A stretch of DNA of 64,000 bases from Rhodohalobacter barkolensis (GTDB taxonomy: Bacteria; Bacteroidota; Rhodothermia; Balneolales; Balneolaceae): assembly GCF_002834295.1 (NCBI RefSeq), contig NZ_PISP01000002.1, forward strand, positions 434,001 through 498,000, in the 5' to 3' direction. Numbering within the stretch: the first letter of the stretch is position 1; each line of letters begins with the position of its first letter. The position numbers and the translations under genes are program-made. The notes under the pieces were generated by a model. The model saw nothing but the letters and a program-made list of their open reading frames with translations, was not told the DNA's origin and made no database searches. This document shows, piece by piece, positions 1 through 64,000 of this stretch.

Positions 1-571
1 CTTCATCTGTCAGCGACCGCATATTTTCGAGCTCGTCTTCTGTGGGCTCCCGATCCGTTCTCCCAACCTGATGAATCCGAAGAGTTGTTGCTCCAACAAA
101 AGATCCCACATTTGTAGATATGCCTCCGCTTTCCATAAAGTCGAGAGCTTCGCCGAGAGTTTTCCATTGATAATTACTTGGATCATCTCCCCATCGCTCT
201 TTTTGCATCTGATCGCTTAACGGACCTAATGAACTGCCTTCTCCAAAAAGTTCGAGAGTTACTCCCTGCTTGATGCCACTCATGGATCGGCCATCATTCA
301 TTAAGGAACCAGCTCCCCAGCTAAGCATATTGATAAATCCGGGAGATACTGCTTTGCCTCCGGCATTAATCACTTCACTTGCACCGGAGCGGTTCTGTAT
401 TGTACCAATCTTTACGATCTTGTCTCCCCGTATACCGATATCAGCCTCAGTGGGAAATGATCCGGTACCGTCGTAAACGATGCCGTTGGTAATAATCACA
501 TCGTATTGTTCAGCTTTACAGGAGGCAAAAATTAACGTTACGAAAACCAGGAATAGTAATTGTTTGAGCAT
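1..571 (-). CDS. Amidohydrolase lipoprotein, N-acyl-D-amino-acid deacylase-like (3' part cut off by the window edge)
   Basis: The reading frame opens at ATG 571 and runs off the window; 190 residues are visible. It begins with a short signal peptide ending in FASC, so it is probably a lipoprotein. Next come VIITNGIVYDGTG, then ADIGIRGDKIVKIG and VISPGF-like text (AVSPGFIN), the usual N-terminal beta-sandwich and first strand of D-aminoacylase/dihydroorotase-type amidohydrolases. The usual metal-binding HxH after PGF(I/L)(N/D) is not seen: the sequence reads PGFINMLSWGAG. This is known from D-aminoacylase relatives that bind metal differently, but it may also mean altered activity. Such enzymes deacylate N-acyl-D-amino acids or dipeptides. 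Substrate is not determinable here. Confidence 0.75.
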   Translation of the reverse strand, partial: MLKQLLFLVFVTLIFASCKAEQYDVIITNGIVYDGTGSFPTEADIGIRGDKIVKIGTIQNRSGASEVINAGGKAVSPGFINMLSWGAGSLMNDGRSMSGIKQGVTLELFGEGSSLGPLSDQMQKERWGDDPSNYQWKTLGEALDFMESGGISTNVGSFVGATTLRIHQVGRTDREPTEDELENMRSLTDE

Positions 572-765
572 ATTAGATGGGCTCATTAAATTTTAAATTC
601 TAAGACTAAAGTACTAAGGAAGAATTATTAAAAGTGTAAAAAGATTTTTCCGGGGGCGCAGGGCTTTTTAAACGTATTTATTTTAATTAACAAGAGATGA
701 ATGACCTGATATTGTTAAGCCGGCCAATTGGTTAACGGAGATATTGGGATCCTTTTACTGTAGAA

Positions 766-1503
766 TTATCTTCGTTTATCTTTTACATAAATTGCTTTAG
801 ACTGACCCTGTCCCACAGGTCTTTCTTCAACTTCGAAAAGCTTCATCGCCTTGATTAATTCACCAAGTTTTGAGTACCCATAATTTCTTGGATCAAACTC
901 CGGAGATTGTTTTGCAATATGACTGCCAACCGGGGCCAGATGTGCCCACCCGCTATCATCGGATGAGGCTTTGATGGCATGACGGAAAAGGCTGACCAAT
1001 TTAGTATCCTGTTTGAGCTCAAGAGTGGACATGCGTTTTCCGGAGGGGATATCCTCCTCATCGTCTCGGAGTACTTCCGTGAAGATGAATTTATCACAGG
1101 CGGCTACAAACGGTTCAGGAGTTTTCTTTTCACCAAAACCATAAACAGAAAGGCCGGATTCGCGAATACGTGCGGCAAGCTTTGTAAAATCACTGTCACT
1201 GGAAACCAGGCAAAAACCGTCAAACTCTTCACTGTACAGTAAATCCATGGCATCGATGATGAGGGCACTGTCTGTTGCGTTTTTTCCTTTTGTGTAACCA
1301 AACTGCTGAATCGGTTGAATGGAGAAATTTAACAACACCTCTTTCCATCCTTTTAACTGCGGTAATGTCCAGTCGCCATAAATACGTTTCACATTTGCGG
1401 TGCCGTATTTTGCGATTTCGGCCAGTAGGTTTTCAATCACAGAAGGTTGTGCATTATCAGCGTCAATGAGAACAGCTAATTTTCGAGTGTTTTCCTGATC
1501 CAT
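766..1503 (-). CDS. NYN-domain ribonuclease-like protein with C-terminal OST-HTH/LOTUS domain
   Basis: The protein has 245 residues from ATG 1503; an in-frame TTG at 1533 would add ten residues, but the NYN domain begins immediately after the ATG. Residues 8-150 form a NYN (PIN-like) domain: VLIDADN with D14 and D16, NATDSALIIDAMD with D78 and D84, and LVSSDSDF with D103 and D105 are the conserved acidic residues expected to bind a metal ion. Residues from about 170 to the end (LVSLFRHAIKAS, W-A-H-L, YGYSKLGELIKAM) match the OST-HTH/LOTUS winged-helix RNA-binding fold. NYN plus OST-HTH proteins are thought to act on RNA, but a physiological target is unknown. It stands alone, with non-coding DNA on both sides. 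Confidence 0.85.
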   Translation of the reverse strand: MDQENTRKLAVLIDADNAQPSVIENLLAEIAKYGTANVKRIYGDWTLPQLKGWKEVLLNFSIQPIQQFGYTKGKNATDSALIIDAMDLLYSEEFDGFCLVSSDSDFTKLAARIRESGLSVYGFGEKKTPEPFVAACDKFIFTEVLRDDEEDIPSGKRMSTLELKQDTKLVSLFRHAIKASSDDSGWAHLAPVGSHIAKQSPEFDPRNYGYSKLGELIKAMKLFEVEERPVGQGQSKAIYVKDKRR

Positions 1504-1710
1504 AGGTAGTTTGATTTTAAGTTGCTTACACAAATAATGTACATGAGAATAGAGTTGAATAAAAACGAAACATGAGTAAGGTGGCTGATCATTGTATGAT
1601 GAATATTTGTGACTGCTAAACAGTTACGGTATACTATGGAAATGCCTTTTTGAAATATTGAGGGCTGTAATGCGTTATTTTAATGTAAAATTAGAACCAA
1701 ACAGACAGAT

Positions 1711-1881
1711 ATGCCAAAGTGTGAAATTTACGAAGATTTGAAAGGAGAATGGAGATGGAGACAGGTAAAAAAGAATGGCGACATTGTTGAGTTCTCCAAA
1801 AAAGGATTTGAAACTCGTGAAGAGTGCGAAAAAAATGGCAAGGAAGATGGTCCTTGTACATCTTATAAGTTAGCACTATAA
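1711..1881 (+). CDS. Small DUF1508 (YegP-like) protein
   Basis: A 56-residue reading frame, ATG 1711 to TAA 1881. It begins MPKCEIYEDLKGEWRWR, then KKNGDIV and FETREECEKNG. The pattern E-I-Y-x-D-x-x-G-E-W-R-W-R with a later x-N-G is the core of one DUF1508/YegP repeat, which folds as a small beta-alpha unit; E. coli YegP has two tandem copies, this one has one. Function in the family is unknown. It ends seven bases before the stop codon of the convergent hydrolase gene. Confidence rests on the motif, since length alone would not support it. Confidence 0.75.
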   Translation: MPKCEIYEDLKGEWRWRQVKKNGDIVEFSKKGFETREECEKNGKEDGPCTSYKLAL

Positions 1882-1887
1882 AGCATT

Positions 1888-2724
1888 TTATGAATCAGGG
1901 TTGAGGTATGCGCGGCATATTGCGGTAAATTGTTGAGGTTGATCTAAAAAAGCATAATGCCCCGCATTTTCAATCTCTACCAGTACACCATTCTTTAATC
2001 TTTTATCCATTCGATAAGCCTGATCCAACGGAGTTGCTGTATCATTTTTCCCCCAGACTAAAAGCGCTTCATGTTCAATTTGCGGGAGTAGGTCGTCCAG
2101 ATATTCTGTAACAGATTTAACAAAGGTCTCCCTCATAACTCCTGAAAGCTGTTTGTAATCCGAAGAACCAAGCATTTTCCAGAGTTTAGTACGTCTTAAG
2201 CTATTCAGTCCCTTATCCCTGAGTGGATTTGGTAAAATTAAAAATGGAGCTTTTAGCAGTTTTGCTGTGTATTTTCTAAAGTAATACTTCATAGAACGCT
2301 TGGGTTTTAATCCGGCGCCCCCCGTTATGATGACTTTATCAATTTTCTGCTTGATTTCACTTCTGCTCAGAAGTTTTAGAAGAACACGATTACCGTAAGA
2401 GTGAACCAGGACATCTACAGAGTCAGCCTCAATTATTTGATGAATAAAAGCTTCCGTCAGATCTGTGTAACGATCAACATCCCAGGCTGCCGGTGGTTCT
2501 GGTGATTGCCCAAATCCAGGAAAATCGATTAGATAACATGTTCTGATGTCCTTCAGCTTTTCGGCAATGGGTTTCATCACTGCAGAACTGCTTCCCCATC
2601 CGTGTAAAATGAGCAGCGGCTTTCCACTTCCCATCTTATACCAAGCGGTTTGAGTTCCCTCAAAGACAAAATTTTGCAGATCCATAGATGATAAACTGTA
2701 AGGTATTTCGATTTTCTGTTTCAT
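1888..2724 (-). CDS. Alpha/beta-fold hydrolase
   Basis: The protein has 278 residues from ATG 2724. An upstream extension to 2820 would overlap the divergent comEA-like gene and adds no recognisable domain, so the internal ATG is preferred. Landmarks are LLILHGWGSSS (oxyanion loop), FPGFGQSPEP, the nucleophile elbow VHSYGN (Ser; the first Gly of the usual GxSxG is Val here), the acid-strand segment VWGKNDTATP and the catalytic histidine in NAGHYAFLDQP. It is probably a cytoplasmic esterase or C-C hydrolase of the MhpC/BioH-like group; the substrate cannot be inferred. Only 57 bases separate its start from the divergent comEA-like gene, so the promoters must be close or overlapping. Confidence 0.85.
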   Translation of the reverse strand: MKQKIEIPYSLSSMDLQNFVFEGTQTAWYKMGSGKPLLILHGWGSSSAVMKPIAEKLKDIRTCYLIDFPGFGQSPEPPAAWDVDRYTDLTEAFIHQIIEADSVDVLVHSYGNRVLLKLLSRSEIKQKIDKVIITGGAGLKPKRSMKYYFRKYTAKLLKAPFLILPNPLRDKGLNSLRRTKLWKMLGSSDYKQLSGVMRETFVKSVTEYLDDLLPQIEHEALLVWGKNDTATPLDQAYRMDKRLKNGVLVEIENAGHYAFLDQPQQFTAICRAYLNPDS

Positions 2725-2781
2725 AAAGGTAAGAGAATTGATTGAAAAGCCCTTTGAAAACCTAAATAAAGCTTCAGAACT

Positions 2782-3309
2782 ATGAAACGGAAACTCTTCT
2801 ATCTTTTTGAACGCCTTCAAATAAAACGAAGTGAGCGAATTGCCATTTCGATACTTATGGCCGTTACAGTAATCACCACAGTCCTGTATTCAAGTCCGGA
2901 AATATGGACATCTAAATCGGAGTTTGATTACTCTATTTCGGATTCTATTTTTTCTGCGCGTAGTGCCAGCCTTATTGCTGAAAAGGAGATGATTTTAGAG
3001 CGATATCAACCCGAAGAGATACAAGCAAACAGTTCTAACGAGAATGGTTTAGTGGAGACCTATCGGGATACAATTCCACCCGATTCATCGGATCAAGGCA
3101 CGAATTCCGATTCCACTGCGTTAATCAATGTCAATTCTGCCTCAGAAAATAAGCTGCAGGAGCTGCCCGGGATCGGTCCCGCATATGCATCAAGAATTGT
3201 TGAGTGGCGTAGCGAAAACGGGCCATTTACTTCTAAGGATCAGTTGATTGAAATTAAAGGAATCGGTGAAAAAAGGCTGGAAACCATTCGCCCGCTCATA
3301 ACTCTTTGA
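2782..3309 (+). CDS. ComEA-like helix-hairpin-helix DNA-binding protein, membrane anchored
   Basis: A 175-residue protein. Residues about 19-38 form a single transmembrane segment (IAISILMAVTVITTVLYSS) after a basic N-terminus, followed by a low-complexity linker of about 70 residues. Residues 113-175 are a ComEA-type double helix-hairpin-helix unit: INVNSASENKLQELPGIGPA, then RIVEW, GPFTSKDQL and IKGIGEKRLETIRPLI. Such proteins bind DNA in the periplasm during natural transformation in other bacteria, though short anchored HhH proteins in Bacteroidota are not all proven competence factors. No other competence gene is adjacent. Confidence 0.85.
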   Translation: MKRKLFYLFERLQIKRSERIAISILMAVTVITTVLYSSPEIWTSKSEFDYSISDSIFSARSASLIAEKEMILERYQPEEIQANSSNENGLVETYRDTIPPDSSDQGTNSDSTALINVNSASENKLQELPGIGPAYASRIVEWRSENGPFTSKDQLIEIKGIGEKRLETIRPLITL

Positions 3310-3353
3310 TTGTCTCTCACCGTTAAATAGTGCAAAATCATTTAAATATTCTG

Positions 3354-3382
3354 TTCTATACCCCGAAGGTTTTTCTATACCC
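3354..3382 (+). repeat. Two direct copies of TTCTATACCC upstream of porX
   Basis: The decamer TTCTATACCC occurs at 3354-3363 and again at 3373-3382, 19 bases start to start, about two helical turns. It lies 44-72 bases before the porX start codon, in the only sizeable non-coding gap there. Such spacing suits a dimeric regulator on one DNA face. That it is an operator is inference only. Confidence 0.4.
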
Positions 3383-3425
3383 GTTCGCTTTCACTATTTT
3401 TAGTCAAACTAAATAAAACTTATTT

Positions 3426-4970
3426 ATGGCGAACAGAATTTTGTGGGCTGACGATGAAATCGATCAGCTTAAGGCGCATATCATTTTTCTTGAAGAGAAA
3501 GGATTTCAGATTACTCCGGTTACAAACGGCGAGGACGCGGTTTCTCTGATTAAGAGCAAACCTTTTGATATTGTATTTTTGGATGAACAGATGCCGGGTA
3601 TGGATGGTTTAGCCACACTAGATCAAATACAGGATATCCAGCCCTCCTTGCCTGTAATCATGATTACCAAGAGTGAAGAAGAGTCGATCATGGAAGATGC
3701 CATCGGGAATAAAATTGCCGATTATCTGATCAAACCGGTCAATCCAAATCAGATACTGCTCACCGTAAAACGAATTTTGGATAAACAGAGAATTCAAAAC
3801 GAAAAAGCAGCTCAGTCTTACCTCAAGAATTTTAATGAACTATCCGCACGTTTCAGTGAAGATACCGGCTGGAAGGGTTGGATTGATATTTATAAAACTC
3901 TGACTCATTGGGAGATGAATCTTGAGTCGAGTGATGAAGCCCTGCAACAGGTGTTACAGGATCAGTTTCAGCAGGCAAATCAAGCCTTTGGCAGATTTAT
4001 AAAAATGGAGTATAAAGGGTGGTTGAAAGGAAATGATGACGCGCCGATGCTGAGTCCATTTCTGGTGAAGGATAAAATTTTCCCACGTTTAAGAGAGGAT
4101 GAAAAAGTTGTTTTTATTCTGATTGACTGCATGCGGTACGATCAGTGGTTACTGTTTCAACAGATATTATCCGAGTATTACACCATTGATACAGATTTTT
4201 ATTATTCCATCCTTCCAACGGCAACACCCTATTCCAGGAATTCAATATTCTCCGGAATGTATCCTCAGGAGATTAAACGTAGGTATCCACAGCTTTGGGA
4301 AATGGGGCAGGATGAAACTTCGCTGAACAGACATGAAGAGGAACTACTTAAGAAATATATGCAAAGAAATCACTTTTCAGATCAGGTGAAATATGAGAAA
4401 ATCATCGATCCTGAAGATGGAAACCGTATTGCTCAAAAAATTTCGAACTACACACAAACTCCACTTACGGCTATTGTCTATAACTTTGTTGATACGCTGG
4501 TTCATAGCCGTTCGGATTCTGAGGTGTTGAAGCAAATTGCACCGGATGTTCCGGCATTTCGATCATTGACCGAAACCTGGTTTCAGCACTCATCACTCCT
4601 GAGGATTTTTAAAGAGCTGGCTGATGAAGACGTAACCGTAGTTGTTACCAGTGATCATGGCTCTGTTCGTGCTCTGCGCGACACAAAAGTATTCGGCGAC
4701 AAAGATGCTGCAACGAATTTGAGATATAAGTATGGTAGAAATCTGAAGGCTGAAGAGAGTGCGGCAATTTTTATAGATAAACCTGAAGAGTATATGTTAC
4801 CGGTAGAACCGCCGGCAAACAGTTATATCATCGCAAAAGAAGACTACTTCTTTGTTTATCCAAATAACTACAACAAGTTTCAGAACCGATATAGGGATAC
4901 ATTCCAGCATGGGGGGGCCTCTATGGAAGAGATGATTCTCCCGGTATCTGTTTTGAAGTCGAAAAAGTAG
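3426..4970 (+). CDS. porX: PorX-type response regulator: receiver domain plus PglZ (alkaline phosphatase-like) domain
   Basis: The protein has 514 residues, close to the known PorX length. Residues 4-118 are a CheY-like receiver: acidic pocket D9/D10, phospho-acceptor D53 in [11 protein letters not shown], Thr in MITKS, and the conserved lysine in YLIKPVNP. Residues about 220-512 are a PglZ domain of the alkaline-phosphatase superfamily: [13 protein letters not shown] (D234, D239), [17 protein letters not shown] with T265/T267 near the expected nucleophile, and [13 protein letters not shown] with metal ligands. In Porphyromonas and Flavobacterium PorX works with histidine kinase PorY and sigma factor SigP to control type IX secretion. 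No porY or sigma gene is adjacent. tsaE begins five bases downstream and is probably co-transcribed. Confidence 0.93.
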
Positions 4971-4975
4971 GGTGA

Positions 4976-5395
4976 ATGGAGAAGAAGATCAGCAGAAGTG
5001 AAGAGGAAACTTTCAGAATTGCGAAAGAGTATGCCTCTCAGGTTGAAGCCGGTGACGTGATTTGCCTGGAGGGGAACTTGGGTGCCGGAAAAACACATTT
5101 TACGAAAGGGTTTGTTACCGTATTTGGTGTAGATCAGGCTGCGGTAACATCACCCACTTTTGCACTGATCAATGAGTATCATGGAAAGGAGATAGAAATT
5201 TACCATTTTGACTGTTACAGACTCGAAAATGTTCAGGAAGCCCTTGAGATTGGCGCTGAAGAGTATTTATATGGTGATGGAATTTGTATCATTGAGTGGC
5301 CTGAACGAATTGAAGAAATTTTACCTTCACACTCAAAACGTGTAACTATTACCGCTACAGGCCCTGAAGAAAGGGAAATTAGTTTCAACCCATGA
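4976..5395 (+). CDS. tsaE: tRNA threonylcarbamoyladenosine biosynthesis ATPase TsaE
   Basis: 139 residues, the usual size. The Walker A motif GNLGAGKTHFTKGF lies at residues 33-46 (K39), followed by the family signature TSPTFALINEY (switch region), YHFDCYRLE, and IIEWPERIEEILP near the C-terminus. TsaE is the small ATPase that, with TsaB and TsaD, installs threonylcarbamoyl on A37 of ANN-decoding tRNAs in the cytoplasm. tsaD lies in this window at 31430, well separated. The gene starts five bases after porX and overlaps the following small gene by four bases. Confidence 0.93.
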   Translation: MEKKISRSEEETFRIAKEYASQVEAGDVICLEGNLGAGKTHFTKGFVTVFGVDQAAVTSPTFALINEYHGKEIEIYHFDCYRLENVQEALEIGAEEYLYGDGICIIEWPERIEEILPSHSKRVTITATGPEEREISFNP

Positions 5396-5676
5396 GCACG
5401 AAAAACCGACGGCTATCATATCGACTTGACCTGCTTCCGGTGATTTATCCATACCACCGACGGGCAACGAATCCCATCCAATTGGGAGACTTGGTATATT
5501 ATGGCCCGTCGCCGGAGTATTACGGTATTGGTGAAGTAGTGAGTGCCGAAGATAATTACTGTGTAGTAGACTTCAGGGGAACAGGACTATTAGGTATTCA
5601 AAAAGATGTTTTTCAGAATAAATACTTAATCCCTATTCATAAACTCAACTTAAGTCACCTGCTGAAATCTACCTGA
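5392..5676 (+). CDS. Conserved-looking small protein of unknown function, coupled to tsaE
   Basis: 94 residues starting in an ATGA overlap with the tsaE stop codon, which argues for translational coupling and for the frame being real. Visible text includes LDLLPVIYPYHRR, a central beta-rich stretch LGDLVYYGPSPEYYGIGEVV and NYCVVDFRGTGLLG, and a C-terminal tail HKLNLSHLL. The central part has the feel of an SH3-like or KOW-like small barrel (a glycine-valine-aspartate rich beta segment), but I do not recognise a family. Cytoplasmic; no signal or membrane helix. Its last eight bases overlap tail-to-tail with the convergent symporter gene. Confidence 0.7.
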   Translation: MSTKNRRLSYRLDLLPVIYPYHRRATNPIQLGDLVYYGPSPEYYGIGEVVSAEDNYCVVDFRGTGLLGIQKDVFQNKYLIPIHKLNLSHLLKST

Positions 5677-7072
5677 TTTCCTCCTCACCATCCTTTCCTA
5701 TAATCCAGATCAGTATTGCTGCAAATAGTCCGGGATAGAAAGGTTCAACTCCGAAATAAGCATATCCTACTGCCTGATCCGGGTGTGTTGTGCCTAATAT
5801 CAGCCATATCAATGATATTGCTGAAGCGCCTATGATTGAAATAATTACGTAAACGGCTTTCAGTTTGAATGGTTTGAGATAGATTCCCAAAACAGGAATT
5901 AGTAAACCCGGAATAAAAACGGAACCGATCACGTACCACAAATCGATGACGCTTGGGTAGATGATGATTAGCAGTATTCCAAGCAGCGCGGAGACTAAAA
6001 TTCCAATTCTGGTGAGTAGATTTGGATTTACATCCGGGAAATATTTGAGCAGATAATCGCGCCCCAGAGTTTGTCCCGATATAAAAAGGTAACTATCGAG
6101 TGTAGACATGATGGTTGCCAGAAGTGATACGAAGAAAAGACCTTTTAAACCGATTGGTAAAATCTGTTCTGCAAGCATAGGGTAGGCTAATACAGGCTGA
6201 TCGAGTCCTTCACCCAGAATGGCAAATGCATAAAGCCCTGCAAAACAGGTTAAAAAGTCGAACACAATCCAGAACCCTATGGATACAAAAATTCCTTTAC
6301 GAGCTGTTTCGGGCGATTCAGCTGCGGCTGCTCGCTGATGAAAACTTGGATCAACAAAGGTCCAGAGCGCGATGAAAAACCAAACCAATATATATTGGAT
6401 CGAATTTCCACCGGTGATATCCAGGTGAACATCAGTCAGTGAATTCGTAAGTGTGCCAAAGCCTCCAAATTCAGCAACGGCAAAAATTAGCAGGATTATA
6501 AATCCTGAAAACATAAGGATGATCTGAAGGATATCAGTTCGGATTACAGCTCCAAATCCGCCAATGGTGATATATAAAACTGAAAAGAGAGCCACTAACG
6601 AGGCATAAAAGAGGAATGGGGCATCTCCGCCAGAAAGAAATTGAAACAGTAATCCCAACATCAGAATATAGGGTGCAGGACTTACCAGGATAAAAATCGG
6701 GAGTGCACTCAGGCGGCCTGCTTTTTCACTATATCGGTTGGCAATCGCTTCCGGAATGGTCAGGGCTTTATTGAGACGGATTTTTCCGGCAAGAAAAATA
6801 GCGAACAGGGCGGAGAAAATATAGAAGGGGACGCCAAGAATAAGCCATTGAGAAATTCCAAATTGATAACTCCATTCGCCCACACCCAGAATTCCACCGT
6901 ACCAGGTAGAAACCAGAGTAGCCACAAAAGCCGGTAAAGTGACCTTTCTTCCACTCAGCAGAAATTCCTCTTCGTCATCTGAATTCCAGCCTTTCTTCCA
7001 GCTGAGCCAAATTAGAAATACAAAGTAACTTGCAACAATAAGCCAATCGAGTCCGGTAAAAATAGAGTCCAC
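5669..7072 (-). CDS. Sodium:solute symporter (SSS family), possibly thiamine-related
   Basis: 467 residues with about 12-13 hydrophobic helices. The N-terminus (LDWLIVASYFVFLIWLSW, then EEFLLSGRKVTLPAFVATL) and the helix with STWYGGILGVGEW are characteristic of the solute/sodium symporter family (PutP, PanF, SGLT), which couples uptake to inward sodium flow across the cytoplasmic membrane. The start is GTG 7072, whose first base is the last base of the thiamine diphosphokinase stop codon (TAGTG), so the two are translationally coupled. That coupling suggests thiamine or a precursor as substrate; this is inference, because the SSS family transports many solutes. Confidence 0.85.
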   Translation of the reverse strand: MDSIFTGLDWLIVASYFVFLIWLSWKKGWNSDDEEEFLLSGRKVTLPAFVATLVSTWYGGILGVGEWSYQFGISQWLILGVPFYIFSALFAIFLAGKIRLNKALTIPEAIANRYSEKAGRLSALPIFILVSPAPYILMLGLLFQFLSGGDAPFLFYASLVALFSVLYITIGGFGAVIRTDILQIILMFSGFIILLIFAVAEFGGFGTLTNSLTDVHLDITGGNSIQYILVWFFIALWTFVDPSFHQRAAAAESPETARKGIFVSIGFWIVFDFLTCFAGLYAFAILGEGLDQPVLAYPMLAEQILPIGLKGLFFVSLLATIMSTLDSYLFISGQTLGRDYLLKYFPDVNPNLLTRIGILVSALLGILLIIIYPSVIDLWYVIGSVFIPGLLIPVLGIYLKPFKLKAVYVIISIIGASAISLIWLILGTTHPDQAVGYAYFGVEPFYPGLFAAILIWIIGKDGEEEIR

Positions 7073-7698
7073 TATTTGTCGGTTTTGTGATTAATGAAGA
7101 TGAGAAGGTCTCCCTTTTTATGGAAAATTTCGATCTTTTTTTCGACAGTTAGATTTGAGCTTCCATCCTGAACTCCATTTTCGAGTGTACCGTCGGTAAG
7201 CGCGTACTTTAATCCGGATGTGTGAATTTCTTCGACTTTACCGGAGAGTGGAAATAGAGATACGGTTGTATGTAACGGTAACTCCATTTCAAAATGTTTG
7301 GGCAAAAGAAACAAAACGGAGTATTTGTCTTTAAACTGAAGAGATTTGAACTGACCGTCAAACTGTTTAAGAACGGAAAGGTTTTTAAGAGTGTGGTCGA
7401 GCCTTTTACCGGTGGCTCCGAAAACAATAACATTTTCACATTCCTGTTTGTAAGCGTACGCCAATGCTTTTTCAAGATCGTTCGTCTCTTGATCGGGGTC
7501 GTGAATGACGTCACCGTGCTCATTACCCGTTACCGAATAACTATCCAGGTCTCCGATGATCACATCGGGTTTTACGCCCATCTGACTGGCTATCAGTGCA
7601 CCACCGTCTGCAGCAATAAATAGGGATGAATGTTCCAACGCCTCTTTTAGTTGTTCAGGCCTTGGAGGATTTCCATCGCATAAAATTACAACATTCAT
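7072..7698 (-). CDS. Thiamine diphosphokinase
   Basis: 208 residues from ATG 7698; a TTG one codon upstream is less likely. The N-terminal half has the family motifs FIAADGGA, VIIGDLDS, DQETNDLEKAL and FGATGKRLDHTL, which build the ATP/magnesium site; the C-terminal half is a beta-rich thiamine-binding domain (TTVSLFPLSGKVEEIHTSGLKY-like text). The enzyme transfers pyrophosphate from ATP to thiamine to give thiamine diphosphate in the cytoplasm. It heads a two-gene unit with the sodium symporter. I looked for a TPP riboswitch in the 126-base divergent gap upstream and saw none. Confidence 0.9.
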   Translation of the reverse strand: MNVVILCDGNPPRPEQLKEALEHSSLFIAADGGALIASQMGVKPDVIIGDLDSYSVTGNEHGDVIHDPDQETNDLEKALAYAYKQECENVIVFGATGKRLDHTLKNLSVLKQFDGQFKSLQFKDKYSVLFLLPKHFEMELPLHTTVSLFPLSGKVEEIHTSGLKYALTDGTLENGVQDGSSNLTVEKKIEIFHKKGDLLIFINHKTDK

Positions 7699-7824
7699 CA
7701 AATTGGAGGTTCTTCCGGGTTAAAAAGTTTAATTTGACGTTTTACCCTAATAACAGCTACGTTAACATCTTTTTAAAAGCAGAGTAAAACGCCGTTTTAT
7801 AATAGAGATTCAGGATAAAGAATT

Positions 7825-8808
7825 ATGTTTAAAGAATTCATCAAAAAGATAAAAAAATACAAGCGTATCGGAGTAGTATCACACATTCGTCCGGATGGAG
7901 ATTGTATAGGGTCGCAGGTGGGCCTCTCAATTTGGTTGGAAAAGAACGGGTTTGAGGTTGATGCCTTTAACGATGATGATGTTCCGGTTAACCTTGAGTG
8001 GCTGACTGAGTATTTCCCGATTCAATCTTTAGACATTGAAAAAATTAAAAAGTGTGATTTGATCATTTTAGTTGATGGAAACGCACTGCACCGGTTTTCT
8101 CATATCGAGAGTTGGACAAAAGAATTGGATGTTCCTTTTTGGATGATTGATCACCATCCCGATCCAAATGACGAGTTTGATCTGCAGGTTTCAGTACCGG
8201 GAGCTTCATCCACGTGTGAACTTATTTATAATCTGTATAATGAGAGCAATATTGAGCAGCTGGAAAAATCTGCTGCAATGGCACTTTACACCGGAATTAT
8301 CACGGATACGGGGTCGCTTCAATTCGACAGTGTTACCCCGAAAACACTGGAGGCCGTAGCAGATATTCTAAGGCGAGGCGATTTCAAACCAAATGTAGTT
8401 GCTGAACAGGTCTTTTCAACTAAAACAGAATCACAGTATAAGTTGTTGAGCTTGGCTCTTGGTACCATTCAGCTATATGAAAGCAATCAGATAGCAACCA
8501 TGTACGTTACGCAAGAGATGTTAGAAGAAACGCAAACAACAAATAGTGATACAGAAGGTTTTGTAAACTATCCACTGAGCATTGCAGGCGTGAAAGCAGC
8601 AGTTCTGTTAAAAGATTTGGCAGAGGAGGGTGTTAAAATGAGCCTGCGCTCCAGAAGTAATGTCGATGTGAATGTATGGGCACGCGAGTTGGACGGCGGC
8701 GGACATCAAAAAGCGGCAGGAGCATGGCATCCCGGTCCCCTTGAAAAAACGATTGAAGATGTGATCTCCATTGGCAAAAAACAACTGAATCAAATTGAAA
8801 CGACTTAA
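7825..8808 (+). CDS. nrnA: DHH/DHHA1 phosphoesterase, NrnA-type oligoribonuclease / pAp phosphatase
   Basis: 327 residues. The DHH motifs are visible in order: SHIRPDGDCIGSQVG (residues about 19-33), ILVDGN, MIDHHPDP, and GIITDTGSLQF; the DHHA1 C-terminal domain carries MSLRSRSNVDVN and GGGHQKAAGA. This arrangement is that of NrnA, a manganese-dependent enzyme that degrades short RNAs and, in many species, hydrolyses 3'-phosphoadenosine 5'-phosphate. It is cytoplasmic. The final 14 bases overlap the start of the downstream HtrA-like gene, so both are probably expressed together. Confidence 0.9.
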   Translation: MFKEFIKKIKKYKRIGVVSHIRPDGDCIGSQVGLSIWLEKNGFEVDAFNDDDVPVNLEWLTEYFPIQSLDIEKIKKCDLIILVDGNALHRFSHIESWTKELDVPFWMIDHHPDPNDEFDLQVSVPGASSTCELIYNLYNESNIEQLEKSAAMALYTGIITDTGSLQFDSVTPKTLEAVADILRRGDFKPNVVAEQVFSTKTESQYKLLSLALGTIQLYESNQIATMYVTQEMLEETQTTNSDTEGFVNYPLSIAGVKAAVLLKDLAEEGVKMSLRSRSNVDVNVWARELDGGGHQKAAGAWHPGPLEKTIEDVISIGKKQLNQIETT

Positions 8809-10048
8809 ATTTCTACATATAGCTCTATTGGGAATCGGATTATTGTTCTCCTCCTGTCAACATTCAGGAGAATCAGATCAGAATCGAGGGGAGAGAAATG
8901 ATAACCAATCTATGGAAAGAGCCCCATTTTCTGCGGCTTATGTAGAAAATTCAGATTCCGTCAGTGATATTGATTCTGAAAATGAATCGACTGACCTTCA
9001 ACAATCCGAACCGGAAATAGAGACGAGCAGGATTAACGCGATAACTCGTGCGGTTGAGAAGGGTAGTGAAGCTGTAGTCAGTATTATGGCAACAGAGCCG
9101 GTTCGCAGGCAGGAGACTCCCCGCGATGAGTTTTTCCGCTTCTTTTTTGGTGATCAGTTCCCGCAAGAGAATACAAGTATGGGATCCGGCTTTATTGTGA
9201 GTGAAGATGGGCTGGTTGTAACAAATCAACACGTAGTGGGGACGAATCCATCAGAAATTATGATTTCGATGGGTGATGGATCCACCTATGATGCTCAGCT
9301 TGTTGGGTTTGATGAACTGACCGATATCGCATTGATTAGGATTGAATCAGATACAACATTTCCGTTTTTGGACTTGACAGATTCGGATGATGTCATTGTC
9401 GGGGAGTGGTCTATTGCATTGGGAAACCCATTTGGACTTTTTGATGATGGCCAGCCCACTGTAACCGTTGGGGTTGTAAGTGCTAAGAATCGCGATTTCC
9501 GGGCTGACCCGAACAACCCGCGTGTATATATCGATATGATTCAAACGGATGCTGCAATCAACAGAGGGAATTCGGGTGGCCCCTTACTAAACAGCAACGG
9601 AGAAGTGATTGGGATGAATACGTTTATTTACACCGGAGGCACAAGTGCCGGTTTTGTTGGACTCAGCTTTGCCATTCCTAGTAATCGTATTGAAAAAATT
9701 ATTTCCCAACTGTTGACAAGTGGGGTTGTGATGTTGGATTATGATCCCGGTATGGAGTTTACTTCCATGACAGAACAGCTTATCTACCGCTACCAGCTAC
9801 CGTATGTTCAGGGTTTACTGGTAACGAGTGTAAACCGTAATGGTCCCGCTTTTGAGTGCGGTATTTTGCCGGGTGATGTGATAGTACGTATTGGAGAAGA
9901 ACGTGTGATGAGTGAAATGCATGCCTGGGCTCTGCTGCGCGATTATGATGTGGGTGATGACATGAATATCGAACTGATCAGGGAAGGTGATCTCTATCAA
10001 ACCGAGATGAAACTTCGCCAAAAAGTGAAGGACACAACGTCAAATTAA
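8795..10048 (+). CDS. HtrA/Deg-family trypsin-like serine protease with one PDZ domain, predicted lipoprotein
   Basis: 417 residues from TTG 8795. The TTG is accepted because it gives a clean signal peptide with lipobox LLFSSC (lipidated C21); later starts lose it. A 50-residue acidic, serine-rich linker follows. The protease domain spans about 80-310 with catalytic H146 (VVTNQHVV), D177 (LTDIALIRI) and S260 (RGNSGGPLL). One PDZ domain covers about 325-410 (LLVTSVNRNGPAFECGILPGDVIVRI-type sequence). HtrA proteins degrade or refold damaged envelope proteins. The usual DegP/DegQ are soluble with two PDZ domains, so lipid anchoring and a single PDZ set this one apart. It overlaps nrnA by 14 bases. 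Confidence 0.9.
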   Translation: MKRLKFLHIALLGIGLLFSSCQHSGESDQNRGERNDNQSMERAPFSAAYVENSDSVSDIDSENESTDLQQSEPEIETSRINAITRAVEKGSEAVVSIMATEPVRRQETPRDEFFRFFFGDQFPQENTSMGSGFIVSEDGLVVTNQHVVGTNPSEIMISMGDGSTYDAQLVGFDELTDIALIRIESDTTFPFLDLTDSDDVIVGEWSIALGNPFGLFDDGQPTVTVGVVSAKNRDFRADPNNPRVYIDMIQTDAAINRGNSGGPLLNSNGEVIGMNTFIYTGGTSAGFVGLSFAIPSNRIEKIISQLLTSGVVMLDYDPGMEFTSMTEQLIYRYQLPYVQGLLVTSVNRNGPAFECGILPGDVIVRIGEERVMSEMHAWALLRDYDVGDDMNIELIREGDLYQTEMKLRQKVKDTTSN

Positions 10049-10111
10049 GTGATCAGTTATTTTAATCCCCGGCAGGATAAAGCCTTTCTGAATTCGAACG
10101 GAGATTTTTTG

Positions 10112-10119
10112 TATTTTTG
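10112..10119 (+). promoter_or_regulatory. Candidate Bacteroidota-type -7 element TATTTTTG, immediately before rluD
   Basis: TATTTTTG fits the TAnnTTTG -7 consensus of Bacteroidota sigma factors. Its last base is only six bases before the rluD ATG, so transcription would start at or next to the start codon. A matching -33 TTTG is not convincing. The same string sits before the flavoprotein gene at 45052. Confidence 0.4.
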
Positions 10120-10124
10120 CCCTC

Positions 10125-11129
10125 ATGTTAGTTGAACGAGAAAACCCGAATAAAACTGAGTATTTGTTAAATGTGCCTGAAGGTCAGAGTACCGACATCA
10201 GGCTGGACAAATACATTACCTCTTTTGTGCAAAATGCATCCCGTAATAAAGTCCAAAAGGCGATAAAAGACGGGCATGTGTTGGTGAATGGGAAGTTGGA
10301 AAAATCCTCCTATATCATGCAGCCGGGAGATAAAATTGAGATCAGCCTTCCGATACCACCTTCACCTGAAGCCAAGCCTGAAGATATTCCGCTGGATATT
10401 ATTTACGAGGATGACGATCTGATTGTTGTAAATAAAGAGGAGGGTATGGTGGTTCACCCGGCATTTGGAAACTGGACCGGAACGATGGTCAACGGTTTGC
10501 TATACCACGCCGACACCCTTTCTAAAGAGGATGAAGAGACAGTTCGCCCGGGAATTGTACATCGTTTGGATAAAGACACCAGCGGACTTTTGGTGGTTGC
10601 AAAAAATGAAGTAGCGCACAAAAAGTTGTCTGCTCAATTTGCCGAAAAGAGTGTAGAGAGAACGTATTGGGCAATTGTTTGGGGGAACCCGCCGGACAGC
10701 GGGACCATTGAAGGAAACATTGGCCGGTCGCCCCGCGACAGAAAAATCATGACAGTACTGAAGGAAAAGAAGGGGAAAAGTGCTGTAACTCACTTTGAAA
10801 CCATTGAGAGATTTGATCACTTGGCGCTTTTAAAAATCAACCTTGAGACAGGCAGAACCCATCAGATTCGTGTTCATATGCAGCATCAAAATTATTATGT
10901 TTTTGGTGACCCAACTTATGGTGGAGATTCTGTTCGATATGGGCCGAATACCGGGTCGAGGAAAGCAATGTTTAATAACCTGTTTGCCAGGTTGGAGCGG
11001 CAGGCCCTTCATGCCAAAACATTGGGGTTTATTCACCCCGCAACCGATAAGTATGTTGAATTTAATTCCACACTGCCTGAGGATTTTCAGTTTGTGCTGG
11101 ATACACTGCGAACAAATTGTAAACCTTAA
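10125..11129 (+). CDS. rluD: RluA/RluD-family 23S rRNA pseudouridine synthase
   Basis: 334 residues. An S4 RNA-binding domain occupies about 24-85 (IRLDKYITSF, then NKVQKAIKDGHVLVNG). The catalytic domain follows with VVNKEEGMVVHPA, the signature HRLDKDTSGLLV carrying the catalytic aspartate D149, RTYWAIVWG and the substrate-contacting ETGRTHQIRVHMQ. These enzymes isomerise uridine to pseudouridine in 23S rRNA; the S4 domain and size fit RluD (positions 1911/1915/1917 in E. coli). It opens a long co-directional run; gldC starts eight bases after its stop. Confidence 0.88.
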   Translation: MLVERENPNKTEYLLNVPEGQSTDIRLDKYITSFVQNASRNKVQKAIKDGHVLVNGKLEKSSYIMQPGDKIEISLPIPPSPEAKPEDIPLDIIYEDDDLIVVNKEEGMVVHPAFGNWTGTMVNGLLYHADTLSKEDEETVRPGIVHRLDKDTSGLLVVAKNEVAHKKLSAQFAEKSVERTYWAIVWGNPPDSGTIEGNIGRSPRDRKIMTVLKEKKGKSAVTHFETIERFDHLALLKINLETGRTHQIRVHMQHQNYYVFGDPTYGGDSVRYGPNTGSRKAMFNNLFARLERQALHAKTLGFIHPATDKYVEFNSTLPEDFQFVLDTLRTNCKP

Positions 11130-11137
11130 AAAATCAC

Positions 11138-11473
11138 ATGTCTGAGAAAAGTAAAAAGATCAATATTGAGGTAGAACTCGATGATAATAATGTACCTGAG
11201 AATATTCAGTGGAATGCTACAGATCTGCAGGGTTATGATGAAGCGTCCTGCAGGGCTATGATTTTGGCTCTTTGGGATCATACACGCAAAGATACGCTGA
11301 GACTCGACCTCTGGACGAAAGAGATGACGGTAGACGAAATGAAAATATTCTTCCATCAAACACTGGTTACCATGGCCGATACTTTGGAGAAGTCGATAAA
11401 TGATCCGCGAATAAGTGGAGATATGCGCGATTTTTGTGACTATTTTGCGGAACGAATGGAAATAGTTGAGTAA
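11138..11473 (+). CDS. gldC: Gliding motility-associated protein GldC
   Basis: 111 residues with the GldC pattern: an N-terminal strand KINIEVELDDNNVPENIQW, then ALWDHTRKDTLRLDLWTKEM, a central helix MKIFFHQTLVTMADTL and a C-terminal FCDYFAERM. GldC is a small cytoplasmic protein first linked to gliding in Flavobacterium and widespread in Bacteroidota, including non-gliders; its molecular role is unsettled. Here it lies between rluD and accA, away from other gld genes. Together with porX it suggests that the organism has a type IX secretion system. Confidence 0.88.
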   Translation: MSEKSKKINIEVELDDNNVPENIQWNATDLQGYDEASCRAMILALWDHTRKDTLRLDLWTKEMTVDEMKIFFHQTLVTMADTLEKSINDPRISGDMRDFCDYFAERMEIVE

Positions 11474-11533
11474 GAAAGAGTACGATACCCTATAGAATTG
11501 TTATTATATTAGAAGTCTGTTTAACTCAAATAA

Positions 11534-12511
11534 ATGAATATGCAATATCTCGATTTTGAACAGCCGATAGCCGATTTGGAAAAGAAAATTGATGAACTTC
11601 AGGAAATTTCCGTCGATGACAAAGTATTGAAACCGGAAATTGACCGCCTTCGAAAAAAAGCGGATCAGCTTAGAGAATCCATTTTTACGAATTTAACCCG
11701 ATGGCAGAGAGTTCAGCTTGCTCGTCATCCGGAACGCCCTTATACGCTCGATTACATTGAGCGAATTACGGATGATTTTATTGAGTTGCACGGAGATCGA
11801 TTCCACTCTGACGACAAAGCCATTGTGGGCGGATTGGCAACAATAGACGATCAGTCCGTAATGATTATCGGCCACCAAAAAGGTCGTGATACCAAAAGTC
11901 GGCAGTATCGAAATTTTGGTATGGCCAATCCGGAGGGATATAGAAAAGCCTACCGACTGATGAAGATGGCTGAGAAATTTAAAATTCCGGTCGTCACTTT
12001 GCTGGATACACCGGGGGCATATCCGGGTCTTGAAGCTGAAGAGCGTGGGCAGGCTGAAGCCATTGCCCGAAATCTAAAAATGATGGCTGTCCTTGAAGTA
12101 CCGATCGTTGCTATAGTGATCGGCGAAGGAGCCAGTGGAGGTGCAATTGGTATCGGGATGGGTAATGAAGTATTTATGATGGAAAATACCTGGTATTCAG
12201 TAATTGCACCTGAATCGTGTTCTTCCATTCTCTGGAAAACCTGGGACTACAAAGAACAAGCTGCTTCAGCACTTCGTCCAACAGCAAAGGATTTACTTGA
12301 ACTTAAAGTGATTGATGGCATTATCCCCGAACCGCTTGGTGGTGCACATCGAGATTATGGAAAAGCGGCAGAAGCAGTAAAAGCTCAGATTCTGAAGAGC
12401 CTGAAAAAACTCAACAAAATGAAGCCTGATAAGCTGATTGATCAACGGGTGGATAAGTATGCTTCAATGGGAGTTTGGGAAACGGCATCCGGTAAGAAAG
12501 ATAAATCCTGA
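11534..12511 (+). CDS. accA: Acetyl-CoA carboxylase carboxyltransferase subunit alpha
   Basis: 325 residues, the family norm. Features include the N-terminal coiled-coil segment ([12 protein letters not shown]), [46 protein letters not shown], the oxyanion region [18 protein letters not shown] and [12 protein letters not shown], and the C-terminal [16 protein letters not shown]. AccA with AccD transfers the carboxyl group from biotin to acetyl-CoA to make malonyl-CoA, the first committed step of fatty acid synthesis. Its stop and the next gene's start overlap by one base (TGATG), linking it to a thioesterase. Confidence 0.95.
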
Positions 12512-12951
12512 TGGTTGAGATCCCGGAAAAGGATCCGTTAATCCAGTATGTTCATACTCTCCGCAGCCGATATGGAGAGACAGATCAAATGGGGTACGTC
12601 TATTATGGGCGTTATCTTGAGTTTTTTGAAGTTGCCAGAACCGAGATGATCCGATCGCTAGGATTTTCCTACAAAAAACTTGAAGATGAGGGGATAATGC
12701 TTCCTGTCATCTATTCTCAGATTGAGTATAAATCTCCCATATTCTATGATGAGGAAATGCGTATAGAAGTAGCTGTTTATGATGAACCTCTCGTTCGTCT
12801 GGAAACATTCTATCAAATCTTTACAGACCGCCAGGATTCTCTGCACGTTTATGGCCAGGTAAATCTCTGTTTTACAAAAATGGACACACGGAGGCCGTGC
12901 AAAGCTCCAAGCCACTTTCTGGAAATGCTTCAAAAAAATAGTGGTAAATGA
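12511..12951 (+). CDS. YbgC/FadM-like 4-hydroxybenzoyl-CoA thioesterase family protein
   Basis: 146 residues, one hot-dog fold. The signature RYGETDQMGYVYYGRYLEFFEVARTE-type region contains the catalytic aspartate in ETDQMGYVYYG. Such enzymes hydrolyse short- or medium-chain acyl-CoA. The start overlaps the accA stop by one base and the stop overlaps the next start (ATGA), so it is translated as part of the lipid operon. The exact acyl substrate is unknown. Confidence 0.88.
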   Translation: MVEIPEKDPLIQYVHTLRSRYGETDQMGYVYYGRYLEFFEVARTEMIRSLGFSYKKLEDEGIMLPVIYSQIEYKSPIFYDEEMRIEVAVYDEPLVRLETFYQIFTDRQDSLHVYGQVNLCFTKMDTRRPCKAPSHFLEMLQKNSGK

Positions 12952-13394
12952 AACACCGAGGCCTTTATCTTGGTGTTTTATCGGCTTTAACGGCATTGGT
13001 ACTCTTCTCTTTGGGGAGCGGACTCTGGGGCGGTTCCAGTGGAGGTCATTGGACCGAGCAACTATTCAGAGGAGTTTGTCATCAAATCCCAATACGAAGT
13101 TTTACATTTATGGGTGAGCCCATGGCAGTGAACTCTCGTTGTTTTGGAGTTTTTACCGGTTTATGGACGGGATGGTTGCTCATTCCTTTGTTAATGAGGT
13201 TTACATCTAAAAAAAAATGGCCTTTATTTTTTCTTTTGTTTGCAGCCTTACTTCAAATCATCGATTATTCAGGCAACTTTTTTTTATTATGGGAAAACAC
13301 AAATAGTTCACGTTTTCTGCTCGGTACACTATTAGGCTTGGGAAGTTCTATTTTAGTAGCCGATCTGTTTCAACCTAAACAAACACGAGATTAA
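12948..13394 (+). CDS. DUF2085 family membrane protein
   Basis: 148 residues with four hydrophobic segments (about 7-25, 63-82, 90-112, 123-140). The DUF2085 signature is visible: FRGVCHQIPIRSFTFMGEP followed by NSRCFGVFTG; the C-H-Q-x-P-x-R-S-F and later R-C-x-G-x-x-x-G elements are the conserved core, suggestive of a metal or thiol site near the membrane. The biochemical function of the family is unknown. ATGA overlap with the preceding thioesterase gene indicates coupling. Confidence 0.85.
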   Translation: MKHRGLYLGVLSALTALVLFSLGSGLWGGSSGGHWTEQLFRGVCHQIPIRSFTFMGEPMAVNSRCFGVFTGLWTGWLLIPLLMRFTSKKKWPLFFLLFAALLQIIDYSGNFFLLWENTNSSRFLLGTLLGLGSSILVADLFQPKQTRD

Positions 13395-13396
13395 CT

Positions 13397-13978
13397 ATGG
13401 ATATGGAAGAGGTAAATGAGAACAAAACTTTTTCATTTAACAATTATTGGCCTTCAGTTGCTATTGTAGGAGCTATATTTAGCCTGGTAAGCTTCGTAAT
13501 CGGACTCTATTTTGGGTATCAACAAATCAATTCGGAACCATCAGGTTCATTTATTTCACCTGTGATGATTAGCAGCGGTGTGATTTGCCTTGCAACGGCT
13601 TTTGCCGGTTTGCTTGCCGTTTGGCACTACACGAAAGAGGTGAGTCCTGTAATGAAGCTGGGTCAGGGCGCTTTGGTTGGATTTTTAACCGGTGCTGCTA
13701 TTGTGCTTTTTAGTACCATTTTGAATGAGCTTTGGCTTTTGATCGATCCTGAATACACCGAAAAACTGATAGAAGCGACTATTGCGAATGTTGAAGCGAT
13801 GGATCTGCCGTCTGATGCCAGAAATGATATGGTTGATGCCATGGCAGAATCGATGCAGGGACAGTCGTTTTTCAAGCAGCTGTTTGTAGGTATTCCCGTG
13901 CCGGGATTATTAAACATGGGTACAGCAATGATTGGAGTTAAATTATTTGCTCAAAAAGAAGACGATATTAGTTTCTAA
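13397..13978 (+). CDS. DUF4199 family membrane protein
   Basis: 193 residues. Four transmembrane segments are apparent: about 19-40 (VAIVGAIFSLVSFVIGLYF), 52-74, 87-108 and 163-183, with a soluble acidic loop at about 112-155 (TEKLIEATIANVEAM and DARNDMVDAMAES). The architecture and the C-terminal IPVPGLLNMGTAMIG match DUF4199 proteins, found almost only in Bacteroidota and relatives, of unknown function. It begins two bases after DUF2085 and is in the lipid/envelope run. Confidence 0.75.
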   Translation: MDMEEVNENKTFSFNNYWPSVAIVGAIFSLVSFVIGLYFGYQQINSEPSGSFISPVMISSGVICLATAFAGLLAVWHYTKEVSPVMKLGQGALVGFLTGAAIVLFSTILNELWLLIDPEYTEKLIEATIANVEAMDLPSDARNDMVDAMAESMQGQSFFKQLFVGIPVPGLLNMGTAMIGVKLFAQKEDDISF

Positions 13979-13982
13979 AACA

Positions 13983-14912
13983 ATGACAAAAGACTCTTCA
14001 GGGACATCTTTTTCGAAGTTGCAAATTCAATCATGGGCTGAACGCAATGGCTTTGCGGATTGGGCGGTGGCATTAATATGGCTGATCGTTGCATTCGTTA
14101 TGTTTCAGCTTACCGCAGGTATCATATTCTTCGCCTTATTGTTTTTCAACGGTGAGATTACTTCCGCTGCCGAGGTTGAACAGGTGATGTTTAACCGATT
14201 GGATCTTCTTTTCATCGGTAACTCAACAGGTCAAATTCTCTTTTTGGGTGCGGCTACCTTCCTTATTTCCAAACTTCACCTAAGAGATGAAGGGGTATTC
14301 AACTTTTTAAGAATACGGTGGAAACAGGATACACCTTTCTACATTTTATTGGGAGCCGTACTTGTAGTTGTGGTACAACCGGTCATTCTTTATCTGGGAT
14401 ATTTCAACTCTCTTTTACCCATTCCTGAATCCTGGTCAGACCTACAGGTTTCTCAGTATGAGATGTTTGAACAGTTTTTGAAAACGGATGGAATTGTATG
14501 GTTTGGCCTATTCCATATCGCTTTGGTACCGTCCATTTGCGAAGAGGTCTTATTCAGAGGATACATTTTTCGCGCTTTTCAGAGAAGCTGGGGAATCATG
14601 GTTGCGATCATTGCATCCGGATTTGTGTTTGGGATGTTTCATCTTCAGGTTCCAAACTTACTCCCACTCGCTGCATTAGGAATATTACTTGCTGTTATGA
14701 CCTGGTTGAGCCGCAGTTTGTGGCCGGCTATCGTAGCGCATTTTGTAAATAATGGCGGTGCGGTGTTAATGGCAACAACCTATCCGGAACTCGCCTTTGG
14801 AGATGTAAGCGCAGAAACCTTGCCATCGGTCTGGTTGCTATTGGCCAGTATAATATTGACGGCCGGCGTAATTTACGCGATGATTTATCGCTCGGAAGCC
14901 ATTATGGAGTAG
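13983..14912 (+). CDS. CPBP-family intramembrane metalloprotease (Abi/Rce1-like)
   Basis: 309 residues from ATG 13983; an upstream TTG frame at 13932 would overlap the DUF4199 gene and is rejected. About eight transmembrane segments. The CPBP motifs are complete: CEEVLFRGYIFR (EExxxR), FGMFHLQ (FxxxH) and the last helix with VAHFVNN (HxxxN-like). These are the putative glutamate/histidine metal ligands of type II CAAX prenyl endopeptidase relatives. In bacteria, substrates are mostly unknown. It lies four bases after the preceding gene. Confidence 0.88.
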   Translation: MTKDSSGTSFSKLQIQSWAERNGFADWAVALIWLIVAFVMFQLTAGIIFFALLFFNGEITSAAEVEQVMFNRLDLLFIGNSTGQILFLGAATFLISKLHLRDEGVFNFLRIRWKQDTPFYILLGAVLVVVVQPVILYLGYFNSLLPIPESWSDLQVSQYEMFEQFLKTDGIVWFGLFHIALVPSICEEVLFRGYIFRAFQRSWGIMVAIIASGFVFGMFHLQVPNLLPLAALGILLAVMTWLSRSLWPAIVAHFVNNGGAVLMATTYPELAFGDVSAETLPSVWLLLASIILTAGVIYAMIYRSEAIME

Positions 14913-15197
14913 ATGATGTTAAAAGATCCAACACCAAATAAATTTGAGAACTGGGTTTGTATCCTTGAGAAAGGAACAGAGTACGAAGTTCAGATGGCAA
15001 AAAACTATTTGAACTCTTTGGAAATTCCATCCAATATTCTATCCAAGCGGGATCGGTCCTACAGTATGAATATTGGTGAAATGTCTATGGTTTATCTATA
15101 TGTTCCCAAAGAGTTTGAAGATGAGGCAAGGGATGCCCTTGAAGAGCTTGATGAGCCCGAAGCTGAAGAAAATTCTGAGGAGGAGTCCGACACTTGA
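14913..15197 (+). CDS. DUF2007 domain protein (putative signal-transducing small protein)
   Basis: 94 residues starting directly after the CPBP stop codon. The segment WVCILEKGTEYEVQMAKNYL, followed by LEIPSNILSKRDRSY and VYLYVPKEFEDEARDALEEL, is the DUF2007 ferredoxin-like fold: two strands, a helix that reads like a GlnB-type core, and a final helix. The C-terminus is very acidic. Function unknown; sometimes found beside membrane or lipid genes, as here. Its stop overlaps the cdsA start by four bases (TTGA). Confidence 0.82.
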   Translation: MMLKDPTPNKFENWVCILEKGTEYEVQMAKNYLNSLEIPSNILSKRDRSYSMNIGEMSMVYLYVPKEFEDEARDALEELDEPEAEENSEEESDT

Positions 15198-15994
15198 GTG
15201 AATTAGCAAAACGAGTTTTAGTTGGTGTACCGGCTGCGGCCCTTTTTATTTGGTTGCTTTGGTTGGGTGGAGCTGCATTTCAGATTACAATCTTAGCGAT
15301 TTTGTTACTCACCGTTTGGGAAGTACACAGAATGATACAGCACACCGGTTATGGCGATTACTTTCCGATTTCTCTCATCTTTGTATTACTGCTTTGGAAC
15401 CCTCCTTTTATACCACTATGGTTGAATTTATCCATTTTTTCGGCGGTAACTCTGATAACTGTGGCAGCGGTATTAAGCAGAAAATCTGATAGTTCGGTAC
15501 GATGGCTTACTACATTGTTTACCGGGGTTTATCCCACAGTTGGGTTTATAATGTTGCTCAACATTCGTGAAATGGGTACAACCATCGAAGGTTTTTGGTT
15601 GACCATGACTCTCATGCTCATGATCTGGGGCAATGATATCTTTGCATATTTTGGAGGAAAAACATTCGGAAAAAATAAGTTGGCACCCAAAATCAGCCCA
15701 AAGAAAACATGGGAGGGATTTGGGTTTGGATTTTTAGGTGCAGCAGCAGGCTTTTTGATTGCCTACTATTCCTCTGCATCCTATCCATTGGCACTTACGG
15801 CACTCGTTCCGGCTGTTGTTATCGTTAGCATTTTAGGTCCATTGGGTGATATTACTGCGAGTCGAATAAAGAGAATTGCGGGTGTAAAGGATTCGTCCTC
15901 GATCTTACCGGGTCACGGTGGTTTTTTTGATCGTTTTGATTCTACGATTCTAACCGCACCGTTTATTTTTTTCTATTTTTATGCACTTCTGTAA
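15194..15994 (+). CDS. cdsA: Phosphatidate cytidylyltransferase
   Basis: 266 residues with about eight transmembrane segments. The TTG start is supported by the four-base overlap with the preceding stop codon. The CdsA region is clear: NDIFAYFGGKTFGKNKLAP, SPKKTWEGFGFG and then GPLGDITASRIKRIAGVKD with SILPGHGGFFDRFDS, the family signature holding the aspartates that bind magnesium and CTP. The enzyme makes CDP-diacylglycerol at the inner membrane, the branch point to phosphatidylethanolamine, phosphatidylglycerol and cardiolipin. Confidence 0.93.
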   Translation: MSELAKRVLVGVPAAALFIWLLWLGGAAFQITILAILLLTVWEVHRMIQHTGYGDYFPISLIFVLLLWNPPFIPLWLNLSIFSAVTLITVAAVLSRKSDSSVRWLTTLFTGVYPTVGFIMLLNIREMGTTIEGFWLTMTLMLMIWGNDIFAYFGGKTFGKNKLAPKISPKKTWEGFGFGFLGAAAGFLIAYYSSASYPLALTALVPAVVIVSILGPLGDITASRIKRIAGVKDSSSILPGHGGFFDRFDSTILTAPFIFFYFYALL

Positions 15995-16038
15995 AACGAT
16001 TGGATTGATCTACTTACCCAAAGTGTTATAGCACTACT

Positions 16039-16941
16039 ATGAAAGAAAAAAATATACTTATCACCGGTGGAACCGGATTTGTGGGCGGCTATCTGCGAGA
16101 TGTGCTGCTGAAACAGGGCCACTATTTAACAATAATCACCCGATCACCTGAGTCTTACAAATCTGAAGAATCAAAAAATCAAAAGTTTATTACTATTGAG
16201 GAGGTTTCCGGAGTGATGGATTCTACTGATATAGTTATAAACCTTGCAGGCGAAAACCTATTCGGCCAGCGGTGGACAGATACAGTTAAAAAGAGAATTT
16301 ACGACAGCCGAATTTTGATAACCCGTTCTCTTGTAGATGCAATTAGAGCCTCTGAAAAGAAACCGGATGTTTTTATATCCGCTTCTGGGATCAACTACTA
16401 TGAACCTGCCGGTGATGATGTCATCACAGAAGAGAGTAAAGCAGCTAATGATTTTCTTGCGAAAGTTTGTAAAGATTGGGAAAACGAAGCAATTCAGGCA
16501 AGAGATTTAGGTGTACGTGTTGTGATTTCAAGATTTGGAATTGTTCTTGAAAAAGGTGGTGGAGTAATTGAAAAAATGAAACTGCCCTTCTCACTATTTG
16601 TAGGTGGAGCTATTGGTCCCGGCACTCAGTATATGTCCTGGATACACATGAAAGATCTATGTAACTCAATTGTGTTTGCAATAGAACATGAAGAGATCAA
16701 TGACGTATTTAACGCTACTGCACCTGAACCGGTAACAATGGATCAGTTCGCATCGGCCATGGGCCATGTCATGAACAGGCCTTCAATTTTCCGGGTGCCG
16801 GAGTTTGCTCTGAATATAATCTTGGGCGAAGCCGCAGTTCCGGTAGTATCAAGTCTGAATGTTCAGCCAAAGGTGTTGCAGAAGGCAGGATTTGAGTTTG
16901 AATTTGACGATCTGGAAATGGCTTTAGGAGAAATTCTTTAG
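16039..16941 (+). CDS. TIGR01777-type NAD(P)-dependent epimerase (YfcH/SulA-like)
   Basis: 300 residues. The Rossmann start ITGGTGFVGGYL (residues 8-19) is followed by NLAGENLFGQRW, SRILITRSL, SASGINYYEP, VCKDWENEA, VVISRFGIVL and the C-terminal QPKVLQKAGFEFEF. These fit the TIGR01777 family of atypical short-chain dehydrogenases, named YfcH in E. coli; substrate unknown. The typical second-site Y-x-x-x-K is replaced by YYEP-like text, as is normal for this group. It ends the co-directional run, five bases from the convergent lipoprotein gene. Confidence 0.87.
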   Translation: MKEKNILITGGTGFVGGYLRDVLLKQGHYLTIITRSPESYKSEESKNQKFITIEEVSGVMDSTDIVINLAGENLFGQRWTDTVKKRIYDSRILITRSLVDAIRASEKKPDVFISASGINYYEPAGDDVITEESKAANDFLAKVCKDWENEAIQARDLGVRVVISRFGIVLEKGGGVIEKMKLPFSLFVGGAIGPGTQYMSWIHMKDLCNSIVFAIEHEEINDVFNATAPEPVTMDQFASAMGHVMNRPSIFRVPEFALNIILGEAAVPVVSSLNVQPKVLQKAGFEFEFDDLEMALGEIL

Positions 16942-16946
16942 AAAAA

Positions 16947-19610
16947 TCACTCGGAATCATCTTCTTGCCTGGTTTGAAGTATAGACCACGCACGAAGCCC
17001 GTCTCTTGTCTGTGCTACGATCTCAACATTTCCATCGCCGTTAATATCTTGAATGATGGGGTAGTTCATGCCGGTTGTAGGCAAATCGAGTAATCTGCGT
17101 GTAGAAAGTAAATCCCATGCGTACAGTCTGCCAAAGCTCGCAAGCGCAATTAAGTCCATTCGCTGATCACCATCGAGATCGGTAATTAACGGACCAAAAC
17201 TATCTGATGAAGGCTGTCCCATGGTTTGGGTAGCTATCAGTTTTCCGGCTTGATCATAGATGAAGAGTGAGCCGTTACCTGCCTGGGTTAAAACAAAATC
17301 ATCACGAACCAACTCATCATCAACACGGACCATCAGATTATAACTTTCAGGTGTAGAATTGAGTGAGGTATTGGAAACCTGAACCGATTGTACAAAGAGG
17401 GAATCTGATGAGTGAGTTACAGAAAGAGAGTCTGTAAAAAGAGAATCCATGCCTATTGCGTACAGGTTGCCATCGTAACCTGCCCCCATGATGTGGTCTT
17501 TAAACTTGGAGGGTGCCCCGTGAATTTGAGTGGGCAAGAATACAGGGAATCCACTTCGCCTTTGTCCATTAATAGCCCATGCATGAAGGGTGTTTTCTGA
17601 GTAGACAAACAGAGACCGTTGACCGTTAAACGTATCGATAAATGGTTTTTCTGATACTGTTGAATTTGTGCTTTGAGGCCATCCATTTATGGGTTGCCCG
17701 CGAGAATCTAAAATATGAATATTACGGTCGTTGGTTCCTACAATAAGTTCAGCTACACCATTTCTTGTAATATCTTCCACGGTTAACGGAGTTGTAATAC
17801 TTTCGTTAAGCGTGATTGGAAAATTTGGCAAGGCTGTTCCGGAGTTATTCCAGGCATAAACCTTATTCCCGGCAGCTTGCAAAACCACATTTTGATTGTT
17901 GCCGTACCAGTCATATACCTGAGGTGGGCCAACGGGCGAATCATTTCCGGTAGATACTTCCATAACCGTAGTTCCATCTGCAGCCAAGGCAAAAACATTG
18001 CCCCGGTTTGTTGAAAATACGATTTCGTCTCTTCCACTTCCCGTTATATCAGCCAAAACGGATTTTCCGGTAATTTCTGCACCATCCAGCGGGTAAATCC
18101 AGCGTTCGCGGTAGGGCTGATCAATTGATTCTCTTTCGAATGAGTGCATGGCTACACTGAGTTCATCTGAGGATGGTGAAAGCTCAGTTGTAATCACCAG
18201 TTGATCCAGCGGAGACAATAGAGTACTTAAGTAGTTCTGTGGGTAAAGCCACGGTTGTACAAATGTACCAAACCGGGATGAGTTCATATAAAAAATGGAG
18301 CTCAGATCTGAGGGCAATTCCTCTTTGATATTCATAAAATCATCGTCGTAATACATTACTCTCCGTCGGTTTGCATCACCACCAATACTTTCTGCTAATC
18401 CTTTTCTGCTTGCCAGGGCTACAACATCATTATATACGGTGATGTAGAAATCAATCATTGGATTCAGATCACTGCCAAAAAGTTTTGCCAGCCATCGGCT
18501 TTGGATGGAGTAGGTGTTTCCGTCTCTCAGAATTAAATCCTCCTGAGCTAATTCGTTGAGCTCTTCACGAATGGTGCCTGCACTCTTGATTTTCCTCAGA
18601 AATACATATTCACTGGCGCTTTCAGCACCTGATTCGGCAAATGATGCAAATCCAAATTCATCATCCAGTTCAGATGCGATATTTCGCCAAACAGATAAAT
18701 TACTTTCAATATGCTGATCCGTATCGGTTTGCGGCTCTAAATTTTCGGCCGGTACGGAGCGCGGCTGCAGGCGATGTATTGAGAAGGCCGCTGAATTCAT
18801 AGGAATATATCGATCTAAAGTAAACTCGGACGGAGCCTGACTGATGCTTCTTAAAAGTTCTGATCGATCCTCTTTCAAGCTCATTTTTCCGGACATTCGC
18901 CAAGCCGGATTTTCGTCATCAAGTTCATCAAACAGAAACGTTACCGGGCTTCCGCCTTTCAGCACTTGCTGTAGATTTGGCCGATACATTACCTGTGCTA
19001 CCTGTTCTACCCAATTATCCAAGCTTTCTGTATTGACTATGAATGAACCCGGTTCTGCCTCATTTGAAGTGAGCTGGATGGAGGGTTGCTCACCTGACAG
19101 AGTTCGGATCATGTTTTCAATTCCAAGACTCGATTCTGAAAAGATGAAGTAATCTCCAATTTCAAAAGCAAACAGTACACGATCGGAGAGAAAAAGTTTT
19201 TCAATTGTGAATCCCTTAAAACGGTATCTGTTTTGTTCAAACCGTTTCTGATGGCTTTCTGTAAGTGTGCCGAATAGGTCTGGGAGAGATTGAGTGATCC
19301 AGATGGGCTGCCAGTCATTTGCTGAATCGGTATAGAAAAGTACAGCATCAACGGTAACCCCGGCTTCAGCATCTTCTTCAATTCTGTTAATTAACTGAAT
19401 TGCGGATGGAGTCATATCATCCAGCATAGGGATGTAAGAAACTCCAAGGAGTTTGGAGATGGGTGTACTCTGCTCCGGTACTAAAATGAATGGAGTATCA
19501 GCAGATACCAAATCGGACCAATGATCTGCCGATCTGTTTGAACATCCGGTAATTAAAAAGTAGAGTAATGTGAGGACGAGTAACCGCGAAAATATTGTCT
19601 GATTATTCAC
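16947..19610 (-). CDS. Large lipoprotein with C-terminal FG-GAP/beta-propeller repeats
   Basis: 887 residues from GTG 19610. The signal peptide ends in lipobox LITGC (C23). Residues about 30-490 form an unrecognised domain, possibly DUF3352-like, rich in phrases such as TFLFDELDDENPAWRMSGKM and YITVYNDVVALASRKGL. Residues about 500-880 carry repeated Ca-binding-like loops: DITGSGRDEIVFS, DITRNGVAELIVG, DLDGDQRMDLIALA and DINGDGNVEIVAQ, each followed by an aromatic blade (VYAWN, IHILDS, LYAWD, LRAWS), so one seven-to-eight-bladed propeller is likely. Expected at the outer membrane or periplasm. No type IX C-terminal sorting domain is visible. Function unknown. Confidence 0.8.
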   Translation of the reverse strand: MNNQTIFSRLLVLTLLYFLITGCSNRSADHWSDLVSADTPFILVPEQSTPISKLLGVSYIPMLDDMTPSAIQLINRIEEDAEAGVTVDAVLFYTDSANDWQPIWITQSLPDLFGTLTESHQKRFEQNRYRFKGFTIEKLFLSDRVLFAFEIGDYFIFSESSLGIENMIRTLSGEQPSIQLTSNEAEPGSFIVNTESLDNWVEQVAQVMYRPNLQQVLKGGSPVTFLFDELDDENPAWRMSGKMSLKEDRSELLRSISQAPSEFTLDRYIPMNSAAFSIHRLQPRSVPAENLEPQTDTDQHIESNLSVWRNIASELDDEFGFASFAESGAESASEYVFLRKIKSAGTIREELNELAQEDLILRDGNTYSIQSRWLAKLFGSDLNPMIDFYITVYNDVVALASRKGLAESIGGDANRRRVMYYDDDFMNIKEELPSDLSSIFYMNSSRFGTFVQPWLYPQNYLSTLLSPLDQLVITTELSPSSDELSVAMHSFERESIDQPYRERWIYPLDGAEITGKSVLADITGSGRDEIVFSTNRGNVFALAADGTTVMEVSTGNDSPVGPPQVYDWYGNNQNVVLQAAGNKVYAWNNSGTALPNFPITLNESITTPLTVEDITRNGVAELIVGTNDRNIHILDSRGQPINGWPQSTNSTVSEKPFIDTFNGQRSLFVYSENTLHAWAINGQRRSGFPVFLPTQIHGAPSKFKDHIMGAGYDGNLYAIGMDSLFTDSLSVTHSSDSLFVQSVQVSNTSLNSTPESYNLMVRVDDELVRDDFVLTQAGNGSLFIYDQAGKLIATQTMGQPSSDSFGPLITDLDGDQRMDLIALASFGRLYAWDLLSTRRLLDLPTTGMNYPIIQDINGDGNVEIVAQTRDGLRAWSILQTRQEDDSE

Positions 19611-19723
19611 TGCCGGGTCTGGGATAATATGTTTGTTCAGGATTGGTTAATACCATAGCTTATTACCCATTCGTTCGAATTGTTCCAAATGGGCAGGCTG
19701 TAAAGGTATAAACTTTTCGTGTA

Positions 19724-21820
19724 ATGAGCTTTTTAAATCCTCTGTTTCTAATAGCGTTGGTAGCCGCAGCTATTCCGCTGTTGATTTATCTGTTGAACGT
19801 AAGGAAACCGAAAAAAGTCCTTTTCTCAACTCTTGCCTTTTTTGACAGTTTAAAGCAATCTGCGCTAAAACGGCTGAAATTAAAAAGATTACTGCTGCTC
19901 GCCGTTAGAATACTGGCTGTTCTGATGCTGGTTCTTGCGGCTGCCCGACCTCAGCTTCCCGGAGGATTTGGAACAGCCGGAGATGAAGCGCCAAAAGCGA
20001 TCGCTATTTTGTTGGATAACAGTCCCTCGATGGAGCAGATAGACCAGAATGGCCCCTATTTTGATCAGGCTAAGCAGGTTGCAGAAGAGCTGATTTCAAT
20101 GTCCGACTCAGATGATCAAATTTTACTGAATGTCACAAACGGCGAAATACTCTCCCTTCCATTTCAATCTGCATCCGCTGTTCTGACGAGACTACCGGAT
20201 CTGTCGAATGAAAATAAAGGTAACTTTATTCAGGATCGATTGCGCGACGCAATTCAGCGTTTGGAGCAGGCACCGGAACCCAATAAATGGATTTACATCA
20301 TCACCGATGGACAGGAATCGCAATTACAGCCCATTGCAGAAACTGAATTTGAAAATTTTGAAGATATGAGAATTCAGTTCATCACACTTGGAAATGCAGA
20401 ACCATCCAATACAGGAATTGAAAATGTTGAGCTGGAGTCGTCATCCACAGAATTATCACTGAGGAGCCAAGTTAGAAACTATGGTACAGATGAAGCACAA
20501 AATCAATTTCTCAGCTTTATCGTGGATGGAGAATTAGTTAGTCAGCAGGCCATTCAGATCTCTCCGGGTGAATCGCAGGAATTCATTTTTCCTCTGACTG
20601 AAACCAATAGTTCCAATATATCGGCTGAGTTATTGATTGAGGGGGATGAATTAACGTTTGATAACAGATTTTTTGCTGCTATTGAGTTACCGGAACAGCG
20701 TGATATTGCAGTCATTTCCGACCAGAGGAATCGCTCCGGTTTTGATTCATATCTGGTACCCGTTCTTGAGGTGATGGCCGAAAATGAAGATAGATTTTCG
20801 GTCTCGTTTTTCAACTTTTCTGAATTGGAAACAGAAGAATTGAATAATTACGACGCCATAATTTTAGACGGGCTCCGTTCAGTTCCTGATTACTTGTCGC
20901 AAACCGTGCTGGATGTTGTTCAACGTGGAGGGGGAGCTCTTTTGATGCCGGCCGCCGATGGAGACATAAATAGTTACAACCGGTTACTTGGGTTTGGGAG
21001 TGCAGGAATGTATACGGAAGTTGAAGGATCATATGGTTCATTTGAGGTCATCGACCGAATGGCAGAACCGGAGGAAGGACATCCGATTATTGACACCATT
21101 TTTGAAATCGATGAGGGCGAACAAGTTCGATTGAATGTTCCTGAGATATTTTACTCCTACCGGATTGAACTGGGCAGCGGACGAGATGTATTCCCCGTTT
21201 TATCAACCAGAGCAGGCAGTCCTTTGCTGGTGGAGAATCGGGTTGGTAATGGAAAGATTATCTTTTCGGCGATAGGAAGTGACCCGGGTTGGTCAAATTT
21301 TCCGGTTAAGCCATTTTTTGCTCCACTGTTTTTTAGAACAGTGGAATATTTAACCAGGGGTGAAGGAGCTAAACTGAATTCCTTTAGTTTGGGGAGTTCA
21401 TTTGAAACTGTAGTAACTCAGTCGATCGACAGAGCAGAAATTGAAAAAGAGGGTGAAACAGTGGTTCCGGATGTTCGCCAACGATTTGAAGGGACACAGA
21501 TTTCGTATCTGGGCAGAGAGTGGAGTCCCGGTTTTGGAACGGTAGAATTAAATGATCAGGAACTGCTATTTTCAATGAATCAAAATGCAATGGAATCAGT
21601 ATTAAATTCGTTAAATAGTGCAGAAGTTGAGGCAAGGATGAAACCCGTCTTTGAAAATGTGCAGGCAGTTCATGCGAATGAAGACATGGAATCATTTTTA
21701 ACTGAATTGAAGTCGGCTTCTTTTGGCAAAGAAATTTGGTTTTGGTTTATCATAACTGCGATTATATTATTAATAACTGAATCGGTGATCTCTCGTTTCT
21801 ATAAAATTGAAGCTATTTAA
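19724..21820 (+). CDS. BatA-domain von Willebrand factor A membrane protein
   Basis: 698 residues. The N-terminus (FLNPLFLIALVAAAIPLLIYLL, then KKVLFSTLAFF and LKRLLLLAVRILAVLMLVLAAARP) is the BatA/TIGR02226 N-terminal region with two transmembrane segments. A vWA domain follows with a MIDAS-type D-x-S-x-S at residues 98-102 (LLDNSPSMEQ). The middle 250 residues resemble a CARDB-like beta-sandwich and then a class I glutamine-amidotransferase-like fold (YDAIILDGLRSVP, GGGALLMPA). A last transmembrane helix lies at about 676-694. Related Bat proteins belong to aerotolerance/MoxR operons, but no moxR or other bat gene is adjacent. Divergent from the propeller lipoprotein with a 113-base gap. 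Confidence 0.85.
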   Translation: MSFLNPLFLIALVAAAIPLLIYLLNVRKPKKVLFSTLAFFDSLKQSALKRLKLKRLLLLAVRILAVLMLVLAAARPQLPGGFGTAGDEAPKAIAILLDNSPSMEQIDQNGPYFDQAKQVAEELISMSDSDDQILLNVTNGEILSLPFQSASAVLTRLPDLSNENKGNFIQDRLRDAIQRLEQAPEPNKWIYIITDGQESQLQPIAETEFENFEDMRIQFITLGNAEPSNTGIENVELESSSTELSLRSQVRNYGTDEAQNQFLSFIVDGELVSQQAIQISPGESQEFIFPLTETNSSNISAELLIEGDELTFDNRFFAAIELPEQRDIAVISDQRNRSGFDSYLVPVLEVMAENEDRFSVSFFNFSELETEELNNYDAIILDGLRSVPDYLSQTVLDVVQRGGGALLMPAADGDINSYNRLLGFGSAGMYTEVEGSYGSFEVIDRMAEPEEGHPIIDTIFEIDEGEQVRLNVPEIFYSYRIELGSGRDVFPVLSTRAGSPLLVENRVGNGKIIFSAIGSDPGWSNFPVKPFFAPLFFRTVEYLTRGEGAKLNSFSLGSSFETVVTQSIDRAEIEKEGETVVPDVRQRFEGTQISYLGREWSPGFGTVELNDQELLFSMNQNAMESVLNSLNSAEVEARMKPVFENVQAVHANEDMESFLTELKSASFGKEIWFWFIITAIILLITESVISRFYKIEAI

Positions 21821-21826
21821 ACAAAA

Positions 21827-22417
21827 ATGAACATCTCTACCGACATATATAGCCTGTTTGTATTGTTGCTTGCTCTCTTTACTATTGGAGCAACACTATT
21901 GGCAGCCTACTCCATTTCTAATGCGTGGAGATTACGAAACATCAGACTTAGCTGGAAATGCGGGAAATTTTTTGGATACCCGTTGTTTTCAACACTTTTC
22001 TTAACTTTCAGTGTCTTGGTTGGCGTTTATGTTGCGTATGCCGGTTTGGATCAATACAAAATCATATTGGGAAGTTACAGCTGGATGGGAATGAGTTGGT
22101 TTTTGGCCAGCTATTTTTCAACAAAGGTATACGTAACCGACCATGGAATTGTAAAAAATGTGAACGATCCGTCACAAACCATCGCCTGGCATCAAATACG
22201 GGATTACGTTGAGAAGCCAACAGAAAAAGGATCGGATTATATTTTTATTTATGATGGCAGAGGAGATTTTGAATCAAGATATAAACGATTTGTACGACTC
22301 GAACTATTAGTTCCGGACGAAAAATGCTCAAAATTTGATAAGCTTGTCACTTTGAAGATCGGAAAAACCATGTCTCCTGTTCCTGGAGCTTCATTTGATA
22401 TCAAAGCGTTCGATTGA
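21827..22417 (+). CDS. Membrane protein of unknown function with a C-terminal PH-like segment
   Basis: 196 residues. Three hydrophobic segments (about 9-30, 51-75 and 82-98) are followed by a cytoplasmic beta-rich region with VYVTDHGIVKNV, TIAWHQIRDYVEK, YIFIYDGRG and FVRLELLVP. The strand TDHGIVK-x-x-x-W-x-x-I resembles small PH-type (bPH2/YcxB-like) membrane-linked domains, so a PH-like fold is suggested but not certain. It starts six bases after the BatA/vWA gene and is probably in the same operon. Function unknown. Confidence 0.7.
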   Translation: MNISTDIYSLFVLLLALFTIGATLLAAYSISNAWRLRNIRLSWKCGKFFGYPLFSTLFLTFSVLVGVYVAYAGLDQYKIILGSYSWMGMSWFLASYFSTKVYVTDHGIVKNVNDPSQTIAWHQIRDYVEKPTEKGSDYIFIYDGRGDFESRYKRFVRLELLVPDEKCSKFDKLVTLKIGKTMSPVPGASFDIKAFD

Positions 22418-22443
22418 ATACCCATTAAAACCCAGAGATAAAT

Positions 22444-23730
22444 TTGTTAGAAGATATTCGTAAACCGTCACTCAGTAAAGAGAGGGCCATTTTAGTAGGA
22501 ATTTATGGTGCAGATACCCCCAGGTGGCTTGCTGAGGAGTACCTTGAAGAACTTGAACTGCTGGCTGATACTGCCGGTGCAGATACCGTCGAAAAAGTAT
22601 TACAAAACAGACCTCATCCCGACCCGACTACATTTGTAGGTACCGGTAAACTTCGTGAACTGAAATCCCTTGTCTCAGAAAAAAGTGCGGATGTTCTCAT
22701 TTTTGATGATGACTTGAGCCCCACACAGATCAGGAACATAGAAAAGACGGTAGATAATAAGGTTTTGGACCGCAGCGGTTTGATATTGGATATTTTTGCA
22801 TCCCGGGCAAAAACTGCAGCTGCAAAAACTCAAGTTGAGTTAGCTCAGCTTCAATACTTACTTCCACGATTGACCCGTTTCTGGACTCACTTGTCGCGTC
22901 AGAAAGGTGGTATCGGTACAAAAGGTCCCGGTGAAACACAGATTGAAACAGATAGAAGGTTAATTGGCAAGAGGATTTCGACCCTTAAAGAGAAATTGGA
23001 AAAGCTGGATCGCCAGAGAACAACTCAACGTAAAAACCGGGAAGGAATCGCACGGGTGTCTTTAGTTGGTTATACCAACGCCGGTAAATCGACATTGATG
23101 AATGCACTAACCGATACAAATGTACTCGCAGAGGATCGTCTTTTTGCGACATTGGATTCAACGGTGCGCCGCCTGGAGTTGGAAGATCATGAAATTTTAC
23201 TATCTGATACGGTAGGATTTATCAGGAAGTTGCCGCATAATTTGATAGAAAGCTTTAAATCCACACTGGATGAAGTGAGGGATGCAGATATATTGCTTCA
23301 TGTTGTGGATTCGTCAAGTAAGCTTCTGGAAGACTACATTGACGTGGTAAATGATACACTGAAGGAGTTAGAGATTGAAGGGAAAAAGATGGTTTTGGTG
23401 TTGAATAAAATTGATCGTCTGGAACCTGAAAAACTAATGGGTCTAAAAAAAGAGTATCCTGGAGCGGTCTTTGTCTCAGCGGCCAGAGGTATTGGGCTAA
23501 ATAAACTGAAACAAAGAATAAAATTGTTGATAGAAGAAGACTATGTGGAATTTGCATACGACGTGCCAATGTCGCATTATAAAGCGGTAGCTTATTTGCA
23601 TGAAGTTGCTGTGATTGACCGCGAACATTTTGAAGGAAATCGCGTAACAATAGAAGGCACTGTTTCAAAGGCAGAACGTGACCGCTTTGAAAGCATCCTG
23701 GCTGAAATTCAACCGGTTAAATCCCAATAA
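22444..23730 (+). CDS. hflX: Ribosome-associated GTPase HflX
   Basis: 428 residues from TTG 22444; no later ATG keeps the N-terminal domain. The HflX N-terminal domain (residues 1-170) includes RPHPDPTTFVGTGKL, DDDLSPTQIRNIE, VLDRSGLILDIFASRA and the glycine-rich loop KGGIGTKGPGETQ. The G domain has G1 GYTNAGKSTL, G3 DTVGFIRKLP and G4 NKID. HflX binds the large ribosomal subunit and helps split or rescue stalled ribosomes. The downstream CBS gene starts two bases after its stop codon. Confidence 0.93.
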   Translation: MLEDIRKPSLSKERAILVGIYGADTPRWLAEEYLEELELLADTAGADTVEKVLQNRPHPDPTTFVGTGKLRELKSLVSEKSADVLIFDDDLSPTQIRNIEKTVDNKVLDRSGLILDIFASRAKTAAAKTQVELAQLQYLLPRLTRFWTHLSRQKGGIGTKGPGETQIETDRRLIGKRISTLKEKLEKLDRQRTTQRKNREGIARVSLVGYTNAGKSTLMNALTDTNVLAEDRLFATLDSTVRRLELEDHEILLSDTVGFIRKLPHNLIESFKSTLDEVRDADILLHVVDSSSKLLEDYIDVVNDTLKELEIEGKKMVLVLNKIDRLEPEKLMGLKKEYPGAVFVSAARGIGLNKLKQRIKLLIEEDYVEFAYDVPMSHYKAVAYLHEVAVIDREHFEGNRVTIEGTVSKAERDRFESILAEIQPVKSQ

Positions 23731-23731
23731 C

Positions 23732-24400
23732 GTGATAGCGAAAGAACTCTTAAATACCGAATTCGTGCCACTTGCGCCTGACAGTAAACTGTCTGCTGCA
23801 TTAGCTAAAATGGATGCGTGGCAAACAACCCGTATCCCGGTCAAAGATCCTGTTACCGGAAAATTAGCCGGCATGATTTCTTTCGAAGATATCGCCGACA
23901 AAGCGGATGAATCAGCCGAGATCAGTTCAGTTGAATTTCACAATTCTATCTATGTTTATTCCGATCAGCATCTTTTTGAAGTTGCACGTAAAATGCTGGA
24001 ATTTGAAGTCAGATTGCTACCGGTTGTGGATGGAAGCGGTGTTTATTTAGGGATTATCGAGAAAAAGGATGTGTTGGAAGCCTTTTCCCGGATGTTGAAC
24101 ATTACAACTACCGGCTCTGTAATTACTGTAGAGGTTACCAAGGAGGATTTTACAATTTCTGAATTAGTTCATCTGATAGAAGTGGAAGGGGCTAAAATTC
24201 TTGGATTAACCGTTGATCAGCCAAGAGTTGAAGACCAAATGATTCGGATATCTATAAAAATCAGTCATATTGATACTTCCGCAGTGGTTTCGTCGCTGCA
24301 GCGTCACGGATATCATACTACAACTGAAAACCGAAATGATCTTTTTCAGACAGATATTTCTTCCCGTGCAGATGAGCTGTTAAGGTATTTGGATGTATAG
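23732..24400 (+). CDS. CBS-domain protein with C-terminal ACT-like domain
   Basis: 222 residues from GTG 23732. A longer frame from 23678 would overlap hflX by 53 bases and is less likely. Two CBS motifs are present: residues about 5-60 (VPLAPDSKLSAALAKMDAW, TRIPVKDPVTGKLAG) and 65-125 (VYSDQHLFEVARKMLEF, LLPVVDGSGVYLGIIEKKDV). Residues about 135-205 look like an ACT domain (TVEVTKEDFTISELVHLIE, then ISIKI and SLQRHGYHTT). CBS-ACT proteins sense nucleotides or amino acids; ligand and partner are unknown. It follows hflX closely. Confidence 0.85.
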   Translation: MIAKELLNTEFVPLAPDSKLSAALAKMDAWQTTRIPVKDPVTGKLAGMISFEDIADKADESAEISSVEFHNSIYVYSDQHLFEVARKMLEFEVRLLPVVDGSGVYLGIIEKKDVLEAFSRMLNITTTGSVITVEVTKEDFTISELVHLIEVEGAKILGLTVDQPRVEDQMIRISIKISHIDTSAVVSSLQRHGYHTTTENRNDLFQTDISSRADELLRYLDV

Positions 24401-24406
24401 TTTGTA

Positions 24407-24429
24407 AAATCATCATATTTTGATGATTT
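24407..24429 (+). terminator. Terminator-like hairpin after the CBS gene
   Basis: AAATCATCA (24407-24415) and TGATGATTT (24421-24429) form a perfect nine-base-pair stem with a five-base loop, seven bases after the CBS stop codon. The stem is A+T rich and no long U-run follows, so a weak terminator or a mere palindrome are both possible. Confidence 0.4.
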
Positions 24430-24488
24430 GATTTAGTGCTGATTGGTATATTTCACCCCTTGCAAAGAATCTATTATTCAAAATCTTC

Positions 24489-27476
24489 ATGAGTCGAACT
24501 TTTCATCGTTACCTACTAACTACTCTGATTTTTGTTGTACCGTCACTTCTGTTTGGCCAGCAACATCAGGAATCTTATCAAAAAGATTTTCAGGAAGCTC
24601 TAAACTTATTTGATAAGGGCTTATATGAAGCTTCAATCCCACTATTTGAGACTGCCAAAACAAGTGCAGAAAATTCTGTAACACGGGAAACTGCCTCTTT
24701 CCTGCATGCTCGTGCATATATAAAAATTGATTCATCCGGTGTAGAGCGCCATGTTGATCAATTTGTACAAACCTACCCCATGAGTACACGTTCTGCTGTA
24801 CTATTAAAAGAACTTGGACATTTACATAAAGAAAACGGTGACTTGGAGGAGGCAATATCGAATCTTGATGCTGCACTGAGCTATCCACAGTCGGGCAGTG
24901 ATAAAGCCGAGCTCTACTACATTTTGGGTGAAACTTCTGCTCAGAATGGCGACTTCGAATTGGCACGCAATTATTTTTTAACACTATCTGATGAGCATCG
25001 CCGAAGTGATTGGGCACCAAAGGCCCTGTATGCAAGAGGCCGATTGTTCCTTGAAGAGGAGAAGTTTGATGAATCAGCTGATGCATTTGAGCTTCTAAGA
25101 GAGCGCTATCCTTTTGATGCGATGACAAGAAGAATTGGTACAGCACTGGGTGAGTCGTATTACCAGCAGCGAAATTTTGAAGAGGCAATCCGCGCGTTTG
25201 AAGACGCTCTTCCGCATTTGGATCACGAAAATCGTCAAAAAGCAGTTTACCTTACGGCAGAGAGCTATAATGCCCTGAACCAGTATGAGGATGCAACAAG
25301 ATTTTACCGTCAGTATATCAATGCGGCTGAAGAGGATGATGATTTAAGAATTGCCCATTATGGATTGGGTTGGGTATATCATAAGCAGGAAATCTATCAC
25401 TGGGCAGCCCGATCATTCGGCGAGGCTGCAACAGGAGATGACGAACTTGCGAGAAAAGCTCTTTACTATAAAGGAGCGAATGAAAAAATGGCCGGAAGAT
25501 CAGATCAGGCGATTTCATCGTTTCGTGATTTCGGGGATCGTTTTCAGTCGGGAGCATTCATTGAGCAGGCCTACTTCGAGTGGGCAGTTTTGGCATTTGA
25601 AGTTGGTTTTTATGGAGAAGCCATTGAGGCTCTGAGACCCCTGGCGCAGCGTGCTGAAGAACTTGAAAATCCCGGTGAGGTAATTACTTTTTTAGGAGAA
25701 GTCTATTTTGCAAATGGAGAGTATACACGTGCGCTCGAAACTTTTGAAATTGCTGAGGATATCTCCGATTTAGATCCTGCAGTGAAGCGTCAGGCTCGTT
25801 TTCAAAGAGCATGGGTGCAATACAGTAATCAGGCCTATGAACAATCTCAACCGGAATTTGAGCGAGTTCATAACGAATCACCTGAGTCAACACTAGGGAA
25901 AGAAGCACTATTCTGGAGTGCAGATGCTCATTATCAGATCCGGAATTATGGCCCTGCAGCTTCGCAGTATGCGCAGTTTATTGAGCGTTATCCGGATCAT
26001 GAACTGGTAGGAGCTGCAAAATATGCTCTTGGCTGGTCGTACTTTATGATGGGTGATTTTGAAAATGCAACGGCTCCATTAATCGATTTTCTGGAGAACT
26101 ATGATCCTCCCTCAATAGCCCTTTTTCCTTTCGATACCGATACTCAATTGAGAATTGGGGATGCTTTCTATGCGCAGGGTGAATATCAAGATGCACTCAG
26201 ATATTACAATATGGCAATTGGTGCAGAACCCGGAGGAGACTATGCGATGTTTCAGGTAGCAAACAGCTACTATCGCATGAATCAAAATTTTGAAGCCGTC
26301 TCACAGTTTCGGCGAGTATTAAGAATTTATCCATTCTCATCTCTGCGAGAGCAGGCTCAGTACAACGTGGCTTATATATATCTCAATACAGGAAATTATG
26401 ATCAGGCAATCGAGGAGTTTCAAGCCGTGATCAATCGCTATCCCGAAACAGAGTGGGCCGCACGAGCTCAGTACAACATTGGTGACTCGTACTACAATGC
26501 CGGAAATTATGATCAGGCGATCGAAGCTTACAATCAGGTTTTAGAGGATTATCCACGCAGTAACTATATCATCGAAGCCATTAACGGTATCCAGTTTGCG
26601 CAGTTGTCAGCCGGTGAAGAGGATTCATCCACGGAAGTTCTGGAGGAGTTTCTCGCGGATAATCCAACCTCATCCACTGCTGATAGATTACGATTCAGAC
26701 AGGCCGAAAATATGATGCAGTCGGGTGACTATGAAGCTGCCGTAGATGAATTTCGACAATATCTTAGAATTACCAATAACCAAGAGTTGGTTCCGGATGC
26801 ATACATCAATATGGCTGATGCATATGTTAGAACCGATAACACGGAAGCGGCTATAGAAGCATTACAAACATTGGTAAATGATTTTCCTGATTCTGACCAA
26901 ACGGCAAGTGCGCTTGCAGAGTTAGGTCGGTTACACTACGATGAAGGAAATTACCGGGAATCTTACGAAAGCTATGAGCAGCTTATTGAAGCTGATGCAC
27001 GATATCGACAGGAAGGAATTTTAGGTATGGGCAACGCGAATATCGCAATGGGTAATGTTAATGAGGCCAGGCAAAATTTTGAGGAAGTTCTCTCCATCGA
27101 TGAAAACAGTGATGCTGCCCGGGTTGGTTTGGGTAAAGTTTTATTAGAAGATGACCGGGTAGAAGAAGCCCGAAGGTTCTTTTCATTGGTTGCTGAAAAT
27201 AATACCACAGATATTGGAGCCGAAGCTCAATATTTATTGGGAGAGTCCTATCTTAGCTCCGGAGACAGCGAATCTGCTCGTGAAGCATTTTCCCGGGTGC
27301 AGGTGCTGTTTGAAACTTATGATGTTTGGGTAGCTGAAGCGCAGTACAAGATAGCAGAAATTCATATAAGAGAAGGCCGCCGTGGAGACGCCATGTCACT
27401 GCTGGAATCTATTGTAGAACAATATCCGGGAACCTCCGGCGCCGAAAAAGCAGAAGCACTTCTCAATAGAAATTAA
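24489..27476 (+). CDS. Very large periplasmic tetratricopeptide-repeat protein
   Basis: 995 residues. An N-terminal signal peptide (YLLTTLIFVVPSLLFG, then Q) sends it to the periplasm. Nearly the whole rest is TPR helices, with typical pairs such as LFDKGLYEASIPLFE, GDFELARNYF, KFDESADAFELL, GNYDQAIEEFQAVI and GNYRESYESYEQLI, and YP at repeat turns, some 22-25 repeats in all. Two neighbouring repeats (GNYDQAIEEF, GNYDQAIEAY) are 37 residues apart and very similar. Proteins of this kind (BamD/YbgF-like TPR solenoids) act as envelope scaffolds in Bacteroidota, but a specific role cannot be named. aroA starts two bases downstream. Confidence 0.85.
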   Translation: MSRTFHRYLLTTLIFVVPSLLFGQQHQESYQKDFQEALNLFDKGLYEASIPLFETAKTSAENSVTRETASFLHARAYIKIDSSGVERHVDQFVQTYPMSTRSAVLLKELGHLHKENGDLEEAISNLDAALSYPQSGSDKAELYYILGETSAQNGDFELARNYFLTLSDEHRRSDWAPKALYARGRLFLEEEKFDESADAFELLRERYPFDAMTRRIGTALGESYYQQRNFEEAIRAFEDALPHLDHENRQKAVYLTAESYNALNQYEDATRFYRQYINAAEEDDDLRIAHYGLGWVYHKQEIYHWAARSFGEAATGDDELARKALYYKGANEKMAGRSDQAISSFRDFGDRFQSGAFIEQAYFEWAVLAFEVGFYGEAIEALRPLAQRAEELENPGEVITFLGEVYFANGEYTRALETFEIAEDISDLDPAVKRQARFQRAWVQYSNQAYEQSQPEFERVHNESPESTLGKEALFWSADAHYQIRNYGPAASQYAQFIERYPDHELVGAAKYALGWSYFMMGDFENATAPLIDFLENYDPPSIALFPFDTDTQLRIGDAFYAQGEYQDALRYYNMAIGAEPGGDYAMFQVANSYYRMNQNFEAVSQFRRVLRIYPFSSLREQAQYNVAYIYLNTGNYDQAIEEFQAVINRYPETEWAARAQYNIGDSYYNAGNYDQAIEAYNQVLEDYPRSNYIIEAINGIQFAQLSAGEEDSSTEVLEEFLADNPTSSTADRLRFRQAENMMQSGDYEAAVDEFRQYLRITNNQELVPDAYINMADAYVRTDNTEAAIEALQTLVNDFPDSDQTASALAELGRLHYDEGNYRESYESYEQLIEADARYRQEGILGMGNANIAMGNVNEARQNFEEVLSIDENSDAARVGLGKVLLEDDRVEEARRFFSLVAENNTTDIGAEAQYLLGESYLSSGDSESAREAFSRVQVLFETYDVWVAEAQYKIAEIHIREGRRGDAMSLLESIVEQYPGTSGAEKAEALLNRN

Positions 27477-27478
27477 TT

Positions 27479-28768
27479 ATGATTCAAAAAACTAAACCTG
27501 CAGAAAAGTTGGCAGGGACGTTGGTGATGCCACCCGATAAGTCAATTTCGCACAGGGCGGCTCTATTTGCGGCAATCAGTGATGAAAATAGTATAATTGA
27601 AAACTACTCTTCGGCTGCGGATCCCCAAAGCACATTGTCCTGCTTAAGGCAATTGGGCGTTTCCATTCAAAAAAAAGGGAATCGCGTTGAAATTGAAGGT
27701 GTAGGTCGGGATGGTTTTCGACCACCTGAATCACCTCTGGATTGTGGAAATTCCGGTACAACGATGCGTCTTCTCTCCGGAATTATGGCGGGTGCCGGAA
27801 TAAAATGTAAGCTGATTGGTGATGAATCACTCTCGTCGCGAACCATGAAGCGGATCATAGATCCATTACGGCAAATGGGTTGCGATATATCGGGAAGGGA
27901 TGAGGAGTTTGCACCTATTAGAATTGAACCTCACAACGGATTAAATCCATTACGCTATCCTTTGCCAATTGCCAGTGCGCAGTTAAAGTCATCCGTACTA
28001 CTTGCCGGACTTTTTGGTGATGAACCCACTGAAGTGATTGAAACTGTACCCAGCAGGGATCATACAGAACGGCTATTGGGTTTAAAATCAGAACCATTTG
28101 GAACCGGAAAAATCATACGAAGCAGCAGAAGTGATGTTTTGCCTGCTCAAAATTATGAAGTACCGGGTGATTTTTCTGCTGCAGCATTTTGGCTGGTTGC
28201 CGGATCTATAAACAGCGGCGCTGAACTGGATCTTGTTAAAGTTGGAATGAATCCATCCCGAACGGGTATATATCATATTCTTGAAGAGATGGGAGCCCAA
28301 TTTACTCAATCAAACTCTGCAATTGCCGGCAAAGAACCGGTTTCTGATATTTCCGTTAAATCGGCACAGTTGAATCCCATTGAACTGGATCCCAAGTTGA
28401 TTCCAAACTGCATTGATGAGCTACCGGTTTTGATGGTTGCCATGTGTTTTGCCGACGGACGATCTGTGATTACAGGTGCTGAGGAACTGAGGCATAAGGA
28501 GACAGACCGGCTCTCTGCGATGGCAGAAATATTAGCATCCGCCGGGGCCGAAATAGAGCTTCAGAAGGACGGGATGATTATTCATGGTAATCCCGATTTT
28601 ACTCCAAAGCCGGCAAGATTTAAATCATATCACGACCACAGGATGGCTATGGCGGCAGCTGTTCTATCCACTCGGTCATCAGGTTCATGCGAAGTGGAAG
28701 ATGCGGAGTGCACATCAATTTCCTATCCACAATTCTGGACACATTTACACGAGCTTACCCAATCGTAG
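27479..28768 (+). CDS. aroA: 3-phosphoshikimate 1-carboxyvinyltransferase (EPSP synthase)
   Basis: 429 residues. Motifs in order: PPDKSISHRAA (residues 18-28), LDCGNSGTTMRLLSG, SLSSRTMKRIIDPL, SAQLKSSVLLAGLF, PSRDHTERLL, YEVPGDFSAAAFW, DELPVLMVAMCFADG, RHKETDRL and YHDHRMAMAAAV. The complete set of phosphoshikimate- and PEP-binding residues is present. The enzyme joins shikimate-3-phosphate and phosphoenolpyruvate in the shikimate pathway to aromatic amino acids. It follows the TPR gene by two bases; no other aro gene is in the window. Confidence 0.95.
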   Translation: MIQKTKPAEKLAGTLVMPPDKSISHRAALFAAISDENSIIENYSSAADPQSTLSCLRQLGVSIQKKGNRVEIEGVGRDGFRPPESPLDCGNSGTTMRLLSGIMAGAGIKCKLIGDESLSSRTMKRIIDPLRQMGCDISGRDEEFAPIRIEPHNGLNPLRYPLPIASAQLKSSVLLAGLFGDEPTEVIETVPSRDHTERLLGLKSEPFGTGKIIRSSRSDVLPAQNYEVPGDFSAAAFWLVAGSINSGAELDLVKVGMNPSRTGIYHILEEMGAQFTQSNSAIAGKEPVSDISVKSAQLNPIELDPKLIPNCIDELPVLMVAMCFADGRSVITGAEELRHKETDRLSAMAEILASAGAEIELQKDGMIIHGNPDFTPKPARFKSYHDHRMAMAAAVLSTRSSGSCEVEDAECTSISYPQFWTHLHELTQS

Positions 28769-28784
28769 TTGTCAATTTGACAAC
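28768..28784 (+). promoter_or_regulatory. Perfect inverted repeat upstream of hsp20 (candidate operator)
   Basis: GTTGTCAATTTGACAAC is a perfect 17-base palindrome (eight-base arms around one base), beginning at the last base of the aroA stop codon and 105 bases before hsp20. It includes TTGACA, which may also serve as a -35-like box. A heat-shock operator is possible, but it does not match the CIRCE or HAIR sequences. Confidence 0.4.
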
Positions 28785-28844
28785 GGTAAATAATTCCGCA
28801 TATCTCTATGTCAATACGTCAGTGATCAACCAAGTGAACTAATG

Positions 28845-28861
28845 TTGGCATTGAGGTTGCT
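28845..28861 (+). promoter_or_regulatory. Sigma-54-like -24/-12 element before hsp20
   Basis: TTGGCATTGAGGTTGCT matches the sigma-54 consensus TGGCAC-N5-TTGC with one mismatch (T for the last C), the GG and GC dinucleotides at the required 12-base distance. The predicted start site is about 16 bases before the hsp20 ATG. No enhancer-binding activator gene is in the window. Confidence 0.4.
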
Positions 28862-28888
28862 CATAGTAGAGTAAAATCGAAAAATATT

Positions 28889-29317
28889 ATGAGCAACTTC
28901 AGTATCGACTTGGAAAAACAACTATCAAAACTCGGCAGAGATATTCAGCAACTGGTAGAACGTGCTGTGCCTGCACAAGGCCCGGCAAGTTTTCATCCAC
29001 GATGTGATGTAGTAGAGAGTGATCAAAACTATTCGGTTGTGATGGATTTACCCGGAATGAAGAAGGAGCAGGTCTCCATCACATTAAAGAATGGTGTAAT
29101 TACCGTAAGTGGCGATAGAGAATTATTTCTTGAAGACGGTGAAGAGTTGGTGAAGAGTGAACGCAAACAAGGCTCCTTCTCGAGAGCTTTTGCTCTTCCT
29201 GAGCATTCTGATACATCATCGGTTAATGCAGTATTCAATGATGGAGTGCTCAAAGTAACAGTATCGAAAAAAGTTTCGGAAGAGGATGGCGACAGCCAGT
29301 CGATTCCAATTAATTAA
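28889..29317 (+). CDS. Hsp20/alpha-crystallin small heat-shock protein
   Basis: 142 residues. After an N-terminal arm of about 35 residues, the alpha-crystallin domain spans about 38-130: HPRCDVVESDQNYSVVMDLPG, KKEQVSITLKNGVITVSG, a charged loop, then RKQGSFSRAFALP and the hallmark FNDGVLKVTVSKK (usual A/N-x-x-x-G-V-L). It is an ATP-independent holdase in the cytoplasm. dnaK begins 39 bases downstream, so both are probably in one heat-shock unit, with the palindrome at 28768 and the sigma-54-like box at 28845 upstream. Confidence 0.93.
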   Translation: MSNFSIDLEKQLSKLGRDIQQLVERAVPAQGPASFHPRCDVVESDQNYSVVMDLPGMKKEQVSITLKNGVITVSGDRELFLEDGEELVKSERKQGSFSRAFALPEHSDTSSVNAVFNDGVLKVTVSKKVSEEDGDSQSIPIN

Positions 29318-29356
29318 ACAGTTTATCAGAATAAAAAGTAAAACAAGGATAATATT

Positions 29357-31285
29357 ATGGGTAAGATCATAGGTATAGATTTAGGTACAACAAACTCCTG
29401 CGTTTCCGTAATGGAAGGCGGCGAGCCCGTTGTAATTCAAAACTCGGAGGGAGGAAGAACGACCCCTTCTGTAGTTGCATTTTCAAAAGATGGAGAGCGC
29501 TTAGTGGGTGCGCCTGCTAAACGTCAGGCTATTACAAATCCAGACAAAACAGTTTCTTCTATCAAGCGCTTCATGGGACGTATGTTCGGCGAGGTAAAAG
29601 ATGAAATTGACCAGGTTTCATACAAGGTTGTAAAAGGTGATGATGGAACCGCCAGAGTGGAAATTGATGACCGTAAATACGCTCCGCAGGAAATTTCAGC
29701 AATGGTTCTGCAAAAAATGAAGCAGACGGCTGAAGAGTATCTGGGCGAAGAAGTGAAAGAAGCGGTTATTACCGTTCCTGCTTACTTCAACGATGCACAG
29801 AGAAAAGCAACACAGGAAGCCGGTAAAATTGCGGGACTGGATGTAAAACGAATTATCAATGAGCCAACAGCTGCATCGCTGGCATATGGTCTCGATAAGA
29901 AAGATCAAGATCAGACGATTATTGTCTATGACCTTGGTGGTGGTACATTTGACGTTTCTGTTCTGGATCTGGGAGACGGCGTATTTGAAGTGAAATCTAC
30001 CAGCGGTGATACTCACCTGGGTGGTGATGACTTTGACCAGCGTGTGATTAACTTCCTGGCCGATGAGTTTAAAAAAGACGAAGGCATCGATCTGAGAAAA
30101 GATCCGATGGCAATGCAGCGCTTAAAGGATGCTGCTGAAAAAGCAAAAATTGAGCTTTCAAGTTCACAAAAAACAAATGTGAATCTTCCGTTTATAACTG
30201 CAACCGATTCCGGACCGAAGCATTTAAACATCGATTTAACACGCTCAAAATTTGAGCAACTGGTTGATGATTTGGTTAAGAAAACAATTACACCGTGTGA
30301 AAAAGCACTGAAAGATGCCGGAATTACCAAGAATGAAATCGATCAGGTTATTCTGGTTGGTGGTTCAACACGTATTCCGAAGATTCAGGAAGTTGTGAAG
30401 GAATTCTTCGGAAAAGATCCTAGCAAAGGTGTGAACCCGGATGAAGTTGTTGCCGTTGGTGCTGCAATTCAGGGTGGAGTTCTAACCGGAGATGTTGACG
30501 ATGTTGTCCTTCTTGATGTAACTCCGCTTACACTGGGTATTGAAACTCTCGGTGGCGTGATGACCAAGCTGATTGAAGCAAACACGACAATCCCAACCAG
30601 CAAGAAAGAGACATTTTCCACCGCTGCAGATAATCAAAGCAGTGTTGAAATTCACATTTTGCAGGGCGAACGTGCCAAAGCTCAGGATAACCGAACACTT
30701 GGCCGATTTCACCTGGATGGAATACCGCCGGCACCGCGCGGAGTGCCTCAAATTGAGGTTACGTTCGACCTGGATGCCAACGGTGTTCTGAATGTAAGTG
30801 CTAAAGATAAAGGCACAGGTAAAGAGCAGAGTATCCGAATTGAATCATCTTCCGGTCTGAGTGAAGAGGAGATCGATAAAATGAAGAATGCTGCAGAAGA
30901 GCACGCGGATGAGGATAAGAAAATCCGTGAGAGAATTGAAACGCTCAACAAAGCAGACTCTCTGATCTTCTCAACCCGCAAGCAGCTGGATGAGCATAAA
31001 GACAAGATCTCGGATGATAATAAAACCAAGATCGAAGATGCTCTTACTAAGCTTGAAGAGCTCCACAAAGAAGAGAAAGTGGACGAGATCGAACCTGCTA
31101 TCGAAGAACTGAATCAGGTTTGGGCTGCAGCTTCGCAAGAGATTTATCAAGCGGCTGAAGCTGAACAACAAGCCGAAGGAGCTGCACAGGATGGCGCAGC
31201 CGGAGCTGAGGAATCAGCCGAAGGTGATGATGCTGTAGATGCAGACTTCGAAGTTGTAGACGAAGATGAGGATGACAAGAAGTAA
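29357..31285 (+). CDS. dnaK: Chaperone protein DnaK (Hsp70)
   Basis: 642 residues, full length. The nucleotide-binding domain begins [21 protein letters not shown], with [18 protein letters not shown] and [12 protein letters not shown]; the substrate-binding domain carries [16 protein letters not shown] and [16 protein letters not shown]; the lid ends in a low-complexity acidic tail ([16 protein letters not shown]), typical of bacterial DnaK. It folds and protects proteins with DnaJ and GrpE, neither of which is in the window. Linked to hsp20 upstream, and closed by a strong terminator at 31313. Confidence 0.97.
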
Positions 31286-31312
31286 GTCGGACTCAACTTG
31301 AAGTCAAATTTC

Positions 31313-31350
31313 AGAAGCCCTTCTCCATTTGGATGAAGGGCTTCTTTTTT
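31313..31350 (+). terminator. Rho-independent terminator after dnaK
   Basis: AGAAGCCCTTC (31313-31323) pairs perfectly with GAAGGGCTTCT (31334-31344) around a ten-base loop and is followed by a run of T. It lies 28 bases past the dnaK stop codon. Confidence 0.9.
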
Positions 31351-31429
31351 ATCGGGTATACGTGAAATAGCTTTATATTGTGCACCGATAAAATGAAGAA
31401 TTTTCAAAGACGCCAAAGTTAAGATTGTC

Positions 31430-32416
31430 ATGAAAGTATTGGGAATAGAATCGTCCTGTGATGAAACGGCCGCATCTGTATGGGCAGATGGTGAAATTTT
31501 ATCAAATGTGATTGCTTCGCAGGCGGTGCACGAACAGTTTGGGGGAGTTGTTCCTGAGCTGGCATCGCGGGCTCACCACAAAACAATTTGGAAAACGACA
31601 AGTCAGGCGTTGGAAGAATCCGGTGTGAAAATCGAAGAAATTGATGCAATTGCGGTAGCTCAAGGTCCCGGTTTGATGGGGTCTCTGTTGGTTGGGTTGA
31701 GTTTTGCGAAAGGATTGGCACTCACATATAAAAAACCTCTCATTGGAATCAACCACATCGATGCTCATCTGTACGCCAATTTCATTGAGCATGAAGAGAC
31801 CTACCCTTTTGTCGGTTTGATTGTATCCGGCGGACATACCCGATTGGTTTATGTTGATAAAGCTTTCAATCATGAGCTATTGGGAGATACACGGGACGAT
31901 GCGGCCGGGGAAGCGTTTGATAAAATAGGAAAGCTCCTTGGTCTGCCTTATCCCGCAGGACCGGAGGTGGATAAATTAGCTAAAGAGGGAGACCCAAAAT
32001 TTCATGACTTTCCGCGATCGATGATCAACAAAGGGTTGGATTTTAGCTTCTCCGGACTGAAAACCAGTGTCCTTTACTACACGCAGGAGAAAGGAGATGA
32101 ATTTGTACAAAATCATCTGAATGACATTTGTGCCAGCGTTTCTGCAGCTATAACAGATGTGTTGGTAGCAAAGCTGAAACGAGCCGTAAAAAAGAAAAAA
32201 GTGAAACATGTGATGCTGGCAGGCGGGGTATCTGCAAATTCTATGTTAAGAAAAAAAATGTCTCAATTTGCTGAAGATCAAAATTTGAATTTAATGATCC
32301 CCGCTCTTCAATATTGCACAGATAATGCAGCGATGATTGCCGTAACCGGAGCGTTGAAAGCAAGAGTTGGTGATTTTGATGACTTGAGCCTGAAACCCTT
32401 TGCGCGAGTGAGTTAA
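31430..32416 (+). CDS. tsaD: tRNA N6-adenosine threonylcarbamoyltransferase TsaD
   Basis: 328 residues. The ASKHA-fold signatures are present: LGIESSCDETAASV, VPELASRAHHKT, GPGLMGSLLVGLSFAKGLA, the metal-binding HIDAH with H109 and H113, PFVGLIVSGGHT, GEAFDKIGKLLGLPYPAGP, FSGLKTSVLYY and AGGVSANSMLR. TsaD transfers the threonylcarbamoyl group from the TsaC product to A37 of tRNA, with TsaB and TsaE; tsaE is present here at 4976. The preceding dnaK terminator suggests its own promoter in the 80-base gap. Confidence 0.95.
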   Translation: MKVLGIESSCDETAASVWADGEILSNVIASQAVHEQFGGVVPELASRAHHKTIWKTTSQALEESGVKIEEIDAIAVAQGPGLMGSLLVGLSFAKGLALTYKKPLIGINHIDAHLYANFIEHEETYPFVGLIVSGGHTRLVYVDKAFNHELLGDTRDDAAGEAFDKIGKLLGLPYPAGPEVDKLAKEGDPKFHDFPRSMINKGLDFSFSGLKTSVLYYTQEKGDEFVQNHLNDICASVSAAITDVLVAKLKRAVKKKKVKHVMLAGGVSANSMLRKKMSQFAEDQNLNLMIPALQYCTDNAAMIAVTGALKARVGDFDDLSLKPFARVS

Positions 32417-32495
32417 AAGCGATTTCATTCAAATCTAAGTCTTAAAATCCATATCTTGGAACGAAATAAAATTGATCAAAATAACTGACTAACCT

Positions 32496-33506
32496 ATGCA
32501 TAATGTTGTATTGATTCCGGGAGACGGAATTGGGAAAGAGATTACGAAATCGGTAACAAAAATTTTAGATACAGCCGGCGCAAAAATCAATTGGATTGAG
32601 TGTAAAGCAGGAGAAGGAGCAAATGATGAATTGGGGACTCCACTACCGGAAGAGACAATTGCGGCTGTTAAAGAGCATCGAATTGCCTTAAAAGGTCCTT
32701 TGACAACACCGGTTGGGGCAGGTTTTAGATCGATCAATGTGGCTCTTCGGCAACAATTTAATTTGTATAGCAACATTCGTCCGGCGAGGTCGCTCCCAAA
32801 TATTGACAGCCCTTTCCAAGGTGTGGATTTGGTTCTTTTCAGAGAAAACACTCAGGGGCTTTACATTGGAAAAGAACATTGGGTGGATAAAGAGGAAACA
32901 CATGCTGAAAGTATTGCTGTGGTAACACGCGAGGCGAGTGAAAAAATTATTACGGCTGCTTTTGAATATGCCAAGAAGCGTGGAAGGAAAAAAATAACGC
33001 TGGTACACAAAGCAAACATTCTGAAACTGACGACCGGACTTTTCCTGGAAATCGGTAAAGAGATTGCCCAAAACTATCCGGAAATTGAGTTTGAAGATCT
33101 GATTGTGGATAATATGGCAATGCAGATGGTTATGCGTCCTCAACAGTTTGACGTGATTGTGACTACAAACCTCTTTGGCGACATACTATCGGATCTGGCT
33201 TCAGGTCTGGTAGGCGGACTTGGTGTTACCGGTGCAGCGAATATTGGTGATGATGCAGCGATGTTTGAAGCAGTTCACGGTTCAGCACCGGATATTGCCG
33301 GAAAAGGACTTGCGAATCCAACAGCACTACTGTTTTCAGCACTTATGATGCTGGAGTATTTAGGGGAGGACAGGCTGGCTGAAAAAATCAGATCGGCTAT
33401 CTATACCGTACTCCAGGAACATAAAAAAGAGTGTACACAGGATATTGGCGGAGAAGGAAATACAGAAAGTTATACAGAAGCGATCTGTAAGCTTTTAAGG
33501 GATTAA
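32496..33506 (+). CDS. Isocitrate/isopropylmalate dehydrogenase family, NAD-dependent isocitrate dehydrogenase type
   Basis: 336 residues. VVLIPGDGIGKEITK opens the fold. The substrate loop PLTTPVGAGFRSINVALRQ has the serine and asparagine seen in isocitrate-specific enzymes rather than the leucine-rich loop of isopropylmalate dehydrogenase. RENTQGLYIG, VHKANILK, YPEIEFEDLIVDNM and FGDILSDLASGLVGG supply the metal-binding aspartates. The short length fits NAD-linked IDH close to mitochondrial IDH3 rather than the 420-residue NADP Icd. It oxidises isocitrate to 2-oxoglutarate. No leu or citrate-cycle genes are adjacent. Confidence 0.85.
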   Translation: MHNVVLIPGDGIGKEITKSVTKILDTAGAKINWIECKAGEGANDELGTPLPEETIAAVKEHRIALKGPLTTPVGAGFRSINVALRQQFNLYSNIRPARSLPNIDSPFQGVDLVLFRENTQGLYIGKEHWVDKEETHAESIAVVTREASEKIITAAFEYAKKRGRKKITLVHKANILKLTTGLFLEIGKEIAQNYPEIEFEDLIVDNMAMQMVMRPQQFDVIVTTNLFGDILSDLASGLVGGLGVTGAANIGDDAAMFEAVHGSAPDIAGKGLANPTALLFSALMMLEYLGEDRLAEKIRSAIYTVLQEHKKECTQDIGGEGNTESYTEAICKLLRD

Positions 33507-33537
33507 TTCTCTCTTTTTTTGATACGTAATTACAATA

Positions 33538-33577
33538 CAAAAGGCCGTGTGAATTTCATACGGCCTTTTCTGTTTTT
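33538..33577. terminator. Bidirectional terminator between convergent genes
   Basis: AAAGGCCGT (33540-33548) and ACGGCCTTT (33559-33567) form a nine-base-pair stem with a ten-base loop; T-rich DNA follows on the right (CTGTTTTT) and A-rich DNA precedes on the left. It lies between the convergent dehydrogenase and phosphodiesterase genes, and could stop both transcripts. Confidence 0.8.
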
Positions 33578-34067
33578 AATTGGTCAGTTCAATAAATCTT
33601 ACCTGTTTTTTGTCCGTATCGAACAGAGCAATCAATGGGTCTTGATCAAAACCGTTTACGCTTCCCGGGTTGATTGTAATGGTATCACCGGCTGCCCCAA
33701 CTTTTGCCTCGTGAGTATGTCCCGAGATAACCACATCATATTTTCCACACGATTCTAGACTTTCGGTGATTTCGGAATAAGTGCCGTGGTAAACAGCAAT
33801 TTTCAACTTCTCTACTTGAAAACTGAAAAAATCACCATGGAGAACAGCTCCTATCTCTTCAAATTTTTTCATCAACAGAAATTTATCTCCATCATTATTG
33901 CCAAAGATTCCGTGTAGAGGTAGACCTTCGAAAAGTGGAATTGTAAAAGGGCTGCAGTAGTCACCTGCATGAATCACTTTGCCAACGTTGAATTTTTTAA
34001 ATTTTTGAACGGCTTTTTTTATGTTTTCTACGTGGTCGTGGGTATCTGAACAGATGCCAATTAGCAT
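33576..34067 (-). CDS. YfcE/MJ0936-type metallophosphodiesterase
   Basis: 163 residues from ATG 34067; an upstream TTG at 34103 adds 12 residues before the first strand and is not favoured. Calcineurin-like metal motifs are complete: CSDTHDH (D8, H10), HAGDYC (D), GNND, and SGHTHEA, with NPGSVNGF near the end. Such enzymes hydrolyse phosphodiesters in the cytoplasm; the physiological substrate is not known. Convergent with the isocitrate dehydrogenase gene; the two share a terminator. Confidence 0.88.
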   Translation of the reverse strand: MLIGICSDTHDHVENIKKAVQKFKKFNVGKVIHAGDYCSPFTIPLFEGLPLHGIFGNNDGDKFLLMKKFEEIGAVLHGDFFSFQVEKLKIAVYHGTYSEITESLESCGKYDVVISGHTHEAKVGAAGDTITINPGSVNGFDQDPLIALFDTDKKQVRFIELTN

Positions 34068-34246
34068 AAAGTGTGTCTTTTTTATAATATTTCTATTAAG
34101 CAAACATAAAACAGGGAAATAATAAAGCCAAAATACTTACCGTAGTTTACCCTGTAGAAATAATTCGCCTGACTTAAGCTTTTGATCAGGATTTCTTACC
34201 TTTATCAATCGAAAAATATCTACTTGAATTAATAAAAGATCAGTTT

Positions 34247-34537
34247 ATGTCAGTCAGTAAAGAAGATGTGTACTATGTTGCAAACCTAGCGCGCTTACAA
34301 TTAAATGATAGCGAAGCTGAAGGCTTGCAAAAAGATATGAATAATATACTGGGCTACATTGAAACCCTGAATGAGCTCGATACATCAGATGTTGAGCCGT
34401 TGGAGCATGTGACTGAAGTAATCTCAACAGAGTTTAGAAAGGACGAAGCGAAAGAACCGTTAAGCCACGAAGACGCCCTGAAGAATGCTCCTGATGCTGA
34501 TTCTGACTATTTCCGTGTTCCCCGTGTGATTGAATAA
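34247..34537 (+). CDS. gatC: Asp-tRNA(Asn)/Glu-tRNA(Gln) amidotransferase subunit C
   Basis: 96 residues with the GatC pattern: VSKEDVYYVANLARLQLNDSE, a helix DMNNILGYIETLNELDTSDV, EPLEHV, the linker FRKDEAKEPLSHEDALKNAP, and the C-terminal YFRVPRVIE. GatC stabilises the GatAB enzyme that amidates misacylated Glu-tRNA(Gln) or Asp-tRNA(Asn). gatA and gatB are not in the window, so the subunits are split across the chromosome, which is common in this lineage. Confidence 0.93.
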   Translation: MSVSKEDVYYVANLARLQLNDSEAEGLQKDMNNILGYIETLNELDTSDVEPLEHVTEVISTEFRKDEAKEPLSHEDALKNAPDADSDYFRVPRVIE

Positions 34538-34587
34538 TCTTTTAGAAGATCAGATTTTTAGTCCAAATTTCAATTCTATCCTAATAA

Positions 34588-37077
34588 ATGGCTTCCAAAA
34601 AGAGTAAAAACAGAGAAAAAAAAGTTCAAAAACCTGACTTTTGGGAGTCGTTATCAGATCGAAAGAAACATCTATACTGCTTAGGGTTTCTTTTTATTCT
34701 ACCGGTAGTTCTTTTTTATTCCACCGTTATTGGCGGGCAGCAGTATATGGGAAACGATGTTATACAATGGAGAGCAGGTGCTGAATCACTGATAGAACAT
34801 CAAGAGCAGTATGATGAACCGGCACACTGGGCAACCAATATGTTCTCCGGAATGCCGGCTACTACCATTTCTCATCCGCCTCAAATCAGTAATCTGGATA
34901 ACACACTTCTAAAATTTCTGCAGTTTATCTATCCCGCCGCAGAGATGTGGATTTTATTGGGTGGCGCCTATCTTATGTTTATTCTTTTGGGTGTAAGACC
35001 ACTGTCAGCAGTTTTTGGAGCAATTATTATTGGGTTGACCACCTATTTACCGATCATCATAGGTGCCGGTCATAACGCAAAGTTTCTGGCGTACATTTAC
35101 ATACCCTGGCTTTATAATGGATATTTTCTTTTAACGAGGTCTAAAGTGAATCCATGGCTGGCAATGTTTCTGTTTGCCTGGGCATTGACTCTTCATCTGC
35201 GCGCCTATCATCCTCAGGTAACTTATTTCTTTCTGTTTCCACTTGGCACTCTCTTCATTTATGATTTGGTAAAAGCCATCCAATCAAAAGAATTTAAACC
35301 ATTTGCCATTCACACGGGATGGTTAGTCGGGGCGGCAGTCGTCGCAGTTCTCATTTCTATTCAGCTCTATTGGAGTACTTTAGAGTACTCATCATTTAGC
35401 ATGAGAGGTGGATCAGAACTTGCCGGAAATGAGGGACTTGCAAGAGATTATGCATTTGCCTGGTCGCAGGGCTGGGGTGAACTGCTGACATTAATCATTC
35501 CTGGAGCTTATGGTGGTTCGGAGCTTTATTGGGGCCCAAAGTCTTTTACGAGTGGTCCACACTATTTTGGAGCCCTCTCACTCTTATTTTTAGTTGTTGG
35601 AATATTAAAGTCCACACACAAATTAAAATGGGTATTTTTAGGGCCGGGTATTGCTACACTGCTTTTTTCTTTGGGGGAGAACTTCGGTGCACTCAATAAC
35701 GTAATGTTCGCATATTTTCCCCTATTCGATAAATTTCGAGTGCCGGAAATGTGGTTGATGATCTCTGTTTTTTGTTTTTCCGTTCCGGCCGTTTTTGGAT
35801 TAGACTGGATGCTTGATAAGATCAGAGAAAAGAAAAATTCAACTCAATGGAAGAAACCTTTATACATCGCCTCAGGTGTTGGTTTAATTGCAGTTTTGAT
35901 TGGGTTTCAGTTTTTATCCTTCGAAAAACCGGGTGAACGACAGAATATTGCAGAACAGATAGCAAGTCAGAATGAAGTACCTGTTGACGATCCCAGAGTT
36001 TCACAGGCAGTTGACAGGTACCTACAGAATGAGATGATACCCCAGCGTGAAGAGCTTGCACGAGGGGATACACTTCGATTCGCCCTTTTCTTTTTTGCGG
36101 GAGTGGGAATTCTGTTTGCTGTGGGAATGCAAAAGCTCTCACTATCTGTTGGGGGTATGCTGTTTTGCGTATTGCTGGCTGCTGATTTTATACGAGTGGA
36201 TCAGCGATATATGAGTGAAGGTTCATTGGTTAGCCAGGATCTGGATCGAGAACAGGTTTTGGACAGAATGGAGCGAGAAATTGATCGAGTGTTAAAGGAT
36301 GGGGTTGTCAATGATGAAGGTTGGAAATACAGGGTTTTACCGATGCTGGATAATCCGTTTAATAATGCAACACCAGCCTATTTTTATCCGTCGCTGGGTG
36401 GTTATTCCGGAGCCAAACTCGGATACTATCAGGACCTGATCGATGAGGCACTTTTTTCAGGCGTGAATGGTGTCAATAAGGGCGTTTTAAATATGCTGAA
36501 TGTGAAATATCTATCTGCGCAGGGTGCATTTAATATCCCCGGGTTTGAGCCCGTATATCAGGGGGGAGATGGAGTTGTCATGGAAAACCAGGATGTACTG
36601 CCGAAAGCGTGGTTTGTTGATCGGGTAGAAAGATCAGAAGGTCAAACGGATGTGCTGAATCAAATATCTGAAGATTTTAATCCATCTGACGTAGCTTTTA
36701 CGGTTGAAAATATTGGTGACTATCCTTCAGATGCGGATAGGTCTGTTTCTGTATCAACATACAATGCAAATGAAATTGAATTGCAAATCAGTGCAGAGGA
36801 GAGTGGGTTTTTAGTTCTCAGTGAAATCTGGTATCCCAAAGGCTGGGTAACAACATTAAACAGAGAGCCGATTGACATGATTCGTACAAATTATGTGCTT
36901 CGAGGTTTCGAAATCCCATCCGGCGAACACACTTTGACCATGAAAATGGAACCTGTCTGGTACGAAACGGGGAAATGGTTATCCCGAATTGGTACTGTGA
37001 TGTTGTTCTTGATTTTGGCCATTGGTCTCATCCAATTTAAAAAAGAAAAAGGTGGCGAAATATCCCGTCAGGATTAA
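34588..37077 (+). CDS. YfhO-family polytopic membrane protein
   Basis: 829 residues. A basic start is followed by about 12 hydrophobic segments (first at about 31-52) and a second, soluble half containing YRVLPMLDNPFNNATPAYFYPS and GYSGAKLGYYQDLIDE, then a final helix. The first loop GGQQYMGNDVIQW and EPAHWATNMFSGMPA give a GT-C-like pattern; the YfhO family is distantly related to GT-C glycosyltransferases that act on polyprenyl-phosphate sugars at the membrane. It begins 50 bases after gatC and eight bases before the TupA-like gene, so it belongs with the polysaccharide genes. Substrate unknown. Confidence 0.82.
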   Translation: MASKKSKNREKKVQKPDFWESLSDRKKHLYCLGFLFILPVVLFYSTVIGGQQYMGNDVIQWRAGAESLIEHQEQYDEPAHWATNMFSGMPATTISHPPQISNLDNTLLKFLQFIYPAAEMWILLGGAYLMFILLGVRPLSAVFGAIIIGLTTYLPIIIGAGHNAKFLAYIYIPWLYNGYFLLTRSKVNPWLAMFLFAWALTLHLRAYHPQVTYFFLFPLGTLFIYDLVKAIQSKEFKPFAIHTGWLVGAAVVAVLISIQLYWSTLEYSSFSMRGGSELAGNEGLARDYAFAWSQGWGELLTLIIPGAYGGSELYWGPKSFTSGPHYFGALSLLFLVVGILKSTHKLKWVFLGPGIATLLFSLGENFGALNNVMFAYFPLFDKFRVPEMWLMISVFCFSVPAVFGLDWMLDKIREKKNSTQWKKPLYIASGVGLIAVLIGFQFLSFEKPGERQNIAEQIASQNEVPVDDPRVSQAVDRYLQNEMIPQREELARGDTLRFALFFFAGVGILFAVGMQKLSLSVGGMLFCVLLAADFIRVDQRYMSEGSLVSQDLDREQVLDRMEREIDRVLKDGVVNDEGWKYRVLPMLDNPFNNATPAYFYPSLGGYSGAKLGYYQDLIDEALFSGVNGVNKGVLNMLNVKYLSAQGAFNIPGFEPVYQGGDGVVMENQDVLPKAWFVDRVERSEGQTDVLNQISEDFNPSDVAFTVENIGDYPSDADRSVSVSTYNANEIELQISAEESGFLVLSEIWYPKGWVTTLNREPIDMIRTNYVLRGFEIPSGEHTLTMKMEPVWYETGKWLSRIGTVMLFLILAIGLIQFKKEKGGEISRQD

Positions 37078-37085
37078 AACATATT

Positions 37086-37943
37086 GTGCGAAGTGTCACC
37101 AGGAAAATTTTTTGGGGCGGTTTTCACAAAATCCTTTCAGACCGTCAGTACGCCAAAATCAGATATTGGTTTGATGTAGGAAGACCACTCGATCTGCGCA
37201 AGCCTTCCGCATTGACAGAGAAAATCCAGTATTTAAAGCTAAATAGTCGAAACCCTTCCCGAAAAATAGCCGCAAATCGATTAAAGGTTAGAGACTATGT
37301 GGGAGAGAAAGTAGGTGAAGAGTATTTAATCCCGTTGTTGCTGCAAACGGATGAGCTGAATATTTCCGATTGGGAATCCCTTCCCGGCAGATTTGTTCTT
37401 AAAGGGAATCACGGCTGCGGAATGGTTAAACTGATTTTTGATAAATCATCTGTGGAATTTGAGGAGATAAAGAAGCTGACTCAGAGTTGGCTCAATTTCG
37501 ACTATGCAAAATTTGGGAGAGAATGGGTATATAAAGATGTACCTCGAAAAATTGTTGTTGAAGAATTACTCACCAGCAGTGAGGATGAGATTCCCGAAGA
37601 CTATAAATTTTTCTGCTTTCACGGTCGGGTTGAGATGATACAGGTTGATATGGGCAGATTTAAAAACCAAAGAAGAAATTTATATAACCGTGATTTTCAA
37701 TTGTTCGATGTAAAATGCCTCTATCCAAATTCAGAAAAGAAGATCACAAAACCACAGAATTTAGATGAGATGATAGATGTGGCTGAACGTCTTGCTTCAG
37801 AATTTGACTTCATCAGAGTCGATTTGTATTCCGTGAATGGCAAAATTTATTTCGGCGAACTGACCAATTTTCCCGGAAATGGATTTATAGCCTATCAACC
37901 GGATAGTTTTGACTTTGAGCTAGGTAAAAAGTTGAAATTGTAA
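37086..37943 (+). CDS. TupA-like ATP-grasp family protein
   Basis: 285 residues from GTG 37086, the first start after YfhO. Features are RPLDLRKPSALTEKIQYLKL at the start, FVLKGNHGCGMVKL (the glycine-rich ATP-grasp segment), WLNFDYAKFGREWVYKDVPRK-type text, EDYKFFCFHGRVEMIQVD, and IRVDLYSVNGKIYFGELTNFPG with the metal-binding D/E pair. It matches the TupA-like ATPgrasp family found in cell-surface polysaccharide loci; such enzymes ligate an acid to an amine or sugar residue, as with glutamyl groups of teichuronopeptide. Probably cytoplasmic. Translation follows YfhO by eight bases. Confidence 0.88.
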   Translation: MRSVTRKIFWGGFHKILSDRQYAKIRYWFDVGRPLDLRKPSALTEKIQYLKLNSRNPSRKIAANRLKVRDYVGEKVGEEYLIPLLLQTDELNISDWESLPGRFVLKGNHGCGMVKLIFDKSSVEFEEIKKLTQSWLNFDYAKFGREWVYKDVPRKIVVEELLTSSEDEIPEDYKFFCFHGRVEMIQVDMGRFKNQRRNLYNRDFQLFDVKCLYPNSEKKITKPQNLDEMIDVAERLASEFDFIRVDLYSVNGKIYFGELTNFPGNGFIAYQPDSFDFELGKKLKL

Positions 37944-37989
37944 ATTAAATCATATTTTTATTTGGTAATAAAATTTAAAAGAATATTTT

Positions 37990-38006
37990 GTTACGTGTAA
38001 CGTAAC
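37990..38006 (+). promoter_or_regulatory. Inverted repeat upstream of higB (candidate HigA operator)
   Basis: GTTACG-TGTAA-CGTAAC, six-base perfect arms around five bases, ending nine bases before the higB ATG. HigA-type antitoxins usually bind such palindromes across their own promoter, so autoregulation is plausible. Confidence 0.5.
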
Positions 38007-38015
38007 ATAGTGCCA

Positions 38016-38297
38016 ATGATTAAATCTTTTGCAGATAAAGAGACTGAAAAGATCTACCATCGTAATTATTCAAAGAATTTTCCTGAAGAGATTCAGCAAT
38101 GAGCATATCGAAAACTGTTGCAAATTGATCTGATGACTGAGCTCAAAGAGCTGCAATCGCCGCCGGGGAATCGACTCGAAAAACTTAAGGGTGATCGGGA
38201 TGGGCAGCATAGTATTCGAATTAACCAGCAATGGAGGATTTGTTTTAAATGGCAAGAAGGGGATGCGTTTGACGTTGAAATTGTAGACTATCATTAA
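38016..38297 (+). pseudogene. higB: higB-like toxin, interrupted by a single in-frame TGA
   Basis: From ATG 38016 to TAA 38297 the frame reads as a 93-residue HigB/RelE-type toxin (MIKSFADKETEKIYHR, FPEEIQQ) except for TGA at 38100-38102 (codon 29). The frame continues AYRKLLQIDL, ELQSPPGNRLEKLKGDR, HSIRINQQWRICF and ends VEIVDYH. Relatives have arginine (CGA) at codon 29, so one C-to-T change explains the stop. The DYH active-site end seen in characterised HigB is retained. An internal ATG 38133 could only yield a 54-residue C-terminal fragment. The intact higA antitoxin starts ten bases downstream. Confidence 0.85.
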
Positions 38298-38307
38298 CTA
38301 AATATAT

Positions 38308-38598
38308 ATGGAAAAGTTAAAACCTGTACACCCCGGAGAAATGTTGAAGGAGGAGTTTTTAGATCCGATAAATATTTCTCAAAGAGAATTTGCACGTATT
38401 ATTAAAGTACCTGCCAACAGAGTGAATCAAATAGTAAATGGAAAACGAGCCATTACAGGAGATACAGCTATACGATTCGGATTGGCATTGAATACCTCAC
38501 CGGAATTCTGGCTTCGTCTTCAAGACCGCTTTGAACTGGAAAAAACGTATGATGAAATTGGTGATTCTCTAAAAAAGGAGATACAACCTATTGTATGA
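38308..38598 (+). CDS. higA: HigA-type antitoxin (XRE helix-turn-helix)
   Basis: 96 residues with the HigA pattern: PVHPGEMLKEEFLDPINISQ, an XRE-type helix-turn-helix (QREFARIIKVPANRVNQIV, GKRAITGDTAIRFG) and the C-terminal NTSPEFWLRLQDRFELEK, with the recognition helix in VNQIVNGKR. It binds and neutralises HigB and represses its own operon in characterised systems. Intact here although the toxin upstream is broken. It lies between polysaccharide genes, as a passenger. Confidence 0.92.
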   Translation: MEKLKPVHPGEMLKEEFLDPINISQREFARIIKVPANRVNQIVNGKRAITGDTAIRFGLALNTSPEFWLRLQDRFELEKTYDEIGDSLKKEIQPIV

Positions 38599-38637
38599 AA
38601 ATTGTTTTTTAGTTGGTGCAAACAGTATAGATCTCTT

Positions 38638-39471
38638 TTAGAGAAAAAGCTTCCGGGTTATCTCTTTCACCAATAGATGGCGTGGGGTTGCTTTAAAGAG
38701 TTCAAGCCACCCGGTATGTTCCCCTTTAGTGACCCGGATCCGGTAATTTTGATACTTAATCTGCTCCGCATTCATCTTTTCCTTATGCTTTTGAAAGCAG
38801 GCGATATACCCATCTATTTGATTTTCGGACGTTGTGATGCTTTCCCGGTCTTCGCTCATATTGACAACCTGCAGAGTATGAGATGCTGTCTTGATCGGGC
38901 CGAAATCATGTGCCAGCCGAATCCATAAATCATAGTCCTGAGCCGATTGAAGTGATTCATCATACCCGCCGATTTTTTGCAGATACTCTTTCTTAGTTAA
39001 AACCTGATTCCCCACCTGATTGTAAAAAAGAAGATCATGAAGTGTGATAACCGGCTTCTTTTTCCATACAATCTCTTTTTCTCCAAAATCCATTCGGTCA
39101 TTTGATGTAACAGCTGAATACTTATCATCAAAATCTTCCATTAATAACTCGATGCGTCTGGGCCTCCAAAAATCATCATCATCAAGCCCGGCAATATATT
39201 GGCCTTCTGCATGATTGATCGCGATGTTTCGGCTGGCGGATGCCCCCTTTGAGGTGCTATTCCGAATTACTTTCAAATTCTTATGTTGATCAGAAAGGGC
39301 TTCCAGCAATTGTGGTGTTTCATCGCCGGAAGCATCATCTACAACAACAATTTCCATATTTTCCCATGTTTGATCCAGAACGGATTGAATGGCGCGTTCC
39401 AGAAGTTCTGCACGATTGTGCGTAGGGATAATTGCTGAAACAAGGGATTTGGAATGATTTTCTGAGCTCAA
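38638..39471 (-). CDS. Family 2 glycosyltransferase
   Basis: 277 residues. GT-A start SAIIPTHNRAELLERAIQSV, VVVDDASGDET, KGASASRNIAI and the metal-binding GLDDDDFW (DxD region), then the acceptor-side GGYDESLQSAQDYDLWIRL. These are complete GT2 landmarks: an inverting transferase using a nucleotide-sugar in the cytoplasm, acting on a lipid-linked or polymer acceptor. The sugar is unknown. It is transcribed opposite to its neighbours and ends 39 bases from the convergent higA stop. Confidence 0.9.
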   Translation of the reverse strand: MSSENHSKSLVSAIIPTHNRAELLERAIQSVLDQTWENMEIVVVDDASGDETPQLLEALSDQHKNLKVIRNSTSKGASASRNIAINHAEGQYIAGLDDDDFWRPRRIELLMEDFDDKYSAVTSNDRMDFGEKEIVWKKKPVITLHDLLFYNQVGNQVLTKKEYLQKIGGYDESLQSAQDYDLWIRLAHDFGPIKTASHTLQVVNMSEDRESITTSENQIDGYIACFQKHKEKMNAEQIKYQNYRIRVTKGEHTGWLELFKATPRHLLVKEITRKLFL

Positions 39472-39519
39472 TTTTCTTCTGCTTCCATTTCGTTATATTT
39501 GTTGCCGGACAAAATACAT

Positions 39520-40446
39520 ATGAAAAACCACACATCCATAACGATCGCTATCTGTACCTACAACCGGGCAGATTATCTGAGTGATACTCTCAGATATTTA
39601 TCGGATCAGACTGCAGATTCAAATCAGTTTGAGATTTTGGTGATTAATAATAACTCGTCAGATCAAACGGCGGAAGTCTGTGCCGATTTTGAGAAAGAGA
39701 ATTCTCGTCTGAACTTCAGAGCAGTTGAAGAAACCCGCCAGGGCCTCTCGTTTGCCAGAAACAGGGCAATTGATGTGGCAACATTCAATTCGGTACTCTA
39801 CATTGATGATGATGTGCGTTTAGACAAAGATTTTATAAAAACGACTCTTGGCAAAATTGCAGAAAATCCGGACGTTAAATGCGCTGGAGGCCGAATATAT
39901 GTCTCTTTTGATGAGGACGAACCCGATTGGATTCCGGCCGAACTGATGCCGATGTTTGGCCTGCATGACCTGGGAGATCGGGAGAAAGTTTATCCCAAAA
40001 CTAACTTTCCGCGAGGTGGTAATATGTTGATCAAAAAAGAGGTTTTTGATGCAATTGGGCGATTTGATACGGATTTGGGCAGAATCGGGAAAGAGCTTTT
40101 GGGAAGCGAAGAGAAGGCTTTTTTTGACCGGGCCAGAGAACACGGTTTTCAGCTTTATTATTGGCCTGAAATGAGTTTGTATCACCGAATCGGGCAAAAA
40201 AGATTGACGAAGGAGTATCTGAGAAATCAGTCAATGGGTATTGGTTATAGTGAAAAAGTTCGTTTGCAGCACTCGCCCGGTAAAAAAGCCGTAAAACTGC
40301 TAAGTGAACTGGTGAAATTTGCCGCGAGTTTAATACTGAGTTTCGGATACCTTTTGAAAGGAAAAGCGAAAGCAGCCTCATTTATCCTGAAATTCAGGAT
40401 TTGGGTCTTGAACGGTTTTTTGAAATCTGATCGGGGAGGGGCGTAG
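39520..40446 (+). CDS. Family 2 glycosyltransferase
   Basis: 308 residues from ATG 39520; an in-frame TTG at 39499 adds seven residues and is not preferred. GT-A landmarks are ITIAICTYNRADYLSDTL, EILVINNNSSDQT, GLSFARNRAIDVA and YIDDDVRLDKDFI (DxD), with NMLIKKEVFDAIGRFD and MGIGYSEKVRL further on. A basic, hydrophobic C-terminal segment (ELVKFAASLILSFGYLLKG) suggests membrane association. The start lies 48 bases from the divergent GT2 gene; the flippase gene follows after two bases. Confidence 0.9.
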   Translation: MKNHTSITIAICTYNRADYLSDTLRYLSDQTADSNQFEILVINNNSSDQTAEVCADFEKENSRLNFRAVEETRQGLSFARNRAIDVATFNSVLYIDDDVRLDKDFIKTTLGKIAENPDVKCAGGRIYVSFDEDEPDWIPAELMPMFGLHDLGDREKVYPKTNFPRGGNMLIKKEVFDAIGRFDTDLGRIGKELLGSEEKAFFDRAREHGFQLYYWPEMSLYHRIGQKRLTKEYLRNQSMGIGYSEKVRLQHSPGKKAVKLLSELVKFAASLILSFGYLLKGKAKAASFILKFRIWVLNGFLKSDRGGA

Positions 40447-40448
40447 AG

Positions 40449-41948
40449 TTGGGAATTATTGCAAAACAGAGTGTTTGGAATAGTCTGATAATCTATGTGG
40501 GAATCGGTCTCGGTTTTGTTTTGACCGTCTTTCTCTATCCTCACATCCTTGATCCCGACCAATATGGACTTACACGGGTTATGGTTTCTGCTGCTTTAAT
40601 CATGTCTCAATTTGCGCATTTAGGGTTTCAGAATCTGATTCTGCGCTATTTTCCATTTTTTAAGAATGCATCCCCTAAAGAACACGGGTTTCTTTTTTGG
40701 GCACTGACTGTTCCGTTTGGTGGTTTTTTACTTTTTACGATTCTCTTCTTCCTGTTTGATGAACTGTTGATCAGTGTTTACTCTGAACGATCACCGCTTT
40801 TTGTGGACTATTACCTTTGGCTGCTCCCACTGACACTATTTGTACTCTATTTTGAAGTACTCAATAACTATTTGAGATCACTTCGTGACTCTACCACCGG
40901 CTCAATTGTTAATGAAGTGTCACAGCGGTTGTTTGCCATTCTATTTCTGGGCTTCTACTTCTTTGGATGGATCAATTTTGCACAGTTTGTAGCTCTGTTT
41001 GTTCTGAGTTATGCATCACAACCACTTATCATCTTGGCGCAGATCATCCGTAAAAAAGAGTTTAGAATTAAACCCAACTTCAGGATTTTGAAGAAAAGCT
41101 TGGTGAAAGGGATGGCCAATTATAGTCTCTATTCTCTGCTGGGTGGGTTAACAACGGTTCTTGTCTGGAATGTGGATGTGTTGATGCTTGGTTCTATGGC
41201 AGGCCTCGACAGTACCGCTATTTATGCCATAGCATTTTATATCGGCTCAGTAATAGCTGTTCCGCAAAGATCTATTGATAAGATCGCAACTCCGTTGATC
41301 TCGGAATTTATCAAGCAGAAGAAGTGGAATGAAGTAGACAGTATTTATAAAAAGACATCGCTGAATCAACTTATTCTCGGGCTAACTATTTTTGGGATTA
41401 TATGGCTGAACGTGGATTTGCTCTTCTCGTTTTTGCCGGAGTTATATCGGGATGGAAAATGGGTGGTGTTTATTATCGGTATTGGTAAATTGATCGATAT
41501 CGGGAACGGTTCAAACGGTGTGATTTTACTGAACTCCAAGCACTACAGAGTTAGTTTCTATACAAATATCATTTTAGTTGCGGTGACCATTCTAGCAAAC
41601 TACCTGTTGATTCCTCAATACGGCATTGAAGGCGCAGCGATTGCTTCTGCCGGAGCAATATTTTTATACAACGGAGTAAAGTATTTGTATGTCCGGGTCA
41701 GGATGAACATGACTCCGTTCACGATCAAAACAGTAATTGTATTGTTACTTGGCGCTGCTGCTCTCTACATTTCGGGATGGAGCGAATTTGGTTTTGAGAA
41801 CCTATGGATATCCGGAACGCTTCAGTCTTTGATATACTTAGCACTTTTTGTGGCACCGCTGCTCTATTTCAAAGTGTCGGCAGACATAAATGAATTGATT
41901 TCTAACTTTATAAATAGAAACCAACATGAAAGCACTTCTGATAAATAA
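40449..41948 (+). CDS. Polysaccharide flippase (Wzx/MATE-like, MOP superfamily)
   Basis: 499 residues from TTG 40449, the only start between the neighbouring stop and the first helix. About 12-14 transmembrane helices: the first, SLIIYVGIGLGFVLTVFLYPHIL, includes the GQYG-like LDPDQYGLTRVM, diagnostic for the oligosaccharide flippase/O-antigen transporter family. The last segment ends with a hydrophilic tail. It would move a lipid-linked oligosaccharide to the periplasmic face. The frame extends 23 bases into the downstream oxidoreductase gene. Confidence 0.9.
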   Translation: MGIIAKQSVWNSLIIYVGIGLGFVLTVFLYPHILDPDQYGLTRVMVSAALIMSQFAHLGFQNLILRYFPFFKNASPKEHGFLFWALTVPFGGFLLFTILFFLFDELLISVYSERSPLFVDYYLWLLPLTLFVLYFEVLNNYLRSLRDSTTGSIVNEVSQRLFAILFLGFYFFGWINFAQFVALFVLSYASQPLIILAQIIRKKEFRIKPNFRILKKSLVKGMANYSLYSLLGGLTTVLVWNVDVLMLGSMAGLDSTAIYAIAFYIGSVIAVPQRSIDKIATPLISEFIKQKKWNEVDSIYKKTSLNQLILGLTIFGIIWLNVDLLFSFLPELYRDGKWVVFIIGIGKLIDIGNGSNGVILLNSKHYRVSFYTNIILVAVTILANYLLIPQYGIEGAAIASAGAIFLYNGVKYLYVRVRMNMTPFTIKTVIVLLLGAAALYISGWSEFGFENLWISGTLQSLIYLALFVAPLLYFKVSADINELISNFINRNQHESTSDK

Positions 41949-42912
41949 TCAATCCGACGAACCGGTAATGGAGATGGGGGATTATCCAACTCCTAAACCC
42001 GGAGAGCGTGAACTGTTGGTAAAGGTAAAATCCACAGCACTGAATAGAGCTGATCTGCTTCAGAAAAGAGGGAAATATCCGGTTCCTAAGGGTGAATCGT
42101 CAATACTAGGATTGGAAATGTCCGGCGTTGTTGAGTCTGTGGGAAAAGGTGTCGGAAAGTTTAAAAAAGGAGATCGTGTGTTTGGTCTGCTTGGTGGTGG
42201 AGGATATGCCGAGTATTGTACGATTCATGAAGAGATGGCAATTCAGATGCCCGATTTTCTGTCGTTTGAAGAGGCTGCGGCCATCCCGGAGGTTTTTTTG
42301 ACAGCCTACCAGGCGTTGATCTGGCTTGGAGAGTTGAAGGATGGGGAGACGGTTTTGATTCATGCAGGCGCGAGCGGAGTGGGTACGGCAGCGATCCAAT
42401 TGGCTAAAAAATTGAGGAAATCTCAAATAGCGGTTACAGCCGGCAGTAAAGAGAAACTGAATCTTTGCCGGTCGTTGGGCTCTGCACTCCAGATAAATTA
42501 CAAAGAGGAAGATTTTGTTGAAAAGATTAAACAGCGATTTGGCGAGAGCAGTGTGGATCTGATTGTCGATTTTGTGGGATCGCCCTATTGGGAGAAAAAT
42601 ATCAGCTCTCTGGCGATTGATGGCCGTTTGATTTATCTATCCATGTTGGGTGGGGCTAAGGTTGAAGAGATGAGTCTGGTGCCCATTTTAAGAAAAAGGC
42701 TGACTGTCCGCGGTTCAACTCTGCGCAATCGATCGATTGAGTATAAAAAACAACTGACAGATGAATTCTGGAGAAATACCAAGGATTATTTTGAAAATGA
42801 GGAACTCGCTCCTGTAATCAGTGCAATTTTTGATTGGAAAGATGTGGAAAAAGCTCACCAAATGATGAATGAGAATCGCAATGCAGGAAAGATTGTACTT
42901 ACCAATATGTAG
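41926..42912 (+). CDS. Zinc-free NAD(P)H:quinone oxidoreductase (zeta-crystallin / TP53I3-like)
   Basis: 328 residues, medium-chain dehydrogenase fold without the catalytic zinc cysteines. Visible motifs are VKVKSTALNRADLLQKRGKYP, GLEMSGVVESVG, GDRVFGLLGGGGYAEY, the nucleotide-binding VLIHAGASGVGTAAIQLAK, and the C-terminal DVEKAHQMMNENRNAGKIVL. The NRADLLQ-type text is shared by PIG3-like quinone reductases. It overlaps the flippase by 23 bases, so it may be co-transcribed, although it is not an obvious polysaccharide gene. Confidence 0.9.
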   Translation: MKALLINNQSDEPVMEMGDYPTPKPGERELLVKVKSTALNRADLLQKRGKYPVPKGESSILGLEMSGVVESVGKGVGKFKKGDRVFGLLGGGGYAEYCTIHEEMAIQMPDFLSFEEAAAIPEVFLTAYQALIWLGELKDGETVLIHAGASGVGTAAIQLAKKLRKSQIAVTAGSKEKLNLCRSLGSALQINYKEEDFVEKIKQRFGESSVDLIVDFVGSPYWEKNISSLAIDGRLIYLSMLGGAKVEEMSLVPILRKRLTVRGSTLRNRSIEYKKQLTDEFWRNTKDYFENEELAPVISAIFDWKDVEKAHQMMNENRNAGKIVLTNM

Positions 42913-43027
42913 CGGGTTAGATAGATTTAACGAAATATCCGTGATTGTTAATCAGATCTATAGGCATAAATGCATAGGTTCTCCTATTCTTTAAGACAGG
43001 GATAGATAACATACCTGAATACCCTAA

Positions 43028-44161
43028 ATGGCTCATAATATACTCATATCAACGTTTTTACTACTTGTATTTTCAATCGTGGCTACAGCCCAGCCGTCCG
43101 ATTTGGAAGTGAACATCAGTATGGATGCTGATTTTTCTCAAGACGATCTTTCTGAAATGTTAAGTGCGGTAATTGAGCAGAACGGTTCATCACAATTCTT
43201 TCGGATTTCTGCTGAAAATCAATCCAGCGGAATTATGAGAAATAACTCGGTTACTTTTGTAATACGAAGTGAGAAATTTGGAACGATCCTCACAGCCGAA
43301 CAAACTTCATCCGGCTTTTTTAGTCTGAATCCCGGCGGACAAATTACTTTTTCAAATCTGAGCATATCAGACATTTCCAACCTGGAGATTAAAGGTGAGC
43401 CGGATTTCAATTTGCTGATTTCATCGAACGGAAGAAAACTGATTCAAAACCTGAGAAGAGGGTACCTGATTACGGATGACCGGTATACACTGGATGTCAT
43501 CTTAGTTCAAAATATTATGGATGAGCGGGAAGAGATTTCTCGTTCGTCCGTTTCTTTTGAAACAACTCTTGATGAACGTGAGCTTGCTATTGAAGCAGAC
43601 CGCGAGGTGGTGGCTGAGCTGATTGGATTAAATGTATCAAAAGAAGCTCCTGAATTTGCCTGGAGTGGAGATCAGGGTCGGCCCTACCGATTAGTCATTG
43701 TAGATCTCGACCGTGCTCAAAATGCAAATAACCTGTTTTCTGAAAGATTTGAAAGTGAACACTCTGAAGATGATATCCGCGATGAGCAGGCAGGAGTAGT
43801 CCTGGATGTTGTAGCCAACGAAACGCGCTATCAGATACCGGATCGGTTTGCCGGATTGTTTGAGCCCGGTAAAACTTATGCATGGCAAGTACAAACCACT
43901 AAAAAAACAGTTGAGGACAGTTCGGTTCAGTCCTATACCAACCGTCTTGAGTTTACCGCATTCTACCCGATAGAAGGTGAGGTGAGGGAATTGCTCATAA
44001 AACTTTTTGGTGAGGAGAAAACAGAACAATTTATCGAAGATGAACTGCTTTTAGATCAGATCGTGATTGATGGGGAAACGTACTCAAAAAGGGATGCACT
44101 GTTATACTTAAGAGAAATGGCAGATAAAATGGAATTGAACAAACTAAAGATAGCAAGCTAA
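43028..44161 (+). CDS. Secreted protein of unknown function, paired with a FecR-domain protein
   Basis: 377 residues. The N-terminus (ILISTFLLLVFSIVATA, then QPSD) is a signal peptide. Residues about 25-120 are a beta-rich domain (VTFVIRSEKFGTILTAEQ). Residues about 200-310 resemble a fibronectin/Ig-like fold common in secreted Bacteroidota proteins: PEFAWSGDQGRPYRLVIVD and FEPGKTYAWQVQTTKK, where FAWS, YRL and YAWQV are typical. The C-terminus is helical and charged (LLIKLFGEEKTEQF). No catalytic motif is seen. The FecR gene starts 14 bases downstream, so the two are expected to act together. Confidence 0.75.
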   Translation: MAHNILISTFLLLVFSIVATAQPSDLEVNISMDADFSQDDLSEMLSAVIEQNGSSQFFRISAENQSSGIMRNNSVTFVIRSEKFGTILTAEQTSSGFFSLNPGGQITFSNLSISDISNLEIKGEPDFNLLISSNGRKLIQNLRRGYLITDDRYTLDVILVQNIMDEREEISRSSVSFETTLDERELAIEADREVVAELIGLNVSKEAPEFAWSGDQGRPYRLVIVDLDRAQNANNLFSERFESEHSEDDIRDEQAGVVLDVVANETRYQIPDRFAGLFEPGKTYAWQVQTTKKTVEDSSVQSYTNRLEFTAFYPIEGEVRELLIKLFGEEKTEQFIEDELLLDQIVIDGETYSKRDALLYLREMADKMELNKLKIAS

Positions 44162-44175
44162 TTAATGAGGACACA

Positions 44176-44934
44176 GTGATGAAAAAAACAGTTGGATTAT
44201 TAATCGTTATCGTACTGGTAGTTGCGGGGGTGTATCTTTTTTCAACCTCTACAGACGAAAGTGAACGTGTTGCACTGGTTGAAACGGATGATGAGGTTGC
44301 ATATGTAAGAAGGTATGTCCCTTCTGTTACAGTTACCAATGTGTCGTATGCAGACTCACTGGAGGAAGTAGGCAGGGCACTGATTTCCGGAGATACATTG
44401 ACTACCGGAAATAGCGGATATGCAATGGTTCTGTTTCTGGATGAATCGATCGCAAGAGTGAGTCCATCATCTCAGATGGTGATTCGAAGTGAACTCAACC
44501 CTGAAAGAAATCTGAATATACGTACTCATGTCGGAATGCTGTTGGGCGGAATGTTTCTTGATGTAGAGAGCCGTCCGGATCGTGAGTTTGAAATAACCAC
44601 AACCCGGGCAGTAGCTTCTGTGAAAGGAACCCGCTTTGGTGTAACAGCAGACGATAAAATCTGGGTAGAAGAGGGAGAAGTAGAAGTAACAATACGAGAG
44701 ACCGGTGAAATAAGATCACTGAGTAATAAGATGTATCTGCAAGTGGAAGCAGATGGCACCGTAGATAGCGGTGAGTTGACCGACCAAGAGCTGGCAGAGC
44801 TGGCCGATGAATTCCAAATTCTGGAGAGTGATTTGATCGAACGCGATATGAAGATTCAGTTCAGAAACAGTGCAGGAGATACTGTGGAAGAGCAAATCAA
44901 AGTGTTTGAGCAATCGGAATCATCAGACGAATAG
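44176..44934 (+). CDS. FecR-domain protein, single-pass membrane anchored
   Basis: 252 residues. One N-terminal hydrophobic segment (VGLLIVIVLVVAGVYLF, about 5-22) is followed by an outward domain. The FecR domain lies at about 65-155: ALISGDTLTTGNSGYAMVLFLDESIARVSPSSQM-type text, IRTHVGMLLGGMFLDVE and TRAVASVKGTRFGVTADD, with the last part nearly diagnostic (A-x-V-x-G-T-x-F-x-V). Classic FecR proteins control an ECF sigma factor by cell-surface signalling; here no sigma gene is adjacent, so a structural or sensing role is possible. Followed by a terminator. Confidence 0.88.
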   Translation: MMKKTVGLLIVIVLVVAGVYLFSTSTDESERVALVETDDEVAYVRRYVPSVTVTNVSYADSLEEVGRALISGDTLTTGNSGYAMVLFLDESIARVSPSSQMVIRSELNPERNLNIRTHVGMLLGGMFLDVESRPDREFEITTTRAVASVKGTRFGVTADDKIWVEEGEVEVTIRETGEIRSLSNKMYLQVEADGTVDSGELTDQELAELADEFQILESDLIERDMKIQFRNSAGDTVEEQIKVFEQSESSDE

Positions 44935-44957
44935 ACTCTGCCTGATATGATGAAAAG

Positions 44958-44996
44958 CCCTCTTTTCAATACGTTGGAAAGGGGGTTTTTTGTTTT
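44958..44996 (+). terminator. Rho-independent terminator after the FecR gene
   Basis: CCCTCTTTTCAA (44958-44969) pairs with TTGGAAAGGGGG (44974-44985), with two G-U pairs and a four-base loop, followed by TTTTTTGTTTT. It lies 23 bases past the FecR stop codon. Confidence 0.88.
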
Positions 44997-45039
44997 CGGC
45001 AACTTCATAGTTTATCTCAAATCGGGTAGATCTTTTTTG

Positions 45040-45047
45040 TATTTTTG
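45040..45047 (+). promoter_or_regulatory. Candidate -7 element TATTTTTG before the flavoprotein gene
   Basis: TATTTTTG ends five bases before the ATG at 45052, as also seen before rluD. The flank TTTTTTG-TATTTTTG is identical in both places. It would put the start site at or next to the start codon. No -33 element is clear. Confidence 0.4.
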
Positions 45048-45051
45048 ATCC

Positions 45052-46290
45052 ATGAAACCCAAAAAGATTCGATCAGTAGCGGTTATAGGCGGCGGAGCGG
45101 CAGGATTTTTTACAGCTGTAAATGCAGCCCTCATCAATCCCGATTTAAAGATTACCATATTTGAGAAATCGAGGGAGGTACTTTCTAAAGTTCGAATATC
45201 GGGTGGTGGAAGGTGTAACGTAACACACAACTGTTTTGACCCTGAACGATTATCGAAGCACTACCCCAGAGGTGAAAAAACATTACGCTGGAGCTTTGAA
45301 CAGTTTCAGGCCAAAGACACAGTAGACTGGTTTGAAGATCGGGGTGTGAAATTGAAAGCTGAAGATGACGGGCGAATGTTTCCAATTTCGGATAACTCAC
45401 AATCCATCATCGATTGTTTGTTGAATGAAGCGAAAAAGGGTGGTGTGCGTATCCGAACCAAAACAAAAGTGGAAGCCGTAAACCCGAAGGCAGAAGGGGG
45501 CTTTGAGCTATCGATCAGCAAGAGCAGTCCGGAGCATTTTGATGCCGTTGTGGTAGCAACCGGTGGCTATAATCGCGAGAAAGCATATGGATGGTTGAAG
45601 AAACTTGGACACTCCATCAACTCCCCGGTTCCCTCGCTTTTTACATTCAACTTTCGTGAGAAAGTATTGACCGATCTGGCCGGAATTTCTGTAGAAAATG
45701 CACATGTACAAATTGAGCAGTTACCATTCGAAGAGGCCGGCCCTGTTCTCATAACACACTGGGGTTTGAGCGGACCGGCCGTACTGAAAATTTCTGCCTG
45801 GGCTGCCCGGGATCTGCACGACCTGGAGTATCGGTTTGATGTACTGGTCAATTGGGTTTATCCGGACAAAGAGCACGCGGTACGTGAAAAATTGATCAAA
45901 TTGCGCGAATCCAACGCCCGGAAAACCGTATCGAAACAGGATCACTTTCCATTTCCAAACAGATTGTGGGATCGGTTTCTGGAACTGTCCGGTATCAAAA
46001 CGGATAAACGCTGGGCAGATCTTTCGAATAAAGAGATTCATGATTTGACTCAGACTCTGTTTCGTAGTCGCTATAATATTCAGGGTAAAACAACCTATAA
46101 AGAGGAGTTTGTGACCTGCGGTGGCGTCCCCTTAAACGAAGTAAACCCTGATACGCTGGAGAGTAAAAAAATTCCGGGCCTCTTTTTTGTCGGGGAGGTA
46201 CTGGATATTGACGGAGTAACCGGTGGCTTTAATTTTCAGGCGGCATGGACAAACGGCTGGCTGGCAGCCAATGCGTTGGGGGAGTCTTGA
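45052..46290 (+). CDS. BaiN/HI0933-family flavoprotein oxidoreductase
   Basis: 412 residues. VAVIGGGAAGFFTAVNAA (residues about 8-25) is the FAD-binding Rossmann start, ITIFEKS the dinucleotide acidic residue, and KVRISGGGRCNVTHNC the HI0933 signature. LVATGGY-type text (VVVATGGYNREK) and the C-terminal FVTCGGVPLNEVNPDTLES plus GVTGGFNFQAAWTNGW complete the family. Members reduce unknown substrates; BaiN acts on bile acid intermediates in gut clostridia, which need not apply here. It lies alone between two terminator-like regions. Confidence 0.88.
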   Translation: MKPKKIRSVAVIGGGAAGFFTAVNAALINPDLKITIFEKSREVLSKVRISGGGRCNVTHNCFDPERLSKHYPRGEKTLRWSFEQFQAKDTVDWFEDRGVKLKAEDDGRMFPISDNSQSIIDCLLNEAKKGGVRIRTKTKVEAVNPKAEGGFELSISKSSPEHFDAVVVATGGYNREKAYGWLKKLGHSINSPVPSLFTFNFREKVLTDLAGISVENAHVQIEQLPFEEAGPVLITHWGLSGPAVLKISAWAARDLHDLEYRFDVLVNWVYPDKEHAVREKLIKLRESNARKTVSKQDHFPFPNRLWDRFLELSGIKTDKRWADLSNKEIHDLTQTLFRSRYNIQGKTTYKEEFVTCGGVPLNEVNPDTLESKKIPGLFFVGEVLDIDGVTGGFNFQAAWTNGWLAANALGES

Positions 46291-46422
46291 GATTTGAGAA
46301 AGTATGCATTCCTGAATGTTTACAGCTAGTTAGTTCACTGTTTAATTGATTTGGTTGAGACGCTGTCAGTACCAGCTATCGCTGAACGCTGACAGGTCAC
46401 TCAAATCTCATATCTCAAATCT
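46287..46422. repeat. Intergenic inverted repeat and hairpin between convergent genes
   Basis: TTGAGATTTGAGA (46287-46299, across the stop codon) is complementary over ten bases (GAGATTTGAG) to CTCAAATCTC at 46400-46409, which is repeated as ATCTCAAATCT at 46412-46422. In between, CTGTCAG (46363-46369) and CTGACAG (46389-46395) form a second stem. Together this fills the gap between the flavoprotein gene and phoH. A shared terminator or a decayed repeat element are both possible; no U-run is seen. Confidence 0.45.
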
Positions 46423-47755
46423 ATAAATATTTACTTGCCAGGTTGGCCAGTGTGGACCGTTCGCCTTTCTCCAGATTAATGTGGGCATAGATCTCATTAT
46501 TATGAATTCGATCCACCAGGTAGGATAGTCCGTTGCTTTGTGTATCCAGGTAGGGCGTATCGATCTGGAAAATGTCTCCGGTAAAAATAATCTTCGTGTT
46601 TTCGCCGGCGCGTGTAATGATGGTTTTAATTTCGTGTGGGGTCAGATTTTGAGCCTCATCAATTATGAAAATAACGTTATTCAGGCTTCGTCCGCGGATA
46701 TACGCCAACGGTTCAATGGAAAGCTTTTCGGTTTGAACCAGCTCATCGATCTTTTTGTAGGGGGCGCTGTTCTCTTTGTACTGATTTTTAATGATGCTCA
46801 GATTGTCCCAAAGAGGCTGCATATAAGGATCAATTTTAGATTTTACATCTCCGGGCAGGTATCCGATATCGCGGTTACTCAGCGGAACAATGGGTCGGGC
46901 GAGGTAGATCTGCCGATATTTACTGCGCTGTTCCAGTGCACCCGCTAATGCGAGAAGGGTTTTTCCGGTACCGGCCGCTCCGGTGATGGTAACCAGTTGT
47001 ATTTCCGGATCCATAATGGCGTGAAGTGCAAAGGTCTGTTCGGCGTTTCTGGGTGAAACTCCATAAGCGCTCATCGGTTTGATGAGCTCAACACACTTAC
47101 TGTTTGCGTTATAGTGTCCCAGCGCCGAGCTGGAGTGATTTTTTAAAATATAGTAGTGATTGCTGATTGGCTGGCTTTTCTCCAGTTTTCCGTGGTTAAT
47201 ATGCCCCTTTTTATACAAATCGTTGATGGGGGAATTATCATCAAACTGGAGTTCAGTTTTACCCTTGTAAAGATGATCGATATCCTTAATCCGGATGGTT
47301 TCATAATCCTCAGCATCCAGTCTTAGAGCCCGGGCTTTCAACCTCAGGTTGATATCCTTTGAAACCAGAACCACTTTCTTGTCAGTTTGCTCCTCTCTGA
47401 GCCGAAGCGCTGCATTCAGAATTCGATGATCATTCTTTACAGAACCGAATACTTTAGAGGCATCTTCAGTGCTTCCTTCATCGCTTACCACACGTATGTT
47501 GCCATGAGTTTTCCCATTCAGGGGAATCCACTTTTCGATCATGTTGGCATCTGAAATCTTATCCAGGTATCGGATAAACTCCCGGGCATGAAGATTGGTG
47601 ACGGAATTTCCTTTTTTGAATGAATCAAGCTCTTCAAGAACCGTAATCGGAATAGCTATGTCGTGCTTTTCAAAATTTTTAACGGCGTCTGAATCGTAGA
47701 GGAGGACAGAAGTGTCGAGTACAAAAATCTTTTTCGCTTTCTTTGTGCGTGGCAT
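46421..47755 (-). CDS. PhoH-family ATPase with N-terminal PIN domain (YlaK-like)
   Basis: 444 residues. PIN domain at about 9-140: FVLDTSVLLYDSDAVKNF, ITVLEELDSF, DHRILNAALRL and VLVSKDINLRLKARAL provide the acidic cluster of a nuclease. The PhoH ATPase spans about 240-440: Walker A TGAAGTGKTLLALA, the segment LARPIVPLS and Walker B VIFIIDEAQNLTPHE, with RAGENTKIIFTGD. PIN-PhoH proteins are RNA helicase/nucleases in other bacteria. It is convergent with the flavoprotein gene and stands alone. Confidence 0.9.
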   Translation of the reverse strand: MPRTKKAKKIFVLDTSVLLYDSDAVKNFEKHDIAIPITVLEELDSFKKGNSVTNLHAREFIRYLDKISDANMIEKWIPLNGKTHGNIRVVSDEGSTEDASKVFGSVKNDHRILNAALRLREEQTDKKVVLVSKDINLRLKARALRLDAEDYETIRIKDIDHLYKGKTELQFDDNSPINDLYKKGHINHGKLEKSQPISNHYYILKNHSSSALGHYNANSKCVELIKPMSAYGVSPRNAEQTFALHAIMDPEIQLVTITGAAGTGKTLLALAGALEQRSKYRQIYLARPIVPLSNRDIGYLPGDVKSKIDPYMQPLWDNLSIIKNQYKENSAPYKKIDELVQTEKLSIEPLAYIRGRSLNNVIFIIDEAQNLTPHEIKTIITRAGENTKIIFTGDIFQIDTPYLDTQSNGLSYLVDRIHNNEIYAHINLEKGERSTLANLASKYL

Positions 47756-47899
47756 GGCAAAGCGGGTCAGGTTGATGGGAATTTTCTGTAAGATGTTACT
47801 TAAACTATACCTAAACGCACAGATAGAGTCAACAATCCGAAAAAACTTAATAATGAATTAATGGTTGCTGTAAGTTATACGCTTATGCGGTGAACATTT

Positions 47900-48670
47900 T
47901 CATTTACCCGAAAATTGGTAAAGTGCGATGCTCAAGGCGATTGCGGCATTTAAACTTTCAACGTTATTACTGTTTCCGGGAATTTTAACAGCTCGCCGGT
48001 TTTGCAAAAGTTTAGGATTTACACCATTTCCTTCATTACCGATAACCAGAATATCTCGTCCCGTTTTATCAGCAGATTTCAGTGAAATAGCATTTTCACT
48101 TCCGTCCAGAATAGAAATATTCCAGCCGCTCTCTTCAAGTTGCAGAAGTTCTGAATGTAAGTCAGCTTTACGATACGATATAGCTCCGGTGGCTCCGGCT
48201 GTGCTTCGTACAACTTTTGGGTGAAACGGGTCAACAGTGCCGTGTCCTATCAACAGGCCGGACGCTTCAAACCACGAAGAGGTCCGGATCATGGTTCCCA
48301 AATTGCCGGGATCCTGAATAGCATCAAATGCTACAATTAAACCTTCTTTTTTTGATAATTTCTCCATATCAGATTCAGCAGGTGTATTACAAACTGCAAT
48401 GACACCCTGCGGAGTTTCTGTGTCCGATACCGATTCAAAATCACTTTGCCCCAACTCATAAACCGGGATATCTTTTATGGAAAGCGCACCGATGACTTCG
48501 GAATTTCTTTCAACCAAGATCTCTGTGACGATCACTTTTTTCTGCTGAATAATCTGGTCTACACAGCGTAATCCTTCGGCCAGAAACTGATTTTCCTGTT
48601 TTCGATATTTTCCCTGAAGCAGTTTACGCCATTTTTTTAGCTGATTGTTCGAGGGCTCTTTGAACTCCAT
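47900..48670 (-). CDS. SpoU/TrmH-family RNA 2'-O-ribose methyltransferase
   Basis: 256 residues. An N-terminal substrate-binding domain (LKKWRKLLQGKYRKQENQF and LAEGLRCVDQII, then PVYELGQSDFES) precedes the trefoil-knot SPOUT domain: DAIQDPGNLGTMIRTS, FHPKVVRSTAGATG, LVIGNEGNGVN and VKIPGNSNNVESLNAAIALS. These motifs 1-3 bind S-adenosylmethionine. The layout resembles RlmB/TsnR-like rRNA methylases; the target base cannot be read from the sequence. Cytoplasmic. Confidence 0.9.
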   Translation of the reverse strand: MEFKEPSNNQLKKWRKLLQGKYRKQENQFLAEGLRCVDQIIQQKKVIVTEILVERNSEVIGALSIKDIPVYELGQSDFESVSDTETPQGVIAVCNTPAESDMEKLSKKEGLIVAFDAIQDPGNLGTMIRTSSWFEASGLLIGHGTVDPFHPKVVRSTAGATGAISYRKADLHSELLQLEESGWNISILDGSENAISLKSADKTGRDILVIGNEGNGVNPKLLQNRRAVKIPGNSNNVESLNAAIALSIALYQFSGK

Positions 48671-48759
48671 AAAATTTATCTATCTCGTTTGTATGAATTG
48701 GGTTTCGCTGTTCAAGGCTATATATTCCAAGAAACTAATAATTAAGAAAGTGACATCAT

Positions 48760-50280
48760 ATGAAAGATTTTTTGAGCTCGCTCGGATTAAAAGAAGAAAA
48801 CACCGGTACATCAACCGGACGTAACTTTATTGAGAATAAGTCTGCCAAAGCCATAACCAGCCATACCCCGTCAGATGGGTCTGAAATTGCTAAGGTTTAT
48901 GAAACCACAAAAGAGGATTACGAACAGGTAATCAAGTCTTCTCAGGAGGCGTTTAAAACCTGGCAAATGATGCCTGCTCCGCAGCGCGGTGAAATTGTGC
49001 GACAGATTGGACTGAAACTCCGTAAGTATAAAGAACCTCTTGGAAAACTTGTTTCTTTCGAGATGGGGAAAATTTACCAGGAAGGTCTGGGCGAAGTGCA
49101 GGAGATGATCGACATTTGTGACTTTGCTGTAGGACAATCCCGAATGCTTTACGGTAAGACGATGCATTCGGAGCGCCCTCAGCACAGGATGTATGAGCAG
49201 TGGCATCCGCTGGGTCCGGTTGGCGTTATTTCAGCATTTAACTTCCCGGTTGCAGTGTATAGCTGGAACGCAATGATTGCCGCTATTTGTGGAAATACAG
49301 TAATCTGGAAAGGATCGGAAAAAACACCACTTTGCGGTGTGGCTGTCCAGAATATTATTGCTGAAGTGTTGGAAGAAAATGATCTTCCTGAGGGAATTTT
49401 CAGTCTGATTACCGGTGCCCGTGAAGCCGGTGAGTGGATGACAACCGATAAACGAATTCCTTTGATATCTGCCACAGGATCAATACCGATGGGTAAACAG
49501 GTTGGTCAGACCGTTGCAGCCCGATTGGGTAAAACAATTCTCGAGCTTGGCGGAAATAATGCCATTATCATCAGTAAGGAGGCCGATCTTGAAATGGCTA
49601 TCCGGGCTATTGTTTTTGGTGCGGTTGGTACTGCAGGACAGCGGTGTACAAGTACCCGGCGACTGATTATCCACGAAGATGTATATGATCAACTTAAAGA
49701 GCGACTTGTGAATATTTACAAGAGTATTAAAATCGGTGATCCTTTAGATTCGGATACGCTTGTAGGACCGCTGATCGATCAAGACGCTGTGGATATGATG
49801 CAAAACGCCCTTAAGAAAGTTGAAGAAGAGGGCGGTAATGTTGTCTGTGGCGGTGATGTTCTGGAGAATATGGAAGGCCACTACGTTAAGCCGGCCATTT
49901 GTGAAGTGGAAAATCACTACGAGATTGTTCAGCACGAAACATTTGCACCAATCCTCTACCTGATCAAATACAGTGAGCTGGACGAAGCTCTTGAACTCCA
50001 CAATGGAGTTGTTCAGGGGCTCAGCTCTTCCATGTTTACTCTGAACATGCGCGAAATGGAGCGTTTTCTGAGTCATCGCGGATCAGACTGCGGAATTGCA
50101 AATATCAATATTGGTACAAGCGGTGCCGAAATTGGTGGTGCATTCGGTGGCGAGAAAGAGACAGGTGGCGGACGAGAATCCGGATCGGATGCCTGGAAAG
50201 CGTATATGCGACGTCAAACCAATACCATCAACTGGGGTGATGAACTGCCGCTTGCGCAGGGAATTGAGTTTGACGTGTAA
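48760..50280 (+). CDS. ALDH7-family aldehyde dehydrogenase (piperideine-6-carboxylate / aminoadipate semialdehyde dehydrogenase-like)
   Basis: 506 residues. VGVISAFNFPVAVYSWNAM and GNTVIWKGSEKTPL bind NAD, LELGGNNAIII holds the catalytic glutamate, and TAGQRCTSTRR the catalytic cysteine. The C-terminal text EIGGAFGGEKETGGGRESG with SDAWKAYMRRQTNTINW and LPLAQGIEFDV is nearly identical to the ALDH7A1/antiquitin pattern. That subfamily oxidises aminoadipate semialdehyde in lysine catabolism. No other lysine-degradation gene is close, so this role is from the family only. Confidence 0.9.
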   Translation: MKDFLSSLGLKEENTGTSTGRNFIENKSAKAITSHTPSDGSEIAKVYETTKEDYEQVIKSSQEAFKTWQMMPAPQRGEIVRQIGLKLRKYKEPLGKLVSFEMGKIYQEGLGEVQEMIDICDFAVGQSRMLYGKTMHSERPQHRMYEQWHPLGPVGVISAFNFPVAVYSWNAMIAAICGNTVIWKGSEKTPLCGVAVQNIIAEVLEENDLPEGIFSLITGAREAGEWMTTDKRIPLISATGSIPMGKQVGQTVAARLGKTILELGGNNAIIISKEADLEMAIRAIVFGAVGTAGQRCTSTRRLIIHEDVYDQLKERLVNIYKSIKIGDPLDSDTLVGPLIDQDAVDMMQNALKKVEEEGGNVVCGGDVLENMEGHYVKPAICEVENHYEIVQHETFAPILYLIKYSELDEALELHNGVVQGLSSSMFTLNMREMERFLSHRGSDCGIANINIGTSGAEIGGAFGGEKETGGGRESGSDAWKAYMRRQTNTINWGDELPLAQGIEFDV

Positions 50281-50304
50281 TTTTTGATTTCATCATATCG
50301 GATT

Positions 50305-50354
50305 AACTGCGGGTATAGGTTTCTGAGACCTTATTTAAATAAGTACTCGCAGTT
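50305..50354. other. Three-stem structured element between the ALDH7 and kinase genes
   Basis: An outer stem AACTGCGGGTA (50305-50315) pairs with TACTCGCAGTT (50344-50354), eleven pairs with one G-U. Inside lie AGGTTTCTGAGACCT (50317-50331, a short stem) and TTATTTAAATAA (50331-50342, a palindrome). The 50-base unit can fold as a three-way junction on either strand. There is no U-run after it, so it is not a standard terminator. It is 25 bases past the ALDH7 stop and 113 before the kinase start. Confidence 0.45.
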
Positions 50355-50467
50355 GCTCCGTTGATGAAGTTTTATCAGGTAATTTCACCATTAATTGTTG
50401 TGTTGGCTGTTTAGTGATGACAGTTACAGATTAACTAAAACAACATTTATCGGGTACTAAGCCAATC

Positions 50468-53080
50468 ATGGATAGGAAAAGGTGGAAACACACCGAAGCT
50501 GAATTCGATGCATTCATCGATCTTAGTGACAGTGAGAAGCAGAAGCGGTTAGAAACTCTAAGGGAAGAGAATCCGCAGCTCTACAAGGATTTGAAACAAC
50601 TTCTGGAATCTGCTGATGACTCTCAAAACTTCCTTGAAGAGGGGCGGGATCAATATCTCAACAATCTGTTCAAGGATCTGGCAGATGATTCAGCTCCGGA
50701 AACAGAAGAAAACTTCGTGCCCCGAAATGTTGGCAGCTACAAGTTGTTGAAACCGATTGGCAGAGGCGGTATGGGTAATGTTTACCTGGCCGAGCGGGCT
50801 GATGGCTCATTTGAGCGGAAAGTAGCTATTAAGTTAGTTCGAACTGAACTCAACAACAGTGAGGTCAAAAGAAGGTTCAACCGAGAGAAACAGATCCAGG
50901 CGTCGCTTGATCACCCTTCGATTGCACGACTCTATGATGCAAGTACCGATGAATTTGGAGTCCCATTCCTGGTGATGGAATATGTGGATGGCAAACCTAT
51001 CACCTCGTACTCAGAAGAAAATCAGTTATCGGTCAGGCAAAGGATTGAGTTATTTATCTCAGTTTGTCATGCCGTACAGTATGCTCATCAGAACCTGATT
51101 ATACACAGGGACCTGAAACCATCAAATATCCTGGTTAATCCGGATGGTGAATGTAAGCTTCTGGATTTTGGCATTGCAAAACTGCTCGATCAAGATGGGG
51201 AGCTGCCTGAATTAACGCAATCCGGGCATCAATATTTCTCCATGAAATATGCCGCACCTGAGCAGATCCAAAATCGACCGGTTAACACACTGACCGATGT
51301 TTACTCTTTGGGAGTACTACTTTATAAACTGTTAACCGGATCGCTGCCCTATTCAATTACGGAGCAGACCACTTATGGGGACTTTGAGCGAAAAATTTGT
51401 GAAGATCCGGTACCGAAACCGAGTTCTATAGTTCGGGAGTCGAAAGATCAGTTCAGGCAGCTTCAGGGTGATATGGATAATATTATTTTGAAGGCACTTG
51501 AAAAATCGCCCGAGCGCCGATACCCTTCAGCCGAGACGTTGGCTGACGATCTGAAACGCTACCTTGATAACCTGCCGGTATCAGCTCGACCTGCAGGGAT
51601 CATCTACAGATCGCGTAAATTTGTACAGCGTAATAAAATGGTCTCATCTTTTGCAGCTGTACTTCTGTTTACCATAATCTCGGGCTTATACTACCATACC
51701 ACCGAAATAAGTAAAGAACGCGACCGGGCAGAGCTCCAACGCGATCTTGCCGAGCTTGAAACTGCTAAAACAGCAAAGGTCAGTGAGTTTGTGGTGGGAC
51801 TTTTTGAACAGTCCGACCCTTATTCAAGCAGCGATAATGAACTTACCGTAGGCAACCTTCTGGCTCAGGGACGGGAGAGGATTGAAACACTGGATGAAGC
51901 ACCTTTGGTTCAGGCCGAGATGAATATGGTTTTAGCCCGGGTTCACCGTTCACTTGCCGAGCATGAAACTGCTCATCAACTTTCGAATCGAGCCCTGGCA
52001 ATTCTGAATGAACAGGCATCCCCTGATTCAGTCAGCCTTGCCAATGCCTGGACAATGCAAGCCTACACCCTGTCTTCGCTTGGTCGGTATGGTGATGCAG
52101 AAAAGGCTCACCGCAAGGCCTTGGAACTGACCAATCCCGAGAATAAACCGGCAGTTGCAGAGCGTTTGAATAACCTGGGACTGGCAGCATTTTCACTGGG
52201 AAGGATGAGTGAGTCGCAGCGACTGCTGGAGGAGGCACTTGATCTGCGAAGAGCAGAACTACCCGAAAGTGCTGAGCTGGCCTCCTCACTTAATAACCTG
52301 GCTTTGGTACTGGCTGCTCAAGACCGGCGCGAGGAGGCAGAACCCCTCTATCGGGATGCCCTGGAATTGCGACGTTCTGTTCTTGGTGAAGAACATCCCT
52401 CTACCACATATTCAATGACCAATCTGGCAACATTGCTGGAACAAATGAATCGGCTTGAAGAAGCAGAAGCCGGTTACCGGGAAGCGTTACGTCTGCGTCG
52501 CATTATTTTCGATGATGATCACCCTGCAGTTGCCAGTGTACTCTACCAGATTGGCTGGCTGCAGTCTCGCCGCGGACAGCTTCCACAAGCCCGTCTTCAT
52601 CTTGAAGAAGCTCTGGATATCCGCAGCCGGGTTCTCGGCCCTGATCATCCCTCCACAGCGGTGATACTGAATGCTGTTGCAGTTGTAGCACGAGACATGG
52701 GAGAGACGGAACAGGCCGAAGAGTGGTTGAGGCAGGCCTTGTCTATCTACCGTTCGGTTTTTGGTGAGTCTCACCACGATATCGCTTTGGTTATAGCCAA
52801 TTTGGGTCAAACCATGCAGGTTAAAGGAAACTCTGAGGAAGCTGAACGCTTGCTGTTACAGGCATTGGAAATGAATCGTAGAGAACTTGGCAATGAGCAT
52901 CGGCATGTTGCTGATAACCTTCGCAATTTAGCCGAGTTAGAGCTTGAAGAGGGCAATGCGGATCGGGCTGCCGAGTATGCGACTTCTGCTAAAGAAGTTC
53001 TGGATGCGCTAGATCTGGAAGAGGATCATCCGGACCGGCAATTGTTGGAAGATTTGGTACAGCAAATTCGGGAAGTTTGA
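50468..53080 (+). CDS. Membrane Ser/Thr protein kinase with C-terminal TPR repeats (PknB-type)
   Basis: 870 residues. A helical N-terminal segment (1-85) precedes the kinase: IGRGGMGNVYLAER (98-105 glycine loop), VAIKLVR with K122, the catalytic loop HRDLKPSNILV (D215), DFG (233-235) and YAAPEQIQ. A transmembrane helix follows at about 396-413 (SSFAAVLLFTIISGLY), then at least nine 42-residue kinesin-light-chain-like TPRs (ALELRRSVLGEEHPST and similar). The kinase faces the cytoplasm and the TPR domain is predicted outside. Such kinases often sit beside an ECF-type sigma gene; here there is none. Targets unknown. Confidence 0.92.
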   Translation: MDRKRWKHTEAEFDAFIDLSDSEKQKRLETLREENPQLYKDLKQLLESADDSQNFLEEGRDQYLNNLFKDLADDSAPETEENFVPRNVGSYKLLKPIGRGGMGNVYLAERADGSFERKVAIKLVRTELNNSEVKRRFNREKQIQASLDHPSIARLYDASTDEFGVPFLVMEYVDGKPITSYSEENQLSVRQRIELFISVCHAVQYAHQNLIIHRDLKPSNILVNPDGECKLLDFGIAKLLDQDGELPELTQSGHQYFSMKYAAPEQIQNRPVNTLTDVYSLGVLLYKLLTGSLPYSITEQTTYGDFERKICEDPVPKPSSIVRESKDQFRQLQGDMDNIILKALEKSPERRYPSAETLADDLKRYLDNLPVSARPAGIIYRSRKFVQRNKMVSSFAAVLLFTIISGLYYHTTEISKERDRAELQRDLAELETAKTAKVSEFVVGLFEQSDPYSSSDNELTVGNLLAQGRERIETLDEAPLVQAEMNMVLARVHRSLAEHETAHQLSNRALAILNEQASPDSVSLANAWTMQAYTLSSLGRYGDAEKAHRKALELTNPENKPAVAERLNNLGLAAFSLGRMSESQRLLEEALDLRRAELPESAELASSLNNLALVLAAQDRREEAEPLYRDALELRRSVLGEEHPSTTYSMTNLATLLEQMNRLEEAEAGYREALRLRRIIFDDDHPAVASVLYQIGWLQSRRGQLPQARLHLEEALDIRSRVLGPDHPSTAVILNAVAVVARDMGETEQAEEWLRQALSIYRSVFGESHHDIALVIANLGQTMQVKGNSEEAERLLLQALEMNRRELGNEHRHVADNLRNLAELELEEGNADRAAEYATSAKEVLDALDLEEDHPDRQLLEDLVQQIREV

Positions 53081-53201
53081 TTGATAAACGGTTAATATTT
53101 TTCTCCAACATGAATAGATCGGTCATGATTTGTGTTGGGAAATCCGAAACTTGCTGTCAGTACCTTGTAAAACCGGAATCCCTTTACCCAAATAACAGAT
53201 T

Positions 53202-53618
53202 ATGATTAAAAAACTTACTTCCGCCCGTCTAGATGAATTTGTAAACCCGGATGTTGCCATATTGATTCTGCGAATCGGTGCAGCCGCGCTGATTATGACA
53301 CATGGGATTCCAAAACTACTTAGAGTTCTGGAGGGTGATTTTGGCTTTGGTGATCCCATTGGAATTGGTCCAACCGCATCATTGATACTTGTAACATTTG
53401 CTGAGGCAATCTGTGCGGCACTTGTTCTGTTGGGTCTTTTTACACGTGGAGCTTTAATTCCTTTGATAATCAATATGACAGTAGTGGTTTTTATTGCTCA
53501 TGGAGATGATCCATTCAGTGATAAAGAGTTGGGGCTGTTTTTTCTCATCAGTTTTGTCGTTCTTTTTTTGACAGGCCCGGGGAAATATTCTCTTGATAAA
53601 AAGTTATTTGGTAAGTAG
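53202..53618 (+). CDS. DoxX-family membrane protein
   Basis: 138 residues with four transmembrane helices (about 19-38, 58-80, 84-104 and 111-130). The N-terminal ILRIGAAALIMTHGIPKLL and the later FAEAICAALVLLGLFTRGALIPLIINM are typical DoxX text; the family includes thiosulfate:quinone oxidoreductase subunits and many uncharacterised membrane proteins. No redox partner is adjacent. Function here cannot be specified. Confidence 0.87.
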   Translation: MIKKLTSARLDEFVNPDVAILILRIGAAALIMTHGIPKLLRVLEGDFGFGDPIGIGPTASLILVTFAEAICAALVLLGLFTRGALIPLIINMTVVVFIAHGDDPFSDKELGLFFLISFVVLFLTGPGKYSLDKKLFGK

Positions 53619-53671
53619 TAGCTCTTATTCGTGACCTGTTAAGGTGGTAAGTCGCCGGAGATTTTTTAAAA

Positions 53672-54157
53672 ATGAATGTTATTCATCCCATGATTTCTAA
53701 AAAATTCGATAAGAAAGAAGGCGAAGAAATCTTGCTCAGAAGCAATCAACACCCGTCCATTTTTTATGGCGGCTTGGTGTTTTTGATCTATAATATCGCC
53801 GTGACTTTTTCAGGGGAGATGAATATAGCCGGAGTGATTTTTATTGTGGTCGGATTAATTTGGGCATTCGTGGGATTTTTGAAATGGACGTATAAAGAGT
53901 ATGTCCTTACGAATAAGCGATTGGCCATTATTTCCGGGTATTTTTATCTGCAAACAGAGGAGTATCCGTTAAATAAAGTAGATAACGTTAGTTTGTATCA
54001 AAATTGGTTAGATAAACTTTGGGATAAAGGAATCGTTACACTTTTTGGAATTAGTATCCAAACAAGGAGAATCAAGGGACTTAAAAGCGCAGAAAGATTT
54101 AAGGATGCCATTCACAGCCAGCTTTCTGTTGATTCTGAACCTTATTTTTCGTCTTGA
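53672..54157 (+). CDS. PH-domain (bPH2/YdbS-like) membrane protein
   Basis: 161 residues. Two hydrophobic helices (about 33-48 and 52-70) precede a PH-type domain with YVLTNKRLAIISGYFYLQTEEYPLNKVDNV and GIVTLFGISI, the classic bPH2 run of strand, turn, then VSLYQNWLDKL. These small proteins link the bacterial membrane to unknown functions. It precedes the repeat island by about 70 bases. Confidence 0.82.
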   Translation: MNVIHPMISKKFDKKEGEEILLRSNQHPSIFYGGLVFLIYNIAVTFSGEMNIAGVIFIVVGLIWAFVGFLKWTYKEYVLTNKRLAIISGYFYLQTEEYPLNKVDNVSLYQNWLDKLWDKGIVTLFGISIQTRRIKGLKSAERFKDAIHSQLSVDSEPYFSS

Positions 54158-54230
54158 AATTTGAAGACATCTAAATCAGAAAGACGATACCTCAGGAGTC
54201 GCTCTTATCCACCACAGTGATTGGCAAAAC

Positions 54231-54301
54231 AGGAGGCTCCGATGGAGCCGTAAAATTATGGCAATTCCACAATCTACAAACAGGTAACTCCTTCGGAGTT
54301 T
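54231..54301 (+). repeat. Composite palindromic repeat, left copy (R1)
   Basis: It combines two hairpins, GGCTCCGATGGAGCC (54234-54248) and AACTCCTTCGGAGTT (54286-54300), joined by a 37-base linker. The right copy at 55042 is in the same orientation and nearly identical over 72 bases, with one indel and few mismatches. The two copies flank the broken transposase, as REP/BIME units do in other bacteria. Confidence 0.8.
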
Positions 54302-54388
54302 GCTTGATCTCAATACAGTGATGCAGCTGGGGAAAAAGATATTCATCATGTAATTAAACACCATGATTTACAATCGATATCAAAAACT

Positions 54389-54407
54389 GATTCCGTAGGA
54401 GCGACCT
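54389..54407 (+). repeat. Short REP-like palindrome overlapping the transposase stop
   Basis: GATTCCGTAGGAGCGACCT shares the core TCC-GTA-GGA with the hairpins at 55201 and 55253 and ends on the last base of the transposase stop codon. Its two arms differ (GATTCC versus GGAGCG), as if it joined halves of two REP types. Confidence 0.6.
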
Positions 54408-54870
54408 TATTTAAAATCAAACAAATACTCGTTTCTGTAATCCACACCAAATTTGTTCAAAAAACTAAGATATTCATCTTTGAAACTTCTTTTTTTATGA
54501 TGCTGCTCTTGTTGATTGATGTAATTGATGACGGTATTTATTTGTGATTGTGAGAACGAGAACACCCCATACCCTTCTTGCCATTTGAATCTTCCCGTTA
54601 CCCATCTTCTCCTGTTAATAAATTGATTGCTTGCCACTTTAATCTCCTTAACCAATGTTGGTAAAGGTATTGTTGGTTTGTATCCGATAAAGAGATGAGC
54701 ATGATTAGGCATACAGTTGATAGCCAACATTTTTGATCCACGATTTGATATCAAACCTGTAAAGTATTTATGAAGCTCTTCTTTATGTTTTTGTGGGATT
54801 AGGTACTGTCTAAATTGAACAGCAAATATGATATGATATGTAAATATATTTGTGAATATGTATTAGGCAT
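54407..54870 (-). pseudogene. IS200/RAYT-like HUH transposase, frameshifted by an extra CATAT
   Basis: The intact frame would run from ATG 54870 to TAA 54407 and encode 152 residues. Residues MPNTYSQIYLHII are read from the ATG; at the + strand segment about 54823-54840 the opposite strand reads CATATCATATCATATTTG, three copies of CATAT. With two copies the frame continues FAVQFRQYLIPQKHKEELHKYF, with three it shifts and stops soon after. The rest of the protein is intact: AINCMPNHAHLFIGY with the HUH-type HAH, FKWQEGYGVFSFS, and the catalytic-tyrosine region INTVINYINQQEQHH. A gene ending by pentamer slippage is the simplest reading. Confidence 0.85.
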
Positions 54871-55041
54871 CGCGAAGTAATTATAGTTTTTACTTATATG
54901 ATGCCGTATTTACCTGTGCCTTACAGATAAATTTAATATCACTAATGATTCAAAATGAATATTCTGTTTTTAGCAACTTGAAAAATATTGAAAGTATTAC
55001 TCCTTTTGGACGCTCTTTTTCATCACAATAAATTGCAATAG

Positions 55042-55113
55042 AGGAGGCTCCGATGGAGCCGTTAAATTTAAGGCAATTCCACGATCTACAAACAGGTAAC
55101 TCCTTCGGAGTTT
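55042..55113 (+). repeat. Composite palindromic repeat, right copy (R2)
   Basis: It is a 72-base copy of R1 with the same two hairpins and the same linker, including GGCAATTCCAC and GATCTACAAACAGGTAAC. It lies about 170 bases upstream of the transposase start, and R1 about 105 bases beyond its stop. Same orientation as R1. Confidence 0.8.
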
Positions 55114-55200
55114 ATTTTTTGCTGAATGTAGAGTTCAACTTAGTCTTTTGAAATAGCTATACTTGAATTAGAAAAATTCTTTGAAAGGATTTTTAAACCT

Positions 55201-55271
55201 GATTCCGTAGGAATCGCCTGTTTATAGCAACTGTAAACAATATAAATAGATTCGCTCCGTAGGAGCGACCT
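55201..55271 (+). repeat. Two further REP-like hairpins
   Basis: GATTCCGTAGGAATC (55201-55215) and CGCTCCGTAGGAGCG (55253-55267) are perfect palindromes around GTA, 52 bases apart, each followed by GCCT or ACCT. The loop core matches the hairpin at 54389. They sit between the transposase region and the WbqC gene. Confidence 0.7.
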
Positions 55272-55322
55272 AATGGACTTTTTGGCATGGAATATTAAGG
55301 CTTAGAGGTATGCCACAAGGCT

Positions 55323-55991
55323 TTAGACAAGCTCATCAAATATTCTGAAACTTTCCGGGCCGTACTGAAACAACAGATCGTATAGACAGCACCAAGGTTC
55401 AAAACCGTCGAAATGCTGCCGGTACTCAGGATGTGAAAAATTCAAATCACTTCGCTGTTTGCCTTGCCGCTGATAATGACGGGCGTCATGTTCCTGGTAA
55501 TAGATTTCTGCATTCATCCGCTTTGCCAATTTATCCGGATCGGATGAATACTCTTTCATACCACTGGAGAATTTTATTTTGGCCGGGATTTCAAGCTCCA
55601 GAAATTGAAAAAGCCGTTTCCTCAGGAAAAGTGAGTAGTCGAGTAAATACTCGAAATTGTGTCCCGTCTCAATATCGGCCCGTACTTCGGGCTCATAAAA
55701 ATCGTAATAAACACTATTGCTGTAGTTAAACTTGAGCGCCCTCAGCAACGGGTTAATCCAGTCTCTGCTGTGATCAATTCGAGCCTCGTTGATCGGCTTT
55801 TTTTTATCGGTTGTTAAAACAGGTACAGAAATGTAATCTGTCCCCTCCGGTGTGCGAATGAGTGCACGGTGGGTTCGGCCTTTTCGTGACCACTGTTCGC
55901 TGTCCTGATAGACAATGGTATCAACTGCCAGCATAGTGGCCAGGTCATGAAGGTCCGGGATCAGGGTGGGCTGGAGAATGGCCAGTTTCAT
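55323..55991 (-). CDS. WbqC-like family protein
   Basis: 222 residues. LAILQPTLIPDLHDLATMLAVDTIVYQDSEQ and EQWSRKGRTHRALIRTPEG give the WbqC opening (IxQPxYxPWxGYFxxxxxAD-type text with VYxDxxQ), followed by IDHSRDWINPLLRALKFNY and the C-terminal YQEHDARHYQRQG. WbqC proteins occur in O-antigen and modified-peptide loci and are proposed to act on an amino or sugar group; biochemistry is not settled. It starts three bases after the ABC-F stop codon, so both are co-transcribed. Confidence 0.83.
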   Translation of the reverse strand: MKLAILQPTLIPDLHDLATMLAVDTIVYQDSEQWSRKGRTHRALIRTPEGTDYISVPVLTTDKKKPINEARIDHSRDWINPLLRALKFNYSNSVYYDFYEPEVRADIETGHNFEYLLDYSLFLRKRLFQFLELEIPAKIKFSSGMKEYSSDPDKLAKRMNAEIYYQEHDARHYQRQGKQRSDLNFSHPEYRQHFDGFEPWCCLYDLLFQYGPESFRIFDELV

Positions 55992-55994
55992 AGC

Positions 55995-57992
55995 TTAATT
56001 GGCTGAACTGTATTCTTTATCAAAGCTTGTTTCAATATGCTCAATTCGTCCGGCGATCTGTTCCCACTTCTCCATTTTCTCCGCTGATTCTGTTTTAATC
56101 GATTCGTACTCAATGGAAACCTCTTTTACATGATCTTCATCATCATAAAAATTGGGATCAGCCATCGATTTTTCAATTTCTGCTTTTCTCAACTCAATCT
56201 CTTCGATAGAATTTTCAAGCTCTTCGAGCCGTTTTTTCAGAGGTTTTATCTTTTTGGAAAGAGCATTTCGTTTCTCAGCCTCATAACGACGCTGTTCTTT
56301 TCGGCTCATCCCTTCGGTGGGATCTGTTGAAGTTTGATTTTTCTTTTTTGTCTGTGATTTTGCCGATTCATCTTCTGCAGCCCTCTCTTCAGATTTTTTT
56401 TCCAGATAGTAACTCACATCCCCCAGCCAGGTTTTGATATATCCGGGCTGAACTTCGAGCGTTTTATTTACAATCGGGTCCAGGAAATCCCTGTCGTGAG
56501 ACACAATCATCAAGGTGCCTTCGAACTGCTGCAGTGCCTGCTGCAGAATATTTTTCGACTGCATGTCGAGGTGGTTGGTAGGCTCATCAAAAATAAGGAA
56601 ATTACCGCTGTTCAGCAGCATCTTGGCGAGAGCCACACGGCTTTTCTCACCGCCAGAAAGCACGCCTACTTTTTTAAAAACATCGTCGCCCTCAAAAAGG
56701 AAACAGCCAAGAATAGTTCGAAGTTTGGTTTCAGGTTCTCCTGAACCGGCAAGATGCATTTCGTCCAACGCATTATTTTTCGGGTTCAGCTCTTCAGCCT
56801 GATGCTGTGCAAAATAGCCAACGGTTACATTATACCCGACTTCTCGCTTTCCTGAGGTTATAGGCTCTAAACCGGCAAGTATCCGAATCAACGTCGATTT
56901 ACCGGCACCGTTTGGTCCCACTACCGCAATTTTATCACCCCGTTCAATTTCGTAATCAATACCGTCGAATACCGTATTCTCTCCATATTTTTTCACCAGG
57001 TTCTCCAGTTTCAGCACAACCTGACCTGACCGCTGAGGTGATGGGAAACGGAACGTGATTTCGGATTGCTCCTGATCCAGCTCGATTTCTTCCATTTTCT
57101 CGAGCTGCTTGATTCTGCTCTGAACCTGCTTTGCCTTGGTTGCCTTATACCGAAAGCGATCGATAAATTCCTGCGTCTGTTTGATCTCCTTCTGCTGATT
57201 TTCATACTGCTTCTTCAGGAGCTCCTGCTCTTCGGCATATTTCTTTTCGTAAAAGCTGAAATTGCCGGCATAGTCATCCAGATTGCCCCGCCGGAGAGCA
57301 AGTGTTCGTGTTGTTACTGAATCGAGGAAAGCCCTGTCGTGAGAAACAATGATTACTGCTCCGTCATAGTTCTTCAAAAAGGATTCTATCCATTGGAGCG
57401 ACTCAATATCGAGGTGGTTTGTCGGCTCATCCAGTAACAGATAGGTAGGCTTTTTAAGCAGAAGCTTAGCCAGTGCAATTCTCATCAGCCATCCCCCGCT
57501 AAACTCAGTGGTAGACCGGGTAAAGTCTGATTCATTAAATCCAAGCCCCATTAAAACTCGCTCAATCTCTGCGCCTAATGTGTAGGAGCCGGAATGTTCC
57601 ATCTGATACTGCACCTGGCCAAATTCTTCCACTGCTTTTTTGTGGTCGGGGCTATCGGGCTCAAGTGTATCGAGTTTCTGCTGAAGTTCAGTTTGCCGAT
57701 ATCTCAGTTCCAGAATTTCTGTAAATGCGCGTTCAACCTCCTCAAATATGGTCAGGTCGGGATCCGGTTCCACACCATCCTGAGGCAGATAACCTACTGT
57801 GGCAGCATTGCTCATGTTGACGGATCCAGAATCAGCTTCCTGTTCTCCCGCTATGATCTTTAAAAGCGTAGACTTGCCGGCACCATTGGGGCCTACCAAA
57901 CCTATTCGCTCACCGGGATTGATGGTTGTAGAAACACCGTCAAAAAGTGGTCGTTCGCCAAAGTGAAGTGTGATACCGTCAAGTTGAAGCAT
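55995..57992 (-). CDS. ABC-F family ATPase (YdiF/Uup-like)
   Basis: 665 residues, two nucleotide-binding domains and no membrane domain. Walker A GPNGAGKSTLLKII (about 35) and GPNGAGKSTLIRIL (about 350); signatures TEFSGGWLMR and LSGGEKSRVAL; Walker B LLLDEPTNHLD and LIFDEPTNHLD. The ABC-F linker is the charged run FYEKKYAEEQELLKKQYENQ with FIDRFRYKATKAKQVQ. A C-terminal coiled coil (about 590-660: KRLEELENSIEEIELRKAEI) is typical of Uup/YdiF. These proteins act on the ribosome. WbqC follows. Confidence 0.92.
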   Translation of the reverse strand: MLQLDGITLHFGERPLFDGVSTTINPGERIGLVGPNGAGKSTLLKIIAGEQEADSGSVNMSNAATVGYLPQDGVEPDPDLTIFEEVERAFTEILELRYRQTELQQKLDTLEPDSPDHKKAVEEFGQVQYQMEHSGSYTLGAEIERVLMGLGFNESDFTRSTTEFSGGWLMRIALAKLLLKKPTYLLLDEPTNHLDIESLQWIESFLKNYDGAVIIVSHDRAFLDSVTTRTLALRRGNLDDYAGNFSFYEKKYAEEQELLKKQYENQQKEIKQTQEFIDRFRYKATKAKQVQSRIKQLEKMEEIELDQEQSEITFRFPSPQRSGQVVLKLENLVKKYGENTVFDGIDYEIERGDKIAVVGPNGAGKSTLIRILAGLEPITSGKREVGYNVTVGYFAQHQAEELNPKNNALDEMHLAGSGEPETKLRTILGCFLFEGDDVFKKVGVLSGGEKSRVALAKMLLNSGNFLIFDEPTNHLDMQSKNILQQALQQFEGTLMIVSHDRDFLDPIVNKTLEVQPGYIKTWLGDVSYYLEKKSEERAAEDESAKSQTKKKNQTSTDPTEGMSRKEQRRYEAEKRNALSKKIKPLKKRLEELENSIEEIELRKAEIEKSMADPNFYDDEDHVKEVSIEYESIKTESAEKMEKWEQIAGRIEHIETSFDKEYSSAN

Positions 57993-58138
57993 AGAAAATC
58001 TTTGAGATCAAAAACTTAAAAAAGTGAATGCAGGAAAGACTAAATCCAATTTGAACCGGTTTAGGATGTTAGAACTTTCAAAGTTATTTTAAGCCTGAAA
58101 AATACCAATCATTCTGATCTGATTTAAATTATTCTCGT

Positions 58139-59395
58139 ATGAAGATTTTGATACAAATTATTACAGCGCTTTTGATTCTGTTTTTGGTTTCAGCTTGTAA
58201 TAACGGCGAACTTCAACAACCGATTTATGAATACGCAACATCCAGTCCGGCTGATACCGGTGCACGTTATCCATACCTGCAAAAGGATGCTCAGGGGAAA
58301 ATCTACATGAGCTGGATATTAGGTATTGAAGAGGAGATGCATGCCTTGCAATATTCAACATATGATAATGAACGCTGGACACGGCCCCAAAGTGTAAAAG
58401 TGGGAGCAGACTTTTTTATAAACTGGGCAGATTTCCCTTCTGTGGTTGGTTTTGATGGCGATGTAACGGCAGCTCACTGGCTGAAGAAAGTAGAGGGTGG
58501 GCCCTATGCCTATAATGTACAAGTGGCGTTTCCTGAAGAGGAAGGGCTCCGGTGGAGAGATGCAATTACTCCGCACCTGGATGATACAGCTACAGAACAT
58601 GGTTTTGTGACCATAAAGCCTATTTCGGATGATAGAGTGCTGGCAATATGGCTGGATGGCAGAGACACGGAAGGCCGGGCTAATGATGAATATGAAGATA
58701 TGAGTAAGTCGATGACACTTCGCTCTGCAGAAATTACGAGGGATGGAGAAATTACCCGGAGTCGGGAAATTGATGATGCAGTGTGTGACTGCTGTCAGAC
58801 AGATTTGGTGCAGACTGAGAACGGATTTTTAGCGGTTTACAGAAACAGAACCGACGATGAAATCCGTGATATCTATATTTCAAGGTACGATCTGGAAGAC
58901 GGAGTGTGGAGTGAGCCGATGGCCGTCTACGATGATGGCTGGCAAATTGGAGCTTGTCCTGTAAACGGGCCTAAAGCGGTTGCAGATGGTGACCGTGTGG
59001 CGGTGGCTTGGTTTACTATGGAGGATAATGAGTCCCGCACAATGCTGATTCGATCGAGTAATGGAGGACAGACCTTTACCGACCCGATTGAAATTGCAGG
59101 TGATCGATCTATGGGACGAGTAGACCTTGAAATGATCGGTGACGGTACTATTTATGTAAGCTGGATGCGTCATCGTGGAGAGGTTGGCGATGTAATGCTG
59201 ACAGAAGTAACCCCGAATGGCGAACCGAAAGATTCAGTGCTCGTAGGAGTTACATCACCATCACGGAGCAGTGGTTTCCCTCAAATGATAACAACAGATG
59301 ACGGTCTTCTCTTTGCCTGGACTCAAACTCAACCTGTGTACCGGGTGAGAACAGCCATTGTACCTTTCGAGTCGATGCAGGAAGCTCAATTGTAA
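58139..59395 (+). CDS. Sialidase-like beta-propeller lipoprotein with a CxCC motif
   Basis: 418 residues. Signal peptide with lipobox LVSAC (C20). The rest is regular beta-propeller sequence with SxDxGxxF-like blades: ARYPYLQKDAQGKIYMSWI, FPSVVGFDGDVTAAHWL, KPISDDRVLAIWLDGRD, IRSSNGGQTFTDP (Asp-box-like) and GFPQMITTDDGLLFAWTQ. Residues 213-222 read DAVCDCCQTD, with C216, C218 and C219, and a fourth cysteine C273 in GACPVNGP. Classic sialidase arginine-triad residues were not recognised, so it may be a binding rather than a hydrolytic protein. The M19 dipeptidase gene follows after 75 bases. Confidence 0.78.
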   Translation: MKILIQIITALLILFLVSACNNGELQQPIYEYATSSPADTGARYPYLQKDAQGKIYMSWILGIEEEMHALQYSTYDNERWTRPQSVKVGADFFINWADFPSVVGFDGDVTAAHWLKKVEGGPYAYNVQVAFPEEEGLRWRDAITPHLDDTATEHGFVTIKPISDDRVLAIWLDGRDTEGRANDEYEDMSKSMTLRSAEITRDGEITRSREIDDAVCDCCQTDLVQTENGFLAVYRNRTDDEIRDIYISRYDLEDGVWSEPMAVYDDGWQIGACPVNGPKAVADGDRVAVAWFTMEDNESRTMLIRSSNGGQTFTDPIEIAGDRSMGRVDLEMIGDGTIYVSWMRHRGEVGDVMLTEVTPNGEPKDSVLVGVTSPSRSSGFPQMITTDDGLLFAWTQTQPVYRVRTAIVPFESMQEAQL

Positions 59396-59470
59396 TAGAT
59401 TGTATCTCATCTTGCCTTGAATCTCAGAACCTTTATTTTTAAAAGTGAAACAAAAATTAAACTGAATAAT

Positions 59471-60748
59471 ATGCTCAATAACTTTACAAAATTAATTGCA
59501 GTTACAGTTACTTCAGCTTTACTCATGGGCTGTGCTTCTCTTTCTGCACAAACAGATCGGGATGATTATAGAGAACAGGCTATTGAAATTCTGGAAAGTG
59601 TTCCGCTTTTTGATGGCCATAATGATGCTCCTCTTCAATATCGGAACCGTGCGGGTTACAAGTTTAGTGAACTCGACTTCTACGATACGACTCACCTTGA
59701 ACGGTCTATGCACACTGATATTGAACGCCTGAGAGAAGGACGAGTTGGCGCTCAGTGGTGGTCGGTATATGTTTCAGCCAATCTCCCTGAACCGGAAGCT
59801 GTAAAACAAACGATGGAGCAGGTCGAATTTGTACATCGGATGGCTCAGCAATATCCTGACGTATTTGAAATTGCCCATACCGCTGATGATGTGGAACGAA
59901 TCTTTGCTGAAGGTAAAATCGCTTCCCTGATGGGAATGGAAGGAGGTCACTCCATTAATAATTCTCTTGGAGTGCTTCGAATGTTTCATGAGCTGGGTGT
60001 ACGATATATGACTCTGACCCACGGCCGAACACTCGATTGGGCAGATGCTGCCGGTGATGAGCCGAAGCATGACGGACTGAGTGCTTTTGGCGAAGAGGTT
60101 GTTCGGGAAATGAACAGACTGGGTATGGCCGTTGACCTTTCACACGTCACACCTGCAACTATGAAAGATGCCATCCGCGTATCTGAAGCACCTGTTATGT
60201 TTTCTCATTCCAACGCACGAGCGATTTCAAACCATCCGAGAAATGTACCCGATGATGTTTTACAGCTATTGCCTCAGAAAGATGGTTTGGTGATGGTAAC
60301 GTTTGTGGAGTCATTTACATCCGAGGAGTTACGTCAATGGTATGCCGAAAGAAGCGGGTACATGGCGAAATTGGAATCACTTTATCCCGGTCAACCCGAT
60401 ATCATCGAGGAAAAGATGGATGAATGGACAGACGAGAATGAGATGCCAAAATCTACTCTGGAGCAGGTAGCAGATCATATTGATCATATTCGCGACCAGG
60501 TTGGTGTAGATCACATTGGAATAGGTGGAGATTACGACGGTATATCTTCACTTCCAACCGGACTGGATGATGTTTCAACTTATCCGAATCTGTTTGCAGA
60601 ACTGCTCAAAAGAGGATACAGTGAAGAAGATCTGCGTAAAATTGCAGGTGAAAATATGCTTCGTGTGATGCGCGGAGTTGAGGAAACAGCTGAAAGATTA
60701 CAAAATGTAAGAGGTCCATCAGAAGCTCTGATTACCGATTTTGATTGA
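59471..60748 (+). CDS. Membrane dipeptidase, M19 family, predicted lipoprotein
   Basis: 425 residues from ATG 59471, chosen because it gives signal peptide and lipobox LLMGC (C21); an upstream TTG at 59417 would bury it. Zinc-site motifs in order: FDGHNDAPLQYRNR (H50, D52), MGMEGGHSI with the bridging glutamate, RYMTLTHGRTLDWADAA, VDLSHVTPATMKDA, FSHSNARAISNHPRN and the C-terminal GIGGDYDGISSLPTGL. M19 enzymes hydrolyse dipeptides, including those with a C-terminal D-residue, and some cleave beta-lactams. Followed by a terminator. Confidence 0.92.
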   Translation: MLNNFTKLIAVTVTSALLMGCASLSAQTDRDDYREQAIEILESVPLFDGHNDAPLQYRNRAGYKFSELDFYDTTHLERSMHTDIERLREGRVGAQWWSVYVSANLPEPEAVKQTMEQVEFVHRMAQQYPDVFEIAHTADDVERIFAEGKIASLMGMEGGHSINNSLGVLRMFHELGVRYMTLTHGRTLDWADAAGDEPKHDGLSAFGEEVVREMNRLGMAVDLSHVTPATMKDAIRVSEAPVMFSHSNARAISNHPRNVPDDVLQLLPQKDGLVMVTFVESFTSEELRQWYAERSGYMAKLESLYPGQPDIIEEKMDEWTDENEMPKSTLEQVADHIDHIRDQVGVDHIGIGGDYDGISSLPTGLDDVSTYPNLFAELLKRGYSEEDLRKIAGENMLRVMRGVEETAERLQNVRGPSEALITDFD

Positions 60749-60782
60749 TTCTAATCTTTCATCCAATGTTTTATTTATAGAG

Positions 60783-60811
60783 AAGGCGAGCTTAAAGAGC
60801 TCGCCTTTTTA
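60783..60811. terminator. Terminator between the dipeptidase and dienelactone hydrolase genes
   Basis: AAGGCGAGCT (60783-60792) pairs perfectly with AGCTCGCCTT (60798-60807) around a five-base loop, followed by TTTT. It lies 34 bases past the dipeptidase stop and 47 bases from the convergent gene's stop. Confidence 0.88.
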
Positions 60812-60857
60812 TATTAAGCTGGTTGTATAATTGTCGGTGGCACTTGAGCAGGAAAAA

Positions 60858-61655
60858 TCAAAGATCACTCAAAATATCCCGTATCCACTCCCATGAACTG
60901 TCGCGTGCGGTTTTGTTTGCCCTTTCGGCATCAGGGGCATCGCCTGTTCTCATATATCCGTGTCCGGCGCCCTCATAGATGTTATAGATATACGTTTTAT
61001 CATGCTTCTCCATCAGTTCAGAGGTTTCCGGTATGGTAGAATTGATGCGCTGATCGTCACCGCCGTAAAATCCATAAACAGGGCTGGAAATGTTCCGGAT
61101 ACGATCTTCATCGGTTGTAGCACTTCCGTAAAAGACGAGAGCTGCAGATAATCCATCAGCATTTGTGGCATACCGAAAACTTTGCGATCCTCCCCAGCAA
61201 AATCCCGCCACAACAACTTCACCGGTAGCAGCTGGTAAATCGGTAACATAATTTTGAACAGCCATCAGATCCTGGGTAATCCGTTGCGGTTCGAGCTGGT
61301 AGAGAGCGTCCCGGGCGGCATCACTTGACTCAAAATCCCGTGTTCGCTGGTAATTCTCATCAAACTGAGATAGCAGATCCGGTGCAATTGCAATATATCC
61401 TTCGGCCGCAAGCTGATCGGCAAAACTTCGTACCCAATCGGTTAGTCCTCGATTTTCGTGAATTACTATAACGGCCATTGCATTTTCTGAAACTTCGGGA
61501 TAGACCACAAAACTGTGAATGGTACGGTCGCCATCTTTCACCTCCACCCACTCCTGATGGCGGGGAGAGTCTTCAAGCTGCTGCAGGGCGAAATCCTGAG
61601 CAGATACGGTTTGACTGACGAATAGGAGGGACAGTGTGAGTATCAAATATTTCAT
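60858..61655 (-). CDS. Dienelactone hydrolase family protein, secreted
   Basis: 265 residues from ATG 61655, which begins a signal peptide (YLILTLSLLFVSQTVSA, then QDF); an upstream TTG frame to 61694 is not used. Alpha/beta hydrolase text: VIVIHENRGLTDWVRSFADQ, LAAEGYIAIAPDLLS, the nucleophile elbow GFCWGGSQSF (cysteine in place of serine, normal for this family), GFYGGDDQRI (acid) and EGAGHGYMRTGD (histidine). Related enzymes open lactones or act as esterases; export suggests an extracellular substrate. It is convergent with the dipeptidase gene. Confidence 0.9.
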   Translation of the reverse strand: MKYLILTLSLLFVSQTVSAQDFALQQLEDSPRHQEWVEVKDGDRTIHSFVVYPEVSENAMAVIVIHENRGLTDWVRSFADQLAAEGYIAIAPDLLSQFDENYQRTRDFESSDAARDALYQLEPQRITQDLMAVQNYVTDLPAATGEVVVAGFCWGGSQSFRYATNADGLSAALVFYGSATTDEDRIRNISSPVYGFYGGDDQRINSTIPETSELMEKHDKTYIYNIYEGAGHGYMRTGDAPDAERANKTARDSSWEWIRDILSDL

Positions 61656-61723
61656 GTACTTGTAATTGGTTGTAGAGTATATGTTTAAAGCCACAAACCG
61701 GTGATATCGTTCAGATATACCTG

Positions 61724-61806
61724 CCGGCCATGAATGAGCGGCCTGTCTTCCAAAGCTTCAGCGCAGGCAGGCTCGTATATAGAGCCCATAAGGGGCTCAA
61801 GTTTTG
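61724..61806 (+). repeat. Repeat copy A with a GAGCCC/GGGCTC palindrome
   Basis: CGGCCATGAATGAGCGGCC is followed 30 bases later by CGTATATAGAGCCCATAAGGGGCTCA and TTTTGA. GAGCCC-ATAAG-GGGCTC is a hairpin (61782-61798). A related copy B lies at 61921. The 293-base gap is otherwise non-coding. Confidence 0.55.
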
Positions 61807-61862
61807 ATTGATAGTGAGCGTCGAATCGATGTTAGGTGAAAGGGAAAGTTTCAATTTAGAAT

Positions 61863-61911
61863 GCAGAATCACTCTGCGAAAATCTGCGAGGTAATCTGCG
61901 AAACTCAGCGA
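61863..61911 (+). repeat. Tandem TCTGCGA heptamers
   Basis: TCTGCGA occurs at 61873, 61883 and 61895, with the variant CTCAGCGA at 61904, at 9-12 base spacing. GCAGA-ATCAC-TCTGC (61863-61877) makes a hairpin with the first copy. The unequal spacing excludes CRISPR. Confidence 0.55.
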
Positions 61912-61920
61912 GAACGTTTC

Positions 61921-61974
61921 CGACCATGAATGACCGGCTTGTATGTAGAGCCTATTCCGAGCTCATTTTGACCT
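61921..61974 (+). repeat. Repeat copy B, related to copy A
   Basis: CGACCATGAATGACCGGCTTG, then TATGTAGAGCCTATTCCGAGCTCATTTTGA, resembles copy A (CCATGAATGA, CCGGC, TAGAGCC, GCTCA, TTTTGA in the same order) but lacks about 25 bases from its middle. It ends just before the DUF5916 gene's stop. Confidence 0.5.
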
Positions 61975-61987
61975 GTGATTTTGAACA

Positions 61988-64000
61988 TCAAATCATGATC
62001 AAGTAAGTCAATTTAACGATTCCTGCACGACTGTTTAGGATGAAGTCTTTTCGCGGACCGAAGAGATCTTCGTTATCGCCGGTGATGTGATAATTTGTAT
62101 TAAATACGAGAAAAAGGTCACTTCCGGGTCTGTGAATCCAGTTGATTCGTAGATTTGACTGTAGATTTCTGGAGAAGTTGTCGTATTGAATCAGGGCTTT
62201 GGCAAACAGCTTTCTGCTGATGGCACCGAGTAACGATGACCGGATGGTTGTGGCTTCAAAATCTCCATTTTCAAACGGGAGCCTTATGATGGTGTGATTC
62301 ACTCCGCCCTCAATATGAAAGTGCTTTGACTGGCGAAATCCGAAATCGACACCAAAATCGGTACGGTTACCGTCATAAAACTGACCGGTGGAAAAATCGA
62401 ACGATCCGAATACATTTCGTGCTTCATCCGTTCTTCCCTTTGCAGATAGCGTATGGAATGTATAGTCGCCGGCGGGAATGATTGCATCGGGACGAAGTGT
62501 GAAGTTGTTGATCAGTCTTTCAAAAAGTCGTTCATATTCTACTTCAAAAGATTGGCGGTTCCCCAACTCGGATCGAATGGATGCCGAAAATTCCGTGGTT
62601 TGCAGTGTACCGTCCTGTCCTTCAAAGTAGTCGTACGAAGTTCTGAAGTAGAGTTTTCGAATGGAACTAAAATCTACATTGGGTTTATAACCGGCGTTTG
62701 CAGAGTATTGACGAAAATCCAGGCGACGAACAAAACCCAACTCCGGACGGAAGTTTTGACCCACAGAGGTAAATGATGAGCCTCCTTCAAAGATATCGTT
62801 TTCAAGCTGGATTGAAATATTCCCTGCCGCATCATTCAGCAGACTGTTGTCATCCCAAACGTTGGTATACCAGGCATCAAACTGACTGGAACTCCAAAAG
62901 CGGTATCGGGTGTCGAACCCAAGAACACGGTTGTAACCATCGGGCTGCTCTACATTCGTGAATATCGTACCCACGGTTGCGCGAGGAAAAACATTAGCCT
63001 GAAATCGGGCCACCGAATTGTTGGTAGAATTCACTCCAAACAGATCTCCCATGCCGTCACCGGTTTCAATATTCATCAAACCGATGGAGTAGCGTCCGGT
63101 CTGTCCTGTTACCCGTGCTCCGGTCAGAATCTGATCGGTTAGACCGATATTCCGCGAAAAGAAGGTTTGTGTGGAGCGGGTATTCCCGTGCTCAAAAAGT
63201 CCGGCGCGCTCCAGAAAGAATTCACGTTTTTCAGGAAAAAAAAGATTGAAACGGGTCAGATTTAGCTGAACATTATCTGCTTCAACTTGAGCAAAATCGG
63301 TGTTAACGGTAAGGTCTAATGTCATGTTGGAGGAGATGCTGTATTTCAGGTCTCCGCCAAAATCGTAATTGTAGTCAATATCGGTCGTCTCGTTTTGCAG
63401 ATCGGGTCGAACCTCCTGCGCACCGGAAATCAGGTATGGTTTAATCTCAATATTTTTTCCACGATTAATTCCTTTCAAGCCTTTCAGCCGACCATATTGT
63501 GAGGCTGCGGCCAGAACACCGAAACTCCCTCCATACTCCATTCCGATAGCCGGCCAGAGAACGCGCTCGTTCTTTCGGTTGATCATCCGGGAGACCATCA
63601 GGCCAAACTCCAGCTCTTCACCCTCTGGGAATCGGAGTTGACGAAACGGGATGGCTACTTCCAGCGTCCATCCTTCATCATCAATAACGGTTTCACTTCG
63701 GAATACGGCATCCCATGAAAAACTGTCGTAGTTGAGTACTTCATCCGTGACGAGAGCATCATCCTGTGTTCCCAAAGCGTTCATTTCAAAAAGGTAGGCG
63801 TTCCGTCCGTCAAGATAGGTATCGATACCAATGTAGGCATGGTCGTCTCGATTATTGCGCCCACCGCGCTCCAGGTTTTTGGCACGGATCAGTTCCGGAT
63901 TGTCATCATAAAATCGAAAGGCGAAGTAGAGGTTATCGCGATCGTAGGCGATTCGAACTTCGGTGTCCTCAGTTGCCGGTGCACCATCCTCCGGCCAAAC
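61988..64000 (-). CDS. DUF5916 outer-membrane protein with N-terminal CBM9-like domain (5' end cut off by the window)
   Basis: 670 residues are visible and the frame is open to the window edge, so the start lies outside. The N-terminal part is a CBM9/DOMON-like domain: DTEVRIAYDRDNLYFAFRFYD, HAYIGIDTYLDGRNAYLFEMN and EGWTLEVAIPFRQLRFPEGE. From about residue 150 on it is an outer-membrane beta-barrel of DUF5916 type (PEKREFFLERAGLFEHG, TQTFFSRNIGL, GARVTGQTGRYSIGLMN), with alternating strands to the end. Function is unknown; carbohydrate or metabolite binding at the surface is suggested by CBM9 only. Confidence 0.88.
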   Translation of the reverse strand, partial: VWPEDGAPATEDTEVRIAYDRDNLYFAFRFYDDNPELIRAKNLERGGRNNRDDHAYIGIDTYLDGRNAYLFEMNALGTQDDALVTDEVLNYDSFSWDAVFRSETVIDDEGWTLEVAIPFRQLRFPEGEELEFGLMVSRMINRKNERVLWPAIGMEYGGSFGVLAAASQYGRLKGLKGINRGKNIEIKPYLISGAQEVRPDLQNETTDIDYNYDFGGDLKYSISSNMTLDLTVNTDFAQVEADNVQLNLTRFNLFFPEKREFFLERAGLFEHGNTRSTQTFFSRNIGLTDQILTGARVTGQTGRYSIGLMNIETGDGMGDLFGVNSTNNSVARFQANVFPRATVGTIFTNVEQPDGYNRVLGFDTRYRFWSSSQFDAWYTNVWDDNSLLNDAAGNISIQLENDIFEGGSSFTSVGQNFRPELGFVRRLDFRQYSANAGYKPNVDFSSIRKLYFRTSYDYFEGQDGTLQTTEFSASIRSELGNRQSFEVEYERLFERLINNFTLRPDAIIPAGDYTFHTLSAKGRTDEARNVFGSFDFSTGQFYDGNRTDFGVDFGFRQSKHFHIEGGVNHTIIRLPFENGDFEATTIRSSLLGAISRKLFAKALIQYDNFSRNLQSNLRINWIHRPGSDLFLVFNTNYHITGDNEDLFGPRKDFILNSRAGIVKLTYLIMI

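Follow-up and report, generated by a model that had tools for sequence, protein, structure and literature searches.

In IS200/IS605 elements, the TnpA transposase binds hairpins at the element ends, and the place of the cut is fixed by pairing between two tetranucleotides, the guide at the hairpin foot and the target (family description in PMC6006769). The same survey gives Y---Q--HH as the signature of TnpA-Y1 subclass 1.2 and Y---NP as that of the class 2 RAYTs. Its Table 1 enters "no" under REP for subclass 1.2, and its text describes the group as "generally without typical terminal IS200 secondary structure features" (PMC6006769). Repeat-mediated deletion is described for Haloquadratum, where both a PATE and an element of the IS605 type have collapsed to 52-bp forms that consist of their termini alone (PMC3119063). 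The association of subclass 1.2 genes with hairpins that we describe here is unrecorded in the survey's table and text on the group (PMC6006769). Among the PubMed Central open papers listed, none was found to describe hairpins or REPs at genes of subclass 1.2.

The locus lies in the window, by which we mean the whole 64,000-nt stretch of DNA that was analysed. Two composite units, R1 (54231–54301) and R2 (55042–55113), both on the plus strand, stand in the same orientation at an offset of 811–812 nt and are 94% identical. A wider match between them covers 103 nt at 87% identity (E = 1.4e−29). Hairpin a (GGCTCC-GAT-GGAGCC) occupies 54235–54249 in R1 and 55046–55060 in R2, and is preceded by the tag AGG, which begins at 54231 in R1. 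Hairpin b (AACTCC-TTC-GGAGTT) follows at a distance of 51–52 nt, at 54286–54300 and 55098–55112. It carries the tag CTACAAACAGG on its 5′ side (54274–54284 in R1 and 55086–55096 in R2, plus strand like the hairpins), and the CTAY of this tag is a putative cleavage site. Near-identical, co-oriented copies of 71–72 bases, each with two different hairpins with the loops GAT and TTC, are what the original prediction had proposed, and it was right down to the coordinates. Each unit sits in a larger repeat block, delimited by a direct-repeat search and pattern matches. The left block (54200–54410) consists of R1 and, downstream of it, a single inverted tagged hairpin (54391–54407, minus strand; sequence and pattern matches). 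This hairpin is imperfect and looks as though the two inverted hairpins found in the right block had been fused. The right block (55011–55275) consists of R2 and, downstream, inverted relatives of both hairpins found by pattern match, a b-type one with the tag CTATAAACAGG (55203–55219, minus strand) and a tagged a-type one (55255–55271, minus strand). Rfam gave no match at the gathering threshold in 54100–55400, and a known RNA family was rejected on this ground.

Between R1 and R2 lies a Y1 HUH transposase gene (54407–54870, minus strand), so that the repeats do border such a gene on both sides as had been proposed. The Pfam Y1_Tnp match has an E-value of 3.5e−16 for the ORF read from a TTG start. 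An ATG at 54868–54870 begins the expected N-terminus and is out of frame with the remainder. The break falls at a tandem run of three CATAT (54826–54840, minus strand). The ortholog in the relative G009 has an open frame from the corresponding start. Because it is frameshifted, the window's own transposase copy is probably inactive. The gene is flanked by a bacterial PH domain protein on the left (53672–54157, plus strand) and a WbqC-like protein on the right (55323–55991, minus strand), both used as synteny markers. No TnpB was found among the three neighbouring ORFs scanned with Pfam.

The locus had been predicted to be a REP-RAYT style unit. The REP-like layout stood, but the RAYT identity of the protein did not. 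The window protein passes the NCBIfam IS200/IS605 model NF033573 (68.2 bits, cut-off 55) and fails the RAYT model NF047646 (26.8 bits, cut-off 80). Three other proteins of the genome score 28–31 bits with the RAYT model, all below its cut-off of 80; with the IS200 model, two of them reach the cut-off and the third falls short by 0.4 bits. The Y, Q, H and H of Y---Q--HH are invariant in all eight aligned proteins, the window protein included, which places it with TnpA-Y1 subclass 1.2. Membership in the RAYTs was thus rejected on the NF047646 score and on Y---Q--HH in place of Y---NP. A profile built from the window protein and seven relatives from the same genome matched eight distinct PDB sequences, all named transposases. 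They include 2xm3 (E = 1e−13) and 2vhg (E = 5e−10), two entries that we take to come from IS608 and ISDra2. The closest other protein in the window genome is 49% identical, thus several near-identical copies of a whole element are not found there. Set against 139 codons of the G009 ortholog, the window frame after the frameshift gives a dN of 0.115 and a dS of about 4, which is saturated, so that the ratio of the two can be read only as small.

A plain similarity search with R returned only four genome matches at E ≤ 0.001, so a tagged pattern was needed to find further copies. The pattern AGGNNNYTCCNNNGGAR matches the window genome (G000) 40 times, against 3 matches for the same pattern read backwards, which answers positively the check for recurrence that the prediction had named. 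Thirty of the 40 matches are clustered, in clusters of 2 to 7, with seven at the window locus and 23 in eight other clusters of 2 to 4; the other 10 are solitary. Many of the dispersed clusters are inverted pairs or tetramers, e.g., with strands −, −, +, + at C1:1611406–1611574. REPINs, for comparison, are inverted doublets of tagged palindromes. Off the locus, 28 matches in 13 stretches were located relative to ORFs; 20 fall outside any ORF of at least 80 aa, and the remaining eight overlap ORFs of 84 to 112 aa whose status as genes is doubtful.

Stem pairing was read in 36 of the 40 matches, with 4 left out. Watson-Crick pairing is seen at 6/16 in 33, at 5/17 in 34 and at 4/18 in 25 of the 36, in each case more than in any of 2000 shuffles (means 22.1, 17.1 and 8.7), although the pattern itself partly constrains pair 6/16 (Y against R), which it does not do for the other stem pairs. 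The next outer pair, 3/19, is at chance (10 paired against 10.5 expected in the 36 matches). Upstream of the b-type hairpins (28, taken from three genomes) the sequence CTAYAAAC is strongly conserved, with no such conservation ahead of 22 a-type hairpins. The conserved CTAY stands ~8–9 nt ahead of the hairpin b stem, and GTAG at the hairpin foot is absent in this family. A short palindrome with a conserved 5′ tag, dispersed, in inverted pairs and near a cognate transposase is what defines REPs and REPINs as well, but these are high-copy, with REPs usually numbering over 100 per genome where copy numbers are given in PMC2817692, against 40 pattern matches here. The recurrence across the genome, the covariation of the stems and the presence of the same unit type beside related genes (below) uphold the prediction of an unusual two-hairpin repeat in a REP-like layout.

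The window genome has 17 Y1_Tnp matches, which we grouped by eye. We took 13 places as subclass 1.2 genes or remnants (L013–L025), two matches being one broken gene (L025). The subclass motif is readable in nine of the 13; the other four are cut or broken before it. Three matches were left out, namely L027, a protein with the motif Y---NP, and two in L026, with a weak Pfam match and untranslated. The window repeat family has no pattern match within L026 or L027. The two genes of L026 (G000:C2:403000-413000) are bordered by short GC-rich palindromes; two adjacent pairs among these are spaced 26–27 nt, unlike the 50–54 nt found at subclass 1.2 loci. A second transposase family of the genome, that of L015, has a tag of its own, CTACCYATGT, with 12 matches against 0 for the control, five of them at its gene and seven elsewhere. 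A shared-word search over 11 loci of the genome gave a clear tag for L015, longer common words in L016, L017 and L024 that are partly repeat copies, and little for L018, L020, L021 and L025. At two of the nine genome loci examined (L020 and L021) we found no direct repeat across the gene. The units of L017, L022 and L023 share 81–91% DNA identity over ~700 bp; therefore some gene-bearing units multiply. The genes of L017 (C2:48547) and of L022 and L023 (C3:585305 and C2:6) have an in-frame TAA in common, at W-stop-KGYGV, and two of the three run out at contig ends. Tandem repeats of ~358 nt, the best pair 95% alike, were seen at L014:1074-1842, ~800 nt upstream of its Y1 gene. Another dispersed repeat, of ~40–45 nt, occurs at L065:2551-2593 and in similar stretches of L060, L064 and L068; the L065 stretch matches many places in G009, G030 and G036.

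Across genomes, the repeat is linked to the protein, though not strictly. A protein match was found in 20 of 30 genomes, the window genome included. Among the 30 loci fetched, the tagged hairpin is at the flanks of all five that are 56–100% identical to the window protein. It is found in two of the other 25, the broken gene L037 and the fragment L048. Besides the window genome, the pattern exceeds its control in G009 (44 against 1), G011 (26 against 5), G016 (20 against 3), G012 (13 against 1) and G030 (17 against 3), whereas the 11 genomes without a match to the window protein together hold 54 matches against 64 for the control, i.e., background. The best protein match in G030 is 37% identical and located elsewhere, and that in G012 is 44% identical, yet both genomes show the excess. 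The link between repeat and protein is therefore not strict. G011 and G016 have only a fragment or a broken Y1 gene beside their tagged hairpins; together, these four genomes indicate that a cognate gene need be neither close nor intact for the repeats to be present. The check on whether genomes without the transposase also lack the repeat thus has a mixed outcome, with background counts in the 11 match-free genomes and an excess in these four. In G011, G016 and G037, the tagged hairpin borders Y1 genes that are broken or reduced to fragments, as if the repeats outlive the gene.

The orthologous sites in two relatives show what the locus looks like with and without its gene. G009 carries the ortholog, at 79–80% identity, in the same place beside WbqC and with the same kind of repeat blocks. 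G030 has DoxX, bPH2 and WbqC in the same order with one a-b unit, and no transposase match at the site. The inverted hairpins of the right block are absent from this solo site. Thus the solo unit is not the product of simple excision, or of recombination between R1 and R2, without further change. Recombination between R1 and R2 was not adopted as the full account of the G030 solo unit, since the inverted hairpins expected to be left over are missing. At the L018 locus, both G030 and G009 lack ~1.4 kb that includes the gene, and one hairpin-bearing repeat remains, with three hairpins in G030 and one in G009 as counted by eye. G009 keeps ~20 nt resembling the end of the missing gene (within a 53-nt match, 79%), which points to deletion there and not to an untouched empty site. 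A four-hairpin cluster at L065 (three pattern matches and a fourth hairpin seen by eye) is missing from the orthologous site of G030, the matched flanks being 155 nt apart there; G009 has similar clusters elsewhere on the contig. The internal spacers of R1 and R2 are 83–86% alike within each genome (window genome and G009) and 50–55% alike between them, so R1 and R2 either exchange sequence or were renewed after the split. Twenty further WbqC loci (L155–L174, some of the stretches short) had no bPH2 match and no tagged hairpin, and so were of no help as outgroups to polarise the window site.

Hairpins of this kind are common at related genes. A scan of genome contigs gave at least 585 stretches with at least 580 relatives, of which the best 80 were used; these are the top-scoring relatives, and the figures that follow may not hold for distant members. 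By record title, the best 80 are mostly from Bacteroidota; they also include five Ignavibacteria/Ignavibacteriaceae records, a Verrucomicrobiia MAG, a Methylococcaceae MAG and Desulfonema magnum. Hairpins with a stem of at least 6 reach 3.4/kb upstream and 4.9/kb downstream within 100 nt of the gene on either side, against 0.06/kb inside the gene and 0.1–0.4/kb beyond 1.5 kb, with shuffles at or below 0.25. Of the 55 full-flank loci, 19 have such a hairpin on each side of the gene at a distance of up to 400 nt (1 of 55 at 2000–2400 nt), and many single loci have none of this stem length. With stems of at least 5, 79 of the best 80 loci have at least one hairpin within 700 nt, and the density near the gene is 4.5/kb, compared with ~1/kb in the window and in the 20 WbqC loci. 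Repeats span the gene in direct orientation at 30 of 62 loci and in inverted orientation at 32 of 62, where the controls gave 0 and 1 of 53.

The spacing of these hairpins is also constrained. Pairs 50–54 nt apart number 120, in 55 of the best 80 loci, against 34 and 15 in the adjoining 5-nt bins. The controls gave two pairs in the window, which are R1 and R2 themselves, and one in the WbqC loci. Farther out, beyond 1.5 kb from the gene, 12 pairs fall in the 50–54 nt bin and 7 and 3 in its neighbours, a weak peak that may reflect further units. CTACC occurs in the flanks near hairpins at 31 of 64 loci, thus not at all of them, against 5.2 expected. For 157 pairs 47–56 nt apart, the gap between the hairpins contains CTACC 18 times and GGTAG 33 times (51 in total), compared with 6 and 18 (24 in total) in both outer flanks together, i.e., in twice as many stretches. 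In Algoriphagus boritolerans (L119), a tag-plus-hairpin pattern has 15 matches against 0 for the control, 11 near the gene and four elsewhere.

On balance, and with little better than even confidence, we read the locus as a REP/REPIN-like system served by an IS200-side TnpA-Y1 of subclass 1.2, with the two-hairpin repeat as a minimal transposon end-joint. The 71-nt R unit would then consist of hairpin a, ~34 nt with the CTAY tag, and hairpin b. By analogy to IS200/IS605 single-strand transposition, TnpA would bind b as the left-end hairpin and a as the right-end hairpin, and would cut at the CTAY between them. The gene-bearing unit would be ~811 nt long, running between the CTACs of R1 and R2, and without it one a-b unit would be left, as at the G030 site. 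An end-joint of this kind would explain both the gene units between direct a-b copies and the solo a-b unit at the gene-less site. Either this enzyme or a relative that is intact would act in trans to spread units without a gene, as dimers and as inverted tetramers (b− a− a+ b+). We infer binding, cleavage at CTAY, single-strand transposition and the enzyme-driven spread of the dispersed copies from the parallel with IS200/IS605. Some units may also end transcripts as a side effect. Recombination between R copies that leaves a solo R could be an alternative to transposition and, on the model of the Haloquadratum PATEs, would explain part of the data equally well.

Other histories would give a similar picture. 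The locus might be an ordinary IS200/IS605-type IS with hairpin ends, accompanied by PATE-like derivatives that arose by deletion between near-terminal palindromes, so that the two-hairpin unit is a collapsed IS. The end hairpins of IS200-type elements are usually co-oriented, and we count this in its favour. The window protein belongs to the IS200 family by NCBIfam, the alike units of L017, L022 and L023 and the deletion-like trace in G009 at the L018 site fit it, and the 52-bp collapsed forms reported for Haloquadratum provide a precedent (PMC3119063). Nevertheless we regard this history as unlikely, if the most serious competitor, since many dispersed clusters are inverted pairs or tetramers and not direct left-end/right-end remnants. 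Moreover, the window gene lacks a near-identical copy in its genome, keeps its locus in G009 with a low dN, and has no TnpB among the three neighbours scanned. A classical class 2 RAYT/REP system is very improbable. Layout, tags and dispersal are REP-like, and L027, with its Y---NP, could act in trans; but the RAYT score and the Y---Q--HH motif of the window protein, the lack of GTAG at the foot of the window family's hairpins, and the lack of any match of this family in L026 or L027 all speak against it.

The palindromes could also be bystanders, i.e., independent intergenic repeats or terminators, with transposase genes coming to lie in or next to them, and with solo and double units produced by host recombination and gene conversion only. 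R1 and R2 are indeed homogenised within genomes, and repeats without a close gene exist. A lax terminator scan at the locus found 7 terminator-like sites where 0.8 were expected; one of the seven is hairpin b of R2, which has a T-rich tail. However, only 3 of the 36 matches read have a run of at least four T within 12 nt downstream, and nothing at the locus matches Rfam at the gathering threshold. Two transposase families in the same genome have different tags, the tags track protein identity, and neither the 50–54 nt phase nor the gene-centred density at the best 80 loci would be expected of bystanders. We therefore find this account improbable.

The end-joint reading can be extended, as a possibility that we hold only tentatively and would not yet expect to be correct. 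Across Bacteroidota, TnpAs of subclass 1.2 may run an independently evolved REP-like economy. In a single-strand transposon, the constant 50–54 nt two-hairpin unit would serve as the donor joint (right-end/left-end junction). Each protein lineage would read a tag of its own, and the gene would be under selection like a domesticated transposase. If the REP-like reading of the locus is right, a bond between Y1 transposases and dispersed palindromes arose on the IS200 side as well, in a group that is on record as lacking them. With several protein/tag pairs in one genome, the specificity of recognition and the way it evolves could then be tested directly, and the fixed hairpin spacing would suggest a defined protein–DNA geometry.

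Compared with described systems, the locus combines features of several. As in IS608 and ISDra2 of the IS200/IS605 family, the TnpA is homologous by profile and hairpins stand on both sides of the gene. Unlike in those elements, no TnpB was found among the three neighbours scanned, and composite two-hairpin units are present on both sides. With REPtrons (PMC3733652, PMC8266576) and with REPINs, the locus shares a transposase gene bordered by tagged palindromes, inverted doublets and copies elsewhere. It differs from these systems in having an IS200-side protein, a CTAY ~8–9 nt before the b stem instead of a GTAG at the foot, two unlike hairpins ~52 nt apart in each unit, and copies in the tens. 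The PATEs of Haloquadratum are likewise transposase-free, with palindromes like those of IS605-type elements and collapsed 52-bp forms (PMC3119063). Our dispersed units may fit that description in part, but the PATEs are archaeal, whereas the gene-less clusters here are often inverted pairs or tetramers, have a fixed phase and are linked to subclass 1.2. The TnpA-Y1 of subclass 1.2 share with the window family Y---Q--HH, a length of ~150 aa and a distribution mainly in Bacteroidetes, both in the survey and among the loci named here (PMC6006769). The survey's table and text present this subclass as low in copy number and without REPs or typical ends, whereas we find hairpins flanking the genes and, in the window genome, 13 places with genes or remnants. 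The absence of REPs is a result of the survey and not part of the definition of the subclass; what changes is thus the survey's statement.
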